From positions 1 through 64,000 of the forward strand of contig JAQGDQ010000440.1 in the NCBI GenBank assembly GCA_030141605.1: 64,000 nucleotides of DNA, written 5' to 3'. The notes under the pieces are model-generated. The model searched no databases. It saw nothing but the letters and a program-made list of their open reading frames with translations, and had not been told where the DNA came from. Position numbers and translations under genes: made by a program. Source of the stretch: Tubiluchus corallicola (lineage: Eukaryota; Priapulida; Priapulimorpha; Priapulimorphida; Tubiluchidae). This document shows positions 1-64,000 of the stretch, in pieces (within the stretch, counting starts at the first letter, position 1; each line of letters starts with the position of its first letter).

Positions 1-390
1 ACACGTCAGTAGTATAGATGTTTTGCCTCTGGCCGATTTCCCCACCCCCCCTTTGGCTGCCCGGGGGGGGGGGGGGGAACACCCCTAAAAAAGTGCGAAA
101 ATCCGCGAAAACCCCTAAAAAAGTGTGAAAACCCGTGTGAAAGTGCGCACGTGACCGAAATCGACGAAAAAGCGCGAAAAACAAAGAAAAACGAAGAAAA
201 GGCGTGTGAAACGAGGTAAAAATTTTGCAGTTTTTCCCTCCCGCATGGCTTCATTTGGATCGAATGACCTTGAACTCTAGGTCACGTGACCAAAGTTCAT
301 TGACCCCTGGATGGCTTCTTTTTTTGACACCCCATTTTAAACCGCGCAAAACCGCGCGAAAGCATGTGAAAGTGTGTGAAAGCGCGTGAA

Positions 391-731
391 AGCGTGTGAA
401 AGCGTGTGAAAGTGTGTGAAAGTGTGTGAAACGAGGTAAAAAGCGCCTCAAACGAAGAAAAAGGGAGAAGTGGAGTTCCCGCCGAGGACTAATTAGTGCT
501 AATTGGCGCTAATTGGGGAGCCCCTGCCACCCCTCCGCCGCATGCAAACGTCCGTCCCGGGGGTCGGGGACCCCCCCCTGCAACCCACCCCTCCGTCGCG
601 TGGAATCGTCCACTGCAGGCAATGAGGGAAATCTTTTTCCCGCCACTCGCGCAGTGCCGGCCCTTTTCCGCGACCACTTCTCTCTCTCGGGTGCCCTCCC
701 TTTTCCGCGACCACTTCTCTCGCGGGTTTAG

Positions 732-775
<44 letters not shown>

Positions 776-1041
776 GGAGATTTATTTCAAATGCCAAAGT
801 TCGATAAATGCATTTTCACAAATCTTTTTTATTGATGGATTACAAAAAATTTTTTTACATTTTTTATGCAAAATACATACGTGCTAAAACTAGATTATTA
901 TTATTATTATTATGGTGACATGATAGTTTTTACGTTTTTTTCGCAAATTACACAAATTATGCAAATTACAGTAAAACTACACTAATGACGACGAGCGAGT
1001 ACATGGATTGTCGTCGTCGTCGTCGATGTGATACAGACAAA
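391..1041 (+). repeat. Left arm of a long imperfect inverted repeat
   Basis: The reverse complement of this segment matches 2402-3047, starting with the gtgtgaaacgagg region and running through the microsatellite, a (TTA)n run and a (CGT)n run. The arms are not identical. The TG tract is 19 units here against 30 CA units in the other arm, a poly-G tract differs in length, and this arm has an extra stretch near 680-720. That divergence argues against a simple fold-back amplification artefact. Confidence 0.8.
733..770. repeat. (TG)19 microsatellite
   Basis: Uninterrupted TG dinucleotides followed by cgtgtgg. It lies inside the left inverted-repeat arm. Long TG/CA tracts are typical of animal genomes and rare in bacteria. 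Confidence 0.97.
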
Positions 1042-1054
1042 CGTTATTGTTGTT

Positions 1055-1558
1055 AAAAACGAATTCGTTAAATTTGCGGAAAACGCGAGAGAAATCCTCG
1101 ACCTTTGTCCCGCCCATCATTATTATGCTTCCGGTGTGAAAAATGTTCAGAGTAATTTGCTCGCATTTGCAAGTTAGTTTGGGAAATAGTTCCACTTCGT
1201 AAAACACTTCTCTAAAAGAATGCGTCGAAGGACGAACGAGTTCTTCGTACAGTGCACCCAGTTTCAATCTGCAGCGAATTTTGGCTCTGGCGGTGATGGT
1301 GCGAATTGCGATCCCGTCGGCGGGCGTCAGTCCGAGACCTTTCGAGAGTTCTTCGATCGCATTGCGTAGTACTTTTTCCTCCGAAAAACCGTTGGCCACC
1401 ACGGAGCCGGAGGCAAAAATCATCAGCGTCCCGCCCAGTCGCTTTAGCAGAAGCATTTGCGGTTTTCTTTCGTAGCGTCTTCCGCCCGTTCTCCGCCGGA
1501 GTTCGTTCAGATCGAAGCGCTGCGAGAACGAAGCCGTGGCGACGATGTTGACCGTTTG
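1055..1558 (-). CDS. TATA-box-binding-protein-like ORF (eukaryotic or viral origin)
   Basis: The reading frame encodes two TBP-like repeats. The first starts near the NIVATA motif and contains YERKPQMLLLKR and an IFASG strand. The second contains YEVELFPKL, an NIFHTGSIIMMGGTK strand and a closing amphipathic helix. These match, in order, the conserved NIVSTV, SGK and YEPELFPGL/IFVSGK landmarks of TBP. The frame stays open upstream to 1978, but the residues there are low-complexity and look non-coding. The ORF at 2019-1507 overlaps it in another frame. Divergent TBPs occur in eukaryotes and in some large DNA viruses. I cannot tell which applies here, nor whether the gene is intact. Confidence 0.7.
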
Positions 1559-2019
1559 GACTGACACGTTAGAACGTAGTTGGCAATCGTTTCGGACGCC
1601 CGAACCGCTCTGCCTCGTCCGTTGCTCTGCCAACGTATGGCGGGCGGCGGGTGCTCGCTTTCCAGATCCTCTACGCGTATGACCACGCGATTTTTGGGGA
1701 GATGTTTTTTGACGAAATCGTACATCTCTGCTCCCTTGACGTAGGTGATCCTGCCTCTGGTGGTCTGTCGTAGAATGTTTTCCAATTCTGCGTACTCGAT
1801 CATTCCCTCCTCCCACGAGATGCCGTGTATGTGTCTGATTAGGTAGTTGTAGGTGGATCGCTTGTGCTGGGGAACGCGATTCCAGGGGTGGGGCGGTTTG
1901 AAGGTGTAGTTGTGATATATGCCGGTCTCTATTTCGCGAATTACCAAATTTTTGACCAGGTATTCTTCTTTTCCGCACTGGAAGGCATCTATGGTGAGAA
2001 CTATGCTCGATTCAGACAT
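1507..2019 (-). CDS. Eukaryotic or virus-like hypothetical ORF upstream of the TBP-like frame
   Basis: The 170-codon frame starts with ATG at 2019. Roughly its first 125 residues look like a real globular protein, with a hydrophobic first strand, a CG motif, an HGISW motif and a YVKG motif. From memory this resembles a family of uncharacterised proteins common in arthropod genomes and mobile or viral elements, which I cannot confirm. The last 40 or so residues are basic and low-complexity and overlap the start of the TBP-like frame, so a frameshift or an exon boundary near 1560-1620 is possible. Its start overlaps the stop of the upstream frame by a few bases. Confidence 0.4.
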   Translation of the reverse strand: MSESSIVLTIDAFQCGKEEYLVKNLVIREIETGIYHNYTFKPPHPWNRVPQHKRSTYNYLIRHIHGISWEEGMIEYAELENILRQTTRGRITYVKGAEMYDFVKKHLPKNRVVIRVEDLESEHPPPAIRWQSNGRGRAVRASETIANYVLTCQSKRSTSSPRLRSRSASI

Positions 2020-2242
2020 CTGTGACGATGGGGGGTCCTTCTACGCCGTCGGCAACGAGTTTTCCTTCGATGACGATTTGCTTGTGATTGTTCACAAATT
2101 CCAGAGACTTGATTTTTTCGAAGGTGTATTTTTTTATGACCTTGTTGGGGGCACTCTTGCGTGCGTTGGCGCGCTTGCCGCCCCGCGTCCCCGCTTGTTG
2201 TTGTTGCTTGCGAGGAACGGTGGTTAGAGGTTGTTTGAAATC
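2012..2242 (-). CDS. Possible downstream exon of a small eukaryotic gene
   Basis: Reading on the minus strand, a pyrimidine-rich tract ends in TTGCAG at about 2243, like a 3' splice site. An open frame follows with a basic, Gln-rich start and then a better-looking C-terminal half before stopping at 2012. Upstream, near 2290-2370, a short frame beginning MVLTP could be a first exon. Product unknown. The splice reading is an inference from sequence pattern only. Confidence 0.3.
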   Translation of the reverse strand, partial: DFKQPLTTVPRKQQQQAGTRGGKRANARKSAPNKVIKKYTFEKIKSLEFVNNHKQIVIEGKLVADGVEGPPIVTDV

Positions 2243-2401
2243 CTGCAAGAGAAGAAGAAGAACAATAGTTATAGTATTGTTGTTCGCTAACGACAACTAG
2301 GCATTTTTGATGAGCCATTCTTTCAGATTTCTAGGTTTTTTGGGGGCAGTGGGGGTGAGCACCATCGGCGGCGATGGAGGGGGCGTCGCGGAAATTACGA
2401 G

Positions 2402-2665
2402 TTTGTCTGTATCACATCGACGACGACGACGACAATCCATGTACTCGCTCGTCGTCATTAGTGTAGTTTTACTGTAATTTGCATAATTTGTGTAATTTGC
2501 GAAAAAAACGTAAAAACTATCATGTCACCATAATAATAATAATAATCTAGTTTTAGCACGTATGTATTTTGCATAAAAAATGTAAAAAAAATTTTTTGTA
2601 ATCCATCAATAAAAAAGATTTGTGAAAATGCATTTATCGAACTTTGGCGTTTGAAATAAATCTCC

Positions 2666-2731
<66 letters not shown>

Positions 2732-3047
2732 CTAAACCCGCGAGAGAAGTGGTCGCGGAAAAGGGCCGGCACTGCGCGAGTGGGGGGGGGGGGGGGAAAG
2801 ATTTCCCTCATTGCCTGCAGTGGACGATTCCACGCGACGGAGGGGTGGGTTGCAGGGGGGGGGGGTCCCCGACCCCCGGGACGGACATTTGCATGCGGCG
2901 GAGGGGTGGCAGGGGCTCCCCAATTAGCGCCAATTAGCACTAATTAGTCCTCGGCGGGAACTCCACTTCTCCCTTTTTCTTCGTTTGAGGCGCTTTTTAC
3001 CTCGTTTCACACACTTTCACACGCTTTCATATGCTTTCACGCGCTTT
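2402..3047 (-). repeat. Right arm of the long imperfect inverted repeat, ending at the bacterial junction
   Basis: Reverse-complement partner of 391-1041. It contains (ACG)n near 2416-2432, (TAA)n near 2530, a (CA)30 tract and two poly-G runs. It ends in ctttcacgcgctttca immediately before the bacterial lpxH sequence, so the junction lies inside a gtgaaa/tttcac short-repeat tract. Confidence 0.8.
2671..2730. repeat. (CA)30 microsatellite
   Basis: Sixty bases of uninterrupted CA. It is the partner of the TG tract in the left arm but 11 units longer. Confidence 0.97.
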
Positions 3048-3462
3048 CATTTTTCTTGCCCATGGTGATGGTCTGGACGGCTCAAGTCGAAGTTACAAAC
3101 TATTAAAGTGGTTGCTTTTAAGTAAAATTGTAAAAAAATCTGTTTACGCAATGCATCCGGATCTGGCATTTTGGTTGGCCACTGCTTTCTCAAAATACAG
3201 TAGAAGTTGTAACCACGAAGAAAAATCGCGCCTTAAGCACGAAAAAGATGAAGAGCAGATACAGTTTGTACATAAAACACTCAAAGCAGGGAATCACTTT
3301 GACTACTTTGTTTTTGGGCACCGCCATATACCGCTCGAGCTTGACTTTGAAAAAAAATGTAAACTATTCCTTCTTGGCGATTGGCTACAGAAGTGTACAT
3401 ACGGAGTATTTGACGGAAAAGCTTTTAGCTTGAAGACATTTTCTATAAATACCTCTAGATAA
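3048..3462 (+). CDS. lpxH: UDP-2,3-diacylglucosamine diphosphatase, 5'-truncated
   Basis: LpxH hydrolyses UDP-2,3-diacylglucosamine to lipid X in lipid A synthesis, at the inner membrane. About 138 C-terminal residues remain. They start just before the LAHGDG metallophosphatase motif and include the later FGHRH metal-ligand motif. The N-terminal 100 or so residues with the first metal-binding motifs are missing because the eukaryotic block starts there. A start codon in the repeat (3031) lets the frame run 17 bases into foreign sequence, but those residues are not native. The gene ends 23 bases before the KAS III gene. Confidence 0.8.
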
Positions 3463-3485
3463 CATTGTTAAATATTTAAATATTT

Positions 3486-4571
3486 ATGAATAAAAAAACT
3501 TACACTACTATTATAGCATCAGGCTCGTTTACTCCCTCAAGATCAGTTAACAACAGCCACTTCTTGAACTCGGAGTTCTATGACCCTACAACATATGATA
3601 GACTTGACAAAACAACTGAAGAGGTTATACAAAAATTTCACGAAATAACCAATATCGATGAGCGCAGATACATTGATCCAGCTCACACAACGAGCGACAT
3701 GGCAGCTTTTGCCGTAAATGATGCTATCAAGTCATCCAAATGCGACATCGAATCCTTAGACTTCATTCTATTTGCACATAACTTTGGAGACTCAAAATCT
3801 ACAAATCACCGCATAGATATAGTCCCCCCTCTATCAAACAAAGTAAAGAAGCACTTGAAAATTAAAAACCACAAATGCTTTTGTCACGATGTGATTGCGG
3901 GATGTCCGGGCTGGACAACAGCCATGATTATGGCAGATGCCTATATTAAAAGTGGCGTTTACAAACGTGGTGTTGTAATTGGAGCAGACACCACCTCATA
4001 CCATGGAGACCCATATGACCGCGACTGTATGATATTTGCAGATGGAGCCGGTGCTGTTATCGTTGAAGCAAAAGAGAGTGAGGTGCCTGTAGGAATACTC
4101 TCTCAATCAAGTCGTTCTGACTCAGCCGAAGGAGTAGAGTTTCTATCAATGGGAGAATCACTGAATAAAAATTACAAAGGGGGAGACCTGTATATAAGGA
4201 TGAAGGGAAACAAAGTATACCTCTACGCACTAGCAAATGTTCCGACAACTGTTAAAGAGAGCCTTGATAAAGCAAAACTGCATCTCGACGACGTAAAAAA
4301 AGTACTCATTCATCAGGCAAACGAAAAGATGAACCAGGCAATACTGGAAAGAATCTTCAAGGTTTACGAAAAAAAGACATGCGATAAAAGCGTAATGCCT
4401 ATGACAATCGGTAAATTTGGTAACTCTTCGGCAGCAACAGTACCTGTCTTATATGACCTTGTTACAAAAGGGAAAATGGAGGGACACTCTGTAAACTCAG
4501 GAGATATATTAATCCTTGCATCTGTAGGCGCTGGTATGAATATCAACTCTATCGTATACAAAATACCTTAA
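3486..4571 (+). CDS. 3-oxoacyl-ACP synthase III family protein (FabH-like)
   Basis: A thiolase-fold condensing enzyme of 361 residues. The Cys-His-Asn triad is visible as C140 (IAGCPGW), H276 (LIHQAN) and N313 (GKFGNSS), the arrangement of initiation ketosynthases that join acyl-CoA to malonyl-ACP. It is longer than E. coli FabH (317 residues), with an acidic and Asn-rich N-terminal region and a DPYDRDCMIFADGAGA segment, as in a Bacteroidota paralogue group. It could serve fatty-acid initiation or a specialised lipid pathway; nothing next to it settles that. The start ATG follows lpxH closely. Confidence 0.85.
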   Translation: MNKKTYTTIIASGSFTPSRSVNNSHFLNSEFYDPTTYDRLDKTTEEVIQKFHEITNIDERRYIDPAHTTSDMAAFAVNDAIKSSKCDIESLDFILFAHNFGDSKSTNHRIDIVPPLSNKVKKHLKIKNHKCFCHDVIAGCPGWTTAMIMADAYIKSGVYKRGVVIGADTTSYHGDPYDRDCMIFADGAGAVIVEAKESEVPVGILSQSSRSDSAEGVEFLSMGESLNKNYKGGDLYIRMKGNKVYLYALANVPTTVKESLDKAKLHLDDVKKVLIHQANEKMNQAILERIFKVYEKKTCDKSVMPMTIGKFGNSSAATVPVLYDLVTKGKMEGHSVNSGDILILASVGAGMNINSIVYKIP

Positions 4572-4670
4572 CAGCCCTTATCGACAATAAAAAACTTCTT
4601 TGACTATATAGAGCATACTGTTTCCACAGAAGAATCCTGTAAGCTTGCACCCTTCAATAAAAATCAAAAG

Positions 4671-5690
4671 ATGATAGACCTCATTAATAAAATACAGAAA
4701 GAAGTAGAAAAACTAACTATTCACTCTTTTGAAGAAGCGGAAGAGATACGCATCAAATATTTGGGCAAAAAAGGTGTAATAGCAGACCTTTTTAATCGCT
4801 TTCATAAAGTTCCTCCAGAGCAAAAAAAAGAAATAGGGCAAGCCATAAACACTCTTAGAAAATTTGCTCGGGAGAAAATAACCCTTATCCATGAGGGGCT
4901 AAAAAAGCAGGATAGCAACCACTCAACCACAGACCTTACTCTCCCCGGTGAACCAGCAAAACTTGGTAGCCGACACCCCTTATCAATAGTAAAAAACGAA
5001 ATATTAGACATTCTTAAGCGGCTCGGGTTTACCGTATCTGAGGGACCCGAAATAGAAGATGACTGGCATGTATTTAGCGCATTAAACTTTCCGGAAGATC
5101 ATCCTGCGCGCGATATGCAAGATACGTTTTTCATTCAGCGCAACCCCGATATCCTACTGCGTACACACACATCGTCTGTCCAGGTACACGATATGGAAAC
5201 AACCTCTCCTCCCATTCGCACTATAGCACCCGGCAGAGTATTTCGAAATGAAGCAATATCAGCACGCGCCCACTGTATGTTCCACCAGGTGGAAGGCCTG
5301 TATATTGATGAAGATGTCTCTTTTGCTGACCTCAGGCAAACTCTCATCTACTTTGCAAAAGAACTATTTGGAAATAAGACGGAAATACGCATGAGGCCAT
5401 CTTTCTTTCCTTTCACTGAACCATCTGCAGAGGTAGATGTTTCATGCTCTATTTGCAAAGGGGCAGGATGTAACGTTTGCAAATACACCGGATGGCTCGA
5501 AATTCTTGGTTGTGGCATGGTAGACCCAGATGTATTGAGCGCATCCGGTATTGACAACAATAAATACACAGGATTTGCTTTTGGAATGGGTATTGAACGC
5601 ATAGCAATGCTAAAATTCGGAATCAATGATCTGCGTCTCTATTTTGAAAATGATGTCAGATTTCTAAATCAGTTTATAATAGCTAACTAA
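4671..5690 (+). CDS. pheS: Phenylalanine-tRNA ligase alpha subunit
   Basis: The catalytic subunit of the alpha2-beta2 synthetase that charges tRNA-Phe. The 339-residue length is normal. An N-terminal coiled-coil tRNA-binding arm (about 1-85) precedes the class II core. Visible core motifs are RTHTSS, FRNEAISARAHCMFHQVEG (motif 2), a cysteine cluster CSICKGAGCNVC, and motif 3, GFAFGMGIERIAMLKFGI. The beta subunit gene pheT is not adjacent. Downstream lies noncoding repeat DNA, with a hairpin at 5912-5958 that may end the transcript. Confidence 0.95.
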   Translation: MIDLINKIQKEVEKLTIHSFEEAEEIRIKYLGKKGVIADLFNRFHKVPPEQKKEIGQAINTLRKFAREKITLIHEGLKKQDSNHSTTDLTLPGEPAKLGSRHPLSIVKNEILDILKRLGFTVSEGPEIEDDWHVFSALNFPEDHPARDMQDTFFIQRNPDILLRTHTSSVQVHDMETTSPPIRTIAPGRVFRNEAISARAHCMFHQVEGLYIDEDVSFADLRQTLIYFAKELFGNKTEIRMRPSFFPFTEPSAEVDVSCSICKGAGCNVCKYTGWLEILGCGMVDPDVLSASGIDNNKYTGFAFGMGIERIAMLKFGINDLRLYFENDVRFLNQFIIAN

Positions 5691-5768
5691 CCACTCCTTG
5701 CAAATTAAAAAAACCGTACGATATAGAAATCGGTAAGAAGCTCCCTCCTCCTCTTGCACCAAAAGCAC

Positions 5769-5903
5769 AAAATGAGAACTTCGCAAAACTCATCTCTCTA
5801 TCAATATTTTCGTCAAAGTCCTCATCTATATCAATAAACTACACAAACTGCGGGTTATCCTCAATCTAAGCTAAAATGATACACTTCGCTTTGCAAAAGA
5901 TTT
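5769..5903 (-). repeat. Dispersed repeat family A, copy 1 (reverse)
   Basis: Defines the family. Read on the minus strand it has a left end ttttgcaaag, a core with cttagattgagga, then ttattgatatagatgagg, actttgacgaaaatattga and a right end gagttttgcgaag. The same ordered landmarks recur in other gaps of the window. Only this copy and the one near 43.9 kb are on the minus strand. Confidence 0.75.
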
Positions 5904-5911
5904 GAAGAGGT

Positions 5912-5958
5912 AAAAGAGGATAGGAGCTGCAACTTGATTGCAGCCCCTATCCTCTTTT
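5912..5958. terminator. Long hairpin between pheS and the tandem array (bidirectional terminator candidate)
   Basis: The arms aaaagaggataggagctgcaa and ttgcagcccctatcctctttt pair over 21 positions with one mismatch around a 5-base loop. They are flanked by A4 and T4, so the hairpin could work on either strand. It is the outermost copy of the hairpin carried by each tandem cassette, and only this copy has the extended lower stem. Confidence 0.55.
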
Positions 5959-6180
5959 AATCTTATATAAAAACTAAGAGTATATAATAAAAGGTTTTGG
6001 TATCGGCTAAGAAACAAACACTCCTAACTATAACAAAATTAAGTTGACAAAAATCAAAAAAATAGTGATGAACGTCCAATTTTTAAAGATTAACGGCAGA
6101 TCTGTAAAATTGCAAAACACAGATTTAATAAGGCCTTTATCAGGTAAAAAAATGAAAACATAAAACGCCATTTAAAAAAA

Positions 6181-6211
6181 ATAGGAGCTACAACTTAACT
6201 GCAGCCCCTAT
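6181..6211 (-). terminator. Cassette copy 2 hairpin
   Basis: On the minus strand ataggggctgcag pairs with ttgtagctcctat, then eight T follow. The three positions that are A-C mismatches on the plus strand become U-G wobbles in minus-strand RNA, which points to the minus strand as the functional one. Confidence 0.55.
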
Positions 6212-6443
6212 CCTCTTTTAATCTTATATAAAAACTAAGAATATATAATAAAAGGTTTTGGTACCGGCTAAGAAACAAACACTCCTAACTATAACAAAAT
6301 TAAGTTGACAAAAATCAAAAAAATAGTGATGAACGTCCAGTTCTTAAAGATTAACGGCAGATCTGTAAAATTGCAAAACACAGATTTAATAAAGCCTTTA
6401 TCAGGTAAAAAAAATGAAAACATAAAACGCCATTTAAAAAAAA

Positions 6444-6474
6444 ATAGGAGCTGCAACTTGATTGCAGCCCCTAT
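6444..6474 (-). terminator. Cassette copy 3 hairpin
   Basis: Same 13-bp stem as copy 4, followed on the minus strand by a run of T. Its single non-Watson-Crick position is a U-G pair in minus-strand RNA. Confidence 0.5.
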
Positions 6475-6696
6475 CCTCTTTTAATCTTATATAAAAACTA
6501 AAAGTATATAATAAAAGGTTTTGGTACCGGCTAAGAAACAAACACTCCTAACTATAACAAAATTAAGTTGACAAAAATCAAAAAAATAGTGATGAACGTC
6601 CAATTTTTAAAGATTAACGGCAGATCTGTAAAACTACAAAACAGACTTAATAAGGCCTTTATCAGGTAAAAAAAATGAAAACATAAAACGCCATTT

Positions 6697-6734
6697 AAAA
6701 AAAATAGGAGCTGCAACTTGATTGCAGCCCCTAT
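6697..6734 (-). terminator. Cassette copy 4 hairpin, probable his-operon terminator
   Basis: A minus-strand stem of 13 bp with a 5-base loop followed by eight T (plus-strand A run 6697-6704). It is the first such structure met by transcripts leaving hisB, which stops at 6947, so it is the likely rho-independent terminator of hisGDCB. Confidence 0.6.
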
Positions 6735-6946
6735 CCTCTTTTAATCTTATATAAAAACTAAAAGTATATAATAAAAGGTTTTGGTACCGGCTAAGAAACA
6801 AACACTCCTAACTATAACAAAATTAAGTTGACAAAAATCAAAAAAATAGTGATGAACGTCCAGTTCTTAAAGATTAACAGCAATTTGTAAATAGTGATAG
6901 CCTTCACTTACTTTGCTGTTCGACACAGCTATAACTCAGCAGCAGC

Positions 6947-8071
6947 TTACAACACCCCTTTAGTGCTGGGAAGTGACTGCTTGAATATATCTTTTCTTAC
7001 TGCCATCTTAATAGCACGCGCAAAAGCTTTGAAGATACCTTCAATCTTATGATGCTCATTTGCCCCCTCTGCCTTTATATTCAGATTACATAATGCTGCA
7101 TCCGATACCGCTTTAAAAAAGTGGTAAAACATCTCTGTAGGCATATCCCCGACATACTCCCTGTGAAACTCTGCCTCCCACACCAGGTACGGTCTACCCC
7201 CAAAATCGAGCACCACTTGTGCCAGGCAATCATCCATTGGTAAACAATAACCGTAACGCTCAACACCCCTCTTGTCTCCTAACGCTTTTTTTAGCGCCTC
7301 CCCAAACGCTATACCTGTATCCTCAATAGTATGATGCTCATCAACATGCAGGTCGCCTCTGGATACCACTCTCAAATCACATCCAGAGTGACGCCCTATT
7401 TGATCCAGCATATGATCAAAAAAACTAATCCCGGTAGATACACTGCACTCCCCACTCCCGTCCAAGGTCAACTCAACATCAATATCCGTCTCAGAAGTCT
7501 TTCTTGAAACAACAGCTGTACGCTCTTCCCTTGCCAGAAAAGTAAACACATCATCCCAGCTGTTAGCTATAAATGAACAAAAGCTTTGTAAATCTTCAGA
7601 CAACTGCCATCCGGCACTATCACTGCAGCTTAAAAAAATAGCCTTTGCCCCAAGGTTCTTTGCCAGTCCTACATCACTATCCCGATCTCCTATTACGTAC
7701 GAATTGGAAAGATCGAAAGAGCCATCCATATAGTGCTTTAACATGGCAGTTCCCGGCTTCCTGGTCATAGCGTTATCTTCAGGTAGCGAACGGTCAATTA
7801 GAACCTCTGAAAACGTAACACCTTCATTTTGAAACGCCTTTACAATCTTATTGTGCGCAGGCCAGAAACTATCCTCAGGGAATGACTTAGTCCCCAGCCC
7901 ATCTTGATTAGTAACCATAACAAACTCAAAATCAAGATGCCTATCAATATTATACAACCCCCTAAACACCCCTGGTATAAACTCCAATTTCTCAAGAGAA
8001 TCAAGTTGAAAATCTACCGGAGGTTCCACTACAAGAGTTCCATCCCTGTCAATAAACAGTACTTTTTTCAT
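6947..8071 (-). CDS. hisB: Bifunctional histidinol-phosphatase / imidazoleglycerol-phosphate dehydratase
   Basis: Catalyses two steps of histidine synthesis. The N-terminal half (about 1-165) is a HAD-type phosphatase with DRDGTL (nucleophile D8, acid D10) and VIGDRDSD. The C-terminal half (about 185-374) is the dehydratase with the metal-binding motifs [20 protein letters not shown] and NEHHKIEG. The length of 374 fits the bifunctional form. It is the last gene of the minus-strand his operon, 19 bases after hisC. Confidence 0.95.
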
Positions 8072-8090
8072 ATCTTAATAATCATCATTT

Positions 8091-9134
8091 TCAGACAAGC
8101 TGTTCCAACGCACTCAGAAGGGCAAAATTCTCCTTTTCACTACCTATAGTTATACGAATACACCCTTCACACAAAATAACTTCCGACCTGTCGCGCACTA
8201 TTATATTTTTCCCAACCAGATGCTCATAAATCTTCTTCGGGCTATCTGTCTTAACTAATAGAAAATTGGAATCGCTGTCATAAACATGGCTGACAAAAGG
8301 CAACTCCTTCAGCCTAAATGCCATCCTCTCCCTCTCATCTATAATAGCCTTAACCCAATCGGACTTTCTATCCTCCTGCTCGATTATCTCTAATGCTTTA
8401 AGCTGAGTCGCCATATTCAGGTTGTATGGGTACTTTATATGAGTTAGTGCATCAATCAGTACTGTATCTCCAAATGCCATACCCAGCCTCATTCCTGCCA
8501 TTCCCCACGCCTTAGAAAACGTCTGTAAAATAACGAGATTATTAAAATATGTCATATGTGGAATTAATGACCTCCCCGGGCAAAAGTCGATATAGGCCTC
8601 ATCAACTACAACTATTCCATCATATAAACTAAGAATAGTCTTAATATCCCTCCATTCCAATATATTACCCGTTGGATTATTGGGTGAGCAGAGAAACAGT
8701 AACTTTGTATTTGGTGTTACCCGGTCAAGCACCCGATCCGGGACAAGTGAAAAATCAGAGCCCAGAGGAGCACCCCTCACCTCTACATCATTTATATCGG
8801 CTGCCACTTTATACATCCCATACGTAGGAGAAATAGTTACTATATTATCCTCTCTCGGCGAAGCAAATGCCCTGATAAGCAAATCAATAGCCTCATCGCT
8901 ACCATTTCCAAGAAAAATATTGCCAGGAGCAACACCCTTCATCTCTCCAATCCTCTCCTTCAACTCTGTCTGACTTGGATCAGGATAGCGATTAAATGGC
9001 TCATTAAAAGGACTTTCATTAGCATCAAGAAGAACAGCCTCTCTCCCCTGATACTCACTCCTCGCAGATGAGTATGGCTTCAGGGAGCGTATATTTTTGC
9101 GAAGTAGTGAAACTATATCTATTTCTCTGCTCAT
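8091..9134 (-). CDS. hisC: Histidinol-phosphate aminotransferase
   Basis: A PLP enzyme converting imidazole-acetol phosphate and glutamate to histidinol phosphate. Its 347 residues carry fold-type I landmarks: PNNPTGN (151-157), D178 and Y181 in VVVDEAYIDF, and the Schiff-base lysine K208 in QTFSKAWGMAG. It is the third gene of the operon, with hisD about 100 bases upstream. Confidence 0.95.
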   Translation of the reverse strand: MSREIDIVSLLRKNIRSLKPYSSARSEYQGREAVLLDANESPFNEPFNRYPDPSQTELKERIGEMKGVAPGNIFLGNGSDEAIDLLIRAFASPREDNIVTISPTYGMYKVAADINDVEVRGAPLGSDFSLVPDRVLDRVTPNTKLLFLCSPNNPTGNILEWRDIKTILSLYDGIVVVDEAYIDFCPGRSLIPHMTYFNNLVILQTFSKAWGMAGMRLGMAFGDTVLIDALTHIKYPYNLNMATQLKALEIIEQEDRKSDWVKAIIDERERMAFRLKELPFVSHVYDSDSNFLLVKTDSPKKIYEHLVGKNIIVRDRSEVILCEGCIRITIGSEKENFALLSALEQLV

Positions 9135-9233
9135 AAACTTTTAAGACCTATATACATATATAAAAGCGCCAAATTAAATAGCCATCAGCTAACAGGAAGA
9201 CATAGCTATACCACACTGTTACAATACTATAGA

Positions 9234-10526
9234 CTAATCGAATTCAGGTATGTTGTTCATGCGTATTGTCGTAGCATTTTTGTGTGCAAAAAGCTCCTCT
9301 GCTTCTGCCATTATCTCAATTGTTGGACCAAGACTAAGTATACCACCATGCGAAACTTCCTGAAAAGTTACCTTTCTGCAAAAGCTGTCTACATTCAACC
9401 CACTAAACGAACGTGCCCATCCGTGAGTAGGAAGGGTATGGTTTGTACCCGATGCATAATCGCCGGCACTCTCAGGAGTATAATTCCCCAAAAACACCGA
9501 ACCCGCATTAATAACCCTATCTGTCATATCCATCGCTGACCTGGTAGAAATAATTAAATGCTCAGGGGCATATGTATTAACTATTTCCAGCATCTCTTCT
9601 TCGCTTCTGGCAACAATCGCCACACTGTTTGCCAACGCTTTACCTGCAACCTCCTCTCGTGGCAGCTCTTTTATCTGAACATTTAGCTCATCCGACACCC
9701 TATCAACCATCAACTCATCTGTAGATATCAAAACAACATGGCTGTCTGCTCCATGCTCTGCTTGTGAAAGAATATCTGCGGCTATAAACTCAGGTTTTGC
9801 CGAGCTATCCGCCATTATTGCCAGTTCAGACGGGCCAGCAGGCATATCTATTGCACACTCCGATAACGATACAATCTGCTTGGCCATCGTAACCCACGCA
9901 TTCCCAGGGCCAAATATTTTATAAACACGCGGTAAAGACTCTGTTCCGTATGCCATAGCTCCAATAGCCTGTACCCCACCAATCCTGTACACCTTATCAA
10001 TTCCAATCAATCTGGCGGAAAAAAGAATAGCAGGGTGTATATTCGAATCTTTACCAGGTGGAGTACAAAGTGTAATATCCTTGCATCCTGCAATTTTTGC
10101 AGGTATTCCCAACATCAAAACCGTCGAAAACAACGGGGCACTGCCACCGGGGATATAAAGGCCAACCCTCTCTACCGGTACCGATTTCTGCCAGCACCTC
10201 ACTCCGGGCATAGTCTCAATAACTTTTGTGTCAAGCACTTGAGACCTGTGAAACGTGGAAATATTCTCTGCTGCTACACGAATAGCTCTCTTCAACTTAG
10301 GAGCAACCATAGCTTCGGCTCTCTCCATTTCACTCTTACATACCCTCAGACTATCGGGGGAAACTCCGTCAAACCTAAGTGAAAACTCCTTTACTGCCTT
10401 GTCACCACCCTCTTTCACCTTATTAAGTATTTCCCTTACGCCAGCACTTAACCCGGAATGATCTGAAACTGGCCTAGAAATTATCCTCTGCCAGGTATCG
10501 TAAGATGGATACTTATATATATGCAT
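9234..10526 (-). CDS. hisD: Histidinol dehydrogenase
   Basis: Performs the last two oxidations of histidine synthesis, histidinol to histidine, with NAD and zinc. The 430-residue length is typical. The conserved segments GPGNAWVTMAKQIV, DMPAGPSELA, DILSQAEHGADS and the C-terminal GNYTPESAGDYASGTNHTLPT block are all present. It starts 11 bases after hisG ends, consistent with one transcript. Confidence 0.96.
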   Translation of the reverse strand: MHIYKYPSYDTWQRIISRPVSDHSGLSAGVREILNKVKEGGDKAVKEFSLRFDGVSPDSLRVCKSEMERAEAMVAPKLKRAIRVAAENISTFHRSQVLDTKVIETMPGVRCWQKSVPVERVGLYIPGGSAPLFSTVLMLGIPAKIAGCKDITLCTPPGKDSNIHPAILFSARLIGIDKVYRIGGVQAIGAMAYGTESLPRVYKIFGPGNAWVTMAKQIVSLSECAIDMPAGPSELAIMADSSAKPEFIAADILSQAEHGADSHVVLISTDELMVDRVSDELNVQIKELPREEVAGKALANSVAIVARSEEEMLEIVNTYAPEHLIISTRSAMDMTDRVINAGSVFLGNYTPESAGDYASGTNHTLPTHGWARSFSGLNVDSFCRKVTFQEVSHGGILSLGPTIEIMAEAEELFAHKNATTIRMNNIPEFD

Positions 10527-10537
10527 AACACACAGTG

Positions 10538-11401
10538 TTATATAATCATTTTCTCAATAGGTACAACAAGAATACCCTCTGCCCCGCACCTCTTTAAATT
10601 ACCTATCACTTCCCAGAAATCATCATCATCTATTACTGAATGCAACGAACTCCACCCCTCTTTTGCCAAAGGCACAATTGTAGGAGAAGTCATGCCGGGA
10701 AGTTCCTCTATAATCATATCAAGGCTTTTGTTGGGAGCGTTCAAAAGCACATACTTCTTACCCCTTCCTGCCTCAACCGACTCAATTCTGAAGATAAGCT
10801 CTTCTAAAATAGCTCTCTTATCTCTATCCAGCCCTGGAGTGCTAATAAGTACAGCCTCTGAATTCATCACGGTCTCCACCTCCTTTAGCCGGTTACTAAC
10901 CAGAGTGCTACCCGAACTTACTATATCAAATATTGCATCGGCAAGCCCTACTCCGGGGGCAATCTCCACCGAACCAGCTATAGTATGTATGTCTGCTGTA
11001 ATATTTTTTTCCCTGAGAAACACTTCTAATATACGCGGATATGAAGTTGCTATCTTTTTTCCTTCAAACCAGCTTATATCGCTATACTCAACAGGCTTTG
11101 GAATGGCAAGAGAAAGACGACACTTGCTAAAACCCAATCTCTTTACCACCTCCACTCTCTCACTCTTTTCATCTTTCTCATTCTCCCCAACAATACCAAT
11201 ATCTGCAACACCATCGGCAACCGACTGCGGTATATCATCATCCCGAAGGTAAAGTACCTCCATAGGAAAATTCTTTGCCGCAGATATAAGCTTTCTCCTC
11301 CCGGAAATAAGATTTATACCCGACTCTCTCAGTAGTTGAACAGACTCCTCATTCAACCTGCCCTTTGTCTGAATTGCAATACGTAACCTTGTGCCCACCA
11401 C
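10538..11401 (-). CDS. hisG: ATP phosphoribosyltransferase (long form)
   Basis: The first, committed step of histidine synthesis (ATP plus PRPP). The 287 residues have the periplasmic-binding-protein-like catalytic core, including LRIAIQTKGRL, DDIPQSVADGVADIGIVGEN and the GSVEIAPGVGLADAIFDIVSSGSTL PRPP loop region. A C-terminal extension of about 80 residues, as in the long feedback-regulated form, makes a HisZ partner unnecessary. It is the first gene of the his operon, behind a 150-base leader with a strong hairpin. Confidence 0.95.
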   Translation of the reverse strand: MVGTRLRIAIQTKGRLNEESVQLLRESGINLISGRRKLISAAKNFPMEVLYLRDDDIPQSVADGVADIGIVGENEKDEKSERVEVVKRLGFSKCRLSLAIPKPVEYSDISWFEGKKIATSYPRILEVFLREKNITADIHTIAGSVEIAPGVGLADAIFDIVSSGSTLVSNRLKEVETVMNSEAVLISTPGLDRDKRAILEELIFRIESVEAGRGKKYVLLNAPNKSLDMIIEELPGMTSPTIVPLAKEGWSSLHSVIDDDDFWEVIGNLKRCGAEGILVVPIEKMII

Positions 11402-11413
11402 TTCTCATGCTAT

Positions 11414-11447
11414 AAATAAGGCTTACCCTAACCGGTAAGCCTTATTT
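11414..11447 (-). promoter_or_regulatory. Perfect 14-bp hairpin in the his leader
   Basis: The arms aaataaggcttacc and ggtaagccttattt are exact complements with a 6-base loop. The hairpin lies 13 bases upstream of the hisG start and downstream of the predicted promoter, so it is in the mRNA leader. The position suggests attenuation or translational control. The short T stretch after it (TTTAT) makes a classical terminator uncertain. Confidence 0.5.
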
Positions 11448-11500
11448 GGTATATAATTTTATAACGCTTTTCACTTATACCAACTACACTCTGTCCCTCT

Positions 11501-11539
11501 CTAGTGACAACAACTGTAATTTGTGCAAGCTTCTGTCAT
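11501..11539 (-). CDS. Possible 12-codon his leader peptide
   Basis: A short frame encoding MTEACTNYSCCH starts about 12 bases after the predicted transcription start and ends before the leader hairpin. It has a single terminal histidine, not the histidine run of classical his leaders. It may therefore be fortuitous. Confidence 0.2.
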   Translation of the reverse strand: MTEACTNYSCCH

Positions 11540-11557
11540 GCCCACACTTCCTTTTGA

Positions 11558-11588
11558 CAAAAGTAGCCAAAAAATACAAGAGAGACAA
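11558..11588 (-). promoter_or_regulatory. his operon promoter, Bacteroidota type
   Basis: On the minus strand TTG (11588-11586), a 20-base spacer, then TACTTTTG (11565-11558) matches TTG-N19-21-TAnnTTTG. Transcription would begin near 11551, leaving a leader of about 150 bases before hisG. Confidence 0.55.
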
Positions 11589-11594
11589 TAATTG

Positions 11595-11720
11595 AGATCC
11601 TTGCAAGATGAAAGATTTTGGTTCATGTTGAATAAAAATTTGATAAAAAACACAATCTTATTATTGTAAGTGAAAGCTTTTGATAAAAACAATACTAAAA
11701 AGCGAGTTTTGAAAAGTCCC
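11595..11720 (+). repeat. Dispersed repeat A, copy 2
   Basis: Landmarks ccttgcaagatg, tttggttcatgttgaa, aatttgataaaaaacaca, ttattgtaagtgaaagc and gcgagttttgaaaag occur in family order. Together with the his leader it fills the 439-base gap between hisG and rnr. Confidence 0.75.
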
Positions 11721-11816
11721 CAATAATCTGTTTTAATACAATTACATTTAATAAACTTCTACATAACAGAAAGCTTTGACTCCGACCAAGGAAAACACGA
11801 TAAAAATTATCATTTA

Positions 11817-11835
11817 CCGGGGAAATAAATCCCGG
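11817..11835 (-). terminator. Weak terminator candidate after rnr
   Basis: The minus-strand arms ccggg and cccgg enclose a short A/T loop five bases past the rnr stop, then a T-rich stretch. The stem is short. Confidence 0.3.
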
Positions 11836-11840
11836 ACAAG

Positions 11841-14015
11841 CTATCTTTCCAGCGCCTCCGGGGTTTCATCTTCAACCAAACAAAAATCCATTTGTCGCTT
11901 TTGAAGACTTGCCCTCACAACTTTGACATACACTTCATCTCCCAATTGATACCTCTTATGCGAATGCTGCCCGATAATACAGTAGTTTTTCTCATCCAAT
12001 ACATAAAAATCATCTGTCAAATCGCGTAAAGGCACCATTCCCTCACACTTATTCTCTTCAATCTCAACATAAATACCCCAATCAGTAACTCCGGATATAA
12101 CCCCTTTAAACTGTTGCCCAAGCCTATCTTTCATAAACTCTACCTGCTTATACTTTATTGATGTTCGCTCAGCGTTAGCTGCCCTGGACTCCATCTCTGA
12201 CGAGTGCTTGCACATACCCTCCCACTTTTGCGGCTGAACCGACCTACTACCACCAAGATATCTCGACAAGAGGCGATGAACCATCATGTCGGGATAACGG
12301 CGAATTGGCGAAGTAAAATGGGTGTAATGCTCAAATGACAGTCCGTAGTGCCCGATATTCCTAGTCGAGTATTCAGCCTTTGCCATCGTACGAATAGCCA
12401 GGGTCTCTATTATATTACGCTCTTTCTTCCCCTCAATGTTCGTCATCAGATTATTCATTGATAAAGAAACGGCGGAAGGGGTGTCTGTCTTTATCCCATA
12501 CCCAAACCTCCTAATAAAATAATTAAAACTATCCAGCTTATCAGGATCCGGCTTATCGTGGATGCGATAAACAAACGTTCTCGCTTTGCGCCATGAAGAG
12601 CGCCCTCCTATAAACTCTGCTACACGCCTATTGGCAAGTAACATAAACTCCTCTACCAGCTTATTGGCATCCTTAGCATCCTTAAAAATAACACCCAGGG
12701 GCTTCCCGTTTTCATCAATTTCAAACTTTGCCTCTGTGCGTTCAAAAGCGATAGACCCCTCCTTGAAACGACTATCCCGCAACCTCTTTGCCAAGGAATT
12801 AAGTGCACATATCTCCTCCTTCATATCTCCAGCACCCGTTTCTATCACATCCTGCGCCTCCTCGTAAGTAAACCTTCGGGTAGAATGAATTAAAGTACGG
12901 CCAAACCACTGGGAATGAACTTTTGCGCTATCATCCAAATGAAATACAGCCGAAAAACAGAGCTTATCCTCATGGGGGCGCAATGAACACACACCATTAG
13001 ACAGAATCTCCGGGAGCATAGGAACAACCCTGTCTACAAGATACACAGAGGTCGCTCTGTTGTACGCCTCCTCATCCAGCAGTGTCCCGGGAATTACATA
13101 ATGGGTAACATCTGCAATATGAACTCCCACCTCCCACAAACCGCTCTCCAGCTTTTGAACAGAAAGGGCATCATCAAAATCTTTTGCATCAATAGGATCA
13201 ATTGTAAACGTTGGAACTCCCCTGAAATCTCTTCTCCGGCCTATCTCCTCATCCGTTATCTCAGTTGGTACCTTACTCGCCGCCTTCTCAACCTTTAACG
13301 GGAACTTGTGAGGAAGCCCAAACTCCGCAAGAATAGCATGCATCTCCGTATTATTCTCCCCCTCATTGCCAAGAACTTCAACAATCTCCGCAAATGGATT
13401 ACGAGCATGCTCCGGCCAATCTATAATTCGTGCGATAGCTTTCTGCCCATCCTTGACTCCATTCAGCTTCTCTTTGGGGATAAATAGGTCAAACGGACTT
13501 TTTGAAGAGGGGACAAGGAATGCATTAAATGAAGAAAACTCTACTGTCCCCACAAAGGTAGACTTCGCTCTCTCTAAAACCTTTACCACTTCACCCTCAG
13601 GCTGCCGCTTCTTCCTGCGGGCATATACATAAACCTGAACCTTATCACCACCCATAGCCCTGTGCATATTAGCCGCAGAAACAAAAATAGGCTCATCAAT
13701 CTCTTCACAAATAATATTTCCGGCACCCTTAGCAGTCATCTCCACCACTCCGGTAATATATCCCCCTTTAGACTTCAACCCATACTTGCCGCGTGCAACC
13801 TCTTCCAGGTACCCACTATCACGTAACTCCTGTAAAACAACATTTATCAACTGCTTAACAGGAGCCTCCTTTACTTTAAGCTCCGAGGCCAGTTGCTTAT
13901 AATTGAAACTCCTCTTATAATCACTATAAAAAATGGCAAGGATATTCTTCTTAAGGCCTGCCTTGTTAAATCTCACCTTTCTCTTTTTCACTCTTTTCTT
14001 TTTTCCCATAATCAC
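11841..14015 (-). CDS. rnr: Ribonuclease R
   Basis: A 3'-5' processive exoribonuclease that degrades structured RNA. Its 724 residues run in the usual order. A basic tail (KKKRVKKRKVR) and a winged-helix-like N-terminus come first, then cold-shock domains. The RNB catalytic domain follows, with the DPIDAKDFDDA acidic motif near 272-285 and HYTHFTSPIRRYPDMMVHR near 565. A C-terminal S1 domain spans about 635-710. Both the first ATG and the one two codons in (MGKKKR) fit; the second looks more natural. Confidence 0.95.
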   Translation of the reverse strand: MIMGKKKRVKKRKVRFNKAGLKKNILAIFYSDYKRSFNYKQLASELKVKEAPVKQLINVVLQELRDSGYLEEVARGKYGLKSKGGYITGVVEMTAKGAGNIICEEIDEPIFVSAANMHRAMGGDKVQVYVYARRKKRQPEGEVVKVLERAKSTFVGTVEFSSFNAFLVPSSKSPFDLFIPKEKLNGVKDGQKAIARIIDWPEHARNPFAEIVEVLGNEGENNTEMHAILAEFGLPHKFPLKVEKAASKVPTEITDEEIGRRRDFRGVPTFTIDPIDAKDFDDALSVQKLESGLWEVGVHIADVTHYVIPGTLLDEEAYNRATSVYLVDRVVPMLPEILSNGVCSLRPHEDKLCFSAVFHLDDSAKVHSQWFGRTLIHSTRRFTYEEAQDVIETGAGDMKEEICALNSLAKRLRDSRFKEGSIAFERTEAKFEIDENGKPLGVIFKDAKDANKLVEEFMLLANRRVAEFIGGRSSWRKARTFVYRIHDKPDPDKLDSFNYFIRRFGYGIKTDTPSAVSLSMNNLMTNIEGKKERNIIETLAIRTMAKAEYSTRNIGHYGLSFEHYTHFTSPIRRYPDMMVHRLLSRYLGGSRSVQPQKWEGMCKHSSEMESRAANAERTSIKYKQVEFMKDRLGQQFKGVISGVTDWGIYVEIEENKCEGMVPLRDLTDDFYVLDEKNYCIIGQHSHKRYQLGDEVYVKVVRASLQKRQMDFCLVEDETPEALER

Positions 14016-14085
14016 TAAATCAATTTGTGTTTCCCATCCTCATCCGATTCCAGGCACACTATACCTACTCTTTATTGCCATACTT

Positions 14086-14093
14086 CAAAAGTA
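14086..14093 (-). promoter_or_regulatory. Candidate -7 box for rnr
   Basis: TACTTTTG on the minus strand, about 70 bases upstream of rnr, in the divergent gap with the YfhO-type gene. No good -33 TTG is found at the usual distance. Confidence 0.3.
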
Positions 14094-14174
14094 TTGATTT
14101 TAATTGCATCCTGACTTCTCTTAGGACAATAAAAAACATACATTTGTAAAAAAATATCAAAGTCCTAGAAGTGC

Positions 14175-16686
14175 ATGAAAGCAATAATAAATAGAATTCA
14201 CTTAAAGAAAGCTACACCCCACTTAATACCAATACTTATCTTTCTCCTCATCTCACTAATATACTTCTCGCCTGTCCTGGAGGGAAAACGTATTAACGCA
14301 GGAGATCTCCGCAACTTTAAAGGAATATCTAGAGAAATTGTCGAATACAGAAACAGCACAGGAGAAGAGCCACTGTGGACAAATTCCATATTTGGAGGAA
14401 TGCCGACCTATTTAATCTCCACTATATATCCTGCAAATATAATACATAAACTTAAAAGTTTCATATACACCATACCGAGGCCAGCCAGCTACCTCTTTTT
14501 AAAGTTCCTATTGTTTTACCTTCTGTGTGTCTCACTTGGCGCCTCCCCATGGATAAGTCTCGTCGGCTCACTCGCGTATGGGTTCTCAACATACTTCTTC
14601 GTCTTGTTTGGTGCGGGGCACTCATCGAAAACGCACACACTAGTATTCAACTCAATGGTTGTTACAGGTATATTACTGGCATACAGAAATAAAAAGCTGC
14701 TAGGCAGTATTATAACGGCATTTGGAATATCATGGATGCTAAGCGCCAGTCACCCGCAAATGACATACTATACAGGACTGTTGGTGATGGTTCTTATCCT
14801 GACATACTTCATCTTTGCTATAAGAGAGAAGGCACTACCAGACTTCTTCAAAACATCACTTACTACTACTGGCGGCACTGCTGCTGGCCATATGCACCAA
14901 CTTCTCAAGGCTGTACACAACCTACGAGTATGGAAAATTCTCAATGCGGGGCAAATCAGAACTAAGCAGTAATAAAGGTGAAGGCAAAGTCTCATCCGGG
15001 CTTGAAAAAGACTATATATGGGGATATAGCTATGATCTTGGAGAAGCTGTTGCTGCTTTTATACCCCGGTTTAAAGGTGGGGGAATGAGAGAACCCCTCG
15101 GCGAAGAGTCGGAAACTTTTAAAGTGCTCTCCAAAAGTCAGGGCAGAATAAGGGCAAAAAAAATAGCCCAGGCTCTACCCCTGTATTGGGGGGACCAGCC
15201 TATCGTTGAAGGATCATACTACTTTGGGGCTGTATTATGCTTCCTGTTCGTCCTCGGACTTTTCATTGTAAAAGGCAAAGACAAGTGGTGGATAGCTGTT
15301 GTAGTTATATTCTCGTTTTTACTATCGCTCGGGAAAAACCTCCCAGCATTTAACAGTATAATGATAGACCACTTCCCGTGGTACAACAAGTTCAGGGACG
15401 TGAAAGGTGTTGTAGTGATACAACAATTTTCAATGGCACTTCTCGGAGTACTGGCCATAAAAAATATTTTTGAACAAAACATAACAAAAGTACAATTTCG
15501 GAGTGCGTTGAAATATGCGTTTGGCATAACAGGGGGGCTGGCACTGATTTTCATACTATTTCCAGGACTGGCCGGAGACTTTACAGGAAACAGTGATTCA
15601 CAATTTGGATGGCCTGAGCATTTGATAGAAGCACTTCGGGAAGATAGAAGATCTGTACTTAAAGCAGACGCACTACGCTCCCTGATCTTCGTATCACTTG
15701 CCGCACTAACTGTTTGGTTATTTTGGGAAAAGAAGATCAAGGGGGTCCATGCGTTGACTATATGGAGCGTACTAGTCCTGACAGACATGTGGCCCATAAA
15801 TAAAAAACACCTAAACCACAGTAACTTTGAATACCCCAAAAGAATGGAAATACCATTCCCCAAAACAGAAGCAGATGGCATCATCCTTGAAGACACCGAT
15901 CCCGACTTCAGAGTACTCAATACCACAGTAAACCCCTTTGTAGACGCGTCAACATCCTTTTACCACAAATCTGTAGGAGGATACCACGGTGCAAAGATGC
16001 AACGATATCAGGAATTGGCCGATCACTACTTAAGCAATGAGATATACACAGTTATGGCTCAACTGAGACAAATTGAAGCCGAATCGGAACTTGACTCTCT
16101 CTTTATAAACACCCCTGTGCTAAATATGCTAAACACAAAATATATGATATTTAACACCAGCACAGGCCCCATAATGAATAATAATGCCAACGGACACGCA
16201 TGGCTAGTTGATAATGTGAAAATTGTTGACAACCCGGACCAGGAGCTTGAAGCGCTAGGAGTATTAAATTTCACCAAAGAAGCAGTTGTAGACAAGCAGT
16301 TTAGCAGCTTGATTAACAACATGGAAGCACCGCCTCAAAAAAACAACTCATCGCTGCTCCTAAAAAGCTATAGCCCCAACAAGATGGTGTACCAGTATAA
16401 AGGAGAAAAAAATAACGTAGCTATATTCTCCGAAATATACTATCCTAAAGGATGGAACGCTTATATTGATGGAAAACTAACGCCTCATTTCAGAGCAAAC
16501 TATATACTCAGGGCTATGTCACTGCCCCAGGGAGAATATGAAATAGAATTTAAATTTGAACCAAAATCATATATCATAGGAAACAGAATATCACTAATAA
16601 GCTCCATTATTCTTATAATAGCAACTCTAGCCTTAATACTGCAAAAGCTCAGGGCAATACCCCCCACTATTAAACAGCAGCAATAA
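14175..16686 (+). pseudogene. YfhO-family membrane protein, split by a frameshift
   Basis: The two frames join into one protein of about 836 residues. The first frame (14175 to about 14875) encodes multiple membrane segments and the motifs AGDLRNF, GGMPTYL and GAGHSSKTHT typical of Bacteroidota YfhO/GT-C-like membrane proteins. It then loses sense and stops at 14972. Coherent sequence resumes in the +1 phase from about 14880, continues through further membrane helices and a soluble C-terminal domain (FRVLNTT, YHKSVGGYHGAKM), and ends with a last helix at 16686. One extra base (or two missing) near ggcggcactgctgctg at 14872-14885 explains it. It could be a real lesion or a read error. Function in envelope glycan biosynthesis is likely only by family. 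Confidence 0.7.
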
Positions 16687-16942
16687 ACAGGGGAGCAAAA
16701 ACAGAACCTTTTTCAGCTCCTTAATCTCATTAAAATGCAATTCTATATACCCCATATCCCCTATCATCTGTCGCATAGTTAGTTGCAGCTACGCTTTCAA
16801 TACTTTGCCATGAATTATCAAATTTGGCTTGGTCAACCGATTTAATACCCGAGTAATGTGTAAGCTATAAAGTTTTTATGCCTAAATCACTGTAATCCAA
16901 TACACATCTGCCGACATTACGCATAACACGTTTTAGCAAAGG

Positions 16943-17962
16943 TTATTTATATTTTTCTATAAATTCAACCACTAAAGAATAAAACTTATTAGGTTTTTCC
17001 CAATGAGGAGTATGCCCACACTCCTCTAACACATATTTGTATTTATCAGCTTCTGGTGTTTGAATTAAAGTATATAATGAATCGGCTACTTGAAAAGGTA
17101 CAGATCCATCTTCTTTACCCCAAATCAATAGTGACGGTTGTAATATTTTTGGGGCAGCAGGCATAAAGTTATATCCCGCAACAAAGTTGGTATAATTATA
17201 AACATCAGTCCAAGGCATTATTTGAAAAAAAGAGAAAAAATGCTTCTCCCCTTTTGAATATGGATTGAGGGCATTCGCTTCGTCTTCGTCATATATCCAA
17301 CCATCTAACATATCTACAAATTGATAGGGTTCATTATCCCCCTCATCAGGATATGGATTTTTTGTCCACCAATCTATGATATCCAGCCATTTTTGGTCTC
17401 CTGTTTCATTATACTTTGCTTGGGCTCTTGGTATTTGCCACTCCCTTTTAAGTTCCATTTCCCAGCGATCTTGCAAAGAGCCATTTGAGTTTATCCACCC
17501 ATTTATTGTTTTATTCATACCCTCCCATCCTAAATAGCTGATAGTTAATCCTCCTCCCCAGCTGTGACCATAAATAAAGATTGAGCCTGGAGAATAATGG
17601 TGTTCTATCAATGTAATAACCCTATCAAGATCAGTAATATGATGCTGAAGTGTAATGCTCCCAGTTATCGGGTCTCCTTTGCTATTTCCCGCAAAGCGCT
17701 GATCATAATAAACCACAGCATACTCTTTTTCTAAATTTCTAAATGAGGTTGCAGTGTGAAAATCAAAAGCTGAGCCAAATCCTGGCCCTCCATGATTGCA
17801 AATGATGAAAATCCCGGATGCAACATTACCTGTTATCCATATCGGTAGTACTGCATCATCTGTTTTTAAATACATAGTCTCCCCTTCAGTGTTCCAGTGC
17901 TCTGTCTTTTTACAAGAAAAGATAATTGGAATAATAACCAATAGTAGTAAAACCCTTTGCAT
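16943..17962 (-). CDS. Alpha/beta-hydrolase lipoprotein, prolyl-iminopeptidase-like
   Basis: A 339-residue lipoprotein (lipobox FSCKK, Cys17) with an alpha/beta-hydrolase fold. The oxyanion motif HGGPGFGS, the nucleophile elbow GHSWGGG, the acid in WGKEDGSVP and the final histidine in CGHTPHWE form a full catalytic set of the S33 type. The cap region between the elbow and the acid is rich in Trp and acidic residues. The substrate cannot be read from sequence. It starts 2 bases after the beta-barrel gene stops, so the two are probably co-transcribed. Confidence 0.85.
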   Translation of the reverse strand: MQRVLLLLVIIPIIFSCKKTEHWNTEGETMYLKTDDAVLPIWITGNVASGIFIICNHGGPGFGSAFDFHTATSFRNLEKEYAVVYYDQRFAGNSKGDPITGSITLQHHITDLDRVITLIEHHYSPGSIFIYGHSWGGGLTISYLGWEGMNKTINGWINSNGSLQDRWEMELKREWQIPRAQAKYNETGDQKWLDIIDWWTKNPYPDEGDNEPYQFVDMLDGWIYDEDEANALNPYSKGEKHFFSFFQIMPWTDVYNYTNFVAGYNFMPAAPKILQPSLLIWGKEDGSVPFQVADSLYTLIQTPEADKYKYVLEECGHTPHWEKPNKFYSLVVEFIEKYK

Positions 17963-17964
17963 AA

Positions 17965-18543
17965 CTAATTATTTTTATTGCTAGTAAATCGAATGGAGTA
18001 ACCTAAGGCAATGCTATAGTGAAAAACAAAGCCATCATTTTCTGGCAGTTGCAAAAATGCATTTGGTCTAAACCAAATGTAGTGGTCATACTCTTCTACT
18101 GATAGAATTTTATAACCAAAGTCGATATAAAATGATGGCATAAAATCAATACCTGCATAGTTTGAAACTTGAGTGACATTACCTAAGTGATCGACCTCAA
18201 AAACGCCAAGATCTGAATGATACCACGAGCTCATAATTCCCAAGCCTGCCCCAGCACCAACAAACATTTGATTTTTGAAAGTATGGCGTACAGATGGCGC
18301 AAGATCAAGAAAAATAGCTTGATGACTTCTCTTATGAAAATAGTAGCCAATACCTGCTCTTATAGGAAAGCTGACTATCTTTTCATTATCTATACCAGTA
18401 TATTCGGATTGTAAGTAAAACCCAGGATGTGTTATCCTTTCTCCATAATAACCAATTCCAAAAGTAAATTTATCCTGACCGTAAAGAGATATTACGGTAA
18501 GAGTAAGGACTAGAATAGTAAGAAATGATCGTCTCACTATCAT
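17965..18543 (-). CDS. Outer-membrane beta-barrel-like protein
   Basis: The start is set at MIVRRSF, which opens a clean signal peptide ending LYGQ; an in-frame upstream ATG at 18573 would add an unlikely hydrophilic tail. About 190 residues follow with alternating aromatic and glycine strands (FGIGYYGERI, GIGYYFHKRSHQAIFLDLAPSV, GAGAGLGIMSS, FYIDFGYKI, YSIALGYSIRF) ending in an aromatic last strand, as in small OM barrels. Specific function unknown. It is the first gene of a pair with the hydrolase. Confidence 0.65.
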   Translation of the reverse strand: MIVRRSFLTILVLTLTVISLYGQDKFTFGIGYYGERITHPGFYLQSEYTGIDNEKIVSFPIRAGIGYYFHKRSHQAIFLDLAPSVRHTFKNQMFVGAGAGLGIMSSWYHSDLGVFEVDHLGNVTQVSNYAGIDFMPSFYIDFGYKILSVEEYDHYIWFRPNAFLQLPENDGFVFHYSIALGYSIRFTSNKNN

Positions 18544-18573
18544 TTTATTCTTAAAATCTAACTTCCCAACCAA

Positions 18574-19261
18574 ATTAAGATTTTAAGATTTAGTATTTTT
18601 AGTTTTTAATATTTGCCAGCGCTCCGCCTATATGAAAACAGTTGAACTTGCAGGCTGCATTCTTATCTACCGTATAAGAAACTTGAAATTTTACTATCTA
18701 AGTTTTAGTATTTAGGTTATCCCATACCTTTTCAATATCGATATATTCTCTATTGAATTAGAAAAACACTCTCTCCCCTAATTTAGAAAGAATAGTATCT
18801 TTTACCCTCTCCTGGAAATTAAATCCGCTTTTACAAAGCCATCTTGTTGAAATTTACACCTCTTTATCTGTTGGTTCAGCATGATTAATTCCATCTGCAA
18901 TCTGTATTACACTTCGGTAACCTGCGAAAATCTACGGTATGGTTGTATTATCGCTTATTTTATGTTGCCTAACTATTAGATATAAAAACCTTTCATACAT
19001 CCTGCCGGTTCTGGGTACAATATAATGTTTTTTTGCATTAAAATATTAAATTTTACATTATTATGAGTCCATGACTCGTAATATTTTAGAGGCCCAAACA
19101 GCACAGCAAATACCACTAGGGGTATATAATTCCATAGTAGAACTTGCTGAAAAATACTTTAAGAGGCCATTACCTGGTATTGCAGAAATCGACTTCCACA
19201 GATACTTTTATCATATTGAATTGACAAGTTTGGGTTCAACAAAAGATCACAGCTTGCCGGC
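18574..19261. other. Gene-poor gap before ftsX
   Basis: No convincing gene. A 68-codon frame at 19071-19277 (+) has plausible residue composition but no recognisable relatives, and it ends inside a repeat A copy. The stretch 18700-19010 contains scraps that look like decayed coding sequence on the minus strand, interrupted by stops. Confidence 0.5.
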
Positions 19262-19380
19262 AAAATGGGAATTTTGACTCAGATTGAGGAAAAATTCGAT
19301 AAAAAACACAGTCTTTCAATCTAAATAAAGGGGTTTTGAATAGGACTTTGACAAAAAGATGGACTTTGTAAAGGCCTCAA
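19262..19380 (+). repeat. Dispersed repeat A, copy 3
   Basis: Contains actcagattgaggaaaaatt, cgataaaaaacacag, ggactttgacaaaaagatgg and a right end tttgtaaaggcctc. Copy 4 follows after about 60 bases, so two copies sit side by side. Confidence 0.8.
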
Positions 19381-19443
19381 ATAATAAAAATCACTCATTC
19401 TATTGTATATTTGTGTGGCAGTTTCGGAATAGAGCCATATAAA

Positions 19444-19580
19444 GCAAGACCTTTGCAGAGCAGTAAACCTTGGTTTAGGCTGAGAAAAAATCCGATAAAA
19501 AACTGCAGCTTATTGATGTAGGTAAAGGACTTTAATAAGGATATTAATAAAAATATGAACTCTATAAAAGTACCGGGGCA
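19444..19580 (+). repeat. Dispersed repeat A, copy 4
   Basis: Contains tttgcagag, ttggtttaggctgag, tccgataaaaaactgcagc, ttattgatgtaggtaaagg and atattaataaaaatatgaac. It lies directly in front of ftsX. Confidence 0.8.
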
Positions 19581-19627
19581 AAACACACCCGTAATGCGGG
19601 ATACAATAACCTAAGTAAAAATGAAAT

Positions 19628-20506
19628 ATGGTTAAAAGAAAACCTAAAAAGGCAAAAAAAAGGCTGCTTGGATCTTACTTTACAACAACATTAAGCATAT
19701 CAATGGTCTTATTTCTGGTAGGACTAATGGGAATACTGCTTATGAATGCAAAGCGCCTGTCCGACTATGTAATGGAAAATGTTGGAGTAACTCTTGTCCT
19801 GGAAAGTGGCTCCCGTGAAGTAGATATTATAAAATTACAAAAAAATCTTGATGCCACTGAATATATAAAGTCAACAAAATTTGTCGACAAAAAAAGCGCT
19901 GCGGAAAAACTAAAAAATGAACTGGGAGAGGACTTTGTCGACTTCCTGGGATATAACCCATTACTGGAATCTATTGAGGTAAAAGTATTTGCAAAATATG
20001 CAAACCCCGATAGCCTGAATGTGCTCGAAAGTAGATACCTCATGCTTCCGGAAGTAAGAGAAGTACATTATCATCATAACCTGGTAAAACAGCTAAACAA
20101 AAATGTGAATAAAATCAGCTTTATACTACTGGTATTAAGCGGGCTAATGCTAACTATCTTCATAGCCCTGATAAACAACGCAATAAGGCTATCCATTTAC
20201 TCAAACCGTTTTCTTATAAATACAATGCAACTTGTTGGCGCCACCCGCTCGTTTATACGGCGGCCTCTTATATTAAAAGGTGTGCTACATGGAGTATACG
20301 GGTCAATTATTGCGTGGCTTATGATACTTGGGCTTATATTTTCATACCAATCAGAACTAAAAGTTCTGATTGACTTTCAAAACCAGTGGCAACTGGCCAT
20401 ATTGGGGGGAATTGTATTTGCTGTCGGCATAATAATCTCCGGTATCTCAACGTATTTTGCTGTGAATAAATTTCTAAAAATGAAGTTCGACGAACTCTTT
20501 TATTAA
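19628..20506 (+). CDS. ftsX: Cell-division permease-like protein FtsX
   Basis: Partner of the ATPase FtsE in the inner membrane, relaying ATP hydrolysis to cell-wall hydrolases. The 292 residues have the FtsX layout: a basic cytoplasmic tail, TM1 (about 18-40), an extracytoplasmic domain (45-165) and three more TM segments (about 165-290) with the conserved MQLVGATRSFIRRPL loop. The stop codon TAA is part of a 7-bp target duplication made by the IS inserted right behind it, so the protein end is preserved. FtsE is not nearby. Confidence 0.92.
   Translation: MVKRKPKKAKKRLLGSYFTTTLSISMVLFLVGLMGILLMNAKRLSDYVMENVGVTLVLESGSREVDIIKLQKNLDATEYIKSTKFVDKKSAAEKLKNELGEDFVDFLGYNPLLESIEVKVFAKYANPDSLNVLESRYLMLPEVREVHYHHNLVKQLNKNVNKISFILLVLSGLMLTIFIALINNAIRLSIYSNRFLINTMQLVGATRSFIRRPLILKGVLHGVYGSIIAWLMILGLIFSYQSELKVLIDFQNQWQLAILGGIVFAVGIIISGISTYFAVNKFLKMKFDELFY
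20500..20506. repeat. Target-site duplication, left copy
   Basis: TTATTAA immediately outside the left end of the IS, repeated at 21864-21870. It includes the stop codon of ftsX. Confidence 0.8.
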
Positions 20507-21863
20507 CAATAGTTCGTTAAACATTTACATAAATATCTGACAATCAATAAAATAAATGTTGAAAAAATTAGGATAATCCCCCTGATAATCAGTATCTTAA
20601 AGTTGTTTTTGACCGACAATTTTAGACATGATTATCAAGGAAATATCAAGATATAAAGATCAGGTAAAAATGATTTTAAACCAAATGGAAGGAATAAATA
20701 AGTGGCAATTCGATTTTATGCTAGACATCTTCGGACTATTTCTTAGTATCAAAGGAAAGATGAACTTTCTTCAATTTGGTAGATATGGAAATCACTGTGA
20801 GCAACGTTATAGATATCAATTTGAAAAAGGGTTTGATTTTATGACTTTTAACAAAGAGTCGGTAATCCATTACGCAAGCAACCATCAAGCCATAGCCTTT
20901 GATCCAAGCTATATAAGCAAGTCAGGAAAGCATACATCTGGGGCTGGTTACTTTTGGTCAGGATGTGCCGGCAAAACAAAATGGGGCTTAGAGATTGCAG
21001 GAATAGCAGCCGTTGATATTGATAATCATACAGCTTTTCATTTAGAAGCTATTCAAACCCCTAATAATCTTGAAGCAGAAAGTCTGGTTGATCATTACGC
21101 AAATGTTTTGATTCAACGCAAGGACAATCTGTTATGTGTATCAAAATACGTTTTGGCAGATGCCTATTTTTCAAAGAATAAGTTTGTAACCAAGCTTTGC
21201 GAAAATGGATTTGAAGTGATTAGTCGCCTGAGAGATGATGCTAACTTACAATACAAATTTTATGGTCAGCAAAAAGCTGGTAGAGGAAGACCTAGAAAAT
21301 ATGAAGGAAAGATTGACTTTGATAATTTAAAATCAAAATATTTTGAATGCTTTGAGCAAAACGAAAAATGCAAAATATACGGAGCAACAGTTTATGCAAA
21401 ATCATTAAAACGAGATGTTAATCTTGTTGTTGTTTTTACAAAAGGAACATCCCGAAAGTGGTCTCACAAGTTATACTTCTCTACTGATTTGCAAATGAAA
21501 GCCGAGACGATTCTTGAATATTATCAAGCCAGATTCCAGATTGAGTTCATTTACAGAGATGCAAAACAATATACCGGATTGAAAGACTGTCAGGCAAGAA
21601 GTGAAAATAAATTACATTTTCATTTTAATGCGTCTCTTACTGCAGTCAATTTGGCCAAGATTAACCACTGGTTAGCTATACCAAAAATCAATAGAAATGC
21701 TTTTTCTATGGCCGATATAAAAACAATGTATCACAATGAATTACTGCTAAATAGATTTTTTAGCGTGTTCGCGGTGAGACCAAACTTAACCAAAAATAAA
21801 TCCAAAATCAGAGAATTAATAACTTACGGCACTATCGCTGCATGATTATTTAACGAACTATTG
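20507..21863 (+). mobile_element. Complete IS4-like insertion sequence, 1357 bp
   Basis: Bounded by perfect inverted repeats (left caatagttcgttaaa, right tttaacgaactattg; the palindromic match extends three bases into the flanks) and 7-bp direct repeats TTATTAA. It carries one intact transposase in the direction of the host operon. Perfect ends, perfect target duplication and an intact gene indicate recent transposition. Confidence 0.9.
20628..21845 (+). CDS. IS4-family-like DDE transposase
   Basis: 405 residues. Acidic catalytic residues appear in AFDPSYISKSGK and LADAYFSKN, and the C-terminal signature YQARFQIEFIYRDAK shows exact Y-(2)-R-(3)-E-(6)-K spacing, the YREK box of IS4-type transposases. 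Glu of the box would be the third catalytic acid. A charged insertion KAGRGRPRKY sits mid-protein. There is no frameshift or stop. Confidence 0.92.
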   Translation: MIIKEISRYKDQVKMILNQMEGINKWQFDFMLDIFGLFLSIKGKMNFLQFGRYGNHCEQRYRYQFEKGFDFMTFNKESVIHYASNHQAIAFDPSYISKSGKHTSGAGYFWSGCAGKTKWGLEIAGIAAVDIDNHTAFHLEAIQTPNNLEAESLVDHYANVLIQRKDNLLCVSKYVLADAYFSKNKFVTKLCENGFEVISRLRDDANLQYKFYGQQKAGRGRPRKYEGKIDFDNLKSKYFECFEQNEKCKIYGATVYAKSLKRDVNLVVVFTKGTSRKWSHKLYFSTDLQMKAETILEYYQARFQIEFIYRDAKQYTGLKDCQARSENKLHFHFNASLTAVNLAKINHWLAIPKINRNAFSMADIKTMYHNELLLNRFFSVFAVRPNLTKNKSKIRELITYGTIAA

Positions 21864-21870
21864 TTATTAA
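21864..21870. repeat. Target-site duplication, right copy
   Basis: TTATTAA directly after the right inverted repeat, matching 20500-20506. Confidence 0.8.
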
Positions 21871-21887
21871 TATACATTATTAAAAAA

Positions 21888-22139
21888 ATGACTACAAAAA
21901 ATAAACAACAAGAAGATGCAGGCTTTGCCATTGGAAAACAAAATTATAGACTTATAATACTAGGGTTCCTCTTTATAGTCATTGGACTGTCACTAATGGT
22001 TGGAGGCAGGAGTGAAGATCCTAATGTATTTAACTCTGAAATATATAACTTTAGACGTATCACGGTTGCCCCTATGGTGGTTCTTTTCGGATTCCTATTC
22101 GAAATCTACGCCATTATGAAAAAACCAACCCGTAAGTAA
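21888..22139 (+). CDS. DUF3098 small membrane protein
   Basis: About 83 residues from MTTKNKQ; an earlier in-frame TTG would begin inside the IS end and is unlikely. It has two hydrophobic segments, LIILGFLFIVIGLSLMVGG and APMVVLFGFLFEIYAI, separated by an acidic loop with a FRRITVAP motif. The family occurs almost only in Bacteroidota between ftsX and uppP, as here, suggesting an envelope role. Function unknown. Confidence 0.8.
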   Translation: MTTKNKQQEDAGFAIGKQNYRLIILGFLFIVIGLSLMVGGRSEDPNVFNSEIYNFRRITVAPMVVLFGFLFEIYAIMKKPTRK

Positions 22140-22150
22140 AGTTAAGGTGT

Positions 22151-22936
22151 ATGGAAATTATTCACGCGATTTTGCTTGGGTTGATTCAGGGTGCAACAGA
22201 ATTTCTACCAATTAGCTCAAGCGGACATCTCGAACTAGGGCATGCTATCTGGAATATAGAAGGGGATAGCAACCTGTTATTTACCACAGTAGTACATGGA
22301 GCTACCGCGTTAAGCACAATTATTGTATTTAGAAAAGATATTTCTGCTCTCATAAAAGGATGCCTCAACTTTAAATGGAACGAAGAGTCCCGATATATTA
22401 TTAAAATAATTATCTCTATAATTCCAATAGGAATTGCAGGACTACTCCTTAAAAATAAAATCGAATCAATCTTTTCCGGAAATCTCGTCCTTGTAGGAAG
22501 CATGCTGTTAATTACGGCGCTTCTTTTAGCCTTTACATTTTTCGCTAAAGCAAAAGAAAAAGAGGTATCACTTCCCAACTCGTTCCTGATAGGGGTTGTA
22601 CAGGCATTTGCAATCCTACCGGGAATATCGAGGTCCGGCTCAACCATTGCTGCCGCAATGCTCCTGGGAGTAAACAGAGAAAAAGCAGCCAGGTTCTCAT
22701 TCCTTATGGTCCTTATACCTATTATCGGAATTAACCTTATCAACATTATAGATGGAGACATAGCAGTAAGCTCAAATATCGGGGTAGCGCCATTACTGGC
22801 AGGGTTTATCTCTGCATTTCTTTCAGGATTCGTAGCATGCAGGTGGATGATTCACCTTGTAAAAAAAGGAAAACTAATCTATTTTGCTGCATACTGTGCT
22901 ATTATTGGTATTATCACTATCTTTGTATCCCTGTAA
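22151..22936 (+). CDS. uppP: Undecaprenyl-diphosphatase (BacA/UppP)
   Basis: Recycles the lipid carrier undecaprenyl pyrophosphate in the inner membrane for peptidoglycan synthesis. The 261-residue, multi-pass protein has both signature motifs: QGATEFLPISSSGHLEL near the N-terminus and PGISRSGSTIAAAMLLG in the second half. It starts 11 bases after the DUF3098 gene. Confidence 0.95.
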   Translation: MEIIHAILLGLIQGATEFLPISSSGHLELGHAIWNIEGDSNLLFTTVVHGATALSTIIVFRKDISALIKGCLNFKWNEESRYIIKIIISIIPIGIAGLLLKNKIESIFSGNLVLVGSMLLITALLLAFTFFAKAKEKEVSLPNSFLIGVVQAFAILPGISRSGSTIAAAMLLGVNREKAARFSFLMVLIPIIGINLINIIDGDIAVSSNIGVAPLLAGFISAFLSGFVACRWMIHLVKKGKLIYFAAYCAIIGIITIFVSL

Positions 22937-23007
22937 ATTGCAGCGCTACACATGCGCGGCATATACGCTTTGAGATAGTTATAGCAAATAACGATTGATT
23001 GCAACTT

Positions 23008-23118
23008 TGAGGTCTTTGCAAGATTGAAGGAAAATTTGATGAAAAATCACAATTTACTGATGTAAATTAGGACTTTGAAGAGAATATTAATAAAAAATGA
23101 GTTTTGCAAAAGATTCAC
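23008..23118 (+). repeat. Dispersed repeat A, copy 5, overlapping the truB start
   Basis: Contains ggtctttgcaagattgaagg, aaaatttgatgaaaaatcac, ttactgatgtaaattagg and atattaataaaaaatgag, ending gttttgcaaaagattc. The truB start codon lies in its last 15 bases. Confidence 0.8.
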
Positions 23119-23820
23119 TTTGATTTTCAAGCGGGTGAGATTATCGCCTTCAATAAACCTTTAGGATGGACATCATTCGACCTGGTTCAAAAAATCAGGA
23201 ACCATCTTTGCCGACAACTGGAGATCAAGAAATTGAAAGTAGGGCATGCGGGTACTCTTGACCCAATGGCATCCGGTGTAATGGTATTGTGTACGGGAAA
23301 AGCGACAAAAAAGATCGAAGGCTTACAGGAAAAAACTAAAGAGTATATTGCAACATTAAAACTTGGGGCTACAACCCCATCATACGACCTGGAAACAGAG
23401 GAAGATAAGCAGTTTGAAACTGATCATATTAATAAAGAGCTGGTAGAAACCACCTTAAGAAAGTTCGTAGGGAAAATAGAACAGGTGCCACCAATATACT
23501 CTGCGGTAAAAATTGGAGGAAAAAAGGCATATGAATACGCCAGAAAAGGTGAAAAAGTTCAGCTTAAAGCCAAAGTGCTCACTATTGACAAAATAGAAAT
23601 AATGTTTTTTTCAAAAACAAACCTTAAACTAAAAATAAAATGTAGTAAAGGCACATACATACGAGCTCTCGCCCGTGATATAGGTAAAGCCATGAAAAGT
23701 GGTGCTTACCTGGAAGGGCTACAAAGGACAAAAGTTGGGAAATACTCCATGTCAAACGTATTTGAAGTTGATGAGTTTATACAGCTTACCAGCCAGAAAG
23801 CTGTACTCACACAGAATTAA
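23104..23820 (+). CDS. truB: tRNA pseudouridine(55) synthase
   Basis: Makes pseudouridine 55 in the T-loop of tRNAs. Motifs are FNKPLGWTSFDLV, GHAGTLDPMASGVM with the catalytic aspartate D53, and SCSKGTYIRAL-like CSKGTYIRALARDIG. The 238-residue length is normal. No ATG is available; the only start codon upstream of the conserved FDFQAGEIIAFNKPL segment is TTG at 23104, because an in-frame stop lies at 23098. The start lies inside a repeat A copy, so the repeat supplies the start codon and leader. Confidence 0.93.
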   Translation: MQKIHFDFQAGEIIAFNKPLGWTSFDLVQKIRNHLCRQLEIKKLKVGHAGTLDPMASGVMVLCTGKATKKIEGLQEKTKEYIATLKLGATTPSYDLETEEDKQFETDHINKELVETTLRKFVGKIEQVPPIYSAVKIGGKKAYEYARKGEKVQLKAKVLTIDKIEIMFFSKTNLKLKIKCSKGTYIRALARDIGKAMKSGAYLEGLQRTKVGKYSMSNVFEVDEFIQLTSQKAVLTQN

Positions 23821-23854
23821 ATAAGACTTATTATTGTTATAATAACTGTATTTT

Positions 23855-24904
23855 ATGAAGTTATCCAAATTTAGATATAACCTACCGGATGAGTTGATCG
23901 CTTTACATCCCACCCTTAATAGGGATGAATCAAGAATGATGATACTGCATCGTAACACAGGAAAGATCGAACACAAAGAATTTAAAGAAATCATAAACTA
24001 TTTCGACAACGAAGATGTAATGGTCTTCAATAATACCAAAGTCTTTCCCGCTCGCCTGCGTGGCAAAAAAGAGAAAACAAGAGCGCATATTGAAGTATTT
24101 CTTTTAAGAGAGCTGAACCGTGAACAACGCTTGTGGGATGTACTGGTTGACCCTGCACGAAAGATACGAATTGGGAATAAACTATACTTTGGAGAAAATG
24201 ACATGCTTGTTGCCGAAGTAATAGACAACACTACATCACGCGGTAGAACTTTGCGATTTCTATACGATGGCACCTACAATGACTTTAAAAAAACCCTGTA
24301 TAGCCTGGGAGAAACTCCCCTGCCAAAATCAATACAGCGCCCCGTAGAAAAATCAGACACAGAACGTTACCAGACCATATTTGCGGAGCATGAGGGAGCA
24401 GTAGCTGCACCTACTGCAGGACTGCACTTTAGCCGTGAACTTATGAAAAGGCTTGAAATAAAAGGGGTAGGATTTGCAAACATAACCCTTCACGTAGGCT
24501 TAGGAAACTTCCGCAGTGTTGATGTGGAAGACCTTACAAAGCATAAAATGGACTCCGAACAGATATGGATACCCAATGATGTCGCAAACATGGTAAACAA
24601 ATCAAAAAAAGCAAAACGTCATATCTGTGCAGTTGGAACAACAGTAATGCGTACTCTGGAAAGCTCGGTGTCAACCACAGGCCTTTTGAAATCATTTGAA
24701 GGGTGGACAAATAAATTTATATTTCCTCCCTACGAATTTAACGTGGCCAACTCTATGGTATCCAATTTTCACCTACCCTTATCTACACTAATGATGATGG
24801 TAGCTGCATTTGCCGGCTATGAGCAATTGATAAACGCCTATCAAGTAGCTATAAAAGAAAAATACAGGTTCGGCACCTATGGAGACGCCATGCTGGTTAT
24901 TTAA
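23855..24904 (+). CDS. queA: S-adenosylmethionine:tRNA ribosyltransferase-isomerase
   Basis: Transfers the ribosyl part of SAM to preQ1 in tRNA, the penultimate step of queuosine synthesis. The 349 residues carry [14 protein letters not shown] at the start, [23 protein letters not shown] and [11 protein letters not shown]. It follows truB by 34 bases, as in many Bacteroidota. Confidence 0.96.
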
Positions 24905-24934
24905 CCTAACAAAGCCTTTGTAAGAATAGATAGT

Positions 24935-25447
24935 CGCTCCTTAAATTAAACTCAAATTATTCAAGATCAGCAATGTATAGCTGAAAGCTTGTTGGACTAT
25001 AGTGTCCTAAATTGCAAGGATTATTATAGCTTTCATGTAAGACCTTGCAGGTTATGATAGGAAAATCGTCAAGTCAAAACCGGATGAACCTTACAAGCTC
25101 TGCGAAACAGAGAAAACTGCCCTTAAATAAATGGTTTTGATAGAAAAACAGCGAAAGGTGGAGCGAAAAAATCTTCTCACTGATTGAGCCTTTTACCAAA
25201 AGGCGGGGTCTGAGAAAATAGTGAAGCCAGCAGCATAGGCTTTCATCAAAATCCTTTACACGGATTGACTTTTGCCTATTTTGTATCAAGAATGCACTAC
25301 TTCAAAAACAACTGTATAATCGTCAATACGAGCTGTACGCTTTTTTTTAAAAGACTCCGGAGGACTCTATTGTATGTCAGATAAAAATATACAAATAGTA
25401 AATTTTGATCTCAACAAAAATTAATTCTTAAGGGACGACCAGGTGCT
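24935..25447 (-). repeat. Dispersed repeat B, copy 1
   Basis: Ordered blocks shared with 34380-34620 and 52070-52400 include gactatagtgtcctaaatt, ttttaccaaaaggcggggtc, gaaaatagtgaagccagcag, ttttgtatcaagaa and, only shared with 52 kb, tacaaatagtaaattttgat. On the minus strand a frame of about 70 codons (25289-25074) resembles one in the 52 kb copy (CCWLHYFLRPRLLVKG against RCWFRYFLNTHLLIKG). It may be chance coding of a conserved repeat. With repeat A copy 6 it fills the gap from queA to trxA. Confidence 0.65.
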
Positions 25448-25530
25448 TAGATTTTCAGATTGATAAAAATCGATGGAAAACCAATAGTTTACGGGTAGTA
25501 AATAAGAACTTTGAAAAAATAAAAGAGGTG
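25448..25530 (+). repeat. Dispersed repeat A, copy 6
   Basis: Contains ttagattttcagattgataa, atcgatggaaaacc and gtaaataagaactttg. Its right end merges with the trxA terminator hairpin. Confidence 0.6.
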
Positions 25531-25551
25531 TAAAAACCTTACGCCTCTTTT
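25512..25551 (-). terminator. trxA terminator
   Basis: On the minus strand aaaagaggcgtaa pairs with ttacacctctttt (one mismatch), followed by an attttttc tract. It ends 22 bases past the trxA stop. Confidence 0.7.
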
Positions 25552-25573
25552 AAAGCTATGAAAACATTAACAC

Positions 25574-25891
25574 CTACAAAAGTGCATCAAGCTTAGATGC
25601 AAGTGCAGTTTTATGCGCTGCCCCAACCTGCTTGTCTACAACCTCTCCATTCTTGAAGAAAAGAATAGTAGGAATATTACGTATACCAAACTTCGCAGCA
25701 GTTTCCGGGCTATTGTCAACATTCATTTTTGTAATAACAGCCCTCCCCTCATAATCACCTGACATTTCCTCAACTATAGGCGTAATCATGCGACACGGGC
25801 CACACCACTCCGCCCAAAAATCAACAAGCACAGGTTTGTCTGACTGGAGAACTATCTCTTCAAAGCTAGCATCAGTTACATCAATTGCCAT
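25574..25891 (-). CDS. trxA: Thioredoxin
   Basis: A cytoplasmic disulfide reductant of 105 residues. Active site WCGPC (C30, C33) sits after VLVDFWAEW. The cis-proline segment RNIPTILFFKNGE and the C-terminal helix are present. It has its own promoter and terminator, so it is monocistronic. Confidence 0.97.
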   Translation of the reverse strand: MAIDVTDASFEEIVLQSDKPVLVDFWAEWCGPCRMITPIVEEMSGDYEGRAVITKMNVDNSPETAAKFGIRNIPTILFFKNGEVVDKQVGAAHKTALASKLDALL

Positions 25892-25942
25892 AACAATAAT
25901 TGTTAATAAGTATTATAATATAAAATTAATCTATTCACAGTT

Positions 25943-25974
25943 CAAATTTACAAATTAATTAATTGTAAAAACAA
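25943..25974 (-). promoter_or_regulatory. trxA promoter, Bacteroidota type
   Basis: On the minus strand TTG, 21 bases, then TAAATTTG (25950-25943), giving a start near 25936 and a 45-base leader. The -33 part lies inside the end of dnaE. Confidence 0.5.
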
Positions 25975-28900
25975 TATCCTCTCTTTTTTGCAGATAGTCC
26001 AAAACCTCATCTGAAAGTATTATTCTTTTCATCCTTGAAAACTTTCTCACTACACACCTCTCCTTTTCATCCCTGATAGCAAACTGAATGGCTGTTTCCC
26101 CCCCGTTCTTATCAGCCAATACGCCAAACTCATTAACAAACTCAGGGGTAACACTCTCTGACGGCACCTCAATAACCACCCTGTCAATCTGCTCCCGCTT
26201 CTCCGACAGCAGATCAATATCCTTAATCCTAAAATCCCAAGTATCACGGCCTCTATTCTGCAACACTCTCCCCGTTACAATTAAAAGCAGGCCGGACTTG
26301 CAAAACTTCCCAAAATCGATATACTGCCTGCCAAAAAGAAACATCTTGTATGACCCGGTATAATCAATCATTGTCATAACAGAAAAAGGATTACCGTTTT
26401 TGGACACCGACTCGTGAGCACTCTCCACCATCCCCGCAAAGATGATGTCTCTATTTTGAAAACTGCCTATATCCTCACTAAGCTTAAACAATGTAACCCC
26501 TGTAGTACAAAAACGCTCCATATCAAACTTATAGGGATCAAGTGGATGTGCTGACAAATAAACACCAACCACAGCTTTCTCATTCTCAAGCAACTTCAGC
26601 TTAGGGTACTCCGGCACATCGGGGATAGAGGGCTTCTTAATCTCAAGCCCCTCACTATCACCAAAAAGAGACTCCATCTCACTATTGCTATCCTCTCGAA
26701 CAAGATTCCCATACCTCAACAGTGTCTCGGCAAAGGACTTCTCACTGCTGTTCTCAGCAAAAAAATGTGAACGGTGAAGACCTTCAAACCCATCAAACGC
26801 CCCGGCCATGGCCAACGACTCTATACTCTTTTTATTTACCGCCTGAAGATTTACCCTCTCCACAAAATCAAATATATCCTTATACTCTCCACCCTCATCA
26901 CGGCTACTGATAATATTCTCAACAGCACTGCCCCCAACACCTTTAATAGCAGCCAACCCAAAACGCAATGCACCATCTTTATTAACAAAAAACTTTGCTC
27001 TGGACTCATTGACATCCGGAACCAGCACAGGCAACCCTACATGGTTACACTCATCCATCAACATTGATATCTTCTCAATACTCCCCAGGTTCCGGCTCAA
27101 CACAGCAGACATAAACTCCGCCGGATAGTGGGCTTTAAGATATCCTGTCTGATAAGCAATACGTGCATAGCAAACAGAATGGGACTTATTAAATGCATAA
27201 GAAGCAAACGCCTCCCAATCAGTCCATATCTTACTTATCAACTCATCCGGCCTCTTATTCACACTACCACACCCATCAATAAACTCTTTGTTCCTTAAGC
27301 ACCCCTCCCTAAACTTGACCTTCAGCTTTTCCATCAAATCGCCCTTCTTCTTCCCCATCGCTTTACGAAGCTCATCCGACTCACCTTTAGTAAGAAGCCC
27401 AAGATTCCTGGCTTGCAACATCACCTGCTCCTGAAACACGGTTATACCATAAGTCTCTTTCAAAAAAAGCTCCATCATGGGATGGTCATACACAATCTTC
27501 TCATCCCCATGTTTGCGAGCTATAAAATTGGGAATATACTCCATTGGGCCAGGCCTGTAAAGCGCATTCATCGCCACAAGATCCTCAAAACAGTTAGGAC
27601 GCAACTGCTTAAGCCATTTTTTCATCCCGGGAGACTCAAACTGAAATATAGCAGTTGTATCTCCGCTTGAAAACATCGAGAAAGTCAGATCATCACTATC
27701 CGGTATCTTGTCAATATCAATATCAATACCCTTCGACAATTTCACATTCTCAATGCACTCCTTTATAATAGACAAGGTCTTTAGCCCCAGAAGATCCATT
27801 TTGAGCAGCCCGATATCCTCTACAACTCCCCCGTCATACTGAGTTGTCAAAATACTCTCCCCTTTGGTAGGCATTACAGGCAGATGCTCCGACAGCGGAT
27901 TCCTACCTATAAGGATTCCGCACGCATGTATCCCCGTATGCCTGACAGAACCCTCCAACGCCTCAGCCAGCTTTATTGTTTTGGATACCAGGGGATCATC
28001 AGACTGCCTCTCAGATTTGAACCCCGGATTCTCTGCATAAGCCTTTTTAAGGGTCATTTTGGGAGCATCAGGAATCATCTTAGCTAGCCTGTCTGCCTCC
28101 GAGAGCGGGAGCCTAAGCACCCTGGCCACATCCCTTATAGCCATCTTCGCTGCCATAGTACCAAAGGTACATATATGAGCAACCTTGTCAGAGCCGTACT
28201 TGTTGGCAACCCACTCAATCACCTGATCCCGCCCATCATCATCAAAATCAATATCAATATCAGGCATTGATATGCGGTCAGGGTTCAAAAAACGTTCAAA
28301 AAGTAGATTGTATCTGACAGGATCAATATTAGTAATACCAATAGCGTAAGAGACCACTGATCCTGCCGCAGAACCGCGGCCAGGGCCTACAATCACCCCC
28401 ATCCTTCTGGCTGCACAGATAAAATCTTGTACTATAAGAAAATAACCAGGGAACCCCATAGACTTGATCGTTTCTAACTCAAAATCTATACGCTCCCTGC
28501 TGCTCTCTTCAAGCTCTTCCCCATACTTCTCTTTCACCCCTTTATAAACAAGATGCCTCAAATATTCCGACTCAAACTTTACTCTTGCGACTTTCTTAAA
28601 CCCGCCAAGCCTGTCATACGAATCGCCAAACTCCTGCCTGAGACTGTCCTCGTTAAGCCCCACTTCAAACTCCTCAATAGACCCAAACGACTTAGGAATA
28701 TGAAACTCAGGCATAATAGGGCTGGAGTTGAGCTCATAAACCTCCACCTTCTCCGAAATCTCATTTGTGTGATCAAGTGCCTCCGGTATATCTGAAAACA
28801 ACTCCCCCATCTCAGCACACGTCTTTAGCCACTCCTGCCTGGTATAACGCATACGGGACTCATCATCATAGTTTGTACCTGTATTGAGGCAAATAAGTAT

Positions 28901-29584
28901 ATCGTGGGCATCTGCATCCTCTTCATTGACAAAATGAACATCATTGGTAGCTATAACCTTTACACCGTGCTTTGAAGCAAGATCAACTATAACCTTATTT
29001 ACACCAACCTGGCGCTCATAAATATCAGCTCTCATTTGAGGATCATCCGATGGATGGAGCTGAACCTCCAGGTAATAATCATCCTTAAAAACCCTCTTAA
29101 ACCACTCTATAGCCAACTCTGCACCCTCAATATCACCGTTCATTATTTTCCGTGGCACCTCCCCTCCAAGGCAGGCAGATGTGACTATCAGCCCTTCACT
29201 GTATTTCTCCAGCAACACCTTGTCTATACGGGGCCTGTAGTACATCCCCTCCACATTTGCAATTGAAACCAGCTTTAATAAATTATGATACCCACCCTTG
29301 TTCTTTGCCAATAAAATAAGGTGGTCTCCAGAACGGTCTGCCTTGTCATTACGATCTTTTATGCTACGCCTGGCAACATAGGTCTCACAGCCAAGTATCG
29401 GCTTTAGCCCTCCATCAATACAGGACTGGTGAAACTCCTTTATACCAAACATACTACCATGGTCGGTAAGTGCCAACGCCTGCATACCATCACTACTGGC
29501 CTTACTTACAAGATCAGAAATACCCGAAGCTCCGTCAAGTATCGAATACTGGCTGTGCACATGAAGGTGTGTAAAAGAGGGCAT
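25955..29584 (-). CDS. dnaE: DNA polymerase III alpha subunit
   Basis: The replicative polymerase, 1209 residues. It has an N-terminal PHP domain (HLHVHSQYSILDGA, ALTDHGSMFG), the polymerase palm with the catalytic PDIDIDFDD near 441-449 and GRGSAAGS just before it, the KMDLLGLKTL and YRPGPMEYIPNF finger segments, a helix-hairpin-helix region, and an OB-fold near 985-1070. It is the DnaE1 type (no 3'-5' exonuclease domain as in PolC). The gene stands alone. Confidence 0.97.
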   Translation of the reverse strand: MPSFTHLHVHSQYSILDGASGISDLVSKASSDGMQALALTDHGSMFGIKEFHQSCIDGGLKPILGCETYVARRSIKDRNDKADRSGDHLILLAKNKGGYHNLLKLVSIANVEGMYYRPRIDKVLLEKYSEGLIVTSACLGGEVPRKIMNGDIEGAELAIEWFKRVFKDDYYLEVQLHPSDDPQMRADIYERQVGVNKVIVDLASKHGVKVIATNDVHFVNEEDADAHDILICLNTGTNYDDESRMRYTRQEWLKTCAEMGELFSDIPEALDHTNEISEKVEVYELNSSPIMPEFHIPKSFGSIEEFEVGLNEDSLRQEFGDSYDRLGGFKKVARVKFESEYLRHLVYKGVKEKYGEELEESSRERIDFELETIKSMGFPGYFLIVQDFICAARRMGVIVGPGRGSAAGSVVSYAIGITNIDPVRYNLLFERFLNPDRISMPDIDIDFDDDGRDQVIEWVANKYGSDKVAHICTFGTMAAKMAIRDVARVLRLPLSEADRLAKMIPDAPKMTLKKAYAENPGFKSERQSDDPLVSKTIKLAEALEGSVRHTGIHACGILIGRNPLSEHLPVMPTKGESILTTQYDGGVVEDIGLLKMDLLGLKTLSIIKECIENVKLSKGIDIDIDKIPDSDDLTFSMFSSGDTTAIFQFESPGMKKWLKQLRPNCFEDLVAMNALYRPGPMEYIPNFIARKHGDEKIVYDHPMMELFLKETYGITVFQEQVMLQARNLGLLTKGESDELRKAMGKKKGDLMEKLKVKFREGCLRNKEFIDGCGSVNKRPDELISKIWTDWEAFASYAFNKSHSVCYARIAYQTGYLKAHYPAEFMSAVLSRNLGSIEKISMLMDECNHVGLPVLVPDVNESRAKFFVNKDGALRFGLAAIKGVGGSAVENIISSRDEGGEYKDIFDFVERVNLQAVNKKSIESLAMAGAFDGFEGLHRSHFFAENSSEKSFAETLLRYGNLVREDSNSEMESLFGDSEGLEIKKPSIPDVPEYPKLKLLENEKAVVGVYLSAHPLDPYKFDMERFCTTGVTLFKLSEDIGSFQNRDIIFAGMVESAHESVSKNGNPFSVMTMIDYTGSYKMFLFGRQYIDFGKFCKSGLLLIVTGRVLQNRGRDTWDFRIKDIDLLSEKREQIDRVVIEVPSESVTPEFVNEFGVLADKNGGETAIQFAIRDEKERCVVRKFSRMKRIILSDEVLDYLQKREDIVFTIN

Positions 29585-29604
29585 AATGTTGTAATTACCT
29601 TAAA

Positions 29605-29625
29605 GCCAAAACAACAACTTTTGGC
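29605..29625 (-). promoter_or_regulatory. Hairpin in the dnaE leader
   Basis: Perfect 7-bp arms gccaaaa and ttttggc around a 7-base loop, about 20 bases upstream of the dnaE start. It might affect translation. No other support. Confidence 0.25.
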
Positions 29626-29761
29626 ATCTAAAATTTGGCCTTAAAGATAGTAGAAATCGGTGCCATTAGATACCACTCCCGCCTTTAAATTACTAACAAG
29701 TAGCTCACAAAAAACTTACTTCTCTATAAACTAATTGATTCCGAAATATAAGCTAATGAGA

Positions 29762-29892
29762 ACCCTGTAAGATTTGGTTCAGGTTAAGGAAAAACTCAAT
29801 AAAAAAACCACAACTTACCAACTTAAATGAAGATTGTGAAGAGTACTTTGACAAAAATATAATTAATAAAAGATGAGATTTGCAAGCCTGCC
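29762..29892 (+). repeat. Dispersed repeat A, copy 7
   Basis: Contains ctgtaagatttggttcaggt, aaaactcaataaaa, accacaacttaccaac, tactttgacaaaaatat and gatgagatttgcaag. It overlaps the gap between ispD and dnaE, which holds nothing else I can name. Confidence 0.8.
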
Positions 29893-29901
29893 TCTGCGCT
29901 T

Positions 29902-30591
29902 CTAGCCCTGTCCGGTGCAGCCACTACCACTTTTTAGGTAAAACTCGGCTACGCTAAAATCATCTTTATGAGTTATCTTTATATTTCTCCTGCTACCGGG
30001 CACAAGACGTATCGGATGTCCAAGGCTTTCCACAACAGAAGCATCATCAGTAAACTTCGGCTGCCACGGCTGATTATATGCGTCAACAAGCAACTCCCTT
30101 CTGAAAACCTGCGGAGTCTGTACCACATAATAATCAGACCTGTCTACACTCTCCGACTTCTCAAGTGTTCCTTTGCGCAATGACTCCGTTAGCGGCAATA
30201 CGGGAAGAGATGCCCCTTCACTATAAGCAGCCTCAAAACAGAGACCTATTGTTTCTCTGTCTACCAGTGGCCTCACACCATCGTGAACAGCAATCAGATC
30301 AGAAGAAGTTACCAGATCAATACCGTTTTTCACTGAATAAAACCTTACCCTGCCCCCCGGAGCTACACTATGAGCTACATTAAAAGAGTAGCGCCTGCAC
30401 AAGCTCCTCCAGCAACTCTCCTCCCCTTCAGGCAAAACAACCACTATCTCTATATCAGGATCAAACGCCCGAAAAGCATTCAATGTATGCATAAGCACCG
30501 GCATGCCGGCAAGCTCCATAAACTGCTTAAGAACACTCCCCCCAACCCTCGAGCCACTGCCTCCCGCAACTATTATCACACTCTTTTGCAT
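29902..30591 (-). CDS. ispD: 2-C-methyl-D-erythritol 4-phosphate cytidylyltransferase
   Basis: The third step of the MEP isoprenoid pathway, making CDP-ME. The 229 residues include the nucleotide-binding loop VAGGSGSRVGGSVLKQF, the HDGVRPLV motif, VQTPQVFRRELL and the FTDDASVVE loop. It works with ispF, located at 51.6 kb. Confidence 0.94.
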   Translation of the reverse strand: MQKSVIIVAGGSGSRVGGSVLKQFMELAGMPVLMHTLNAFRAFDPDIEIVVVLPEGEESCWRSLCRRYSFNVAHSVAPGGRVRFYSVKNGIDLVTSSDLIAVHDGVRPLVDRETIGLCFEAAYSEGASLPVLPLTESLRKGTLEKSESVDRSDYYVVQTPQVFRRELLVDAYNQPWQPKFTDDASVVESLGHPIRLVPGSRRNIKITHKDDFSVAEFYLKSGSGCTGQG

Positions 30592-30660
30592 CTCCGTAAA
30601 CGTACATAAAGCTTTCAGAAGCCGGGTATAAATTTAAAAAACAGTAACTACAAAATAAGG

Positions 30661-31386
30661 TTAATCTTCCTTTATAATCTTAGACCCTCCCGACAGATTC
30701 GAAAATACCACCTGACCATCTCCCTTATAATGCAGCTCAGACCCTCCAGATGCCTCAATATCTATACTAGTGTGTACTGTAACATACCCCTTACTAGCAC
30801 CTGATAACTCAACTTCCAGAGACCCCACTTCAAAGTCATAGTTCTCGAACTCACTCGCTCCCGAAGCACTACAGGAAAAATAATTTACCGAACCGGAAAC
30901 ATCTATTCTGGAGTAGCCCGAAATATCGGCCTCCAAATTATCTATCGATATCTCCCCTCTAAAATAACTGGCACCTGACAAGCTAATATCAATATCGGAC
31001 GCCTTCGATCCATTTGACAAATGTATATTAGAAGATCCTGACGCCTCAAAGTCTGTTATAGCACCTCTCGTTGTAATGTATGCCTTTAAAGTAGGGCTAC
31101 CCTTTATGCTATACCCGTCAGATATTCCTATAGAGAGCTCACTATCTCTCATTCTAACACTTATAGCCGCATGAACATTATCATCCGCTTCAATCTCAAC
31201 CTTTTCCTCCGTATCGGAATATGTGACGATAGCAGTGAACGTATTAGAAATATCCAACTCATCATAACCACTAAAACTGTACTCACGTGTAACCACGTTG
31301 CCAGATGGCGTAATCTTCTCTTTACTGCAACTGCTAATAGCCACACAGCCCAAAAATAAAACTGGGAAACAAAATCTTTTTACCAT
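30661..31386 (-). CDS. Head GIN domain (DUF2807) lipoprotein
   Basis: A 241-residue lipoprotein (SSCSK, Cys20). After the signal it is a right-handed beta-helix-like run of short repeats rich in Ser, Gly and Asp (ASGSSNIHL, LSGASYFRG, ISGYSRIDVSG, ASGASEFEN, LSGASKG, ASGGSELHY, LSGGSKI), the putative adhesin fold of DUF2807. It is probably exposed at the outer membrane; ligand unknown. Confidence 0.85.
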   Translation of the reverse strand: MVKRFCFPVLFLGCVAISSCSKEKITPSGNVVTREYSFSGYDELDISNTFTAIVTYSDTEEKVEIEADDNVHAAISVRMRDSELSIGISDGYSIKGSPTLKAYITTRGAITDFEASGSSNIHLSNGSKASDIDISLSGASYFRGEISIDNLEADISGYSRIDVSGSVNYFSCSASGASEFENYDFEVGSLEVELSGASKGYVTVHTSIDIEASGGSELHYKGDGQVVFSNLSGGSKIIKED

Positions 31387-31499
31387 GCTTACAAAACTTT
31401 TATATTAGAAAATAACCACCTCTTCAAAAACCATTAACCAACAAAAACAAATATAGTACTATTTTGGACATCTCCGGCTTGATCACTTCGTCGACTTGA

Positions 31500-31640
31500 A
31501 TACCTTTACAAGACAAAACAGTCTGATCCGCACTGAAAAAAATCGATGAGAATTTTCAGCCAGACCACATAAAAATGAAGATTTTGACGAAAAAAATTAG
31601 CAAAGCAGTAAAAAAACAAGTATCGCAAAGGCCTCGTATA
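31500..31640 (+). repeat. Dispersed repeat A, copy 8
   Basis: A more diverged copy: ctttacaagac, gcactgaaaaaaatcgatg, ttttgacgaaaaaaattag and a good right end tcgcaaaggcctcg. Confidence 0.55.
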
Positions 31641-31821
31641 TTTTAAAATATTCAGTTTAACACAGGCAGAAATCCTGTTGGCACACACAAAGAAAAGCTA
31701 AAATCCCCCCCCCTCTCTTCTATAAGTTAAAAAATAATAATTAATATTAAAAATAGCAACTGGCTTGTTAAAACTTATTACCTTTGTAATTATTTAAACT
31801 GCATATATGTACTGAGCAAAA

Positions 31822-31935
31822 AGGGATTTTTGCAAACTGAAAAATTTTGGTTCGCTATAAGAAAATGCGATAAAAGCTTTCGGTCCGCTCATATCATATA
31901 AAAAAATAGTAATAAAAAAGACTTACAGAAGTTTA
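31822..31935 (+). repeat. Dispersed repeat A, copy 9
   Basis: Contains tttttgcaaactgaaaaatt, ttggttcgctataag and aatgcgataaaagc. It lies in the leader of the DUF5018 gene; a TACCTTTG -7-like box stands upstream at 31779-31786 without a clear -33 element. Confidence 0.65.
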
Positions 31936-32003
31936 TTTACAAAGCATGCTTGGCACTGTTCCACACCACAAAACAACTAAACAAAACAACTAAAATAGGT
32001 AAT

Positions 32004-34313
32004 ATGAAAAATGTTTTACTCTTACTATTTACAACTCTTTTCGCTGTAACATCTTGCAAAATAGATAGTGGAATGGCTCTTAACTCAGATGAAGCGCATA
32101 TCACTGCCTTCACTATTGAGAAAAAATATAATACTGAGTTAGATGAAGATGTAGATGCCGGAAATATTACCGGAACCAACATTAACATAACAGTTCCTTT
32201 CGGTACAGATGTAACAAAGTTAGTAGCCTCTTTTACGGTATCTAAGGGTGCCACAGTAACGGTAGACGGATACCAACAAACAAGTGGAAAAACAATAGTT
32301 GACTTCTCAGATGTTGATGGTGTAACATACACTGTGACAGCACAAGATGAAACCTCTACGCAGAACTATACTGTAAAAGTTACGGAAGCAACCGCAAGTA
32401 GTGAATGTGAAATTACAGAATTTCTATTTGAGGGAGACAATAATGAGTTTGAGGATAATGTAACCGCGGAAAATATTACCGGAACCAACATTAACATAAC
32501 AGTTCCTTTCGGTACAGATGTAACAAAGTTAGTAGCCACTTTTACAGTATCTGAGGGAGCCTCAGTAACGGTAGATGGAAACCAACAAACAAGTGGAGAA
32601 ACAATGGTCAACTTTACAAACGCTGTTACTTACACTGTAACAGCAGAAGATGGCAACACTAAGGATTATACTGTAACAGTTACGGAAGCAACCGCAAGTA
32701 GTGAATGTGAAATTATGGAATTTGCCATTGAGGGAGTAACAGACATAAATATTTCAGATACGGAGATAGGAGGGACAATCACAGGAAATGCTGTGTACGG
32801 CACAAAACTGCATAACACAGCACCCTCTGTTTTAAATATTTCCAAGAAAGCTGTTATAGACCCGATAAAAACCGCAGAACGGAATTTTAACTCCCCCGTT
32901 ACATATACTGTAACCGCGGAGGATGAAAGCACAACAAAAGAGTATACAGTTGATATAACAGTACAGCAACCAGCCACAAACCTGATGGGCTATACCGGAA
33001 CAGGCAGAATAGGTGCAGGAGACCTTGAAAAGCCCGGGCTGTTTATTGTGGAATATGTTACCAATGAGGAGTGGAGCTGCAAGGTGAAAGTTGGAGGGAA
33101 AGAGGGTACAAAAATAGTTACAGCAAGCAACAATCAAATATCTATAGACGGCTCCATCTTAACTCCGGAGCAATGGACAGATATAGCAAATAACAGTGAT
33201 ACAAAGATAGAGGTAACTATCTCCAAAGCTGGATTTGACGACTGTGTAATGGCTGTTACAGCCGATAAAGAGCAGTACAAAGTAAGGACATGGCAGGACC
33301 TGCAGGGAATGGAACACGACCTGACTGCTGACTATACTCTGGAAAACCATATTACCTTTCCCAATCCAAATGAAGATGGCTTCCCGGCTCAGGGTTTTAC
33401 CCCTATAGGTGCTTATACTGGTTTTACAGGTAATGAGTTGTCATTTATAGGCACATTTGACGGACAAAATCATGTAATAAGCAATTTTTTTATCAATCGC
33501 CCCGACACTGATACTGTAGGCCTGTTTGGATATGCGATGGATTGGGCTACAATAAGCAATGTAGGTGTAGAAACATCGTCGAGAGGGGTAACCGGAGGAA
33601 GAATCGCCGGAGTACTGACAGGGAATAATAATAAGGTAAATATTCATAATTGCTATGTTGTGGGAAATGTAACAGCTAATAACTACGCTGGCGGCCTTGC
33701 AGGAGTGTTCGGCGGAGATATGAGTAATTGTTATAGCAAAGTAGATGTAACGTGTATTACAGGTACAGGAAGAACATTTGCCGGAGGGCTTATTGGACTG
33801 ACTGAGAGCCGAGATACAAATATAGAAAATAGTTATGCTACCGGAAATGTAATAGGAAGAAACAGAGTTGGCGGACTTGTCGGAATGCATGGCAACGGCT
33901 TTCCCATTACAATAAAAAACTGTTACGCAAGAGGGAATGTTGAAGTTAAGAATGTAATCACAGACTACTGTTATGTTGGTGGCCTGGTTGGAGAGAACTT
34001 TGGCAAAGATAGGTCTACAATAATAAATAGTTACGCCACAGGCTTTGTAAAAGGGGACAACCTCATTGCTGGCAATAAGACTGGCGGTGTTGTGGGATAT
34101 GATAAAGTTGGTATTATAAGAGATGTCCGGTGGGATATAGAGACAACAGGACAGAGTCAATCTCACGGAACTTATGGTGGCAACACAACAGAAGAAATGA
34201 AAAATAAAAGTACTTTTGAGTACGAATGGGACTTCTCTACTGTTTGGGACATAGATGATACAGGAGTTATCAATGATGGTTATCCATTTTTACGGGATTT
34301 GGGTGGGCAATAG
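32004..34313 (+). CDS. Surface lipoprotein with DUF5018-like repeats and GLUG motifs
   Basis: The start is set at MKNVLLLLF, which gives a lipoprotein signal with Cys18; the frame is open further upstream. The N-terminal half (to about 330) holds three DUF5018-type beta-sandwich repeats (ITAFTIEKK, GTDVTKLVASFTVS, VTYTVTAEDGNTKDYTVTV). The C-terminal half has GLUG-type motifs such as GGLAGVFGG, NSYATGNVIG, VGGLVGMHGNG and VGGLVGENFGK. The first two DUF5018 units share near-identical DNA. It resembles Bacteroidota surface adhesins; binding partner unknown. About 770 residues. Confidence 0.8.
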   Translation: MKNVLLLLFTTLFAVTSCKIDSGMALNSDEAHITAFTIEKKYNTELDEDVDAGNITGTNINITVPFGTDVTKLVASFTVSKGATVTVDGYQQTSGKTIVDFSDVDGVTYTVTAQDETSTQNYTVKVTEATASSECEITEFLFEGDNNEFEDNVTAENITGTNINITVPFGTDVTKLVATFTVSEGASVTVDGNQQTSGETMVNFTNAVTYTVTAEDGNTKDYTVTVTEATASSECEIMEFAIEGVTDINISDTEIGGTITGNAVYGTKLHNTAPSVLNISKKAVIDPIKTAERNFNSPVTYTVTAEDESTTKEYTVDITVQQPATNLMGYTGTGRIGAGDLEKPGLFIVEYVTNEEWSCKVKVGGKEGTKIVTASNNQISIDGSILTPEQWTDIANNSDTKIEVTISKAGFDDCVMAVTADKEQYKVRTWQDLQGMEHDLTADYTLENHITFPNPNEDGFPAQGFTPIGAYTGFTGNELSFIGTFDGQNHVISNFFINRPDTDTVGLFGYAMDWATISNVGVETSSRGVTGGRIAGVLTGNNNKVNIHNCYVVGNVTANNYAGGLAGVFGGDMSNCYSKVDVTCITGTGRTFAGGLIGLTESRDTNIENSYATGNVIGRNRVGGLVGMHGNGFPITIKNCYARGNVEVKNVITDYCYVGGLVGENFGKDRSTIINSYATGFVKGDNLIAGNKTGGVVGYDKVGIIRDVRWDIETTGQSQSHGTYGGNTTEEMKNKSTFEYEWDFSTVWDIDDTGVINDGYPFLRDLGGQ

Positions 34314-34326
34314 ATTAAATACCTCC

Positions 34327-34385
34327 GCAAAACGAGAAGAGAAATTCGATAATAAGTTACGGTCTCCTGATATAAATAGGCACTC
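34327..34385 (+). repeat. Dispersed repeat A, copy 10 (partial)
   Basis: Only cgcaaaacgagaagag, aaattcgataataag and tcctgatataaatagg remain before repeat B sequence begins, so B appears to interrupt or abut A here. Confidence 0.5.
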
Positions 34386-34620
34386 CTCAAGTTAAACTTA
34401 ACTTATTTAACATTAATGACATAAAGCTAAAAAATTAGCGAATTATAGTGTCCTACATTTACCAAAAGACGGAGTTTGAGAAGATAGCGAAGCCGACAGC
34501 GTAGACTTTCCATCAAAAGCACTTACACGCTTGATCTTGGGGCTCTTTTGTATCAAGACAAAAGATCATAAAGAAAATCCTTTATGATACGCTTGGCTTT
34601 TGCTTCTCAAGACCGAGAGA
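34386..34620 (-). repeat. Dispersed repeat B, copy 2
   Basis: Has gaattatagtgtcctacatt, accaaaagacggag, gaagatagcgaagccgacag and cttttgtatcaagacaaaag. It lacks the internal section present in the copies at 25 and 52 kb. It fills the gap between the DUF5018 gene and the apiosidase-like gene. Confidence 0.65.
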
Positions 34621-34632
34621 AATGTCGTTAAC

Positions 34633-35808
34633 TTACTCGGCTATCAGTATAGCGCTCTCCCACCCCCACGGCGGCCTAAACTTGAGAATTAAAGGTTTCT
34701 GAGTGATTCCCTTTTTCATCTCTCCGGTAGCAATGTTGTACCATACTATTTTTATTTTGCTATTTCTTATCCCCGTGAGGTCTACAGAAAGAGGCCTGTT
34801 TGAAGAAAATAACGCCATTAGCTTTGAATGCTCGTGCAGTTGGCAGGCCGCAATCCCCAAAAAGCTATAAAAGTCCTCTATCTCTTTTATAAGGTTCGGC
34901 TCTGGCGTTGCCTCCCACCACTCATATGTGTCTATAAATTTTCTGAAGCGTTTTATGTGCTGGGTGGCATCACTGTTTCCACTCTCAAATATAACTCCTC
35001 CTGAGCCGGATATAAGTGAATGAAAAAGAAGTAGCTCATTCATGCCACCAATGTCTGCAGCTTTGTTTCCCGGGCTTCCTATAACGGTAAGTATCGGCTT
35101 GGAAGGAAGACGCACATATTCATAGGAAACACCCTTGTAATCTGAGTTGCATGTGTTTATATCAAACCAGAGATCATGATAAAACCATTTTCCTCCGGCT
35201 TCACCCTCAGGAGGATAAAATGTGATTAAATGGTGTGGTGCTTTTTCTTTTAGTGACCTGCCCAATTCGCGCCATATAGCCATATTTGACAATCTATTTC
35301 TGTCAACACTACCCAATACCCAAACAATATTTTTGTACATGTTGAATTTTTCGCCTAAAAGTGCCCCATACTTTGCGGCCACCAGCTTACTCCCTATAAG
35401 GGAATCGTCTACAGCAGGCATTATTGCCAGGTGCATCTCTTTTCCTTCCGCTATATCAACCACCTCTTTCATATTTTCAAAATAACTATCCCTGGAGCCT
35501 GTGATGTAATCCGCTATATTTTTTGTTGCACCTTCATGCTCTTTATCAGAAAAGGTTATACTGCACAGTATGATGTTCATACCATCGCCTATTTTATCTG
35601 ATATATATTTAGAGGCCTCCCTCTTTCTCATATTAAGGAGGTGCCTGTTATACTCTCCAATCCAGAAAACAGGCTTGCCATCTGCGCTTGCTATATACCT
35701 TCCTGAGCTGTCAATTTTGGCGGGCAAGTAGCTACCCGTTTGTCCTGCTGCATTTAATACTGTTAAAAGAGCTATAGCAGAAAGAGCATATAGTTGTAAT
35801 TTATTCAT
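34633..35808 (-). CDS. DUF4038/apiosidase-like glycoside hydrolase
   Basis: A secreted protein of about 391 residues with a signal peptide (LLTVLNAAGQ). The DGKPVFWIGEYNRHLLNMRKREASKYI start matches the first strand and helix of the apiosidase-like TIM-barrel family (usually DGKPFFWLGDT). The barrel continues through IVWVLGSVDRNR, ITFYPPEGEAGGKWFYHDLWFDINTCNSDYKG, and an end region resembling a small beta domain (VDLTGI to ESAILIAE). Substrate unknown; plant or algal side-chain sugars are possible by family. Confidence 0.7.
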   Translation of the reverse strand: MNKLQLYALSAIALLTVLNAAGQTGSYLPAKIDSSGRYIASADGKPVFWIGEYNRHLLNMRKREASKYISDKIGDGMNIILCSITFSDKEHEGATKNIADYITGSRDSYFENMKEVVDIAEGKEMHLAIMPAVDDSLIGSKLVAAKYGALLGEKFNMYKNIVWVLGSVDRNRLSNMAIWRELGRSLKEKAPHHLITFYPPEGEAGGKWFYHDLWFDINTCNSDYKGVSYEYVRLPSKPILTVIGSPGNKAADIGGMNELLLFHSLISGSGGVIFESGNSDATQHIKRFRKFIDTYEWWEATPEPNLIKEIEDFYSFLGIAACQLHEHSKLMALFSSNRPLSVDLTGIRNSKIKIVWYNIATGEMKKGITQKPLILKFRPPWGWESAILIAE

Positions 35809-35995
35809 CACTTGATAGTATGCAGAAACTCTATTAAATCGAGTAATTGCTTTAATATTAAAAACTAAAAATATTTAACCCAATGACCAAATATAGAATA
35901 AATAATAGTACATTTATTTTTCAAGAGTGTGGTTTGTTATTTAATGCAGGCAGTGAAATTAACGGAACAATGCTTGTTGAATATACACTACAGTG

Positions 35996-36988
35996 ATGAA
36001 ATTGTTTAAACTTTTAGCACTAATTGCGATAATACTGTTTCATTGCAATAGTGCGTCTGGCTTCAGCTTTGGGGATGCAGGTGCAGCGCCTCCAACCCAC
36101 CGTAGTGGGCTGTTCCTGGAAGAGGATCCTGACAAGAGTGATGATGTAAGATACTACATCTATGAACATGAGTATTGGTCTGGAGTGGCGATATTGATTA
36201 CGGTGCTGCTTATCGTGTTTATTATTGCTGTTATTAAACTCTGTAAAAGGAATAAAGAGCTTGAAGCGAAGAAAAATGAAATGAGCCATCTCAATAAGGT
36301 TCAGTCGCGTGTCTTGTCAGTAATAGGGCATGACCTTCGTGGCCCTCTCGGTAATATTTATGAGCTGTTCAAGCTTTACTCAGATAAAGATATGAAACTT
36401 AAGGAGGATGATATTATCCCTTTAATGAAAGAGTGTGCAGGACAGGTGGGGGCTGCCTATCTTCTGGCCGAGAATATTCTTCTTTGGGCTAAAAATCAGA
36501 GTAGTGGAATAAAGACTACAAAAGAGACCTACTCCTTAACAAGTATAATTACCGAAACAGTACGCCTTTTTGAGCAACCTGCCAAGGGTAAAGGGGTGAT
36601 ACTGAATGTAGAATCGAAAGGGGCACAGCATGTTATGTGTGACTACACACAGATATCTTCCGTTCTGCGCAATCTTGTTTCAAATGCGGTAAAGTATACA
36701 AACTCAAATGATACTATTACCCTATCGAGCAAGCGTATCAATAAAAAAGTAGAATTTAAAATAACTGATTCCGGTATTGGTCTGGAGCAGGATAAGCTGG
36801 CTATGCTACTCGACAGCCACTCTTCTTTCTCTACTCCCGGAACGAAGAACGAACCCGGAACTGGGCTTGGGTTCAGCCTTATTGTAGAGTTTGTTGAGAA
36901 AAACGGAGGTAAACTGACAGGTACAAGCCAAGTAGGAAAAGGAACATCATTTTCTTTTTCACTGCCGATCGGCAGTGAAAAAGATTGA
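35996..36988 (+). CDS. Membrane sensor histidine kinase (orphan)
   Basis: 330 residues from the ATG at 35996 (a GTG lies just before it). A signal-like N-terminus (to about 24), a short periplasmic stretch, one TM helix (about 65-84) and a coiled coil lead to the phospho-acceptor SVIGHDLRGPLG (His about 112). The ATP-binding domain has the N box SVLRNLVSNAVKYT, DSGIGL and GTGLGFSLI. The sensory segment is too short for a known domain. No response regulator is adjacent, so partner and signal are unknown. Confidence 0.85.
   Translation: MKLFKLLALIAIILFHCNSASGFSFGDAGAAPPTHRSGLFLEEDPDKSDDVRYYIYEHEYWSGVAILITVLLIVFIIAVIKLCKRNKELEAKKNEMSHLNKVQSRVLSVIGHDLRGPLGNIYELFKLYSDKDMKLKEDDIIPLMKECAGQVGAAYLLAENILLWAKNQSSGIKTTKETYSLTSIITETVRLFEQPAKGKGVILNVESKGAQHVMCDYTQISSVLRNLVSNAVKYTNSNDTITLSSKRINKKVEFKITDSGIGLEQDKLAMLLDSHSSFSTPGTKNEPGTGLGFSLIVEFVEKNGGKLTGTSQVGKGTSFSFSLPIGSEKD
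36954..36983. terminator. 30-bp perfect palindrome at the end of the kinase gene
   Basis: Positions 36954-36983 read the same on both strands (arms ctttttcactgccga and its complement). The palindrome overlaps the last codons of the kinase. It could be a bidirectional terminator between convergent genes (the next gene is on the minus strand), although runs of T are short. Confidence 0.45.
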
Positions 36989-37062
36989 TGCTGAAAGTAA
37001 CATAATTTAAGCTTAGCGGATTATTTTGTTCTCAAGCTCCAGATAGAGCTGTTTGGCTATGG

Positions 37063-38568
37063 CTACCAATCGGGCATATCACCATCCGTCACCTCTACCG
37101 TACTAATACCTGAACTGCTACTATCGGTAAAAAGAGCGTAATATATTGTTCTTGCTGTTGAGCTGCCTGCACCAATAGAGAATGTAAGCCCATTGCCATC
37201 TCTTAGTACTCGCGGAAACCACACATTATATCCATCCGGCTTCTCTACAGCAACTTCCGAATACTCTTTGGTGCTGGTATCAACACTAAATATTCGTGCA
37301 TCCAGCTGTGTGCCATCCCAGGCATCAAGCCCTTCAATATCGCTGGTGAAAAACACCTCACTACCATCAAGCGATATAGATGGCGATTCTATCCTGCCGG
37401 GCAGGTCTTCAACCAGTTGTGTCATTTCGCTACCATCGGAATTCATTATGTATATTTCCGACTCATATATGTTCTCTCCAACTGTTTGTACCACTATCTT
37501 ATCTCCAAACCTTGACCAGTCGCATTCGCCAAAATGTCTTCCCGCCGGTGCTGTCGCCAATACCTGCGAATCGTACCCCTCTTTGTTTATCTTGATTAAC
37601 TTATCATTATGAGGGTATATGATGTAGCCTGCATCGGGTGACCACGCAAAACCGGTGCCATTATTGTTATAGCCTGTAACGGGTAGTTGGGATATTTTCT
37701 TTATATCTGTCCCGTCCGGCATCATAGTATATATATGGTTACTGTTGTCCCTATTTGATATAAACCCTACCAGCTCTCCATATGGCGCTTTGCGTGGGAA
37801 CCAGTCTTTAGCAGGATGGTCAGTTATCTGATAGTAGCTACCTGCTACAGAGTCATATGCCATTATCTCATAGTTGTTTTCAACACTGCTGGCATACATC
37901 AGCAGATTGTCGGGTACAAACTGTGTCTCAAACCGCAGCATATCAGACTCCCCCAGTACCTCATCCTCCGCTTTCACAATAAGATACCAGAGATATGAAG
38001 AGTTGAAACGAAACCCTGAAGCAACGACCAATGTATCTGTAGTATTTTCAATATGCATCTTTTCGTCTAGTGTCTCTGTATCTATAGTATAGAGATCGTA
38101 GTAGATTGTGCGCCCTCTGTAGTTTTCCTGTTTTTGTGACCACGAAAATTCTATCTCCAGGGGTAGCTCCATCTGTTTATCGTACGGCATTAACATTTCA
38201 ACCACCTCATTTGCCAGCTCTATCTCTCCCTCCGCCGACAGATACAGCTTTATGGGGACATTTAAACTCCCTGTCACTGCAACTTTTTCTGTCCAGGGGG
38301 CAAACCCCTCCTTGGAAGCAGTAATATTGTAGTCGGTCACAGCAATCCCTTCCAACTTAAACTTGCCAAGTGAATCGGTATATATTATCTGTGTAGCCGG
38401 CGATGTTGAAATCTTTGCATTAGCTATGGGCTGCTCATTCCAGTCTCTTAATATCTCACCTTCAATATCACCATACTCAACTGGAACATAAGGGTCTTCA
38501 TTACAGGAGGTTAAGAACAGCACACTCATAAAGGGTGCCAGTATATACAAGAGGGTGTAGTTTTTCAT
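37063..38568 (-). CDS. Lipoprotein with CarboxypepD_reg-like and TolB/PD40 beta-propeller domains
   Basis: A 501-residue lipoprotein (LTSCNED, Cys22). Residues about 33-110 form a carboxypeptidase regulatory-like beta-sandwich (GDIEGEILRDWNEQPIANAKIS, GKFKLEGI). A fibronectin-like stretch follows, then WD40-like PD40 blades from about 255 on (GELVGFISNRDNSNHIYTMMPDGTDIKKI, SWSRF-like CDWSRFGDKIV, IYIMNSDGSEMTQL). It is the last gene of the curli-type cluster and may be an outer-membrane accessory; its role there is inferred from position only. Confidence 0.75.
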   Translation of the reverse strand: MKNYTLLYILAPFMSVLFLTSCNEDPYVPVEYGDIEGEILRDWNEQPIANAKISTSPATQIIYTDSLGKFKLEGIAVTDYNITASKEGFAPWTEKVAVTGSLNVPIKLYLSAEGEIELANEVVEMLMPYDKQMELPLEIEFSWSQKQENYRGRTIYYDLYTIDTETLDEKMHIENTTDTLVVASGFRFNSSYLWYLIVKAEDEVLGESDMLRFETQFVPDNLLMYASSVENNYEIMAYDSVAGSYYQITDHPAKDWFPRKAPYGELVGFISNRDNSNHIYTMMPDGTDIKKISQLPVTGYNNNGTGFAWSPDAGYIIYPHNDKLIKINKEGYDSQVLATAPAGRHFGECDWSRFGDKIVVQTVGENIYESEIYIMNSDGSEMTQLVEDLPGRIESPSISLDGSEVFFTSDIEGLDAWDGTQLDARIFSVDTSTKEYSEVAVEKPDGYNVWFPRVLRDGNGLTFSIGAGSSTARTIYYALFTDSSSSGISTVEVTDGDMPDW

Positions 38569-38610
38569 TTTTCAAGGTTTTTTTAGTTCTGAGTTATACA
38601 AGGGTTGGTC

Positions 38611-39159
38611 TTATTTTATATGAAGAATCATGTTTCCTTTCATTTCAATGGTTGTTCCCGGGATAAGTTTTTGAGGAGTGTCACCGAGAAGTAGAATGTT
38701 GTTATTATTTTCCTGTGAAATAATATAATATTTGCCTGTTCCTGAAATATCTCCGTGCACAACATTTTTCTTGCCAGCTTGAACTATACCTCCACTTATG
38801 TACGCCCCTTCAAGCTGTAATTTGATATCGTTTGCCGCACCAGACTGGATAATTGATGTACTTATATGTTTTCCATTAATATCGGCAAATACACTGTTTG
38901 AGTTGCCAAACTGTGCAACATGTGTGTTATTTCCCGATTGAAAAAATGACATTTCATCGTTAACATATAAGGTGTTGTACCTGCCTATTTGGAGTGCCTG
39001 CACGTTATATGACATATCTTTCAAAGCTTTATGCTCGTTTATTAGCATCTGTTGCCGCAGTGTAGGGCTGGCATAGTCCTCTTCGTCGAGACCCTGGCAA
39101 AAGCTGCTGTGAGTTATGCCGAGCAGGAGCAGTATTATGTATATTGTCTTTCGGTTCAT
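38611..39159 (-). CDS. Curlin-repeat protein, CsgB-like minor subunit
   Basis: The start is at MNRKTIYIILLLLG, which opens a signal peptide ending SSFCQ; the longer frame to 39207 adds an unlikely tail. Mature residues carry spaced Q-x-G-x-x-N units (VQALQIGRYNTLYV, SFFQSGNNTHVAQFGNSNSV, IIQSGAANDIK, IVQAGKKNVV, SQENNNNILLL), fewer and more irregular than in the CsgA-like gene. It sits next to csgG. A nucleator role is inferred. Confidence 0.75.
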   Translation of the reverse strand: MNRKTIYIILLLLGITHSSFCQGLDEEDYASPTLRQQMLINEHKALKDMSYNVQALQIGRYNTLYVNDEMSFFQSGNNTHVAQFGNSNSVFADINGKHISTSIIQSGAANDIKLQLEGAYISGGIVQAGKKNVVHGDISGTGKYYIISQENNNNILLLGDTPQKLIPGTTIEMKGNMILHIK

Positions 39160-39213
39160 AACTATAAGTAACGAAAAAATTACGTTAAAGTCAATAGGTG
39201 TATGCAAGCATAT

Positions 39214-40572
39214 CTATTTTTTATTTCCTGAGTTGAGATATATATTTACCCCCAGTTTTATACCAAAATAGAAATCGTTATACTTCCCTGCACTTATTTC
39301 ATCTACAGAGTCGGTCAACATATAGTTGGAATTCATTTCAAAGAAAACACCGGTTTGGGAATTCAATAAAAACTCAGATCCTATTGTACCAGACAGTGAC
39401 GGGTGGACCTTATTATTGAATATTGCTCCTACTCCTCCAGCGATATATGGAGAAAACTTTCTCTGAGGCATAAAATAGTATCCGGCCCTAACCTCACTTT
39501 TAGCAAATAGCGTATTGAAGTGCTCTCCGCTTTTAAAAGATCCTATCCCGGCATGCAAGCCAAAGAACACACCATTATCCTTGACATACGACAATCCCAG
39601 TGATGCTCCACCTGTTGGTGTGTTTACCCCATAATCCGATTCCAACAGGTACCCTTCGCCAATAAAAGACAGGCTAAGCGGTTCCCGTCTCTTTTCCAGT
39701 ACGTTGCCAAATTCATTTTCAAACATATTACTGTTCTTTTCAGCTATATACTCATCAAATATTTCAGAATCGACATCAGCCGGATTTTCAAGCTTCCACA
39801 CTCCGTCTATAACTCCCTCTATTATCATATCCTGCACAGCTTTCTCAATAGCTTCTTTAACTGCAATATCTGTAGGTTCGTTAAATGAGAACCCTGTCTC
39901 CATCTCCAACAGAGCTGTAGGCTTTACATATTTAAAAAGACCTGCACTGATCTGCTGTGACAAAATTGTTTTAGTGGTGTATACTGATTTTATCACCCTT
40001 CCACTATTGGTTGATACTGCTCTTAAATATATGGAGATACGGTCTTCTCGGTATTCACCTGATGCACTGATACCCAAATATCTTGCACCCGCTCCGCCTG
40101 TCAGGGTATTATAGTCGTAAGATATAATTCCTCCTTCCAGAATAATACCTGCAAAGAGCAAGGGGGGAAGAGGTGGCTCTTCCACTCCTGTAGCCTGCTC
40201 ATAGTTCTGCCTGCTTGAACGGATAATCTTACGTTCGTTCAGAAGGTTTGACAGCCCCTCTCTCTCAATTGGGATAAACCATTTTGACTCTTCCAGTGCT
40301 TTCATAAGAATAGATGTCGCACCTTGTGTAACAGCTGTCGACCATGAGGAACCATACTCTGTTTGCTTGTACTGGCCTGTTTGGTCACGAAATCTGTATA
40401 CGGCCACTACAACTGGCTCCTGAGGTAAGGGGAATGAATCAAATTTCTTTGTGACCTCAGTATGCTCCCCCATTTTTGCCGGTTGGGTTGAAAATGGCTG
40501 ATTAAAATAGGCACTACATGAGCTGAGAAATACTGCAGCTGGTAACAACATTAAGGTTTTTATCTTTTTCAC
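39214..40572 (-). CDS. csgG: Curli secretion channel CsgG with C-terminal beta-barrel-like extension
   Basis: An outer-membrane lipoprotein (LSSCS, Cys19) that forms the pore for curlin export. Residues about 20-265 match CsgG: VVVAVYRFRDQTGQYK, TQGATSILMKALEESKWFIPIEREGLSNLLNERKIIR, GGIISYDYNT, YLRAVSTNSGRVIKSV. About 180 further residues (from about 272) form an OmpA-like or OmpX-like barrel pattern (GGASLGLSYVKDNGVFFGLHAG, AGGVGAIFNN, YFGIKLGVNIYL). E. coli CsgG (277 residues) lacks this extension. CsgF lies immediately upstream. Confidence 0.9.
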   Translation of the reverse strand: MKKIKTLMLLPAAVFLSSCSAYFNQPFSTQPAKMGEHTEVTKKFDSFPLPQEPVVVAVYRFRDQTGQYKQTEYGSSWSTAVTQGATSILMKALEESKWFIPIEREGLSNLLNERKIIRSSRQNYEQATGVEEPPLPPLLFAGIILEGGIISYDYNTLTGGAGARYLGISASGEYREDRISIYLRAVSTNSGRVIKSVYTTKTILSQQISAGLFKYVKPTALLEMETGFSFNEPTDIAVKEAIEKAVQDMIIEGVIDGVWKLENPADVDSEIFDEYIAEKNSNMFENEFGNVLEKRREPLSLSFIGEGYLLESDYGVNTPTGGASLGLSYVKDNGVFFGLHAGIGSFKSGEHFNTLFAKSEVRAGYYFMPQRKFSPYIAGGVGAIFNNKVHPSLSGTIGSEFLLNSQTGVFFEMNSNYMLTDSVDEISAGKYNDFYFGIKLGVNIYLNSGNKK

Positions 40573-40608
40573 GGGTATGGTTATTAAAAGTTTTCAGAAA
40601 ATGAATCT

Positions 40609-41025
40609 CTAATAGCTTGGTATAGTAATGTTTGTCTCCCCTCCTGTTCGCATGTCAAGAATGTGTATATCTACGCCACTGGCTCCATCTGTTATGTTTA
40701 TCCTGAAGTCTCCAACGTTATACTGCCCCTGTTCTAGTTCAAACTCCCCAAACTGTTGTTCAAGTATGCGGGAAGTAAGCTCACTTAAAATCTCAGACTT
40801 TATTGACTCACTGAACTGGGCAAGGGGATCTTCCTCTGCTCCAAAGAGACCCAGGAGCTCATCGCTCTCTTCCTCTTCTCCCTTCTGGGCATCAGCCGAG
40901 CTTAGCAGCCACTGGTAGTTCATGTAGTTCCCTCCAAAGGCAGGGTTAACGGGGGTGTATACAAGATCTTGTGCGTGCCCAAGAAGTGGAAGCACCAACA
41001 GTAGTAATACGATTAATTGTTTCAT
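40609..41025 (-). CDS. csgF: Curli assembly factor CsgF
   Basis: Extracellular partner of CsgG that couples the pore to fibre nucleation. The 138 residues have a signal peptide (LLGHAQ) and the diagnostic mature start DLVYTPVNPAFGGNYMNYQWLLSSADAQ, then an acidic spacer and a beta-rich C-terminus (GDFRINITD). It is encoded 37 bases before csgG, in the same operon. No CsgE gene is visible in the cluster. Confidence 0.92.
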   Translation of the reverse strand: MKQLIVLLLLVLPLLGHAQDLVYTPVNPAFGGNYMNYQWLLSSADAQKGEEEESDELLGLFGAEEDPLAQFSESIKSEILSELTSRILEQQFGEFELEQGQYNVGDFRINITDGASGVDIHILDMRTGGETNITIPSY

Positions 41026-41106
41026 GGTATGTTAATTTTGGATTTATAGTCACAAGCAATTGAGCATATTTAAGCAAGTCCATATACATATTACAGGTTT
41101 TTTTTA

Positions 41107-42030
41107 TTACCGTTTCAGTACGAAATTTATATTGGTATCCATCTCAATTTTTCCACGTTTAAAAAAGTATGCCGATTCTGCATATTCAGCCCATGAATCG
41201 TTCATATCATATGTAAAACGGCTTGACTCTTTCCATTCAAAATCGATGTTACGATAGTTTGAGGGTTTTATTCTCCACTCTTCGTATGGCTTTGGCAAAA
41301 TAGATGTCTTTACTTCAATACTGCTATCATCATGTTTATTAAGTGATGTTGTAATCTCCATTGGAACAAGAAATTTTAGTGTTGGCACATCCTTGTATAT
41401 AGTTGATGATTGGTAATGTTTTACATTAAACTTTTTATTATACAAGGCAAAAACCAGCTGTATATTTTTTAAAAAATGATTTTCAAAGCCCTCTGTGGTA
41501 ATAATATTTTCACGTATATTTATAAGGTCAAGTGTTACGTCATCCTTGATAAGCGGAGATATGTCTCTGTTGGGTAGTTCTGCCAGCATTGAGTTTAACA
41601 TATCTGTAAAAAATAGTATAACATCTTCACGGTTTACAAGCTCAAGTAGAACGCCATTTGTGCTTGTGCGTATACTTAGAAGCAGGTGCCTGCCTTCCAG
41701 CCACTCCTCTGTCCAGTCAAACATTGTACCGGGAAATTCTGAAAAGAGGTTTAGGGCAAATCCGGAGGCTGTCCAGTTTAACAAGAATCCATCATCAAGT
41801 TTTTCAGCAACATACATAGTCTGTATTGATGTGCAGTTGCATTGCCAGGCGATAGTGTCATTTTTAATTTTCCTATACATAGATGCTTCAAAAACAGCTT
41901 TTTCTCCAATTTCCCAGCCCGGCACGATCTCGATAGAATCTTTACTACCTGGTCTGCTGAAGCCGTAGAGACTGCCTGATAGCAGAAACAGCAGTGTAAC
42001 TATTGCGTGTATGTAAGTTTTTTTATTCAT
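41107..42030 (-). CDS. Secreted protein of unknown function in the curli cluster
   Basis: 307 residues with a signal peptide (LLFLLSGSLYGFS). I do not recognise the family. Visible are a paired-cysteine segment WQCNCTSIQ, many aromatic beta strands, and acidic and amide-rich loops. It lies between the CsgA-like gene and csgF on the same strand, so it may be a curli accessory that replaces or assists the missing CsgE; that is inference from position only. Confidence 0.7.
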   Translation of the reverse strand: MNKKTYIHAIVTLLFLLSGSLYGFSRPGSKDSIEIVPGWEIGEKAVFEASMYRKIKNDTIAWQCNCTSIQTMYVAEKLDDGFLLNWTASGFALNLFSEFPGTMFDWTEEWLEGRHLLLSIRTSTNGVLLELVNREDVILFFTDMLNSMLAELPNRDISPLIKDDVTLDLINIRENIITTEGFENHFLKNIQLVFALYNKKFNVKHYQSSTIYKDVPTLKFLVPMEITTSLNKHDDSSIEVKTSILPKPYEEWRIKPSNYRNIDFEWKESSRFTYDMNDSWAEYAESAYFFKRGKIEMDTNINFVLKR

Positions 42031-42043
42031 TGCAGGAAGTATT

Positions 42044-42071
42044 AAAATACTGCCTGCCGAAGCAGGCAGTA
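42044..42071 (-). terminator. UUCG-loop terminator after the CsgA-like gene
   Basis: On the minus strand a 10-bp stem (tactgcctgc with gcaggcagta) closed by a TTCG tetraloop and followed by TTTT, about 85 bases past the curlin stop. It separates the abundant subunit gene from the downstream secretion genes and could be a partial terminator that sets their ratio. Confidence 0.75.
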
Positions 42072-42154
42072 ACCCAAAATCTGGTCTATAATGTTTCTGA
42101 TTGCGTTAAATACCAGTAACTTTAACTAGTACTAACTTGTACAGGTGCATGTGA

Positions 42155-43099
42155 TTAAGGCTGGCTACCACCTTGCTTAATCATAGCATCGTTTCGTAGT
42201 CCATATTGCGCAATTGCTGCAATATTCCCTTCACCTTCAATCATTTCAAGCGCTCTGTTTTTAAATCCTGCTTGACGAATGAATGCTTTGTTATGTTCTC
42301 CTTCAACCAGCTGTACCGCTTTGTTGTCATAAGTAAAGAACCTTTGATCTATTCCGAGGTCAAGATCTTTACCTGACGCTTTTTGTACAGCAAGGTTTTT
42401 CATACCACCCTGAACGATGTAAGCTTTTACATCAGAACTGTGACCACCTGTTCCTTCCAGATAGCTGTATGCAAAGTTTCGTCTACCATACTGAATTTGC
42501 TTAGCTTCCACATCAGAACCTTTTAGAGACATCAGTCCAACGTTGCGTTTTCCTGACTGTTCAATTTTGGCATCAAGTTTGAATCCTTCCAAACGAATAC
42601 CTGCAGCATTAAATAAACCGCTTTGCTCTATTCCAGCGGAATTTTTGGCTCCAATTTCAACTATTCCAAATCCTACCCATGGCAAGTGAAGACGTACTCT
42701 AGGGGTAACCAACACTTCACCACACATAAGTTCGATATCTCTAAGATTTAGATAAACTCCCGGTCCCCATCCATCTTGTACTGCAAAGAAGAACATTCCT
42801 GGAGTCTGAAGAGATAAACTAGCAAACATTAATCCTCCAGCCTTATTACCTCGGCCAGACTGAACTATTGATGCCTCATTGTCAAAACCATACTGAGCAA
42901 TATAAGCTTTTCCATGCTCAGCTCCTGTTTGGTCTACAAGTGCATCATTAAGTGCTCCTACCTGCATTATATAAGCCTGGTTATCTTCAGTTGGGCCTCC
43001 TCTGTGTATGGGCCTTCCACCATCATGATGACCATTGCCACCGGCAAAAACAGTTCCGCACAATGCGGATACGACTAGAAATAAAAACAACTTTTTCAT
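42155..43099 (-). CDS. Curlin-repeat protein, CsgA-like major subunit
   Basis: 314 residues: a signal peptide (VSALCGTVFAG), a His/Gly-rich linker, then about ten curlin repeats of 20-24 residues with the Q-x-G-x-x-N core, for example AYIMQVGALNDALV, AYIAQYGFDNEASIVQSGRGNKAG, AGIEQSGLFNAAG, AKIEQSGKRNVG, AFIRQAGFKNRALE and AAIAQYGLRNDAMIKQGG. A non-repeat insertion with two cysteine-containing hydrophobic strands (about 90-150) interrupts the array. It is the first gene of the cluster and the likely amyloid fibre subunit. Confidence 0.88.
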   Translation of the reverse strand: MKKLFLFLVVSALCGTVFAGGNGHHDGGRPIHRGGPTEDNQAYIMQVGALNDALVDQTGAEHGKAYIAQYGFDNEASIVQSGRGNKAGGLMFASLSLQTPGMFFFAVQDGWGPGVYLNLRDIELMCGEVLVTPRVRLHLPWVGFGIVEIGAKNSAGIEQSGLFNAAGIRLEGFKLDAKIEQSGKRNVGLMSLKGSDVEAKQIQYGRRNFAYSYLEGTGGHSSDVKAYIVQGGMKNLAVQKASGKDLDLGIDQRFFTYDNKAVQLVEGEHNKAFIRQAGFKNRALEMIEGEGNIAAIAQYGLRNDAMIKQGGSQP

Positions 43100-43857
43100 G
43101 ACTTTAAATTTTAAGATTGGTTTTTATAAAAAATGATTCTGGGTTTATTTTTTTTAATAAAGTTAAGATCAAGCTATAATGCGTTATATTTTTTTAAACA
43201 GTCCACTTGGTCAGCGTGGCACTTTTATTTATCTTAAAGAGTGTAAGTTGATAGCATCCACCCAGGCCTCTAAATAGAGATTTGCCTGCTCCCAGAAAGA
43301 TTGTGAGTAATATGACTCCGGGATGTATTGTTTTGCCTGGGAAAAAGGTGAATAAAATAGCTTCAACTAAAATAATTAACCAACGATGTTTCATAATTTA
43401 AATATTCAAGAGTAGTTTTAGCCTTACTGATAAGTTAAATTTACGAAAGTTCACCCCAACTTGTCAAGATATTTTATAGAAGAATATATTTATTTCTATA
43501 ATTATATGCTCACCACCATCTTCTATGCTGCTCTAAAACAACATACTGGAAGCATAAATTCTAAAAACACCCCAAATTATTATAATTATGAAAATCAGAT
43601 ATTGTAGTATAAAAAAACCTCTTATTTATCATTTCTCTCACCATTTTTAGTAAAAAAATTTTGGAATAGTAAAATCTTATTAGCATAATTGTAAGGAGTT
43701 CACATCAGGCATAACGGTTTTTTTAAGATTGGTTTTTATAATTTTGGGTTTAAAATCTTACATACAGCCTCAGACTTTAGTCTAATTTATGTTTGTTGTG
43801 AACTCTTTTCTTTGAAGTTTGTAAAATTTGTAAAACCCACCTCCCCTGTTAGCACTA
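43100..43857. other. Long leader and gap upstream of the curlin gene
   Basis: No convincing gene. A 66-codon frame (43394-43194, minus) is probably chance. Two segments near-duplicate each other: ttaagattggtttttataa at about 43110 (just before the curlin ATG) and again at about 43722. A 9-bp inverted pair gagttcaca / tgtgaactc brackets the second copy at 43696 and 43797. Confidence 0.5.
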
Positions 43858-43945
43858 TTTGAGTCTCTTTGCAAAGCTCATCTTTCTTTATATCAATATC
43901 TCATCAAAACTCTCTTTAAAGCCTTTATTTTGCGTTGACAGATGA
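43858..43945 (-). repeat. Dispersed repeat A, copy 11 (reverse)
   Basis: Read on the minus strand: cgcaaaataaaggctttaaa, gttttgatgagatattgat, aaagatgagctttgcaaag. It is the second of only two minus-strand copies. Confidence 0.6.
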
Positions 43946-44015
43946 TTATGATTGCCTCTCCATCATATTTTCTCCTGCCTGGGCCAAAATCCTTTCGCTT
44001 TGCAGGAATAGCTGC

Positions 44016-44052
44016 AAAAAAAAAGCTCCCCTGTTGTTGGCAGGAGAGCTTT
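44016..44052 (-). terminator. Terminator of the rpsF-rpsR-rplI operon
   Basis: On the minus strand aaagctctcctg pairs with caggggagcttt (one G-U), loop of about 7, then nine T, 28 bases past the rplI stop. Confidence 0.88.
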
Positions 44053-44079
44053 CTCTGTGCTTATCTTTAAAAGAGCTGC

Positions 44080-44526
44080 TTATTCTGAAATAACATCAAA
44101 TTCTAGGTCAAACACAACCTCGCGGTGGAGCTTGATTTTTGCAGAGTGCTTACCCACCTCTTTTATAGAGTCCTCCGTTATAGTTATATTTTTACGATCA
44201 ATATCAAAACCTTTTTCTCTGAGAGATTCGGCTATTTGAATATTGTTTACAGAGCCAAATATCTTACCTTTTGCACTTGTCTTGGCTCCAATGACTATTG
44301 ATGCTTCCTTGATTTTTTCAGCAAGAGCAAGTGCCTCATTTTTGAGTTTCTCCTCTTTGTGAGCGCGCTGTCGTTGATTCTCAGCGAGTACTTTCTTTGA
44401 TGACTCTGTTGCTAAGAGTGCCATCTTCTTTGGAATTAAGAAGTTGCGAGCATACCCGTCCTTCACTTTAACAAGGTCACCTTTGTCCCCCAAACGGACA
44501 ACATCTTGAAGTAGTATAATTTCCAT
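44080..44526 (-). CDS. rplI: Ribosomal protein bL9
   Basis: A large-subunit protein of 148 residues. The N-terminal domain MEIILLQDVVRLGDKGDLVKVKDGYARNFLIPKKMA is diagnostic, followed by the long connecting helix and a C-terminal RNA-binding domain (AKGKIFGSVNNIQIAESL). Last gene of the S6-S18-L9 operon. Confidence 0.98.
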   Translation of the reverse strand: MEIILLQDVVRLGDKGDLVKVKDGYARNFLIPKKMALLATESSKKVLAENQRQRAHKEEKLKNEALALAEKIKEASIVIGAKTSAKGKIFGSVNNIQIAESLREKGFDIDRKNITITEDSIKEVGKHSAKIKLHREVVFDLEFDVISE

Positions 44527-44546
44527 TTTCCTGCCTCCTTCTTGCT

Positions 44547-44816
44547 TTATTTTAATAAATCGGCCACATATGGAAGCAGCGCCAACTGACGAGCTCTCTT
44601 AATAGCCTGAGAAATTTTACGTTGGTATTTTAGTGAGGTCCCAGTGAGGCGTCGTGGTAATATTTTACCCTGCTCATTGAGGAATTTTTTTAAAAAAACA
44701 GGATCCTTGTAATCCACATATTTAATACCGTTCTTTTTGAAACGACAGTATTTTTTCTTCTTTACCTCAACTGTTGGCGGAGTAAGATACCTTATTTCAC
44801 TAGTATTGCCTGCCAT
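44547..44816 (-). CDS. rpsR: Ribosomal protein bS18
   Basis: A small-subunit protein of 89 residues that pairs with S6. The C-terminal motif [35 protein letters not shown] is typical; the N-terminus [16 protein letters not shown] is normal for the phylum. It starts 3 bases after rpsF. Confidence 0.98.
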
Positions 44817-44819
44817 AGC

Positions 44820-45173
44820 TTATGCCTCCTTATCTGTTTTAGCGTTTAACCTTTTTTTCCTTTTCTCACTGTACTCAATAGCGTGCTTATCCAGTTTCAC
44901 TGTCAGAAACCGAATGATGCGCTCATCACGACGGAGTTCCGTTTCAAACTCCTTAATTATTTCAGGCGTTGCCTTATACTCAAGAAGGTGATAAAACCCT
45001 GTTGATTTTTTTTGGATGGGATAAGTCAGCTTTTTTAATCCCCAATGTTCTTCATGGATCACCTCACCTTTTTTACTGGTGATATAATCCTTGAACTTTC
45101 CTACCGCTTCCTTTATCTGAGCTTCAGATAAAACGGGAGTTGCAATGAAAACGGTCTCGTACTGGTTCAGCAT
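44820..45173 (-). CDS. rpsF: Ribosomal protein bS6
   Basis: 117 residues. Opens MLNQYETVFIATPVLSEAQ and carries HWGLKKLTYPIQKKSTGFYHLLEY and RRDERIIRFLTVKL, the S6 ferredoxin-like fold. First gene of the operon, behind a strong promoter. Confidence 0.98.
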   Translation of the reverse strand: MLNQYETVFIATPVLSEAQIKEAVGKFKDYITSKKGEVIHEEHWGLKKLTYPIQKKSTGFYHLLEYKATPEIIKEFETELRRDERIIRFLTVKLDKHAIEYSEKRKKRLNAKTDKEA

Positions 45174-45229
45174 AAATAATGTGTTTAATTTTTCACTATG
45201 TCTAAACTAAAAATAGAATTAAAGTGGCG

Positions 45230-45260
45230 CAAATATAGAAATTATTTGGGTCATATCAAA
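45230..45260 (-). promoter_or_regulatory. Promoter of the S6 operon
   Basis: On the minus strand TTTG (45260-45257), exactly 19 bases, then TATATTTG (45237-45230). It is a textbook Bacteroidota promoter and the best match in the window, with about 50 bases of leader. Confidence 0.8.
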
Positions 45261-45410
45261 CATGTAGGTTTTAAGGTGCAAAATATTTGAAAAGCACACT
45301 TATTTTTGCCCGGTATAGCCTCGCCGGATTTAAACGCAACTATAAGACATTTTTGTTATTTAATGTTTTTCGTTATCTTTAAAATGTATTTTCATAATAC
45401 TGACAAAGCA

Positions 45411-45989
45411 ATGGAAAAGCCTGTTTTGTGCGAAAATTTTGACAAACATCTTCTCGACAGCCGTTTAACGTGGTTTTGTGAGCCGAATAACTGGGATATA
45501 AAGAGTAATTCGCTATATATTTCCACCAATGCAGAGACCGATTTTTGGCAAAAAACAGCTAGCGGGCATTTTCTCTTCCTTGAAACCAATCATGACTTCG
45601 CAGTAGAAACAGGTGTAAAGTATTCTTTTAAAAATCAGTATGACCAGGCAGGGCTTATGATATGGCTATCTCCGGATTACTGGATAAAAACTTCAGTAGA
45701 GTATGAGCCCGATAAGCCCAACAAGTTGGGAGTTGTTGTTACAAAGGATGGCTTCTCTGACTGGTCAACACAAGATATTGACGATGCTATAACCGGATTG
45801 TTCTTTCGTATTACACGAAAGGGCACCAAATGCGTTATTGATGCACGCGAAACAGTTGAAAGCCACTGGAAGCAAATAAGAGAAATACACTTTATTAACA
45901 ACACACCACAGGTAAAATGTGGCCTTTATGCGTGCAGTCCGCAAAAGGATGGATTTATTGCAGAGTTTAGCTCGTTAAAAGTACTGTAG
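45411..45989 (+). CDS. DUF1349 domain protein
   Basis: The start is set at MEKPVLCENFDK (45411), because upstream residues in the open frame are not protein-like and cross the S6 promoter. The 192 residues match the concanavalin-like DUF1349 family: LTWFCEPNNWDIKSNSLYISTNAETDFW, DQAGLMIWLSPDYWIKTSVEYEP, FFRITRKGTKCVID, KCGLYACSPQKDGFIAEFSSLKV. It has no signal peptide. It probably binds or processes a carbohydrate; ligand unknown. Confidence 0.8.
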   Translation: MEKPVLCENFDKHLLDSRLTWFCEPNNWDIKSNSLYISTNAETDFWQKTASGHFLFLETNHDFAVETGVKYSFKNQYDQAGLMIWLSPDYWIKTSVEYEPDKPNKLGVVVTKDGFSDWSTQDIDDAITGLFFRITRKGTKCVIDARETVESHWKQIREIHFINNTPQVKCGLYACSPQKDGFIAEFSSLKVL

Positions 45990-46110
45990 TAAATACCTAC
46001 AGGCATAATTTACAAACATATTTTTCCTAAGTAGTAGGACGACAATAAAAATTAAACTTGAGTACCTTGGTTTGGTGTTGCGTACTTGGTAAAAACTAAA
46101 AAAAAATGCT

Positions 46111-46932
46111 ATGCTTAACGATAAAGATAGAAATGCACTGCTGAAAGTAGCGCAAAAGGTTCGCCACACAGTGGTAGAAATGACAAAAAAAGCTGGTGGA
46201 GGTTACACCGGCAGAGGTCTTAGTGTTATAGATATTCTAGTTCTTCTGTTCTTTAAGTATATGAACGTTGATCCCAAAAACCCCAATGATCCTGGCCGAG
46301 ATCGCCTTGTGTTGAGCAAGGGCTATGGAGCTATTGGTTATATTCCGGTACTTGCAGAGCGCGGATTTTTCAAGAAATCCCTGTTAAACAAGTTTGACAG
46401 GGTTAACTCTCTATTTGGTAGTGCAGGCAGGGAAGATAGTGGTGAGCCTGCCAGCTCTTTGGGATATGGCCTGGGGCTATCAGTAGGGATGGCTATTGAT
46501 GCTAAAACTAAGAATAAGCAATTTACGATCTACTGTATCCTTAATGGTGAAGAGCTTAATAAGGATTATGACTGGGAAGCAGCAGAAGCAGCCAGCAGCC
46601 ATAATCTTACCAACCTGATAGTGTTTGTAGACCGCAATAGTCACACTGCAAACAGTTCTGCAAGTAAGGGAATATCGCTGGAGTCCTTAGTTGATAAGTG
46701 GGAGTCGGCAGGCTGGAAGGCTGTTGTAGTAAAAAATGGCAATGATATTTGCCAGTTGTCCGATGCTATAGATTTTGCCACTGAAAATACGCAAAAGCCG
46801 GTTGTCATTATTGCCAATACTCTAAAAGCAGGCTTCATGGAAGGGCAGAAAATGAAAAGCTTTGAAAACCTCAGCAAAAAACTGTTTAAACAGAAGGAAA
46901 AGAAAAAATCAGTAGAGACCGAGTTGCTATAG
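46111..46932 (+). CDS. Transketolase N-terminal-half homologue with altered cofactor motifs
   Basis: 273 residues matching the small (ThDP-binding) subunit of split transketolases from RHTVVEMTKKAGGGYTGRGLSVIDILVLLFF to the VVIIANTLKAG region. Key motifs are changed. The SKGHA catalytic-site motif reads SKGYG (His to Tyr). The GDGE ThDP/metal motif reads LNGE. The GSLGxG motif reads SSLGYG. The C-terminal partner subunit is not next to it, and the protein ends in a Lys-rich tail. It may be a non-catalytic homologue. Confidence 0.8.
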   Translation: MLNDKDRNALLKVAQKVRHTVVEMTKKAGGGYTGRGLSVIDILVLLFFKYMNVDPKNPNDPGRDRLVLSKGYGAIGYIPVLAERGFFKKSLLNKFDRVNSLFGSAGREDSGEPASSLGYGLGLSVGMAIDAKTKNKQFTIYCILNGEELNKDYDWEAAEAASSHNLTNLIVFVDRNSHTANSSASKGISLESLVDKWESAGWKAVVVKNGNDICQLSDAIDFATENTQKPVVIIANTLKAGFMEGQKMKSFENLSKKLFKQKEKKKSVETELL

Positions 46933-47159
46933 GATTGCAGTGCCAGTCGTTGAGTGGCAAAAGCGTTTTTATAAAAAAATAGCAAGAGTATCGCACAAGC
47001 AATATAACACAGACAGTTTGTGCAACATGTGACTAAACAAGTATTTGCTATACCTGAACTGTTTATATTGCGGATTTTTCAGTTCAGGCACAGTGTAGCT
47101 TCTATTATAATATCAAAATGTTCTTGATAGGCCACTGGTTAAACCCTACTAAATTTCGT

Positions 47160-47300
47160 TTTTGCAAATAGAGGCCTTTATAAGGCAAAAGATCTTGACT
47201 CAGATTGAGTATTTATGATAAGACAAAGGTCTACTAGTGCAAATGAGAACTTTGAGAAGGATTGTTGACAAAAGTATTTAGAGCTTTTGCAAACACCTCT
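47160..47300 (+). repeat. Dispersed repeat A, copy 12
   Basis: Contains gtttttgcaaatagaggcc, cttgactcagattgag, gtgcaaatgagaactttgag, tgttgacaaaagtattt and gagcttttgcaaacacctc. It occupies most of the gap before the haemoglobin gene; 46933-47159 shows nothing else. Confidence 0.8.
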
Positions 47301-47341
47301 TATGCTATAGGTGTCAATAGAATAGATATATACATATAGTC

Positions 47342-47722
47342 ATGGTTAAGAAAGGAGATATTGCAACATATACTGATATAAAAAAGCTTGTAGACTATTT
47401 TTATGATGAAGTAAGGAAAGATATGCTTATTGGGACTATTTTTAATCGCCATATAAAGGGGAAATGGGACATTCACCATAAAAAGCTATATAGGTTTTGG
47501 GCTACAGTTCTGCTTCGAACACCTGGCTATTACGGAACTCCTGTGTCAGTGCACTTTGGTATAGGGTTGGAGAAGAATCATTTCAAAAAGTGGTTAGATA
47601 TATGGTGCAACACTGTTGACACTCTGTTTGAGGGTAAAGTAGCCGACAGGGCGAAACATCGGGGAGAGACGATGGCAGCAGCATTCATGGAGAAAATAAG
47701 ACAGGCAGATGCCGATAAATGA
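47342..47722 (+). CDS. Group III truncated haemoglobin
   Basis: A 126-residue 2-on-2 globin. The B-helix aromatic cluster VDYFYDEV, the FWATVLLRTPGYYG E-helix segment, and the proximal histidine (about H80) in KNHFKKWLDIW fit trHb group III. Such proteins handle O2, NO or peroxide chemistry. The neighbouring universal stress protein gene, 51 bases downstream, suggests a joint stress response. Confidence 0.9.
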   Translation: MVKKGDIATYTDIKKLVDYFYDEVRKDMLIGTIFNRHIKGKWDIHHKKLYRFWATVLLRTPGYYGTPVSVHFGIGLEKNHFKKWLDIWCNTVDTLFEGKVADRAKHRGETMAAAFMEKIRQADADK

Positions 47723-47773
47723 TTACAAAAGAACCCTCTATTTAAAACATTTCGCTCTATAATCCGTGACATA

Positions 47774-48583
47774 ATGAAGCATGGCAAACAAAAAATATTT
47801 GTATGGTGTGATTTCTCTGACGCTATGCGGACTGCCATACTTCATGGAATGTACATTTCACTACTGCTAAATAAGGAGTTGTGTCTGCTTCATCTTATCA
47901 ACAAAAATAAGCCAACACCCAGGCCTGCGGAAGAGGAGTTAGAGAAAATAGCTGAAGAGGTGTCTAAGCTGGCAAAAGGTGTTACTATCCGGTGTATGGT
48001 GCGCACAGAAAAGCTCCACACAATATTGTCTGAGTTGGCAGAAATTTATGACGCACTCTTGCTCTCCGCGCCTAAATGTTCGGCAAAAACACTATTGAAG
48101 AGCCTTCCAAAATCGGCTTTCCCTTTTCTCTTTGTTTCAGACAGCGGTAACGTTGAGAAATATTATGAAAAGGTTGTTATGCCTGTGGGATACATGAAAC
48201 AAAGCCGTGATTTAGCTCTATGGGCCAGTTATATTGGAAGATTTAATGGTGCATGTATAGACCTGGTGAGGTCGAACGATACAGATAAAAGAGATAGGGA
48301 GGAGGTAAACAAAAATATACGCTCAATACAGGGGTTGTTCAATAAGTTCAAAGTCACATCCCAAATCGTTAAAAGCCATTTGCCTACGTGGAGGCTTGAA
48401 GCTGCAGCACTAAAGCACTCCCTGGAGTGCGGTAGATCTACCCTTATTGTCCCTGCATCGCTACAGACAAATATTATTGATAAACTCCTGGGACTTACAG
48501 AGAAAAAGATTATTAAAAAATCTGAAGATATTCCGGTAATGTGCGTAAACTCACAAAGAGACATGTATACCCTTTGTGGCTAA
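47774..48583 (+). CDS. Universal stress protein, two-domain
   Basis: 269 residues with two UspA-like halves. The first begins IFVWCDFSDAMRTAILHGMYISLLLNKELCLLHLI and the second KVVMPVGYMKQSRDLALWASYIGRFNGACIDLV. The ATP-binding G-2x-G-9x-G(S/T) loop is not obvious in either, so it may be of the non-nucleotide type. It is probably co-transcribed with the globin gene. Confidence 0.8.
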   Translation: MKHGKQKIFVWCDFSDAMRTAILHGMYISLLLNKELCLLHLINKNKPTPRPAEEELEKIAEEVSKLAKGVTIRCMVRTEKLHTILSELAEIYDALLLSAPKCSAKTLLKSLPKSAFPFLFVSDSGNVEKYYEKVVMPVGYMKQSRDLALWASYIGRFNGACIDLVRSNDTDKRDREEVNKNIRSIQGLFNKFKVTSQIVKSHLPTWRLEAAALKHSLECGRSTLIVPASLQTNIIDKLLGLTEKKIIKKSEDIPVMCVNSQRDMYTLCG

Positions 48584-48629
48584 GAAAGATAGTAACACCC
48601 TAAAATCACCTTTCAACAAGAACCTTAAA

Positions 48630-48695
48630 GGAATCCTAACAAAACTATTAATAATAAAAAGATGGGGTCTGCAAAAGTCTCGCAATATATCGCTA
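48630..48695 (+). repeat. Dispersed repeat A, copy 13 (partial)
   Basis: Only the right part remains: ctattaataataaaaagat and gtctgcaaaagtctcgca, just before the end of ftcD. Confidence 0.5.
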
Positions 48696-48721
48696 AACTA
48701 ACAACAAGACAGGCTACTGCA

Positions 48722-49726
48722 TCAACCTAGCAAATACTCTATAATCTTTTTATCTGGATAAAAAGGGTGCAGGTTATCCAACCCCAAATAATGGACTGCC
48801 GCCCTTACAATATCCCGCTCGGGTACATCCGCAGAACCTCCATGCTTACGTATAAAATAACTTCCCGCATCCAACATAGCCCGCAAAGGGATAAGCCCAA
48901 CCAATTCGGAACCATTAACCTTAACCCCCATATTATGAGCGCGCTGGCACACCTCTTCAAAAACTACGTGAACAGGAGTAGCAGTAATATCAGTAACATT
49001 CATAGAAACCTGTGAAACACCATACTCCTCTATATACCAACCTATAGCACGTACACCTTTTAACCCACCTTCACCTTTTACCTTACCACCCACTACCCTG
49101 CCCGACTCTCTGACCAGCGCCGCAATTGCACTGGCAGTTGCAGTAGAGTCTGTATTAAGATTAACATTATAGGCTACCAAGAAATCTCTCGCACCAATAG
49201 CGACTGCTCCCGCTCGGGGTATAAACTCGGCAGGACCAAAATCAGGCCTCCACTCCTCAGTGGAAAGCTTCCCAGGAAGAGCATGATACCCCCCTGAACG
49301 ACAATAAGACAGGCTCTTACGCTCCTCCTTAAGCGCAGCAAACTCATAAGCATAAACAGGAATACCTAGCTCATCTCCTACCCTCTTTCCTAACCGGTGA
49401 GCATACCCGGTCACCTCCTCCATAGTGATATTGGCAACAGGTATAAGCGGGCACACATCTGTTGCGCCAAAGCATGGATGCACCCCTGTATGCCCCCTCA
49501 TATCAATTAGCTCCGATGCTCTCTTAATTACCGCAAAAGCAGCAGCTACAACATCATCAGGAGCCCCCACTAAAGTCATAACAGTTCGATTGGCTGAATA
49601 CCCAGAATCAACACCCAAAAGGCTGACGCCTTTTACCCGCCTCGCCTCTTCAGATATCTTGTCAATAACTGAGATATCCCGACCTTCTGAAAAATTAGGT
49701 ACACACTCAATAACCTGTCCTTTCAT
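48722..49726 (-). CDS. ftcD: Glutamate formimidoyltransferase
   Basis: Transfers the formimino group of formiminoglutamate to tetrahydrofolate in histidine breakdown. The start is set at MKGQVIECVPNFSEGRD, the conserved N-terminus; a start 10 codons earlier is possible. About 334 residues correspond to the transferase domains only (no cyclodeaminase fusion). Motifs are RGHTGVHPCFGATDVCPLIP and FLVAYNVNLNT. No hut genes adjoin. Confidence 0.92.
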   Translation of the reverse strand: MKGQVIECVPNFSEGRDISVIDKISEEARRVKGVSLLGVDSGYSANRTVMTLVGAPDDVVAAAFAVIKRASELIDMRGHTGVHPCFGATDVCPLIPVANITMEEVTGYAHRLGKRVGDELGIPVYAYEFAALKEERKSLSYCRSGGYHALPGKLSTEEWRPDFGPAEFIPRAGAVAIGARDFLVAYNVNLNTDSTATASAIAALVRESGRVVGGKVKGEGGLKGVRAIGWYIEEYGVSQVSMNVTDITATPVHVVFEEVCQRAHNMGVKVNGSELVGLIPLRAMLDAGSYFIRKHGGSADVPERDIVRAAVHYLGLDNLHPFYPDKKIIEYLLG

Positions 49727-49756
49727 ACTCCTGTAACACTTTTTATCGACGCTCAC

Positions 49757-50179
49757 AATTAAAAATGATAATCTTTACACCAACCTCTTCAATAAAACAA
49801 AACTGCTATCGATGCCAACCAAAATAGCAAGTTATAAAAAGAAAGCAAAAAAATAAGAATGACACTGCCAGTAACCTCTTTCTCTCGGCTACCATGAAAC
49901 TGCACTAAATTGAAGATACGGTAAACATAAAAAATGAAAAACAGTGAATGTGCCATATGTGGTACCAACATGGATGGGTGCACCTCAAAATCAATTAACA
50001 TTGAGCTTAAACACGTGAAAACATGAAAAAGGAAAAGAACTTAATGATAACCCACAATCTACAACAAACACTTCGGCACATACCGCAACCTCTCCGCACT
50101 ACAAAAGCCTATCCAACAGATAGATATATGCCAAAACACTATCTACACTACTCACTTTGGCAAATAACAATAATTTTAA
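49757..50179. other. Gap between ftcD and porV
   Basis: No supported gene. A 70-codon hydrophobic frame (50001-49789, minus) has no recognisable relatives and is probably chance. Confidence 0.4.
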
Positions 50180-50300
50180 GAACTTTGTATAACAATAGAA
50201 TTTGATTCGGGTTGAGAAGAAGCTTGATAAAAATCATAACTTATTGATATAAATGATGATTTTAAATAAAGTGAAGAATTTTATAAAGGGTTCAAATCTT
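50180..50300 (+). repeat. Dispersed repeat A, copy 14
   Basis: Contains tagaatttgattcgggttg, agcttgataaaaatcataac, ttattgatataaatgatg and tgaagaattttataaagg. It lies in the leader of porV, and an in-frame upstream ATG at 50253 falls inside it. Confidence 0.75.
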
Positions 50301-50336
50301 GGCACAGGCCAAAAAACAACTAAGAACAAACATTTA

Positions 50337-51539
50337 ATGAAGAATAATCGCTTTATAAATAAAATACTAGTTGTATTAATAAGTTGCGCTACACTGGGCC
50401 TATTGGTAAAACAGGTAAATGCACAGCAAACACTATCTGGGCAAAGTGTCACATCAAACCCCATAGTTACAGCTACCCCATTTTTAACTATCGCTCCCGA
50501 TGCCAGGCACGGAGGAATGGGGGATGTCGGTGTTGCAACATCTCCAGATGCAAGCTCTCAGCACTGGAACACTTCCAAGTATGCTTTTATGGAAAGCAGT
50601 ATGGGGGTAGGACTGTCATATACCCCGTGGCTACGTCAGCTTGCAAACGATATAAACATGATGTATATGTCAGGATTCTATAAAATAGGCGACTTTCAGG
50701 CGGTAAGTATGTCGCTCAGGTACTTCTCTCTAGGCGACATTCAACTGGTAGACACTCAGGGAGAACCCCTGGGAACTCAAAACCCAAACGAATTTGCTAT
50801 TGATGCAGGCTACTCACGCAAACTATCTGAGAAGTGGGGAGGTGGTGTTACCATAAGGTATATCCGCTCTGATCTTTCAGGTGGTATTGGCGATGAAGTA
50901 TACACTCCTGGAAACGCATTCGCTACCGACCTATCATTCTTTTTTACAAATGAATGGACACCGCAGATATATTCCCGGAACATATCTGCGGGAATTAACA
51001 TCTCAAACATCGGATCTAAAATATCGTACGACGATGGAGAGACAAAAAGCTTCCTGCCTGCAAACCTGAAACTGGGAACCACATACACTCATAACATTGA
51101 CGATCACAATACAGTATCCATTTCTGTAGACTTTAATAAACTGCTCGTCCCCACTCCCACTGACACAATAAAAGTTGGGGAGGAAGGGCAGTCATACATT
51201 ATCACTTCTGGACAAGCATCGGAAAAATCAGTTGTAAGCTCAATATTCTCCTCTTTGGGAGATGCGCCAGGGGGATTTAAAGAAGAAATGCAGGAAGTGA
51301 TTATCTCCACAGGAATAGAATACTGGTATAACAACCAGTTCTCTTTTAGAACAGGATACTCGCACGAACATGAAAACAAAGGAAACAGAAAATACTTCAC
51401 TTTTGGAGTAGGACTACAAATGAACATCTTTTCCTTCGATTTTTCATATCTAGTACCGGTTGTAAAAAACAACCCAATGCAAAGCACACTTAGATTCAGC
51501 TTACTGTTTGACTTAGATGGACTAAGAAACCCAATCTAA
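50337..51539 (+). CDS. porV: Type IX secretion outer-membrane protein PorV
   Basis: The start is set at MKNNRFINKIL, which gives a clean signal peptide (LLVKQVNAQQ); the frame opens earlier inside the repeat. About 400 residues of a FadL-like barrel. The family-specific mature region TPFLTIAPDARHGGMGDVGVATSPDASSQHWNTSKYAF is unmistakable, with strands such as GGVTIRYIRSDLSGG and a last aromatic strand. PorV shuttles T9SS substrates to the attachment complex, so the organism should secrete proteins with C-terminal sorting domains. The ispF gene follows after 16 bases. Confidence 0.92.
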   Translation: MKNNRFINKILVVLISCATLGLLVKQVNAQQTLSGQSVTSNPIVTATPFLTIAPDARHGGMGDVGVATSPDASSQHWNTSKYAFMESSMGVGLSYTPWLRQLANDINMMYMSGFYKIGDFQAVSMSLRYFSLGDIQLVDTQGEPLGTQNPNEFAIDAGYSRKLSEKWGGGVTIRYIRSDLSGGIGDEVYTPGNAFATDLSFFFTNEWTPQIYSRNISAGINISNIGSKISYDDGETKSFLPANLKLGTTYTHNIDDHNTVSISVDFNKLLVPTPTDTIKVGEEGQSYIITSGQASEKSVVSSIFSSLGDAPGGFKEEMQEVIISTGIEYWYNNQFSFRTGYSHEHENKGNRKYFTFGVGLQMNIFSFDFSYLVPVVKNNPMQSTLRFSLLFDLDGLRNPI

Positions 51540-51555
51540 CAATAGCCACATACAA

Positions 51556-52047
51556 TTGAAACTCAGAGTTGGTATAGGATACGATACGCACCGCCTTACA
51601 GAGGGTGACCACCTTTGGATTGGAGGTGTTAGAATACCACACTGTAGAGCTATCGTGGCCCACTCCGATGGAGATGTACTTATTCATGCTGTTTGCGACG
51701 CACTGCTTGGTGCCATAGGAGCCAGAGATATAGGATTTCACTTTCCAGACACCTCTGATAAATACAAAAACATAGACAGTAAAATACTTCTGGAAAGGGT
51801 GTGCGAGCTAATTAAAAAAGAGAACTTTAGCGTTATCAACATCGATACAGTGATAACAGCTCAGAGACCGAAACTAAGCGAATTTATTCCTGAAATGAAA
51901 AATACTATTGCCAGGCTGCTTAAAGTATCACCCAAAGATATAGGGATAAAGGCAACAACAACCGAAAAACTCGGATTCGAAGGTAGAGAAGAGGGGATAT
52001 CAGCACAAGCTGTTGCCCTGGTCAGCAAAGATGAAGGTGAACCGTAA
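51556..52047 (+). CDS. ispF: 2-C-methyl-D-erythritol 2,4-cyclodiphosphate synthase
   Basis: The fifth step of the MEP pathway; a zinc enzyme. The 163 residues open LRVGIGYDTHRLTEGDHLWIGGV (metal ligands D and H) and include AHSDGDVLIHAVCDALLGAIGARDIGFHFPD and TTTEKLGFEGREEGI. The start codon appears to be TTG at 51556, as no ATG lies upstream of the conserved first strand. It partners ispD at 30 kb. Confidence 0.95.
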   Translation: MKLRVGIGYDTHRLTEGDHLWIGGVRIPHCRAIVAHSDGDVLIHAVCDALLGAIGARDIGFHFPDTSDKYKNIDSKILLERVCELIKKENFSVINIDTVITAQRPKLSEFIPEMKNTIARLLKVSPKDIGIKATTTEKLGFEGREEGISAQAVALVSKDEGEP

Positions 52048-52069
52048 AAGCAGCAAAACTCCCATCTCA

Positions 52070-52404
52070 CTTACCAACACGCACCTCTGTAAAGCGAAAA
52101 ACCCTGTGAGCTACAACACAACCCACCACTAAAAGCTCTTAACAGAAAAACAATGAAAAACCTTCTCTCTCTCCCTAAGCCTTTTATCAAAAGGTGAGTG
52201 TTGAGAAAATAGCGAAACCAACAGCGTAGACCTTTATCAAAAGCACTTACACACTTGGCCCTTTGCCTCATTTGTATCAAGACAAAAGAACTAAAAAAAC
52301 AGTACACTTTTTTAAGCCTACAGAGGGTTTTATCGTATCCCAGATCAAAATATACAAATAGTAAATTTTGACCTCAACAAAAATCAATTCTTAAGGGGCA
52401 ACTA
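52070..52404 (-). repeat. Dispersed repeat B, copy 3
   Basis: Blocks ccttttatcaaaaggtgag, gaaaatagcgaaaccaacag, catttgtatcaagacaaaag and tacaaatagtaaattttgac match copy 1 in order. It shares with copy 1 the inner block and the boundary with a repeat A fragment. Confidence 0.7.
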
Positions 52405-52455
52405 AATAAACACTTTGACAAAAACATCAATAAAAAGACGAACCTTGCAAAGCCT
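52405..52455 (+). repeat. Dispersed repeat A, copy 15 (partial)
   Basis: Right half only: aaacactttgacaaaaac, atcaataaaaagacga and ccttgcaaagcct, joined directly to repeat B as at 25.4 kb. Confidence 0.6.
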
Positions 52456-53539
52456 ACTTATCATACTCCTTAGCTTCTACCTCACCTTTAGCAACCATTA
52501 GAGCATTCACAGCCAGTGCTTTCATCTCATCCTGGCCGGGATAAACAAACACATCAGCAATAAACGCTACCCTCTCACGTATCAAAGACATCATAAGACG
52601 ATCATAAGCAATACCCCCGGTAAGTAAAATGCCGTCAATATCTCCCTTTAACACCGTGGACATCTCCCCTATTGCTTTTGATATCTGGTACGCCATAGCC
52701 TTATGGTAAAACACAGTGCGCTCATCACCGGACATTACTAAATTCTCTATCTCTATAGCATCATTTGTGCCGAGATATGACACAAAGCCACCACAGCTTA
52801 CTACCATATTACGCATATCTTCAAGACTATACTCCCCGCTAAAACACGCATCTATAACCGCACCCACAGGAAGTGTACCACTACGTTCTGGAGAAAACGG
52901 ACCATCTCCGTCAAGAGCATTATTAACATCTACCACCCTCCCCTTTCTATGGGCCCCAACAGAAACACCCCCTCCTATATGAGCTACAACAAGGTTCATA
53001 TCTCCATACTCCTTCCCCAGCTTTTCAGCATGCTGGCGGGCTACCGCCTTCTGGTTTAATGCATGAAAAATAGAGCGTCGCTCAAAATTGGGATGACCTG
53101 TAACCCTCGCAATATCCTCCATCTCATCTGTTACCACAGGATCAGCAATAAAAGCCTCCACACCTTTAACCCTCGATGCAATATCAAAAGCAATTATCGC
53201 CCCAAGATTTGATGCATGCTCTCCGCTCACTCCTCTTTTGCAGTGAGCAACCATCTGCTCGTTTATCCTGTAAATGCCCGACTCCAAAGGATATGTCAGA
53301 CCGCCACGCCCAACAATTATATCAATCGTTTCAAGGCTGATACAATCCCTTTCCAACTCATCCAATACCGCATTAAGCCTAAAATCAAACTGAGCAGACA
53401 CATTCGAATAGGCCGACAACTCTTCAACAGTATACCTCATGGTTTTTAGAAGAACACACTTCATACCATCATAAACAGCCACTTTTGTAGACGTAGAACC
53501 AGGATTTATCACCAATATCCTTACAATATTGCTATCCAT
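52454..53539 (-). CDS. buk: Butyrate kinase
   Basis: Converts butyryl phosphate and ADP to butyrate and ATP. An ASKHA-fold kinase of 361 residues with ILVINPGSTSTKVAVYDG, the HIGGGVSVGAHRKGRVVDVNNALDGDGPFSPERSGTLP block and LTGGIAYD. The length and the GDGPFSPERSG motif separate it from acetate kinase. It lies at the downstream end of the acidogenic cluster, after ptb. Confidence 0.93.
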   Translation of the reverse strand: MDSNIVRILVINPGSTSTKVAVYDGMKCVLLKTMRYTVEELSAYSNVSAQFDFRLNAVLDELERDCISLETIDIIVGRGGLTYPLESGIYRINEQMVAHCKRGVSGEHASNLGAIIAFDIASRVKGVEAFIADPVVTDEMEDIARVTGHPNFERRSIFHALNQKAVARQHAEKLGKEYGDMNLVVAHIGGGVSVGAHRKGRVVDVNNALDGDGPFSPERSGTLPVGAVIDACFSGEYSLEDMRNMVVSCGGFVSYLGTNDAIEIENLVMSGDERTVFYHKAMAYQISKAIGEMSTVLKGDIDGILLTGGIAYDRLMMSLIRERVAFIADVFVYPGQDEMKALAVNALMVAKGEVEAKEYDK

Positions 53540-53639
53540 AACTTTAACCTGTTAAAAAAGAATTTAAAATAACGCACGGAGAAAATATAAACATAACACC
53601 GCACCGGATAATTACGGGAAAAGATAAATAAAAACATTG

Positions 53640-53775
53640 AGACATTTGCAAAGTAAAAGAATTTAGTGCAGACCGAAAAATAGCCTGGTGGAAGGTTGCA
53701 GCTTACTGACGCAATAAGGGTTTCGACAAAAATCTTAATGAAAAAGAGAACTTCGCAAAAGCCTCGCACTGTAAC
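53640..53775 (+). repeat. Dispersed repeat A, copy 16
   Basis: Contains catttgcaaagtaaaag, cttactgacgcaataagg, tttcgacaaaaatcttaatg, aaaagagaacttcgcaaaag and cctcgca. It separates buk from ptb. Confidence 0.75.
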
Positions 53776-53815
53776 ATGACACATATACGAAGCCGGAATA
53801 AATAGGTGCAACTAA

Positions 53816-54742
53816 CTACGATCCGCACCCCTGCCTCTCTCCTGCTCTCAACACTGCAAGGGCAATAGAGTATAACTTACTCTGAATAGAATCACCCCTT
53901 GAGGTAAGCACCGCCGGCGCTTTTGCTCCAACAAGTACCGCTGCCGACTTGGCCCCCGCCAACTTTGTATTGGTTTTATAAAACACATTTCCTGCCTCAA
54001 TATTGGGAAACAGCAGACAGTCGGCATCGCCAACAACACTACCCCCCAGCCCTTTTATCCTAGCAGCCTCCACATCTATTGCAACATCTATAGCCAATGG
54101 TCCGTCCAGCACACAGCCCTTAATCTGTCTCCTGTCGTTCATCCTCGACAACACAGCAGCTTCAACACACGAATTGATAGCAGGCAGAACACGCTCTGTA
54201 GGTGCAATAGCTGCAACTTTGGGCTCAGATATACCAAGTGACCTAGCCACAGATACAATATAATCAATAAGTATAATCTTCTGCTTCAGGCTTGGATGGG
54301 GAATAACAGCCACATCGCTTGCAACAATCAGCTTATGATAGTGGGGGCTCTCCATCACCACCACATGGCTCAGTATAGCACCAGGTGAAAGCAACCCTTT
54401 TTCCTTATCTAGTATAGCGCGCATAAACTTGTCTGTACTAACCAGACCCTTCATTATAACATCACCCTCCCCCTTATTAATAAGATCTACCGAATAAGCG
54501 GCAGCAACATGATCAATAGGCTGATGGACAATACTAAACTTCTTATAATCAATCTGTATCTGCCCACAAATCCCTTTTATTGCATCACGGTCTCCTACTA
54601 GAACTCCATTGATAAACCCCGCATCTATCGCTTCACTCACTGCCGAGATAGTGTGCTCGTCATTAGAATATGCAGCAACAAGTGTTTGCTTGGGACGACC
54701 CTTTATAATCTCAAATATTTCATCTAGCTTCTGTACCGCCAT
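53816..54742 (-). CDS. ptb: Phosphate butyryltransferase
   Basis: Exchanges CoA and phosphate on butyryl. 308 residues of the Pta/Ptb fold: VMKGLVSTDKFMRAILDKEKGL, LDGPLAIDVAIDVEAARIKG, ADCLLFPNIEAGNVFYK and VLVGAKAPAVLTSRGDS. The LDGPLA motif and the adjacent buk favour butyryl over acetyl as substrate. It lies 51 bases after ackA copy 1. Confidence 0.9.
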   Translation of the reverse strand: MAVQKLDEIFEIIKGRPKQTLVAAYSNDEHTISAVSEAIDAGFINGVLVGDRDAIKGICGQIQIDYKKFSIVHQPIDHVAAAYSVDLINKGEGDVIMKGLVSTDKFMRAILDKEKGLLSPGAILSHVVVMESPHYHKLIVASDVAVIPHPSLKQKIILIDYIVSVARSLGISEPKVAAIAPTERVLPAINSCVEAAVLSRMNDRRQIKGCVLDGPLAIDVAIDVEAARIKGLGGSVVGDADCLLFPNIEAGNVFYKTNTKLAGAKSAAVLVGAKAPAVLTSRGDSIQSKLYSIALAVLRAGERQGCGS

Positions 54743-54792
54743 TCTTCAAATAACTTTTAGATTATCTCTATTCAATATAAAACATCCTCACA

Positions 54793-56004
54793 TTATAAAT
54801 CACTCATAACCAATAGATCAAAGGTCTCCCTTGCAATAACCAGCTCCTCATTTGTAGTTATAACCATCACCTTCACATCTGACCCCTCAACAGATACCAC
54901 CTCATCCTTCCCTCTCAATCCTCTACTCTTCTCCTTATCAAAACTGATTCCCAGATACTCCATATTGGTGCAACACAACTCTCTTACATAGTCATTATTC
55001 TCCCCTATCCCTCCTGTAAGAATCACTATATCAACTCCATTAAGCACAGCCACAAAAGCACCTATATACTTCTTGACCCTGTGTGCATACATCTCCAACG
55101 CTAGCTGCGCCTGCTTATTTCCAGATCGCGCCTCTTCGCTAAGGTCCCGCATATCGGATGAAATGCTGGATATACCCTTCACTCCACTCTCTTTATTGAT
55201 TATATCGTTAAGCTCTGAAGCGCCAATATGCTTCTTTTGCTGTATATAGAGCAGGGCACTAGGATCAATAGAACCGCTTCTGGTTCCCATCATCAAACCG
55301 TCATTGGGAGTGAAGCCCATAGAAGTATCTATAGATTTGCCATTATCAATAGCCGCTATCGAGGCGCCATTACCCAAATGGCAGGTCACAATCTTCTGGC
55401 TCTCAAAGTTGCAACCAAGTATCCCACACGCCTTCTCCGCAACATACTTATGACTCGTGCCATGAAAACCGTACCTGCGAATACCCAGCTGCTCATAATA
55501 CTCATATGGCAGGGGGTACAAAAAAGAGTAGCTGGGCATGGTCTGGTGAAATGCAGTATCAAAAACTGCAACTTGTGGTACACCCTCCAGAAGATCTTCC
55601 ATAGCCTCTATTCCACAATAATTAGCGGGATTGTGAAGAGGAGCTAACTCAAAACAATCACATATACCGCGCTTAACCTCATCATCAATAATGCGGCTGC
55701 CCATAAAAGTCTCTCCCCCATGAACAACCCTGTGTCCAACAGCATCTATGTCGGAAAGAGTACGCAAAACACCAAAATCATCACTTACAAGCACCTCAAG
55801 AGCAAGGGCAATACCATCCTTATGGCTTTTAATCTCCGTGTTAACAACATGCTCCGCACGCCCCGGAACATTATGCTCAAGACAGCTCCCCTCAATAGCA
55901 ATCCTATCCACAAGCCCTTTAGCAAGCAAACTCGTATCCTCACCAATGGCAAGCAACTGATACTTAATAGATGAACTACCACAATTTAACACCAGTATAT
56001 TCAT
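54793..56004 (-). CDS. ackA: Acetate kinase, copy 1
   Basis: Makes ATP from acetyl phosphate. 403 residues with VLNCGSSSIKYQLL, FDTAFHQTMP, RRYGFHGTSHKYVAEKA, CHLGNGASIAAI, GTRSGSIDP and the C-terminal VITTNEELVIARE. All usual substrate and catalytic motifs are present. It is followed by ptb and preceded by a second acetate kinase 47 bases upstream. Confidence 0.95.
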   Translation of the reverse strand: MNILVLNCGSSSIKYQLLAIGEDTSLLAKGLVDRIAIEGSCLEHNVPGRAEHVVNTEIKSHKDGIALALEVLVSDDFGVLRTLSDIDAVGHRVVHGGETFMGSRIIDDEVKRGICDCFELAPLHNPANYCGIEAMEDLLEGVPQVAVFDTAFHQTMPSYSFLYPLPYEYYEQLGIRRYGFHGTSHKYVAEKACGILGCNFESQKIVTCHLGNGASIAAIDNGKSIDTSMGFTPNDGLMMGTRSGSIDPSALLYIQQKKHIGASELNDIINKESGVKGISSISSDMRDLSEEARSGNKQAQLALEMYAHRVKKYIGAFVAVLNGVDIVILTGGIGENNDYVRELCCTNMEYLGISFDKEKSRGLRGKDEVVSVEGSDVKVMVITTNEELVIARETFDLLVMSDL

Positions 56005-56051
56005 AATACGCTCTGAAAATTTAACAATTAAAAAAAACCTGAACCACTCCG

Positions 56052-57260
56052 CTACCCAGCCCCCGACAATATCTGCCGAGCCTCCTGAGCAATCACCAGC
56101 TCTTCACTGGTCGGTATTACCACCACCTTAACCCTGCTGCCACTCTTACTAATAACCATCTCCTTACCACGCAACCCCTTGTTTATATCACCATCTATCT
56201 CTATACCAAAAAACTCCAAACCCCTACATATACCAGCTCTGGTCATATCTGCATTCTCCCCTATGCCTCCTGTAAACACCAGCGCATCAATACCCCCCAT
56301 AGCAGCAGATAAGGCCCCAATATACTTCTTAACCCTGTAATCAAACATTCGCATAGCCAGAATAGCCCTCTCGTTATTCTGCTCAAGAGCTGCACTCTCT
56401 ATATCCCGAGCATCTGACGATATGCCCGAAATACCCAGCAATCCCGAATGCTTGTTAAAAAGATCAGTAGCCGACTTTGTGCCTATTCCCTCCTTATCCA
56501 TTATAAAACTCACCGCACCCATATCAATATCCCCGCTTCGCGTTCCCATAATAAGACCCTCTACAGGAGTAAACCCCATAGAGGTATCCACCGACTTCCC
56601 GTCCTTAATAGCACACACCGATGCACCGCCACCCAAATGGCAACTAACAATCTTGGAACTATCCGAAGAAAGACCCAACAACTCATAGCACCTCTGCGCC
56701 ACATAACTGTGGCTCGTCCCATGAAAACCATACCTGCGAACCCCATACTTCTTATACAAAGCATATGGAATAGCATACATAAACGCATGCTGAGGCATGC
56801 TTTGGTGAAAAGCCGTATCAAACACGCCAACCTGAGGAACATCGGGTATAAGATGCTTTATTGCATAAATACCCTTCAGGTTGGGGGGATTATGAAGAGG
56901 GGCAAGCTCCACACACTTCTCCATCTCAAGTATAACATCATCCGTGATCAAAACACTACCCTTAAACCGCTCACCACCATGAACCACACGGTGCCCAACA
57001 GCATCAATAACCTCTAGACTGCGTATGCACCCATGCTTACTGCTCAACAAAACGCCCAGAATATAATCAACACCGCTCTTATGATCCAGTACCTCACCCT
57101 CAAACCTAACCTCTGCTGCCCCATCCCTGAAATACCTCATAAAAGAGCCCTTCATCCCTATCTTCTCTACAATACCCCTGGCAGGAACACACTGCTTATC
57201 CAAATCAAAAAATTGAAACCTGATTGACGAACTACCACAATTAAGTACCAGAATTTTCAT
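56052..57260 (-). CDS. Acetate kinase, copy 2
   Basis: 402 residues with the same motif set as copy 1 (VLNCGSSSIRFQFF, FDTAFHQSMP, YGFHGTSHSYVAQ, CHLGGGASVCAI, GTRSGDIDMG, TSEELVIAQEA) but clearly diverged from it, so the duplication is old or one copy was acquired. GGGAS replaces GNGAS, and GDIDMG replaces GSIDP near the active site. It may prefer another short acyl phosphate such as propionyl; inference only. Confidence 0.9.
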   Translation of the reverse strand: MKILVLNCGSSSIRFQFFDLDKQCVPARGIVEKIGMKGSFMRYFRDGAAEVRFEGEVLDHKSGVDYILGVLLSSKHGCIRSLEVIDAVGHRVVHGGERFKGSVLITDDVILEMEKCVELAPLHNPPNLKGIYAIKHLIPDVPQVGVFDTAFHQSMPQHAFMYAIPYALYKKYGVRRYGFHGTSHSYVAQRCYELLGLSSDSSKIVSCHLGGGASVCAIKDGKSVDTSMGFTPVEGLIMGTRSGDIDMGAVSFIMDKEGIGTKSATDLFNKHSGLLGISGISSDARDIESAALEQNNERAILAMRMFDYRVKKYIGALSAAMGGIDALVFTGGIGENADMTRAGICRGLEFFGIEIDGDINKGLRGKEMVISKSGSRVKVVVIPTSEELVIAQEARQILSGAG

Positions 57261-57282
57261 CTATTCAAATATAATGAAGAAG

Positions 57283-58260
57283 TCAAAGACTAAGAGTCTT
57301 AAAATAAGCACCATCAACTATCTTACCACTCTCATCATAACTATAAAAACCACTTCCGGAATGCCTGCCAAGCCGCTTGGCTCTTACCAACCTCTTTATA
57401 ATGGGAGAAGCCTTATACTTCGACTTGCCAAACTCCTGGTACAAATTGTCCATCCACCGCAAAACCTTATCCAAACCCATAATATCCGCCAACTCAAAAG
57501 GACCAAAGCGCATCCCAAAACCTACACGCATAACCTTATCAATATCAGAAAGTGAGCTAACCCCCTCCTGAAGAGCCTCACACGCTTCATTAAGAAGCGC
57601 GGAAAATAACCTCACCGAAATAAGACCGGCAGACTCCTCCACAAAAACAATATGCCGGTTTACCAAAGTAATAAACTTCAAAACCCGCTCATAAACATCA
57701 TCCGAAGTGTAGAGGCCTCTCACCACCTCACAAATCTTGGCCTCAGGGGACTGAACAAAAAAATGCAGGCTGACACAGCGATCCTTATACGTAAGCTCGG
57801 AAGACAGCTCAGTTATCACAATAGTTGTAGAACTGGTGGCAATAATACAGTCACTGCTTACCACACCCTCAATCTTGCGGAAAATATCCTTTCGCACATC
57901 GATATTTCGCCTGCCGGACTCCCCCCTGATAGCCTCAATAACAAAATCACACCCCTTTAAAGCATCAAAATCAGTACTGCCCTCAATACGGGAAAGAATA
58001 ATCCTCTTCTCTACGGGGGTCATACCCCAATTCTCAACACGCCTATCAAGAACCATACCCAGTTGAGAATACGCTTCATCTATCCTCTCCCGGGACAACT
58101 CAATAAAAACAACCTCGATACCGTGAGAACTGACAATGCGTACAATGTTCTGCCCAATCCTTCCACACCCCACAACCCCAATCTTTGAAAAAAGCGTTCT
58201 CCCCTGATGCTTTCTGCTTAACCCAAAACTCTCAATTGCTTCAACAAGAACCTCTGCCAT
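57283..58260 (-). CDS. 3-hydroxyacyl-CoA dehydrogenase family protein
   Basis: 325 residues: a 25-residue lead, the Rossmann motif GVVGCGRIGQNIV (about 28-40), IATSSTTIVI, the catalytic-type histidine in SLHFFVQSPEAKICEVVRG, and the C-terminal domain FVEESAGLISVRLFSALLNEACEALQEGV...GFGMRFGPFELADIMGLD. The active-site stretch is unusual (HFFVQSPEAK where HFFNPVP is common). No thiolase, crotonase or acyl-CoA dehydrogenase lies nearby, but a role in butyrate formation fits ptb-buk. Confidence 0.85.
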   Translation of the reverse strand: MAEVLVEAIESFGLSRKHQGRTLFSKIGVVGCGRIGQNIVRIVSSHGIEVVFIELSRERIDEAYSQLGMVLDRRVENWGMTPVEKRIILSRIEGSTDFDALKGCDFVIEAIRGESGRRNIDVRKDIFRKIEGVVSSDCIIATSSTTIVITELSSELTYKDRCVSLHFFVQSPEAKICEVVRGLYTSDDVYERVLKFITLVNRHIVFVEESAGLISVRLFSALLNEACEALQEGVSSLSDIDKVMRVGFGMRFGPFELADIMGLDKVLRWMDNLYQEFGKSKYKASPIIKRLVRAKRLGRHSGSGFYSYDESGKIVDGAYFKTLSL

Positions 58261-58359
58261 CTTTTTTTTATACTTATAATCACAAATATAAATATTTCAC
58301 CGGATCGGGAAGATGCCAAACAGCCAGCAAGGCAGAAAACCTGCCCGCTAATAATGCAC

Positions 58360-59382
58360 CTACCCGGATCTCTTCCCGGCCTGATTAACCGTAATAGCAA
58401 CCAGGTTTACAATATCGTTAACTGAACATCCGCGTGACAAATCATTGATAGGCGCCGCCATGCCCTGAAGCACCGGACCTACAGCCTCAGCCCCAGCCAA
58501 CCGCTGCACCAGCTTGTAACCTATATTGCCGGCACCAAGATTGGGGAAAACAAGAACATTGGCCCTACCGGCCACATCACTATCCGGAGCTTTCAGCGCA
58601 CCCACCTCAGGAACCAGAGCAGCATCAACCTGCATCTCCCCATCAATCAAAAGCGCAGGAGCCATACCCTTGGCTATACGAGTAGCCTCCTTGACCTTGT
58701 CAATAAGCTCGTGGCTGGCACTGTCCCTCGTCGAAAAAGATAACATCGCAACACGAGGCTCAAGACCCACAATAGACCGAGCTGTATTTGCAGTAGTAAC
58801 AGCAATCTCCGCAAGCTGATTAACATCGGGAATAGGAACAGCTGCACAATCGGCAAAAACAACTATACCGTTATGCCCAAAACTCTTGTCCTTCAAAATC
58901 ATAATATACGCCCCAGACACCAGACTGACCCCAGGTGATGTCCTCACAAACTGAAACGCAGGACGCAAAACATTACCCGTAGAGTTAACAGCCCCAGCAA
59001 CCTCGCCGTCAGCATCACCGCTCTTAACCATCATGGGACCATAATATAGAGGATCATCAAGCAGATTTAACGCATCATCACGACTAAGACCCTTACCCTT
59101 GCGAATATCAACCATCAGGTCGGCATAACTCTCACGCATACCACAACTCTTGGGATCAACAATATCAACCCCCGTAAGACAAACACCCTCACGCCTAGCA
59201 ATAGCCTCTATCTCCCCCGGAGAACCCAACAAAGTTATACGAGCAATTCCCTCCTTCAATATAACCTCTGTCGCTCTCAAAACCCTGACCTCCTCCCCTT
59301 CGGGAAGAACGATCATCCTGTCAAGACCTCTTGCACTATCCTTTATCTTATCAAGTAGTTCCATAACCCTGGTATATCGCAA
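58360..59382 (-). CDS. pta: Phosphate acetyltransferase
   Basis: Acetyl-CoA to acetyl phosphate. 340 residues, the short form without regulatory N-terminal domains. Motifs are GPMMVKSGDADGEVAGAVNSTGNVLRPAFQ, FADCAAVPIP, ALLIDGEMQVDAALVPEVG, NVLVFPNLGAGNIGYKL and GPVLQGMAAPINDLSRG. It is the first gene of the acidogenic cluster. Confidence 0.95.
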   Translation of the reverse strand: MRYTRVMELLDKIKDSARGLDRMIVLPEGEEVRVLRATEVILKEGIARITLLGSPGEIEAIARREGVCLTGVDIVDPKSCGMRESYADLMVDIRKGKGLSRDDALNLLDDPLYYGPMMVKSGDADGEVAGAVNSTGNVLRPAFQFVRTSPGVSLVSGAYIMILKDKSFGHNGIVVFADCAAVPIPDVNQLAEIAVTTANTARSIVGLEPRVAMLSFSTRDSASHELIDKVKEATRIAKGMAPALLIDGEMQVDAALVPEVGALKAPDSDVAGRANVLVFPNLGAGNIGYKLVQRLAGAEAVGPVLQGMAAPINDLSRGCSVNDIVNLVAITVNQAGKRSG

Positions 59383-59511
59383 TCATTTTATATTAATACG
59401 ACTTTTCGAATATAATTATCAATTATACCACAAAAATAGCAAAATCGTTCCGTTTTACACATGGGATAAAATCATGTTTATGTAAAATTATTGCAAAAAA
59501 TCGCTCGCTAA

Positions 59512-59655
59512 ATAAAATAAGGCCTTCCAAAGCGAAAAGAGCTGACTCAGACGGAAGAAAAACTCAACGATAAAACCACAACTTAATTGGCGTAAATGGA
59601 AATCTCAGCGAGAGTGTCAAATAATAAAAATGTGCTTAACAAAAACCTCAAGCTG
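59512..59655 (+). repeat. Dispersed repeat A, copy 17
   Basis: Contains ggccttccaaagcg, gctgactcagacgg, aaaactcaacgataaaacca and cacaacttaattggcgtaaa. It lies between pta and the tracrRNA. Confidence 0.65.
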
Positions 59656-59699
59656 TATAATGTTAAAACATCAAAAGCGTAGCTGGTTGGCAGGTAAGC

Positions 59700-59725
59700 A
59701 AAAAAAACCCTCGCTAATGCGAGGG
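59700..59725 (-). terminator. tracrRNA terminator
   Basis: Perfect 7-bp stem with loop atta followed on the minus strand by eight T (plus-strand A run 59700-59707). Confidence 0.88.
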
Positions 59726-59824
59726 TACAGGCTATTTTACTAACCTTCGGCATAAAGCCTTATTGTGATAAGAACTCAAATTTAAAAAACTGTTTCTCTC
59801 AAAACCGTTTTTTTCTTAGAAACT
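59700..59824 (-). ncRNA. Putative tracrRNA for the adjacent Cas9
   Basis: Transcribed on the minus strand, divergent from cas9. From the 5' side it has an A/T-rich anti-repeat (about 59818-59770) ending gagttcttatcacaa. A small stem aaggctttatgccg (nexus-like) follows, then a linker with gttagtaaaatagcctgta, and a perfect 7-bp terminator stem ccctcgc/gcgaggg with a 4-base loop and eight T at 59700-59725. The order anti-repeat, ATAAGG-type nexus, terminator is that of II-C tracrRNAs. The complement implies CRISPR repeats beginning TTGTGATAAGAACTC, which I do not find in this window. Confidence 0.75.
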
Positions 59825-59829
59825 TACGT

Positions 59830-59862
59830 CAAATATACTACTTTTTTAAAAAAAAAACACAA
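59830..59862 (-). promoter_or_regulatory. tracrRNA promoter, Bacteroidota type
   Basis: On the minus strand TTG, 22 bases, then TATATTTG (59837-59830). The spacing is slightly long, but the -7 box is perfect. The predicted start is near 59824, at the 5' end of the tracrRNA. Confidence 0.6.
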
Positions 59863-60006
59863 AAAATATGTAATTTTACTTTTAATAATCTTTTTTAAAC
59901 TAATTTTTTTTAACTACACCTATATTAACACATTCGCCTGGAAGGGCCACCTTACTACTAACGAACATACATTTACACACATAAGACAACTCAAACTATC
60001 TTCAAT

Positions 60007-63000
60007 ATGGGCACAAAAATTTTAGGACTGGACTTAGGCACAAACAGTATCGGATGGGCTGTTATCGATAAAGAGAATGAAAAGATTTTAGATACAGGGG
60101 TACGAATATTTCCCGAAGGGCTGGAATTGAATAGCATCGGAAAAGGAGACAAAGAGCAGTCCAAGAACAAAACACGAAGGGATAATAGGCAGATGCGAAG
60201 GCAGTTTTACAGAAAGCGGCTACGCAAAATAAAGCTTCTGGAGGCGCTTATAGACCAACAAATGTGCCCTCTTAAACATGACGAACTAAACAGTTGGAAA
60301 AAATGGGACAGGCAGGGCAAAGCTGAAGCCAGAAAATTCCCAAACTCCGAAAAGTTTGCCGAATGGATAAAACTCAACCCATACGACCTGAGGGAAAAAG
60401 CTATCACAGAGCAGGTATCCCATTTTGAACTGGGAAGGATACTGTACCATATGATACAGAGGCGCGGGTTTCTGAGCAACAGAAAAGAAAAAAAGGACCC
60501 GGCATCCATGAAAATATTTACAACAGGAAACTCCGATGAAAACATCCTGCCGATAAGCAAGACCAAAGAAAAAATAGCAAACTCATCATTGGGCAGCTAT
60601 CTGAAGAGTATCACCCCTGTCGACGGAGAACCATTCAGGCAGGTAACCGATGAAAACGGCAGCGACCTAAGGGCAAGGGGGCGATACACCTCCAGGGATA
60701 TGTACATATCCGAATTTGAGAAAATATGGCAAACACAAAAAGCCTTCTCCGATATAGACAGGCGTAGTGTGGAGGCCCGAAAAGTGAGAGAGCTAAAAGG
60801 AGATATAAACGGAAGCAGAAATCGCAAAAAAATAGCACACCTATGGGAAAAATACGGAAACAGCAATGTTACCATTGGCGAAAAAGACTCAAAAGGAGTA
60901 ACAAAAGTAACCACTCTCTCCCGTGTGCCGCTAAAGCAGTTCCTCGCAGGAAACATTAAGGAGGTGGAGAATGAAAACGGAGAAAAAATGCTTCAGTTCA
61001 AAAGCAACGAAAGCGTGCTCTTCTGGCAACGCCCGCTACGATCACAAAAAGAGCTGCTCTCCAACTGCAAATATGAAAACCAGCTGCCGGTTATCAATGC
61101 CGACGGTAAATACCTGAAAAAATCAAATGGGGATATACAGACACGAAGTAAAAAACCGTGTGCCCTGTCACACCCCGAATTTGAACTATTCAGAGCACAC
61201 AAATTCATAAACAACATAAAGTACGGAATAGAAAACAGACCCCTGAACAGGGAGCAGAAAACAGAGGTGCTTGCCCTGATAAACAGCAAAGCAGGAAACT
61301 TTAACTTCTCGGAAATACCAAAAAAACTAAGCCTGACTTACGAAAAATTCAACTACAATGATACGGACAAGGTGCCCGGAAGCACAACCATAAAACAGCT
61401 CAAACCACTCTTTGATACCCAGGTGTGGGAAAACAGCTACAAGGAGATATGGCACTGCTTCTACAACTACGAAGACAGCGATAAGCTGCTGGAAAAACTG
61501 CAAAAAGATTACGGCTTTAAAAAGGGGCTCGATACGGTAGAAAAGATTAACCTCAAGGATGGCTACTGCAACATATCCCTGAAAGCGATACGCAACATGC
61601 ACCCTTTCCTTGAAAAAGGGTATATGGAAGACCGTGCAGCAATACTCGGAGGTGTAAAAAACGCCTTCGGCAAAAAATACCTGGACAAATTTAACAACCA
61701 TGCCGACAGTATAGAGCGTGATATTATCGACATACTAAACGAAAAAAATGAGGATGGCGAAGCAATTGAAAAAATTAGAGCATATCTGTCGTCACCTATA
61801 TACAGCTACGGATTCTCGGAAAACGACCCCCGATTCTCTCACCTCTATCACCACAGCCGGGATATAGAAACAGAAAAAACACTGAGCGAATGGGTGCCTG
61901 AGGTGGAAAACCTGAGAAACCCTGTTGTTCAGCAGGGGATAAATGAGACAAGGAGGCTGGTAAACTCTCTGATGAGAAAGTACCGAAAACAGTTTGGAAA
62001 AGAGTTCCGTTTCGACCTGATTAAAGTCGAAATGGGGAGAGACCTGCGCAACAATAAAAAAGGGAGGCAGGAAATGTATAGAAAAAACAGAGATAACGAA
62101 AAGAAAAACGACGAAGCGCGCGAGTGCCTTCGCAGCCACGGATTACAACCGCTCCGCTCAAACATCCATAAATTCCTGCTGTTTAAAGAGATAGAGGAAA
62201 AATCAGGAAAAGCAGCCTGCCCCTATACAGGGAAAACCATATCCATAGCCCAGCTGCTCGGAGATCACAACCACAACGACAGTATACAGATAGAACACAT
62301 AATACCGCGTAGCGTGTCGCTGGACGACAGCTTTGGCAACAAAACACTCTGCGAAGCCAACTTCAACAGGGAAAAGGGAGAAAAAACACCCTGGCAGTTC
62401 TACTGTGAAAACAGCGACCCCAACCTCTGGAACGCATCATCATGGGAAGAGGTGAAAGAGCGAGCCTTCAGCCTGCTGCCATACCCCAAAGCAAAGCGCT
62501 TTACCTCAAAAAAAGAGCTTGAATCATCATCTTTTATCGAGAGACAGCTAAACGACAGCAGATATATTGCAAGAAAGTCTGTAGAGCTACTCTCCCATAT
62601 ATGCGATGATGTAAGAGTGATGCCAGGACGACTAACAGCCGAGCTGCGACACCTGTGGGGGCTAAACAGTATACTTCAGCCTGTAAAAAACATAGATAAG
62701 CACAGCTTTGACTTTAACAATGACAATGCCATATCATGCTACTCAGTTGTCAACAAGGAGGATGAGGTGCTGTCTGTACACCCCAAAACAAACCCCCGCC
62801 CGGAAACATCCGATAGCGAGATACTCATACCGGGCAGGATATCGAAAAACAGGTTCTCATCAAAACTCTATAAAGTGGAGCTTCAGACACCCGACCTGAA
62901 GGACGGAAACTACTGGGCTAAATTTAAAGTATCGGGCACGGCAGGGCTGGTTCCCATGTTTAATAAAAAACCCCAGATTGATGAAAAGAGCATTGTCCTC

Positions 63001-64000
63001 AAAGGCAGTGTTGACAATGAAAAATTTAAAAGCGACACAATAAAGAATGTAGAAGCAACAGAGCCGGAGGGCAAGTACTGGGCAAGGTTTGAGATCGAAG
63101 ATAAAAAATTTGAAGAGCCGCAAAAAAGCAAACAGCCCAGATTCAGCAAAAAAAACCAGATTCTGCTATACGGTACAGTAACCGGGGGTGAGTTCAAAAG
63201 CTACATCTACAGATGCAGCACCAACCTTCCCGATGGCAACTACTGGATAGTACTGACCCTCAACACAGAAAACACAAAGTTTACCCGCATACTAAATGAT
63301 GCTCCCGAAATAAATGGCAACCAACTGCTAATCACAGCCACGGTAGACGACTCGGGAGAGCTAAGCGCCGATGAAGACAAGGGCTTCAACATGGAAACAT
63401 CTGAAGAGTCAGGAAAATACTACGCAACACTGAATATTGAGTCGGCAACGCCCGATCTGCACAAAATGGATAACCCCCCTCCCGAGACGGGCAAAGGGGA
63501 AAGAGTTGTAGAGGGAAACATCTGGGCAGACAGTGACACCGGAGATATCAAATTCGACCCCGTAAAAAACAGGGAAGATCACCGCCACCACGCTATAGAT
63601 GCAATCACTATAGCACTTACAGAGCGGGGATTTCTACAACGCCTGAGCACAGAAAACGCCAGAAGAGAGGAGAAAAAACGGGGTAACTTCACAAACAGCA
63701 CAGAAAAGTACCCCGAACCGTGGCAGGGGTTTGTGTCGGATGCCAAAAATGCTGTAGAGACCATCCTGACATCTCATAAAAAGAGCTATAAAGGGATCAC
63801 AAAAAACAGAAAAGGGTACAGCGTGCGAGGGCCGCTGCACAAAGATACTGTGTATGGCAAAAGGCAGGCTCCCGGCCAGGAAGAAGGCTTTCACCAAAGA
63901 GTGAAAATCACCAGCTTGGAAAACAATAAGCATATAGGTAAAATCGTAGACAAAACCATTCAGAAACTGGTTAGAGACCACCTGCAAGACAAGCTCGGTA
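60007..64000 (+). CDS. cas9: CRISPR-associated endonuclease Cas9 (type II-C-like), 3' end outside the window
   Basis: RNA-guided DNA endonuclease; 1331 residues are visible without a stop. RuvC-I ILGLDLGTNSIGWAV has D9. An Arg-rich bridge helix spans about 52-80. RuvC-II FDLIKVEMGRDL has E675. HNH starts with CPYTGK (C738) and has IEHIIPRS (H764) plus N778 and N787. RuvC-III REDHRHHAIDA has H1195 and D1198. All catalytic residues are present. The usual short link between the GRLTAELRHLWGL segment (about 874-886) and RuvC-III is replaced by about 290 residues holding four repeats of about 55 residues, with DGNYWAKF-like cores at W970, W1025, W1080 and Y1139. The start is the ATG directly before GTKILGLDLG. 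cas1, cas2 and the array should lie beyond 64000. Confidence 0.96.
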   Translation, partial: MGTKILGLDLGTNSIGWAVIDKENEKILDTGVRIFPEGLELNSIGKGDKEQSKNKTRRDNRQMRRQFYRKRLRKIKLLEALIDQQMCPLKHDELNSWKKWDRQGKAEARKFPNSEKFAEWIKLNPYDLREKAITEQVSHFELGRILYHMIQRRGFLSNRKEKKDPASMKIFTTGNSDENILPISKTKEKIANSSLGSYLKSITPVDGEPFRQVTDENGSDLRARGRYTSRDMYISEFEKIWQTQKAFSDIDRRSVEARKVRELKGDINGSRNRKKIAHLWEKYGNSNVTIGEKDSKGVTKVTTLSRVPLKQFLAGNIKEVENENGEKMLQFKSNESVLFWQRPLRSQKELLSNCKYENQLPVINADGKYLKKSNGDIQTRSKKPCALSHPEFELFRAHKFINNIKYGIENRPLNREQKTEVLALINSKAGNFNFSEIPKKLSLTYEKFNYNDTDKVPGSTTIKQLKPLFDTQVWENSYKEIWHCFYNYEDSDKLLEKLQKDYGFKKGLDTVEKINLKDGYCNISLKAIRNMHPFLEKGYMEDRAAILGGVKNAFGKKYLDKFNNHADSIERDIIDILNEKNEDGEAIEKIRAYLSSPIYSYGFSENDPRFSHLYHHSRDIETEKTLSEWVPEVENLRNPVVQQGINETRRLVNSLMRKYRKQFGKEFRFDLIKVEMGRDLRNNKKGRQEMYRKNRDNEKKNDEARECLRSHGLQPLRSNIHKFLLFKEIEEKSGKAACPYTGKTISIAQLLGDHNHNDSIQIEHIIPRSVSLDDSFGNKTLCEANFNREKGEKTPWQFYCENSDPNLWNASSWEEVKERAFSLLPYPKAKRFTSKKELESSSFIERQLNDSRYIARKSVELLSHICDDVRVMPGRLTAELRHLWGLNSILQPVKNIDKHSFDFNNDNAISCYSVVNKEDEVLSVHPKTNPRPETSDSEILIPGRISKNRFSSKLYKVELQTPDLKDGNYWAKFKVSGTAGLVPMFNKKPQIDEKSIVLKGSVDNEKFKSDTIKNVEATEPEGKYWARFEIEDKKFEEPQKSKQPRFSKKNQILLYGTVTGGEFKSYIYRCSTNLPDGNYWIVLTLNTENTKFTRILNDAPEINGNQLLITATVDDSGELSADEDKGFNMETSEESGKYYATLNIESATPDLHKMDNPPPETGKGERVVEGNIWADSDTGDIKFDPVKNREDHRHHAIDAITIALTERGFLQRLSTENARREEKKRGNFTNSTEKYPEPWQGFVSDAKNAVETILTSHKKSYKGITKNRKGYSVRGPLHKDTVYGKRQAPGQEEGFHQRVKITSLENNKHIGKIVDKTIQKLVRDHLQDKLG

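Follow-up and report, generated by a model that had tools for sequence, protein, structure and literature searches.

A large type II-C Cas9 encoded at the end of the stretch analysed here (the window, 64,000 nucleotides of DNA) carries an insert of about 300 residues which contains five homologous repeat units. The insert lies inside RuvC-III and directly precedes the K-x-R-[DE] motif leading to the catalytic HHxxDA.

The cas9 gene and its locus

The window comes from the start of a 197-kb contig (C197), of which it covers the first 64 kb; this contig is bacterial by gene content and belongs to an assembly of eukaryotic size (343 Mb in 2344 contigs). Two more contigs of this assembly (G000), C869 (L007) and C1464 (L008), hold cas9 loci without the insert and, given the size of the assembly, several bacteria were therefore probably sequenced along with the eukaryote. 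The cas9 open reading frame ends beyond the window, at contig position 64662, and the full protein of 1551 residues was read from the contig.

Features of the locus within the window:
59700..59815, minus strand: candidate tracrRNA (tentative), a partial anti-repeat followed by a terminator-like hairpin
60007..63999, plus strand: cas9, type II-C, residues 1-1331 of 1551 (TIGR01865, E 3e-149)
62218..62394, plus strand: HNH_4 domain, residues 738-796 (Pfam PF13395, E 2.9e-19)

The protein is a type II-C Cas9 by its RuvC and HNH signatures: TIGR01865, PF13395 and PF18541 all score above their cut-offs, and GLDLGTNSIGW, IEHIIP (762) and HHAIDA (1194) can be read directly, in agreement with the claim of the first-pass annotation that the nuclease residues are retained. 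On the 3′ side of cas9 lie cas1, cas2 and then a CRISPR array of 33 identical 36-nt repeats, spaced mostly by 66 bp, which together give the make-up of a type II-C locus; at locus L005 no additional likely gene, and hence neither csn2 nor cas4, was found between cas9 and the array. These genes and identical repeats, taken with the HNH and RuvC signatures, suggest that the enzyme is probably in use. The candidate tracrRNA is divergent from cas9, with its anti-repeat within 59761-59805 and its hairpin and T run at 59726-59700; the duplex energy of the anti-repeat (-20.6) falls inside the range of 40 shuffles (mean -16.8, minimum -23.9).

An insert within RuvC-III

Delimited by motif, the insert covers residues 888-1186, between LRHLWGLN (880-887) and the K-x-R ahead of HHAIDA (1194-1199), and this bears out closely the earlier estimate of about 891-1186. 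The first-pass annotation had placed it between HNH and RuvC-III, but it is in fact within RuvC-III, ahead of the catalytic H/D of that domain: the Pfam RuvC_III match is split in two, and profile positions 60-85 are replaced by the insert.

62527..62682, plus strand: first RuvC-III piece, profile positions 4-59, containing LRHLWGLN
62668..62727, plus strand: linker ahead of the units, residues 888-907
63556..63786, plus strand: second RuvC-III piece, profile positions 86-175, with K1187-x-R1189 and then HHAIDA

The solved II-C Cas9s of Neisseria, Haemophilus and Geobacillus (ThermoCas9) share the RuvC/HNH core and are without an insert at this point. In profile alignments with ThermoCas9 and HpaCas9, the insert point falls between the tryptophan motif and K-x-R-E (here K-N-R-E-E or K-S-R-E-D), after which comes HHAxDA; the order is WNFN, KNREE, HHAVDA. 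The top-scoring solved chain for the family profile is CbCas9 of Chryseobacterium (8iyq, 8wr4; E 2.5e-92), in which the matching stretches stop at 986 and restart at 1025, leaving no room for a 300-residue array; its beta-REC2 is located elsewhere than the insert site. In Fp2Cas9 (1548 aa) an HNH residue stands at position 868, compared with about 762 in the window's Cas9, and this enzyme may therefore belong elsewhere.

Five homologous units

62728..62904, plus strand: unit U0, residues 908-966, degenerate
62905..63069, plus strand: unit U1, residues 967-1021, core GNYWAKF
63070..63234, plus strand: unit U2, residues 1022-1076, core GKYWARF, the most basic unit
63235..63411, plus strand: unit U3, residues 1077-1135, core GNYWIVL, the most acidic unit
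63412..63564, plus strand: unit U4, residues 1136 to about 1186-1189, core GKYYATL

An alignment of 79 insert sequences, kept from 86 proteins after the removal of seven in which a motif was missing, resolves the insert into five homologous units of 51-59 residues. Their typical pattern runs from G-x-Y-[WY] and a long strand through a proline to two further strands, the first resembling [IL]-x-x-G-x-V and the second F-K-S; U0 is without the tryptophan and retains the proline, NE, GxV and FxSK parts. When profiles of the units were compared with HHalign (P0087 was excluded from these profiles), all 10 pairs scored 38.6-65.1 at probabilities of 95.5-98.4%, whereas the controls reached no more than 13.2 in 40 column shuffles, 12.4 in 10 reversals and 14.0 in 60 comparisons with other Cas9 parts, with a probability of 2.2% at most across all 110. 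The four repeats of the first-pass annotation thus become five, since the degenerate unit that it overlooked precedes them, and the aromatic cores that it had listed at 970, 1025, 1080 and 1139 were recovered as W970, W1025, W1080 and Y1138-Y1139. The family-wide end of U4, EGNIWVDKYTGEIKFDPKK, is better conserved than any other part of the insert and leads directly into RuvC-III; in U3, D1124 is kept in 99% of 78 proteins.

The number of units, whose variation the first-pass annotation had proposed to survey, hardly varies. Of 121 inserts, 119 gave five matches to a unit HMM, P0081 gave six and L059 four; 78 of the 121 had been used for training, and the overlap of the protein and locus sets means that they are not 121 independent cases. 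Twelve of the 54 genomic loci described below stand outside this count, and P0087 scored as five only through a match to a 19-residue extra piece. P0087 and its near relative P0081 have near-identical inserts, P0087 with one in-register unit fewer, a difference which may reflect unit loss or an assembly error.

Distribution and phylogeny

A database search with residues 891-1195 recovered 85 Cas9s that carry the insert, all with HNH and RuvC_III Pfam domains and with 25-54% identity across the insert. The motif-to-motif length is 310-322 residues in 72 of the 75 in which both motifs could be measured (10 of the 85 were left out). A profile search of proteins of about 175-558 aa returned a single match, a Cas9 fragment; the first protein search spanned about 853-2714 aa, and both depend on shared five-residue words.

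A pattern-led scan of 84,980 species, with one genome each, yielded 54 loci, 52 of which span the whole query (L054 and L062 are partial). Forty-eight are labelled Bacteroidota, and include Marinilabiliales types, Flavobacterium, Gelidibacter, Bizionia, Halpernia, Odoribacter and divergent Porphyromonas; the other six are from Pontiella, Chlorobiota (2), Marinimicrobia (2) and Caldisericaceae. Among Bacteroidota the insert-bearing Cas9 is a minority type. RuvC_III was matched in 87 of 395 Bacteroidia genomes, and a split of >750 nt was seen in one, the centre genome of the comparison, which had been selected for having the insert (a few weak single-piece RuvC_III rows cannot be judged). Within the family of Gaoshiqia, an insert-type split was present in 7 of 47 genomes, the centre included. 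The first-pass annotation had considered that the insert might be present in most Bacteroidota Cas9s, and these counts speak against it.

In a FastTree phylogeny of Cas9 cores freed of the insert, 30 insert-bearing proteins are separated from 42 without it by a branch with support of 100, and the distribution of the insert is explained by a single change on this tree. FastTree is prone to joining long branches, and the row of L008 is long; the tree was built without P0049, P0061 and L061, and 40 of the insert-free loci were hand-picked for spread rather than at random, the other two being those from the window's assembly. These 42 other Bacteroidota-type II-C Cas9s share the phylum and often the overall size, but none has a convincing unit match or a domain E below 0.4, the best being L076 (sequence E 0.032, domain E 0.41, score 2.3). 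They are also a better baseline for the gap than the Neisseria-type enzymes from which the first-pass annotation started: 34 of 35 measured have 0-57 residues at the site and L082 has 105 (19 of the 42 were unmeasurable by motif, and 12 of these were taken from the alignment). In the sister clade (12 of the 42 proteins), one protein has no residues at the site, nine have five, and L097 and L098 have 14 and 22; elsewhere 22 of the 23 measured have 34-57. By these lengths, together with that of L082, the RuvC-III turn has been enlarged repeatedly among these enzymes. The stretch in L082 (G275:C1), an insert-free Cas9, is a distinct charged linker at the same RuvC-III site, perhaps a coiled coil.

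Genes near cas9

Genes resembling REP-associated tyrosine transposases (RAYT) lie just downstream of cas9, on its strand, in 24 of 96 loci, split between 12 of the 54 insert-bearing loci, at up to about 1.3 kb, and 12 of the 42 insert-free loci, at up to about 1 kb (L102 is weak, E 4e-7). A thirteenth insert-bearing case, L038, is weak and 2.7 kb away.

Examples of RAYT-like genes, same strand as cas9: L010 4293-4961; L011 8009-8653; L025 8771-9394; insert-free L074, L087 and L093

Five that were tested match NF047646 at E 8e-12 to 3e-19, under its 80-bit cut-off. None was seen upstream of cas9 or on the opposite strand as far as the loci extend, and 10 of the 12 insert-bearing cases have the gene ahead of cas1. 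The proteins are diverse (19-78% identity among 11), and ten genomes carrying one have between 1 and 17 matches each; in G220 the sole match adjoins cas9. We found no description of a cas9-RAYT pairing in the titles searched. The RAYT-like gene might be a partner of Cas9, or the position might be a preferred landing site. Five insert-bearing loci, L009 (4479-5132), L015, L016, L017 and L054, have a PQLLE-family protein behind cas9, assigned by NF052641 for L009 (E 4e-71) and by BLAST grouping with L009 for the other four; in L012, a DUF6261 protein (8355-9020, E 5e-27) lies between cas9 and a transposase-like gene.

Predicted structure of the array

AlphaFold2 predicts an all-beta array with a core pLDDT of about 95, in which strands of 15-18 residues open U1, U2 and U3; a 731-residue model (pTM 0.70) does not fix the place of the array in space. 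The best fold hint, a weak one, is to the paired OB-type domains of ABC-transporter ATPases, the MOP/TOBE domains of ModC, GlcV and SugC. The likeness starts midway through one unit and extends into the second unit after it, covering about two of the five units; there is no match in sequence, and MOP/TOBE was absent among the Pfam matches of eight insert sequences at E up to 10. Neither Pfam families nor solved structures nor viral models gave a good match to the array, and no PDB sequence matched the insert. The first-pass annotation had read the repeats as small beta domains in tandem and had proposed structure prediction as a check. A repeated all-beta elaboration stands; separate small domains are not supported, since the model is no proof of separate barrels, its strands are long and the fold hint spans units. 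It is conceivable, although we regard it as doubtful, that the array has a repeat fold of a new kind, a chain of interlocked OB-like barrels with each barrel drawing its strands from two neighbouring units, which would have arisen inside Cas9 and would act as a built-in gate for the non-target strand; RuvC cutting would thus be controlled by a part absent from described Cas9s.

Possible roles of the array

The reading that we favour, tentatively and on the basis of position, is that the array forms a rigid arm on RuvC beside the non-target strand which braces or gates cutting by HNH and RuvC. From its base on RuvC, alongside the route of the displaced (non-target) strand, the arm would reach toward the recognition lobe or HNH, and would brace or gate the movements that enable HNH and RuvC to cut. 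The effect would be on the timing and efficiency of non-target-strand cutting, rather than on PAM choice. The basic U1-U2 may contact DNA or RNA, and for the acidic U3-U4 basic protein surfaces would be likelier contacts. The K and R of the K-x-R motif behind the insert presumably correspond to K974 and R976 of SpCas9. Alanine at K974/R976 was found to impair only non-target-strand cleavage (PMC5680257).

Points that we count for an arm are the gap-poor units, the near-constant length and distances that track those of REC. Across 78 proteins, gaps make up a fraction of 0-0.02 of the units, compared with 0.03 for REC and 0.09 for the C-terminal part (1263-1551); the low figure for the units is somewhat biased because the proteins were found by their likeness to the insert and only columns of the window's protein were scored. 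With domain borders of our own estimation, mean pairwise identity is 0.34 in U0, 0.42 in U1, 0.50 in U2, 0.39 in U3 and 0.56 in U4, set beside 0.51 in the C-terminal part, 0.55 in REC and 0.64 in HNH; the linker at 891-907 is the lowest of the parts measured (0.27). The array might also have grown by duplication of units in a largely neutral way and been retained as self-folding and harmless. The one natural change of unit number, that between P0087 and P0081 (perhaps an assembly error), speaks for this, but few gaps, conserved cores, a nearly invariant U4 end and five units in nearly all scored inserts make it very improbable. With RuvC removed, pairwise distances of the array track those of REC1 (0.50) and REC2 (0.48), less those of HNH (0.27), and not those of the C-terminal part (0.04); the values for other domain pairs are similar (REC1-REC2 0.44, REC-HNH 0.38-0.39), all are given without a significance test, and they may reflect only the inheritance of the array together with the core.

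Charge counts among the points against the arm. Mean net charge is -0.2 in U0, +2.2 in U1, +3.2 in U2, -6.1 in U3 and -2.7 in U4, which gives -3.6 for the array as against +43.9 for the whole protein. This net acidity is evidence against a general DNA clamp. A more direct role, in which OB-like units form an arm that itself binds nucleic acid (the guide RNA, the displaced strand or the PAM-distal duplex), we consider unlikely. The array could also be a docking platform, recruiting a partner protein or shielding the face of HNH/RuvC against anti-CRISPR proteins. U0 and the linker evolve fast, solved complexes of anti-CRISPR proteins with the HNH domain exist, and the large II-C enzyme CbCas9 has a partner, PcrIIC1 (PMC13153721). 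A shield, however, should vary in length, and the insert hardly does; beyond cas9, cas1 (41 loci) and cas2 (36), no gene common to most of 55 loci, as one for a PcrIIC1-type partner might be, emerged from a count based on BLAST clustering, in which some loci are short. We therefore regard docking as unlikely.

The titles and abstracts searched yielded no description of the insert. A 2024 survey of II-C Cas9s by Zhang et al. (Nature 630:484), which reportedly gives predicted structures of many of these enzymes, may show it. Odoribacter laneus and others are cultured and sequenced strains; the proteins are therefore known, while the domain is seemingly undescribed. Well studied as Cas9 is, a whole clade of it has a domain of some 280 residues without any described relative that we could find, at a site where SpCas9 point mutants are affected only in the cutting of the non-target strand. 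The mostly five-residue turn of the sister clade provides a natural deletion control. If an arm of this kind does gate cutting, the family would offer a natural model for the control of Cas9 and for the placement of a domain by the displaced strand.
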